Source of the DNA: Proteobacteria bacterium UBA4575
GTDB taxonomy: Bacteria > Pseudomonadota > Gammaproteobacteria > UBA4575
Assembly: GCA_002386945.1 (NCBI GenBank)
Contig: DGKH01000015.1
Location: 1 to 10,361, forward strand
Reading direction: 5' to 3'
DNA: 10,361 nucleotides
Below the pieces are notes generated by a model. That model had not been told where the DNA came from. It was given only the letters and a program-made list of their open reading frames with translations, and did no database searches. Shown here piece after piece: positions 1 through 10,361 of this stretch (its first letter is position 1; every line of letters starts with the position of its first letter). The position numbers and the translations under genes were made by a program.

Positions 1-1335
1 GTCAACTTGGCTCCGGCAGAGTTACCTAAGGAAGGGGGGCGATTTGATTTACCAATCGCACTGGGCATCTTGCTTGCGTCTGAACAGATCCAATGTAAGC
101 ACTTGGATCGCTATGAGTTTATTGCTGAACTTGGGCTAGGTGGTGAGCTACGCCATACGCGAGGTGTGCTACCCAGCGCACTGGCTTGTTCTAAAGATAA
201 TCGAAGCTTAATCACGGCCAGTGAAAATAGACATGAGCTGGAGTTACTGACGGGACAGGAAACTTTTTGTGCAGATGATCTAATTCAAATCTGTAGCCAC
301 TTGGTTCAGCATGATTGTCTCTCACCAGTTATTGCAAAAGGCATCCAAGCTAACACTGAGCATTCGCATAGTCTGGCCGCTATCCGTGGACAGGAACAGG
401 CTAAGCGTGCACTGACCTTGGCGGCGGCAGGTGAACATCATCTATTGATGGTCGGCTCGCCTGGCTCTGGCAAAACCTTACTCGCCAGTCATGTGCCTGC
501 CTTGTTGCCACCGATGACTACAGAGCAGGCGATTGAGGTTCTCAGTATTTATTCGATCGCTAATCCATTAGCTATGACACCGGCCGAGTTAATGCAGCGG
601 CCCTTTCGCAGCCCACATCATTCGGTCTCTGCCAATGGCCTAGCCGGTGGTGGTTCACAGCCCAGACCGGGTGAGATCTCTCTCGCACATCATGGGGTGT
701 TATTTTTAGATGAGTTGACTGAGTTTGATCGCAGCTGCCTAGAGATTATGCGAGAGCCACTAGAGAGTGGTCGCATCACTATTTCTAGGGCCGCTGCACA
801 GCTGGAGTTTCCGGCGCGCTTTCAGTTGATTGCGGCAATGAACCCCTGCCCTAATGGCTGCGATATTAATCGTTATGGTCAGTGTGAATGCAGCCCACAA
901 CAGATCCAACGCTATCAACGAAAGCTGTCGGCGCCTTTATTGGATCGGATCGATTTACTGGTCAGTGTGCCGAAGATTACCCTAAGCAAATGTGCGGCCA
1001 GCAGTGAGCCAGATGATGGCAATGAACGTTACCAAAAAATTTGTCATGCACGGGAACGGCAGCTACAACGACAGGGTGAGAGTAATGCGCGTATTAGCGG
1101 GACAGAGATAGAGGCGCTGTGCCAGATGGATTCAGCATCCAAGCGTTTAGCGGAAGAGATTAATGAACAGTATCGCCTCAGTGGACGAGGCTTTCACCGA
1201 TTATTGCGGGTGGCGCGAACCATTGCTGATATGGCTGACGAGAAGACTGTCTCTGAGCAACAGCTGCTAGAAGCGGCTAGCTATCGACAGATCTTCAATC
1301 GCCATAACGGCGCCCGGTCGGACGCCCAAGAATAG
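1..1335 (+). CDS. comM: YifB/ComM-family Mg-chelatase-like AAA+ ATPase, 5'-truncated by window edge
   Basis: C-terminal 444 residues of a ComM/YifB protein; codons run open to base 1, so the TTG at 7 is internal and roughly 60 N-terminal residues lie outside (family length is about 500). Numbering from the codon at 7, the end of the Lon-protease-like N-terminal domain covers about 1-90. The Mg-chelatase AAA+ core follows, with Walker A GSPGSGKT at 150-157 and Walker B VLFLDE at 231-236. Next come the typical MNPCPNGC segment and a C-terminal helical lid rich in Arg (GRGFHRLLRVARTIADM). In naturally competent bacteria ComM is a hexameric helicase that drives branch migration of incoming DNA during transformation; competence in this organism is not shown. 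The gene ends 7 bases from the convergent cytochrome gene, with no room for a terminator. Family assignment is firm; the symbol is by similarity. Confidence 0.93.
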   Translation, partial: VNLAPAELPKEGGRFDLPIALGILLASEQIQCKHLDRYEFIAELGLGGELRHTRGVLPSALACSKDNRSLITASENRHELELLTGQETFCADDLIQICSHLVQHDCLSPVIAKGIQANTEHSHSLAAIRGQEQAKRALTLAAAGEHHLLMVGSPGSGKTLLASHVPALLPPMTTEQAIEVLSIYSIANPLAMTPAELMQRPFRSPHHSVSANGLAGGGSQPRPGEISLAHHGVLFLDELTEFDRSCLEIMREPLESGRITISRAAAQLEFPARFQLIAAMNPCPNGCDINRYGQCECSPQQIQRYQRKLSAPLLDRIDLLVSVPKITLSKCAASSEPDDGNERYQKICHARERQLQRQGESNARISGTEIEALCQMDSASKRLAEEINEQYRLSGRGFHRLLRVARTIADMADEKTVSEQQLLEAASYRQIFNRHNGARSDAQE

Positions 1336-1342
1336 AAGGGTT

Positions 1343-1804
1343 TTACTTAACTAGGTGATCGACTGCAGCTTTAACCGCAGCATCCGATAGATCTGCACGG
1401 CCACCTTTGGCTGGCATGCCACGGATACCACCGATTGCATTGGCGTATACCGTTTCAATACCTTGAGCTAAACGCTGATCCCAAGCTGACTTGTCGCCAG
1501 GCTTTGGCGCGTTCATAACACCTGCGTTATGACAAGCGGCACAGACCTGTTGGTAGACTGCTTCACCACTCATTTCAACCGATGCCACTTTCATCGCCGC
1601 AGGGGCTTTGGTTACAGCAGGTACTGTGCCGACATAGACATTAGCCATTGGCTGAGTACGCTCAGCAATTGCTAATGCAATACCTTTATCCAGCTCGTCA
1701 GCCTCACTAGTTAAGCTATTAGCTAGAATTAAGATAGTGATAGTAAAGACCGCCAAGGCGCCAAGTACTGATACAAAGTAGGTAGTAAACTGTTTGTCTT
1801 CCAA
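1343..1804 (-). CDS. membrane-anchored monoheme cytochrome c5 family protein
   Basis: 153 residues. An N-terminal hydrophobic helix at about 9-29 without a clear cleavage site suggests an uncleaved anchor. A linker of about 50 residues rich in Ala/Val leads to a C-terminal cytochrome c domain with one heme motif CAACH (88-92) and a probable axial Met at 130 in RGMPAKGG, which is typical of cytochrome c5. The role is electron transfer in the periplasm, probably between the bc1 complex and oxidases or other acceptors. The start is TTG at 1802-1804: it sits 5 bases after a strong GAGGAG and no ATG is better placed. It is the last gene of the minus-strand order cytochrome c4 - dsbA - c5; a strong hairpin in the 98-base gap after dsbA means it may be transcribed partly on its own. 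Family is clear; the exact redox partner is unknown. Confidence 0.88.
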   Translation of the reverse strand: MEDKQFTTYFVSVLGALAVFTITILILANSLTSEADELDKGIALAIAERTQPMANVYVGTVPAVTKAPAAMKVASVEMSGEAVYQQVCAACHNAGVMNAPKPGDKSAWDQRLAQGIETVYANAIGGIRGMPAKGGRADLSDAAVKAAVDHLVK

Positions 1805-1815
1805 GGGAACTCCTC
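1805..1815 (-). promoter_or_regulatory. Shine-Dalgarno deciding the TTG start of cytochrome c5
   Basis: On the minus strand GAGGAG (1815-1810) is followed by a 5-base spacer and TTG (1804-1802). The match to the 16S rRNA tail is strong and the spacing is normal, so the non-ATG start is credible. Confidence 0.75.
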
Positions 1816-1841
1816 GTTCAAAATCTGATATAAAAATTATG

Positions 1842-1875
1842 CGCGCAAGTATAGGCGATTGCCGTTACTTGCGCG
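1842..1875 (-). repeat. perfect 10-bp inverted repeat between dsbA and cytochrome c5 (attenuator, weak terminator or operator)
   Basis: Arms CGCGCAAGTA (1842-1851) and TACTTGCGCG (1866-1875) are perfectly complementary. Inside them GGC (1854-1856) and GCC (1861-1863) close a GATT tetraloop, separated from the outer stem by a 2x2 mismatch. The whole element is a compact 34-base hairpin. Read on the minus strand, it lies downstream of dsbA and is followed after 5 bases by TTTTT, so it could be an imperfect intrinsic terminator or attenuator. The bases TATACT in one arm also resemble a -10 box, so a DNA-level operator over a cytochrome c5 promoter is an alternative. The structure is certain; the role is not. 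Confidence 0.7.
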
Positions 1876-1902
1876 ACTGTCTAAATGTTTCTAGCTGCCA
1901 AA

Positions 1903-2538
1903 TTAATCTTTGGTTAGCATCTCGATCACACCGATCAACTGCTGATAACCACCTGCACTAGAGCCTGTTACTTTATAGGTGCCATCAACAATAATGGCCG
2001 GTACACCGGTCACTTGGTAGTCTCTAATCAGCTGCTTTGCGCGGTTAATCTTAGTCTCGACTGCAAAAGAGTCGAAGGCTTCACGAAATTCATCTTCATC
2101 AATCCCATGCGAGCCTAAGAAACGGGCCATAGATCCAACGTTATGCAACGATCTACCTTGATCATGAATCGCTTCAAAGATCAGTGTGTGAACCTTTTCT
2201 AGATCACCCATCAACTCTAACGCGTAAAAAGCGCGGGCATGTTGCTCCCAACGAGGGTTGAAGATCGCAGGCACTCGCACCAAGTTCACATCGGCCCGAG
2301 TTTTAACCTTCCAAACCTCTAAGTAGGGATCAAAGTCGTTACAGTGTGAACAGCCGTACCAAAACAACTCGACCACTTCATGCTTTGCAGCAGAGGGTTC
2401 CAGTGCCGGCAGCGGTGTCGCCAAACGCGTGTAATGTTGTCCTTCACGATAGCGGCCGTGATCATCGGCCTGGACCGCAGTCATAATGAGCACACTAGTC
2501 AGCAGTGTGAGGAATCCAATTCGAATCAAGTGCAACAT
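1903..2538 (-). CDS. dsbA: periplasmic thiol:disulfide oxidoreductase DsbA
   Basis: 211 residues, the usual DsbA length. The signal peptide covers about 1-24 (hydrophobic core LTLLTSVLIM, cleavage probably after VQA). In the thioredoxin fold the active site is FWYGCSHC with Cys63 and Cys66. An inserted helical domain covers about 75-165, and the cis-proline loop TGVPA has Pro180 preceded by Val, as in DsbA. The enzyme donates disulfides to newly exported proteins and is normally re-oxidised by DsbB, which is not in this window. The dipeptide between the cysteines is Ser-His rather than the Pro-His of E. coli DsbA. The ATG start at 2538 follows AGAGGT. It lies between cytochrome c4 upstream and cytochrome c5 downstream, an order also known in Pseudomonas. 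Separated from c4 by 78 bases with a strong hairpin. Confidence 0.94.
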   Translation of the reverse strand: MLHLIRIGFLTLLTSVLIMTAVQADDHGRYREGQHYTRLATPLPALEPSAAKHEVVELFWYGCSHCNDFDPYLEVWKVKTRADVNLVRVPAIFNPRWEQHARAFYALELMGDLEKVHTLIFEAIHDQGRSLHNVGSMARFLGSHGIDEDEFREAFDSFAVETKINRAKQLIRDYQVTGVPAIIVDGTYKVTGSSAGGYQQLIGVIEMLTKD

Positions 2539-2582
2539 GTTTGACGACCTCTAAATTATGAATACAAAAAGTTATGCTTATG

Positions 2583-2608
2583 AGTGAACCTAAATAATTA
2601 GGTTCACT
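2583..2608 (-). repeat. perfect 11-bp inverted repeat between cytochrome c4 and dsbA
   Basis: AGTGAACCTAA (2583-2593), loop ATAA (2594-2597) and TTAGGTTCACT (2598-2608) form an uninterrupted 11-bp hairpin with a tetraloop, starting 8 bases after the cytochrome c4 stop codon on the minus strand. No U run follows directly; the nearest TTTTT is about 12 bases further, so it is not a canonical intrinsic terminator. It could protect the 3' end of the cytochrome c4 message, cause partial termination, or act as a protein-binding palindrome upstream of dsbA. Confidence 0.7.
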
Positions 2609-2616
2609 ACTTAACT

Positions 2617-3222
2617 TTAATGCAATCCAGACATGTACTCAGCAACCGCACGAATCTCTTCATCGGTCATACGTTCAGCCACGCCACTCATGATTTTAGC
2701 ACTGTCATAATCACGCTCGATTGCACGGTATGACTTTAACTGAGCTTCACTGTAGGCCGCATGTTGGCCGGCAATCTTAGGGAACGCAGCGCTAGGGTTG
2801 CCAACACCATCCGGTGAGTGACAGGCCATACAAGCGGGGACTTCCTTCTTCATGATACCGCCACGATAGATCGCCTGACCTAGCTCAAGCGTATCTGGAT
2901 TGGCTGCATTTGGAGACGTCGTTAGACTGGCGTAGTACGCGCCTAGGTCTTGCATATCTTGTGTTGATAGCGCCATCGCCTGGCCTTGCATCAAGGCGTT
3001 CTTACGCGCGCCTGATTTGAAGTGCTTAAGCTGTGTCGCAATGTATTTTTCGCCTTGCCCAGCGAGTTTTGGCCATGCTGGATTCATGCTGTTACCATCC
3101 GCGCCATGACATGCTGCACAGGCCGCTGCTTTGGCCTTACCGGCCTCAACGTCACCTTGCGCCATAAGGCACTGTCCGATCAAAACTGAACCAACTAAAG
3201 CCAACTGAATTAATTTTTTCAT
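2617..3222 (-). CDS. diheme cytochrome c4
   Basis: 201 residues with a signal peptide (about 1-23, [16 protein letters not shown] core, cleavage likely near AQG). Two homologous cytochrome c domains follow, each with one heme: CAACH at 35-39 and CMACH at 131-135. Candidate axial methionines are in the segments LMQGQAM (about 78-83) and [10 protein letters not shown] (about 178-185). The repeated pattern PKLAGQ...YIATQLKHF and PKIAGQ...YSEAQLKSY confirms the internal duplication typical of cytochrome c4. It is periplasmic, possibly membrane-associated, and passes electrons from the bc1 complex toward cytochrome oxidases, cbb3 type in several relatives. Start ATG at 3222 has GGAAGAG just upstream. 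First gene of the minus-strand redox cluster and divergent from engB. Confidence 0.93.
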
Positions 3223-3339
3223 GTACTCTTCCCAATATGCGTGAGCGATTTAAACTACGCTATCATTAATCTTTTTTTAGCGCGCTCTTATATACCACGA
3301 AAGCTCGATACGCCGCAAAACAAACCAACTGAAAGCCCT

Positions 3340-3966
3340 ATGTCTTATCCACAACTATTATCTCAGACTGAATTCTACCTAAGCTCGAGCGCGGCCGCTA
3401 ACCTCCCAGATGACGTAGGCCTCGAAGTTGCGATGGCTGGACGCTCTAATGCGGGCAAATCCAGCGCATTGAACGTTTTATGTACAAAAAAGGCCTTGGC
3501 ACGTACCTCGAAAACACCTGGACGGACCCAATTGATCAATTTTTTCCGGGTCAATGAGGATGCTTGCTTGGTCGATCTGCCCGGTTATGGCTTTGCTAAG
3601 GCGCCGCTCAAACAGCAACAGAAGTGGATCAAACTGCTGGAGCACTACTATTCAACCCGAAAGGCCTTGAGTGGGACGATCTTGGTGATGGATATCCGCC
3701 ACCCCCTACGTGATGCCGACTATTCTATGCTGGAATGGTGTGTCTTTAATCGCTGTGACATTCATATCCTACTCAATAAGTGTGACAAATTAGGCAGAAA
3801 CCAAGCAAATCAGCAGCTTTTTGCCGTACGCAAGGAGTTGAGTGAGGTCGCGGAGATCGGTGTTAGCGTGCAATTATTCTCAGCACTGAACAAGGTCGGC
3901 CTGGATGAGGCCTCTGAAAAAATCTGTAATTGGCTAGATTTGGCCCCAAAACAGGCTCCAGAATAA
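3340..3966 (+). CDS. engB: ribosome-biogenesis GTPase EngB (YihA/YsxC)
   Basis: 208 residues when started at ATG 3340, matching the family (about 200-210). TRAFAC-class GTPase motifs: G1 GRSNAGKS (34-41), a switch I region KTPGRTQ (59-64), G3 DLPG (79-82), G4 NKCD (146-149) and G5 SAL (181-183). EngB is an essential GTPase in many bacteria, needed for assembly of the large ribosomal subunit. The frame stays open back to a GTG at 3241, but the 33 extra residues show no resemblance to the family and sit next to the cytochrome c4 promoter region, so I prefer 3340. Its Shine-Dalgarno is weak (GAAAG). It converges on polA, as spf-flanking yihA does in E. coli. Function is secure; the exact start is moderately secure. 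Confidence 0.93.
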   Translation: MSYPQLLSQTEFYLSSSAAANLPDDVGLEVAMAGRSNAGKSSALNVLCTKKALARTSKTPGRTQLINFFRVNEDACLVDLPGYGFAKAPLKQQQKWIKLLEHYYSTRKALSGTILVMDIRHPLRDADYSMLEWCVFNRCDIHILLNKCDKLGRNQANQQLFAVRKELSEVAEIGVSVQLFSALNKVGLDEASEKICNWLDLAPKQAPE

Positions 3967-3991
3967 GCAGAACAGATAAATTTACGGGCAT

Positions 3992-4025
3992 AAAAAAACC
4001 CCAAGAAGCATGAGGCCACTTAGGG
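3992..4025 (-). terminator. intrinsic terminator of the candidate sRNA (and of polA read-through)
   Basis: On the minus strand CCCTAAG (4025-4019) pairs with CTTGGGG (4005-3999) over 7 bp, including one U-G pair, around a 13-base loop. It is followed at once by TTTTTTT (3998-3992). The orientation serves minus-strand transcription only; the plus strand has no T run after the stem, so it does not terminate engB. Confidence 0.75.
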
Positions 4026-4094
4026 ATATCGAGTCAACACCTAGATTTCAGGTATCGTTATACTGCTAGAGAGGAACGATCATCAATGAACGTC
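3992..4094 (-). ncRNA. candidate trans-acting small RNA in the polA-engB gap (Spot 42/ErsA position)
   Basis: Predicted transcript of about 103 nt on the polA strand, from near 4094 to the end of a U7 tract at 3992. Hairpin 1 has stem ATCGTT (4080-4075) with AACGAT (4059-4054) and a 15-base loop beginning CCTCTCT. Hairpin 2 has ACCT (4053-4050) with AGGT (4042-4039). Hairpin 3 is a U-tailed terminator. A promoter-like sequence lies just upstream and there is no credible ORF. A pyrimidine-rich exposed loop and a U-tailed terminator are typical of Hfq-dependent RNAs that mask Shine-Dalgarno sites. In E. coli the polA-yihA gap encodes Spot 42; in Pseudomonas the polA-engB gap encodes ErsA. I do not see clear sequence identity to Spot 42. 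The alternative is that the terminator belongs to polA and the other hairpins are chance or 3'-UTR structure. Confidence 0.6.
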
Positions 4095-4100
4095 ACGATA

Positions 4101-4128
4101 ATAGAGTCGCTGAATTTAATTTAGTTCC
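4101..4128 (-). promoter_or_regulatory. sigma-E/AlgU-like promoter for the candidate sRNA, with an overlapping sigma-70-like -10
   Basis: On the minus strand GGAACTA (4128-4122), a 16-base spacer and TCTAT (4105-4101) resemble the extracytoplasmic sigma-E/AlgU consensus GAACTT-N16/17-TCTGA: 5 of 6 match in the -35, 3 of 5 in the -10. The bases TATTAT (4103-4098) also match 5 of 6 of a sigma-70 -10, but the hexamer 17 bases upstream is poor. Either would start RNA near 4091-4096. Confidence 0.45.
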
Positions 4129-4131
4129 TTT

Positions 4132-4155
4132 AGCGGCATAAAATAAATAACCGCT
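4132..4155 (-). repeat. small hairpin directly after the polA stop codon
   Basis: AGCGG (4155-4151) and CCGCT (4136-4132) form a 5-bp stem with a 14-base AT-rich loop starting at the base after the TAA of polA. No U tract follows, so it is more likely a 3'-end or processing structure than a terminator. It lies just upstream of the candidate sRNA promoter. Confidence 0.35.
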
Positions 4156-6885
4156 TTAGTGCGCCTGATCCCAGTTATCCCCACTGTTTGCATCCACTTC
4201 CAGCGGCACAATCAGATCAGCTGCCGCAGACATCAATCGCACAATCTCTGGCTTCACTATATCTAGCCGATCTATCGACAGTTCAAAGACCAATTCATCA
4301 TGCACCTGCATAATCATGCGCACGTCTTGATTTGAGTCTTCTATCCATTGATCCACACTGAGCATCGCACGCTTAATAATGTCGGCCGCGGTACCCTGCA
4401 TCGGGGCGTTGATCGCGGTACGCTCGGCATATTGCCTACGTTGCGCGTTACGTGATTCGATTTCAGGCAGATACAAGCGTCGACCGAATAAGGTTTCAAC
4501 ATAGCCAAGCTCGTGTGCCCGTACGCGCGTACTCTCCATATAGGCCTTCACCCCCGGATAACGCTCAAAATAAAGATTAACGTACTCGGCTGCCTCAGAA
4601 CGGCTAATACCCAGCTGCTTAGCCAATCCAAAGGCCGACATGCCATAGATTAAGCCAAAGTTGATCGCCTTCGCCGCCCGTCGTTGGTCTTTAGTGACCG
4701 CATCACGAGCCATTGAGAAGACCTCGGCTGCTGTGGCGTTATGGATATCTTCACCGGCCGCAAAGGCATCACATAGGCGCTGATCTTTCGATAGATGCGC
4801 CATGATGCGCAATTCAATCTGTGAATAGTCAGCGGCCAACAGGGTATGCCCTGGCGTCGCAATAAAGGCTTGGCGGATACGCCGGCCTTCTTCACTGCGA
4901 ATCGGGATGTTTTGTAAATTGGGATCACTGGATGAAAGTCGTCCAGTGGCGGCAACCGCCTGATGATAGGAGGTGTGGATGCGCTGGCTATCTGGATCGA
5001 TCTGCTGTGGCAGCTTATCGGTATAGGTCGACTTGAGCTTCTTTAAGGAGCGGTATTCAATAATAATTCTAGGTAAATCATAGTTTTGCGCCAATTCCTG
5101 CAGCACATCTTCGGCCGTCGAGGCCTGCCCCTTCGGGGTTTTACGAATAACCGGTAGCCCTAAATCCTCAAACAGGATGCTTTGTAACTGCTTTGGTGAA
5201 TCCAAGTTAAATTCTGTGTTCGCTGCGGCAAAGGCCTCTGCTTGTAGTTGGTCGAGCTTGCTCGCCAACTCCCCACTCTGCTCATGCAGTAGTGCTTTAT
5301 TAATAAACACACCGTTGCGCTCAACTTTTGACAGAATCGACAACACTGGCACCTCTAGCTCGCAATACAGCTTTTCTGCGCGATGATTTGAGCTTAGGCG
5401 TGGCCATAGTTTGTTATGTAGTCGCAAGCACATATCCGCATCTTCTGCGGCATAGTCCAGTGCTACTGCCAAATCCACCTGATTAAACGTTACTTGCTTG
5501 GCGCCCTTACCGGCGACATCGGTGAACTTAATGTTTTCGTGGTTCAAATGCAGCTGACAGAGGCTGTCGAGATCATGCCGGCTGGCGGTCGAATCATTGA
5601 TATAAGACTGCAGCATGGTGTCATGCTGGATACCCAACAGACGCACGCCATGGCGCGCTAATACCGATTGATCGTATTTTAGGTTATGTCCCAGCTTAGG
5701 CCGTGTAGGGTCCTCTAAGATCGGCTGCAACACCTTCAGGGCTTGTTCTAGGCTAATTTGTTCCGGCGCACCGATATAATCATGTGCCAGCGGTAGATAG
5801 GCCGCCTTGCCCGCCTCTACTGCAAATGACATACCGACTAAATTGGCCTGCATGTAATCGAGACTATCGGTCTCGGTATCAAACGCGATCAATTCAGCAT
5901 CCGCCAGTTTTAGCGCCCATTGCTCTAGCTGTTCTAGACTGAGGATTAATTCGTATTCGCCGGGTAAGGCCTGCTGACTCTTGCTGCTAGCAGGTGCAAC
6001 CTGACCATCGGCCGTCTTCGCCTGTCCCCCTTGTAGTTCCTGCAGCCAAGAATTAAAGCCTAGCGTCTCATACAGTGAAAGCAACTGGTCCTTATCTTGT
6101 TCCATCATTTGCAGTTCATCAGGAACGAATTCAAGCTTCACCGCACAGTCGATCGTTGCTAACTCATATGACAGCGGTAACTGAGGCAGTGCCGCGCGTA
6201 ATTTTTCACCAATCTTACCGCCGATTTTATCCGCATTTTCGATCACGCCATCCATCGTGTGATACAGGCCTAGCCACTTGGCTGCGGTCTTTGGTCCAAC
6301 CCCAGGCACCCCCGGGATGTTATCGACCTTGTCTCCCATTAAGGCGAGGTAGTCGATGATCTGTTCCGCATTAACACCAAATTTATCATGCACACTGTCT
6401 GGCTTAAGCAGGCTGTTGTTCATGGTGTTGATCAAACGCACATCATCATTCACTAACTGCGCCATATCCTTATCACCGGTGGATATCAATACTTGATAGC
6501 CGGCCTCAACGCCCTGCTTAGCGAGGGTACCAATGACATCATCGGCCTCAACGCCTGGGATCGCATGCATCGGCATACCCAGTGCTTGAATAGCGTCATA
6601 CAGTGGTTCAATCTGCACCCGCAGATCATCCGGCATCGGTGGTCGATTGGCCTTGTATTCGGCATAGAGATCGTGTCGAAAGGTTTTCCCTTTGGCATCA
6701 AAGATGACGCCGACACGATCAGGGCAAGATTCTTCAATCAATTTACGTAGCATGCGTAAGACACCATAGACCGCTCCCGTCGGCATACCTTCACGGTTGG
6801 TTAACGGTGGCAGGCCGTGAAATGCACGGTATAAATAGGATGACCCGTCAACAAGGACGAGTAATGGTTTTTCTGGCTTAGGCAT
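4156..6885 (-). CDS. polA: DNA polymerase I
   Basis: 909 residues, full length, with all three activities apparently intact. The 5'-3' nuclease domain (about 1-290) has Asp13, Asp63, VEADD (112-116), TGDKD (136-140) and the GDKVDNIPGVPGVGPKTA helix-hairpin segment at 184-201. The 3'-5' proofreading domain (about 310-500) keeps DTE (336-338), Asp405 in GHNLKYD and YAAED (478-482). In the polymerase domain, motif A DYSQIELR starts at Asp686, motif B RRAAKAINFGLIYG is at 735-748 with Lys739, and motif C VHDE is at 861-864. The protein ends with the family-typical SGDNWDQAH. It fills gaps in excision repair and removes Okazaki primers. Start ATG at 6885 has no strong Shine-Dalgarno, but the following MPKPEKPLLVLVDGSSYLYR aligns with the usual PolA N-terminus. 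Divergent from the LOG gene, convergent with engB. Confidence 0.98.
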   Translation of the reverse strand: MPKPEKPLLVLVDGSSYLYRAFHGLPPLTNREGMPTGAVYGVLRMLRKLIEESCPDRVGVIFDAKGKTFRHDLYAEYKANRPPMPDDLRVQIEPLYDAIQALGMPMHAIPGVEADDVIGTLAKQGVEAGYQVLISTGDKDMAQLVNDDVRLINTMNNSLLKPDSVHDKFGVNAEQIIDYLALMGDKVDNIPGVPGVGPKTAAKWLGLYHTMDGVIENADKIGGKIGEKLRAALPQLPLSYELATIDCAVKLEFVPDELQMMEQDKDQLLSLYETLGFNSWLQELQGGQAKTADGQVAPASSKSQQALPGEYELILSLEQLEQWALKLADAELIAFDTETDSLDYMQANLVGMSFAVEAGKAAYLPLAHDYIGAPEQISLEQALKVLQPILEDPTRPKLGHNLKYDQSVLARHGVRLLGIQHDTMLQSYINDSTASRHDLDSLCQLHLNHENIKFTDVAGKGAKQVTFNQVDLAVALDYAAEDADMCLRLHNKLWPRLSSNHRAEKLYCELEVPVLSILSKVERNGVFINKALLHEQSGELASKLDQLQAEAFAAANTEFNLDSPKQLQSILFEDLGLPVIRKTPKGQASTAEDVLQELAQNYDLPRIIIEYRSLKKLKSTYTDKLPQQIDPDSQRIHTSYHQAVAATGRLSSSDPNLQNIPIRSEEGRRIRQAFIATPGHTLLAADYSQIELRIMAHLSKDQRLCDAFAAGEDIHNATAAEVFSMARDAVTKDQRRAAKAINFGLIYGMSAFGLAKQLGISRSEAAEYVNLYFERYPGVKAYMESTRVRAHELGYVETLFGRRLYLPEIESRNAQRRQYAERTAINAPMQGTAADIIKRAMLSVDQWIEDSNQDVRMIMQVHDELVFELSIDRLDIVKPEIVRLMSAAADLIVPLEVDANSGDNWDQAH

Positions 6886-6901
6886 ACGGATTCATTTAGT
6901 G

Positions 6902-6931
6902 TTGTTTACTACTCTCCGGCAACGTTATCAT
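6902..6931 (+). promoter_or_regulatory. possible sigma-70 promoter for the LOG-family gene
   Basis: TTGTTT (6902-6907), an 18-base spacer and TATCAT (6926-6931, 5 of 6 to TATAAT) would start RNA near 6938. This fits translation from the ATG at 6960 and not from 6930. The -35 is weak and no experiment supports it. Confidence 0.35.
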
Positions 6932-6944
6932 GATGACAATTGCA

Positions 6945-6950
6945 AAGGAA
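6945..6950 (+). promoter_or_regulatory. Shine-Dalgarno selecting the start at 6960
   Basis: AAGGAA lies 9 bases before the ATG at 6960. The in-frame ATG codons at 6930 and 6933 have no purine-rich site upstream, so the downstream start is preferred. Confidence 0.6.
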
Positions 6951-6959
6951 AACGTATTT

Positions 6960-7685
6960 ATGCCAGATAAAAGCCAAGAACATCGTTTTAGCACTGGCGA
7001 CGAAAGCGGTGTCACCTTAACCCGCGAGAGCTGGAAGATTTTTCAGATCATTGCCGAGTTTGTAGACGGCTTTGAACGACTCTCAAAGATTGCACCCTCT
7101 GTCAGTATTTTTGGCTCGGCTAGAATTGCAAAAGACCATCCCTATTACGCCCTGACTGAAACCGTCGCGCGTGAATTATCCGATGCTGGATTCACCGTCG
7201 TTAGCGGTGGTGGCCCGGGTATTATGGAGGCCGCCAACAAAGGCGCTTTTGATGGCAAGTCACCCAGCGTGGGATTAAATATTTCTTTACCCCATGAGCA
7301 ATCAGGTAATGATTACCAAGATATCAGTCTGACCTTCAGGCATTTCTTTTCACGCAAGGTGATGTTTGTAAAATACGCTTCGGCCTACGTGGTACTCCCC
7401 GGTGGTTTTGGCACACTCGATGAACTCGCTGAAATTTTAACCTTAGTACAAACTGGCAAATCAAGACGCATTCCGATTATTCTAGTGCAGGCGAGTTTCT
7501 GGGCTGGCTTAATCGATTGGTTTAAACAGTCACTCTTGGCTGAAAAAACCATCTCGGAATCAGACTTAGATCTGATTCAGATCATTGATGAGCCCTCTGA
7601 GATTGTTGCCGCTATTTTTGATTTCTATGAAGGCCGTAACTTTGAACCATCCAACGAAGAAAAAGCTAGACTGCTTGATCTATAA
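6960..7685 (+). CDS. LOG-family nucleoside-monophosphate phosphoribohydrolase (often annotated lysine decarboxylase-like)
   Basis: 241 residues from the preferred start; the ATG at 6930 would add ten residues. Rossmann-type fold of the LOG/TIGR00730 group. The first strand SVSIFGSARI is at 48-56, followed by SGGGPGIMEAANKGAF (82-97) and the signature PGGFGTLDE (147-155), with Arg127 and Arg131-Lys132 in FRHFFSRK. Members hydrolyse the N-glycosidic bond of nucleoside 5'-monophosphates; in plants and some bacteria they release cytokinins, in others they act in purine recycling. The old lysine decarboxylase label is a misnomer and the sequence offers no support for that activity. The actual substrate cannot be read here. 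It lies 43 bases upstream of dctQ on the same strand, so co-transcription is possible but a functional link to the transporter is unproven. Confidence 0.85.
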   Translation: MPDKSQEHRFSTGDESGVTLTRESWKIFQIIAEFVDGFERLSKIAPSVSIFGSARIAKDHPYYALTETVARELSDAGFTVVSGGGPGIMEAANKGAFDGKSPSVGLNISLPHEQSGNDYQDISLTFRHFFSRKVMFVKYASAYVVLPGGFGTLDELAEILTLVQTGKSRRIPIILVQASFWAGLIDWFKQSLLAEKTISESDLDLIQIIDEPSEIVAAIFDFYEGRNFEPSNEEKARLLDL

Positions 7686-7728
7686 AGCATGCCCTTAGCC
7701 ATCACTTAATTTAGAACTATTCGATCTT

Positions 7729-8244
7729 ATGCTGAATAAACTCAGTCAGTTTTTAAACCAGATAAATGAATGGACTGGTCGCGTTGTTGCATGGCTAGTG
7801 TTAGCCATGGTGCTAACCACCTTCGCGATTGTCTTACTCCGTTATGGCTTCAATTTTGGCTCCATCGCAATGCAAGAAAGCGTGGTCTATTTTCATAGCT
7901 TCATGTTTATGCTGGCGATAGGCTACACCCTAAAACATGAACAACATGTACGCGTAGATGTCTTTTATCAATATTTCACTACGCGACAAAAGGCATGGGT
8001 CAATCTACTCGGTGGTATTTTTTTATTGCTCCCTGTCTGTAGTTTTTTAATCTACGTCAGCTGGAATTACACAGGCAACGCCTGGCGACTATTTGAAGGC
8101 TCACAAGAAGCGGGCGGTCTACCTTTAGTGTTTATTCTGAAGACACTGATTCCAATGATGCCAGCGTTATTAGCCTTACAAGTGATCGCCAACATGATCG
8201 ATCAACTGCAGCTATTGCGCCCAACAAACAAGGTTAGCCGTTAG
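7729..8244 (+). CDS. dctQ: TRAP transporter small membrane subunit (DctQ family)
   Basis: 171 residues with four predicted membrane helices at about 17-38, 50-68, 89-111 and 130-155, the DctQ topology. The segment SQEAGGLPLVFILKTLIP (125-142) is characteristic of DctQ proteins of dicarboxylate/keto-acid-like TRAP systems. DctQ is the small inner-membrane partner of the DctM channel in sodium-driven uptake of organic acids delivered by a periplasmic DctP. ATG 7729 is the only start available, since a stop in frame lies at 7696, but it lacks a recognisable Shine-Dalgarno. It is one base from dctM, consistent with translational coupling. The symbol denotes family; the substrate is unknown. Confidence 0.9.
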   Translation: MLNKLSQFLNQINEWTGRVVAWLVLAMVLTTFAIVLLRYGFNFGSIAMQESVVYFHSFMFMLAIGYTLKHEQHVRVDVFYQYFTTRQKAWVNLLGGIFLLLPVCSFLIYVSWNYTGNAWRLFEGSQEAGGLPLVFILKTLIPMMPALLALQVIANMIDQLQLLRPTNKVSR

Positions 8245-8245
8245 T

Positions 8246-9610
8246 ATGGAGTGGTTAGCCTTTGTCATGTTCTTTGGTGTGATCGCCGTCTTACTCTGCG
8301 GCTTTCCGGTTGCCTTTAGTCTCGCCGGTGTAGCCCTATTGTTCGCTGCCTTGGGCAATTTTGTAGGTGGCTTTGATAGTAGTCTGATGCAGGCATTGCC
8401 GAGCCGGATCTACGGCATCATGACCAATCAGATCTTGATGGCAGTACCGCTATTTATTTTTATGGGCGTGGTTTTAGAACGCGCTAAGATTGCAGAAAGG
8501 CTACTGGATGCCATGGGCGGTCTATTCGGTTCATTGCGTGGAGGCTTAGGCCTATCGGTGATTATTGTCGGTATGTTACTAGCTGCTAGCACCGGCATCG
8601 TTGGCGCCACAGTTGTAACGATGGGCTTGTTATCTCTACCGACTATGATCAAGCGCGGTTACTCACCGAGTTTATCGGCCGGTATTATTTGTGCCTCAGG
8701 GACACTCGGACAGATCATCCCACCCTCTATTATTTTGGTGTTGCTCGCCGATGTCCTTAGCAACGCCTATCAACAAGCACAGCTAGCTCAAGGCATCTTT
8801 TCGCCAGAGACTCTATCAGTCAGCGATCTATTTGCAGGGGCTATTCTTCCTGGCTTACTTTTAGTCAGCTTTTACATCTTATATTTATTATTCGTTAGCT
8901 GGTGGCGACCTGAGCAGGTGCCTGCAACAAGCCACGATGCAGGGTCTAAATTAAACTGGAAACAAACCTTAGATGCGCTATTCCCTCCACTACTTTTAAT
9001 TATTGCTGTACTCGGCTCGATTATCGCAGGGGTGGCAACACCTACTGAGGCGGCATCGGTCGGTGCCGTTGGCGCTCTGCTGCTGGCTTGGCGCAATGAT
9101 CAACTGGATATGAGCTGCATCAAAGAGACTAGCCGCACGACCGTGCAGGTGACCTGCATGGTCTTTGCGATCTTTATTGGCGCCTCGATCTTCTCTTTAG
9201 TGTTCCGAGGCTACGGGGGGGATGATGCGGTGCACGCATTTTTAACCCAGTTGCCAGGCGGGCCTTTGGCGGCAGTCGCAGTGGTCATGCTAGTGATGTT
9301 TGTGCTTGGTTTTGTGCTCGACTTCATCGAGATCACTTTTGTCGTGGTACCGATTGTCGGCCCTATTTTGTTAGCCATGGGCATCGATCCGATTTGGCTA
9401 GGTATTATGATTGCGATTAATCTACAAACCTCTTTCCTGACACCACCTTTTGGCTTCGCGCTATTTTATTTGCGTGGTGTGGCCTCGACACAGCTCACAA
9501 CGCAACAGCTCTATCGTGGCGTGATCCCGTTCGTGCTGATCCAATTATTCACATTGCTGGTGTTGAGCCAATGGCCGGGTTTAGTCACTTGGTTGCCAAA
9601 TCAGCTTTAG
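8246..9610 (+). CDS. dctM: TRAP transporter large membrane subunit (DctM family)
   Basis: 454 residues, highly hydrophobic throughout, about 12 membrane segments as in DctM/SiaM-type ion transporters. Family landmarks are AASTGIVGATVV (113-124), SGTLGQIIPPSI (151-162), GVATPTEAASVGA (262-274) and NLQTSFLTPPFG (392-403). These contain the two pseudo-symmetric reentrant regions that carry the sodium and substrate sites in characterised relatives. A somewhat long loop at about 172-195 accounts for part of the extra length over 425-residue members. It moves solute across the inner membrane with sodium after capture by the DctP protein. Starts one base after the dctQ stop; AAGG is 12 bases upstream, so coupling is likely. 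A bidirectional terminator lies 35 bases downstream. Substrate is not decided by the sequence. Confidence 0.93.
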   Translation: MEWLAFVMFFGVIAVLLCGFPVAFSLAGVALLFAALGNFVGGFDSSLMQALPSRIYGIMTNQILMAVPLFIFMGVVLERAKIAERLLDAMGGLFGSLRGGLGLSVIIVGMLLAASTGIVGATVVTMGLLSLPTMIKRGYSPSLSAGIICASGTLGQIIPPSIILVLLADVLSNAYQQAQLAQGIFSPETLSVSDLFAGAILPGLLLVSFYILYLLFVSWWRPEQVPATSHDAGSKLNWKQTLDALFPPLLLIIAVLGSIIAGVATPTEAASVGAVGALLLAWRNDQLDMSCIKETSRTTVQVTCMVFAIFIGASIFSLVFRGYGGDDAVHAFLTQLPGGPLAAVAVVMLVMFVLGFVLDFIEITFVVVPIVGPILLAMGIDPIWLGIMIAINLQTSFLTPPFGFALFYLRGVASTQLTTQQLYRGVIPFVLIQLFTLLVLSQWPGLVTWLPNQL

Positions 9611-9644
9611 TTTTTTTAGGCCGATTGCCTACTAAATCGCAGGC

Positions 9645-9674
9645 AAAAAAAAGACGCGATAAACGCGTCTTTTT
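9645..9674. terminator. bidirectional intrinsic terminator between dctM and the small membrane gene
   Basis: GACGCG (9653-9658), loop ATAAA and CGCGTC (9664-9669) form a GC-rich stem flanked by eight A (9645-9652) on one side and five T (9670-9674) on the other. The A and T tracts also pair and extend the stem. On the plus strand it ends dctQM; on the minus strand it ends the small membrane gene with a U8 tail. Confidence 0.85.
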
Positions 9675-9676
9675 CA

Positions 9677-9692
9677 CTGGGCTTAAACCCAG
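9677..9692 (-). repeat. short palindrome just after the small membrane gene
   Basis: CTGGG (9677-9681) and CCCAG (9688-9692) form a 5-bp hairpin with a CTTAAA loop, 3 bases downstream of the minus-strand stop codon and immediately upstream of the bidirectional terminator. It may add 3'-end stability. Confidence 0.35.
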
Positions 9693-9695
9693 CTG

Positions 9696-9932
9696 CTATT
9701 GGTAAGGTGATACCGTTGGTACCAGCTGCAAATAACCCGTAATTACAATCGCTAGGTAAGCGATACCGATAAATAAGGTAACAGCTCGCTTTGCAGTTGT
9801 TGTTTCAGAATTTTTTGAAAATGCCTTAGAAGTGATGATTAACGCAATGATAGCGTTGATCAAAAAGAACATTTGAGTGGTCGGCTCTTTGGCATCCCAC
9901 ATTGTTTTCCATTTTGTATATAGGTCGTCCAT
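9696..9932 (-). CDS. small two-helix membrane protein of unknown function
   Basis: 78 residues that I do not recognise. A charged, Trp-rich N-terminus (MDDLYTKWKTMWDAKEP) is followed by a hydrophobic helix at about 19-37, a short polar loop with Lys, Ser and Thr at 38-49, a second helix at about 50-71, and the tail PTVSPYQ. No cysteine, no metal motif, no signal peptidase site. It is a real gene by signals: a very strong Shine-Dalgarno (GAGGGAGG) 4 bases before the ATG, an extended -10 promoter upstream, and a terminator directly downstream. It lies between dctM and the dctP-type gene, in the orientation of the latter. A role with the TRAP system is only suggested by position. The two-helix form does not match DctQ, which has four helices. 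Confidence 0.75.
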   Translation of the reverse strand: MDDLYTKWKTMWDAKEPTTQMFFLINAIIALIITSKAFSKNSETTTAKRAVTLFIGIAYLAIVITGYLQLVPTVSPYQ

Positions 9933-9944
9933 CGATCCTCCCTC
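9933..9944 (-). promoter_or_regulatory. strong Shine-Dalgarno of the small membrane gene
   Basis: On the minus strand GAGGGAGG (9944-9937) precedes the ATG (9932-9930) by 4 bases. It is the strongest ribosome binding site in the window and supports a highly translated small protein. Confidence 0.7.
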
Positions 9945-9986
9945 GTGTGTTTCGTTTAGACGTTTAAGTCTTATTAGTATCCCACC

Positions 9987-9995
9987 AGTATAGCA
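9987..9995 (-). promoter_or_regulatory. extended -10 promoter for the small membrane gene
   Basis: On the minus strand TGCTATACT (9995-9987) combines the TGn extension with a 5-of-6 match to TATAAT. No good -35 lies 17 bases upstream, as is usual for extended -10 promoters. RNA would start near 9980, giving a leader of about 48 bases. It separates this gene from the dctP-type gene, whose stop is at 10053. Confidence 0.5.
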
Positions 9996-10052
9996 GGCGT
10001 CGATTTGATATTAAATTGAATACTTTGGTCAATATCACCTGATTCAGAACGA

Positions 10053-10361
10053 CTAACGTAGATTCAGGTAGGCCTGTTCCGAAAGCTGATACCAAGCCTT
10101 TGATTTATTCGAGAAGTTTAGGTAAGAATCGTAAATTTCCTGTGAAAATGCATCATTTCCAGCCACTTCAGCCACTACTTGGGCCGATAACTCGCGTAAT
10201 TTTTCGATTACATCGTCAGGAAAGCTACGGACTTCGACGCCGTGTCTATTGATCAACACATCTAATGCATCGTTATTTTTAGCAACATATTCCAGCATCA
10301 TATTCGCATTAGTAACCCGTGCTGCATTGCGCACAATGCTTTGCAAATCGGCTGGCAACTG
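10053..10361 (-). CDS. TRAP transporter solute-binding protein (DctP family), C-terminal part only
   Basis: 102 residues to a TAG at 10055-10053; codons remain open to the window edge, so the TTG that could be read as a start near 10358 is internal (the frame begins Gln-Leu-Pro). The visible part matches the C-terminal helices of DctP-type receptors: LPADLQSIVRNA, then a long helix with the family-typical NNDALDVLINRHGVEVRSFP and a final helix segment YLNFSNKSKAWYQLSEQAYL. The spacing and the HGVEVRSFPDDV segment recall the alpha-keto-acid binder TakP group, but the ligand-binding residues lie outside the window. It is periplasmic and would hand solute to a DctQM pair, probably the one encoded at 7729-9610 on the opposite strand. 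No clear terminator follows it before the next promoter. Confidence 0.72.
   Translation of the reverse strand, partial: QLPADLQSIVRNAARVTNANMMLEYVAKNNDALDVLINRHGVEVRSFPDDVIEKLRELSAQVVAEVAGNDAFSQEIYDSYLNFSNKSKAWYQLSEQAYLNLR

Follow-up and report, generated by a model that had tools for sequence, protein, structure and literature searches.

Spot 42 (RF00021), an RNA of enterics and Vibrionaceae that is under cAMP-CRP control, lies in the gap between polA and engB in Pantoea and Photorhabdus. In Pseudomonas, the same gap holds ErsA, or Pseudomon-1 RNA (RF01719), a transcript of 132 nt on the polA strand. A strict dependence of ErsA on sigma-22 has been described (PMC7565897), and the ErsA targets amrZ and anr are reported to be positively regulated, with predicted contacts in the U-rich unstructured region of ErsA (PMC5819304, PMC8575079). 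The Xanthomonadaceae RNA sX13, encoded downstream of polA, is described as having three stems with C-rich loops, and its repression as needing C-rich motifs of sX13 itself together with G-rich motifs on the target side; the same source presents it as restricted to Xanthomonadaceae and independent of Hfq (PMC3771888). Among the papers searched, none named both ErsA and sX13, and the sX13 paper alone dealt with a small RNA downstream of polA; among the matches listed, judged by title and the start of the abstract, no paper dealt with a class-wide family of the kind described below.

The stretch analysed here, referred to as the window, comprises 10,361 nucleotides of contig DGKH01000015.1 from the gammaproteobacterium UBA4575, and contains a polA-engB gap of 189 nt (3967-4155). 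An earlier note, made from the letters of the window, had proposed a small RNA gene in this gap, perhaps a divergent or new member of a family of regulators defined by its position, and the family context, promoter and position reported below bear this out in large part. The promoter-like element, hairpins and U7 terminator that it listed on the polA strand are present in the gap in that order, and this layout is confirmed to be real and more than a product of chance. We consider it probable that the gap encodes a trans-acting RNA of about 103 nt with its own sigma-E-type promoter, which belongs as a divergent member to a class-wide family and would lower translation by pairing with Shine-Dalgarno (SD) sequences. 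The features are as follows, R2 being a covariance model of that family.

3340..3966, plus strand: engB (yihA/ysxC), TIGR03598 220.8 bits, convergent with the predicted RNA
3992..4094, minus strand: predicted small RNA, about 103 nt long if its 5' end is placed by the promoter; R2 match full-length over 3992-4129
3992..4025, minus strand: intrinsic terminator, stem 4025-4019 with 4005-3999 plus inner pairs, U7 at 3998-3992
4035..4057, minus strand: hairpin of 9 pairs, 4057-4049 with 4043-4035
4062..4080, minus strand: counterpart of the family's second hairpin, weak, with one C-A mismatch in the window
4068..4076, minus strand: pyrimidine-rich stretch UUCCUCUCU, the proposed seed against SD sequences
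4075..4094, minus strand: predicted 5'-proximal hairpin, 4094-4091 paired with 4078-4075 and further pairs inside
4101..4105, minus strand: -10-like box TCTAT, separated by 16 nt from the -35 box; TC in 19/19 aligned sequences
4122..4128, minus strand: -35-like box GGAACTA of sigma-E-type pattern; GAACT in 19/19 aligned sequences
4156..6885, minus strand: polA, stop codon 4158-4156, upstream neighbour on the same strand as the predicted RNA

The predicted RNA thus adjoins engB, converges with it and lies downstream of polA. Its promoter-like site spans 4128-4101 on the minus strand and reads GGAACTA-N16-TCTAT, a box pattern which we take to be that used by the RpoE/AlgU sigma factors. With both strands scanned, GAACT[TA]-N16-TC-(1-2 nt)-[AT] has a single match in the 10,361 bases, and a site of the form GAACT[TA]-N16-TC, one mark of the family as defined here, stands directly upstream of the window's RNA. 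A 5' end at about 4094, where the earlier note had also put it, follows from the position of this promoter. The source genome encodes RpoE (283 bits, over the cut-off) and Hfq (75.7 bits), with GAACTT-N16-TCGT upstream of rpoE itself, as expected for an autoregulated sigma-E gene. A sigma-70 promoter for the predicted RNA was also sought on the minus strand of 3600-4600, and none was found.

The window's folding and terminator scan, taken alone, are weak evidence and close to chance: the fold of the 103-nt RNA is modest (z -1.79, with 10 of 200 shuffles equally good), and the scan gave two terminator-like sites in 1001 bases versus 0.8 expected. The hairpin predicted near the 5' end and the one around the pyrimidine stretch compete with each other, and the former is not kept in the folds of the two congeners. 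The window's hairpins, to which the earlier note had appealed, are not strong evidence by themselves. If the gap were merely the terminator and 3' tail of polA, with the promoter-like site and the other hairpins present by chance, one would find what these near-chance scores and the position of the terminator, after polA on the same strand and with no second terminator-like site listed on the minus strand of the gap, do present; we nevertheless regard this as quite unlikely, since the sigma-E-type site ahead of the terminator is conserved in the family, the hairpins covary in relatives, and at four loci (L059, L128, L273, L275) the element has the orientation of engB and points away from polA.

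Conservation of stems and promoter among relatives, on which the earlier note had staked its case, was found and favours an RNA. Both congeneric genomes retain the promoter, a CTCTAGC core and the terminator, the last with every pair preserved across all three congeners. Element identity in the three congener pairs is 81, 65 and 75%, against 71, 54 and 50% at the 4-fold degenerate codon positions in engB and polA for the same pairs and 45-65% in the flanks of the gap. Because the element is kept in congeners, exceeds both 4-fold sites and flanks, and recurs in its layout through the family and class, we place it above chance. A motif search located the element next to engB in 18 of the 19 genomes from the family, the exception being L009, and at one locus (L020) among 11 from elsewhere in the class. 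Of the 16 family genomes that belong to other genera, 15 have the canonical form in this slot.

The 16 sequences from outside the window's genus have a first, second and third hairpin and the terminator in common. Their second hairpin has an invariant CCGCU/AGCGG stem around UCCCUCCC, whilst the third-hairpin loop contains CCC in 13/16 and CUCCCC in 7/16, and the three examples folded are strongly structured (z -5.67 to -7.64). In a plain MAFFT alignment of the family form, 91.3% of cells pair and both partners change at 8 of 18 pairs, values that 0 of 500 shuffles reached in either case; the count of further pair types was not above shuffles (328/500). Among the three congeners, 96% of cells pair and covariation is not significant (72/500 shuffles). 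At L009 (G017), a sigma-E-type site is present in the polA-engB gap with no family RNA found after it, possibly through loss or replacement. The long gaps of L004-L007 and L010-L014 carry a small ORF between polA and the RNA, on the polA strand, with a hydrophobic N-terminus (for example, 565-927 in L007, 120 aa, and 2349-2762 in L012, 137 aa); this ORF is absent from the window's genus.

Two covariance models were built, R1 from the 16 relatives outside the window's genus and R2, as a second round, from 110 R1 matches; the window's genus contributed to neither. The terminator entered both models as sequence only, because RNAalifold on alignment A1 left misaligned arms unpaired. Searched against 370 class genomes irrespective of position (E<=0.001), R1 matched 114 and R2 matched 195, about half. 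Excluding eight family loci (the training set) and L026 and L028 (from the engB search) from 117 loci leaves 107, which represent 107 of the 111 genomes outside the family that R1 matched (G042, G100, G371 and G382 are left out), include one from the genome of training sequence L020 (L059), and are counted without further copies inside a locus. At 87 of these 107, engB and/or polA is a neighbour, 84 of them within 500 nt. The surrounding sequence at the other 20 contains neither gene, some of these loci lying near contig ends and others having different neighbours; R2-only loci had engB and/or polA as a neighbour in 20 of 26 cases and neither in six. Three loci with neither gene (L122, L139, L252) have a gene of 486-487 aa upstream and one of 202 aa downstream; in L122, the sole one of the three tested against Pfam, the pair consists of an M48 peptidase and a two-domain cytochrome c, the latter with the same Pfam match as the window gene adjoining engB.

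Alignment A5 (n = 110), which is fitted to the model and hence leans to structure, shows both-side changes at 18/18 pairs, in 466 cells compared with a shuffle mean of 119. CCC or CTCC occurs in all 110 second loops and in 99 of the third loops, and GAACT falls within the first ten bases in 97/110. In a phylum sample, R2 matched 12 of 249 genomes, all labelled as the same class, the share of the 249 lying outside the class not being given. At 10 of 117 loci, the RNA is repeated in tandem with two to four copies per gap, as if duplicated in place.

Comparison with named RNAs links part of this family to described systems. Rfam at gathering thresholds recognized anti-hemB (Burkholderia RNA 7, RF02837) in five of 60 R1/R2-family loci and nothing else, and all six anti-hemB matches (these five and Aromatoleum L186) overlap R1 matches on the same strand. 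On 14 named loci, it gave ErsA at three (Pseudomonas), Spot 42 at two (Pantoea, Photorhabdus), anti-hemB at one and none at eight. R1 had no match at E<=1 in seven named genomes, comprising two of Pseudomonas and one each of Xanthomonas, Pantoea, Legionella, Pseudoxanthomonas and Stenotrophomonas; for sX13, this covers one genome from each of Xanthomonas, Pseudoxanthomonas and Stenotrophomonas. R2 matched 16 of 17 loci titled Pseudomonas, all except L195, with individually modest E-values (0.0012-0.19 in 651 kb), the link being carried by consistent place and a promoter in register. The RF01719 model matched 13 of 370 class genomes, over its cut-off once (G165); nine of these matches coincide in place and strand with R1/R2 sites (G071, G077, G147, G159, G173, G256, G275, G291, G350), those in G052 and G097 lie in polA-engB gaps where R2 is weak (14.2 and 20.3 bits), and that in G285 lies elsewhere. 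The Spot 42 model matched one of the 370, below its cut-off, and R2 gave weak partial matches to Spot 42 (20.5 and 14.8 bits). One record titled Pantoea sp. Cy-639 (L235) has, in the neighbourhood of engB, an R2 match like those of the Pseudomonas loci (21.5 bits), and may be mislabelled.

The R2 matches to ErsA, the RF01719 matches at R1/R2 sites and the overlap of anti-hemB with R1 together make it probable that ErsA and anti-hemB are two branches, each under its own name, of a single sigma-E-type RNA family that spans the class and has C-rich loops; for Spot 42, membership is not shown. ErsA resembles the window's RNA in its gap, strand and sigma-E-type promoter, which is in register in R2 alignments, and its folded loci have C-rich unpaired stretches in two hairpins, as in the R1/R2 family, but it differs from the window's RNA in length and in its other hairpins. 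Of the two RNAs named at the outset for this gap, ErsA, along with anti-hemB, is the likelier kin of the window's RNA and Spot 42 the less likely, as the sigma-E-type promoter points to the former pair and the R2 resemblance to Spot 42 is weak. The Rfam check suggested at the same time, with Spot_42 and other small RNA models, gave no match in the gap at gathering scores: RF01719, RF02837 and RF00021 are all without a match in the window at that level, and without one at E<=10 in 3900-4200. Hits there to Spy779816 (E 0.29), NsiR1 (E 1.3) and L17DE (E 4, other strand) lie far below gathering scores and are attributed to chance.

The window's copy scores low against the family models. The segment 3992-4129 scores 13.9 bits with R1 (E 0.72 in 57 kb) and 17.9 bits with R2, the latter being the best in the window, followed by 12.5 (E 0.083 in 90 kb), or E 1.7e-4 with the gap searched alone; these E-values are rough, and a large part of the R2 match is due to the promoter and terminator. 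For the congeners, R2 gives 29.2 bits (L003, E 4.2e-4 in 90 kb) and 20.5 bits (gap of L002, E 5.5e-5). The genome-wide R1 and R2 searches (E<=0.001) did not match the window's copy. Compared with the family form, the window's RNA is shorter, has a weak second stem and lacks a CCC-containing loop; the loop of its second-hairpin counterpart, CCUCUCU, has CUC and neither CCC nor CUCC, and its third-hairpin loop likewise has neither. Position, promoter, order of parts and family context nevertheless make homology likely, not proven, and the window's RNA is likely, again not proven, to be a shrunken, divergent branch of the R1/R2 family.

Low letter similarity to other genera and the weak model match would also fit an independent origin, in which another small RNA driven by sigma-E came to occupy this slot and has only a resemblance to the family, and Pantoea and Photorhabdus, where Spot 42 occupies this gap, illustrate that a different RNA can. 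Such an origin is nonetheless very unlikely given the equal promoter spacing, a model match that runs end to end at the right place and strand in all three congeners, and the presence of the canonical form there in 15/16 other family genomes. Alternatively, the gap may contain a decaying remnant, an ancestral family RNA losing its function in a small-genome genus (1.2-1.5 Mb). The loss of C-rich loops, the second-stem mismatch, the weak fold and a genome of 1.36 Mb versus 1.6-2.7 Mb in other family genera are in line with decay; the promoter, CTCTAGC core and terminator are, however, intact in three species and the element is conserved above 4-fold sites, and we judge a remnant unlikely.

Under the preferred reading, a functional member of the family, envelope stress would free RpoE, which would transcribe the predicted RNA as one discrete transcript. 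The stretch UUCCUCUCU, whose complement is AGAGAGGAA, would act as the seed that covers the SD sequences of target mRNAs, possibly with the assistance of Hfq, and translation of a set of such mRNAs would be lowered. This mechanism finds support by analogy in the C-rich and G-rich motifs described for sX13 and the sigma-22 dependence described for ErsA (PMC3771888, PMC7565897). The likeness to the way sX13 works is one of description, and sX13 differs in the Hfq independence and family restriction given for it; a simple analogy with ErsA is weakened because the reported activation of amrZ and anr involves another region of that RNA. For duplexes predicted between the pyrimidine stretch and the start regions of seven genes in the window, energies ranged from -2.7 to -9.2 kcal/mol, which is unremarkable and stands without a control run.

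On balance, we lean towards one ancient sigma-E-driven, translation-blocking RNA gene beside engB/polA across the Gammaproteobacteria as delimited in GTDB style, beta lineages included, of which ErsA and anti-hemB, and perhaps sX13, would be clade-specific names and most members would never have been annotated. Some lineages would carry it as tandem arrays, and the window's genus would have pared it to the promoter, the SD-complementary stretch and the terminator. R1 and R2 join two families that Rfam lists apart (RF01719, RF02837) within a sample of 370 genomes, and provide a candidate envelope-stress regulatory RNA for many uncultivated lineages. A small RNA traceable over many families would also allow the change of target sets to be compared around a fixed promoter and loops.

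The loci with tandem copies are L098 (G266), L151 (G173), L075, L085, L092, L095, L106, L128, L132 and L154. Second sites in four genomes (L255, L259, L262 and L272, from G131, G171, G265 and G329) are R2 matches away from engB and polA; each of these genomes has another R2 match, and the second sites are possible dispersed copies. At L066 (G355), a radical-SAM/TRAM gene and a proteasome-subunit gene flank the RNA in place of polA and engB.
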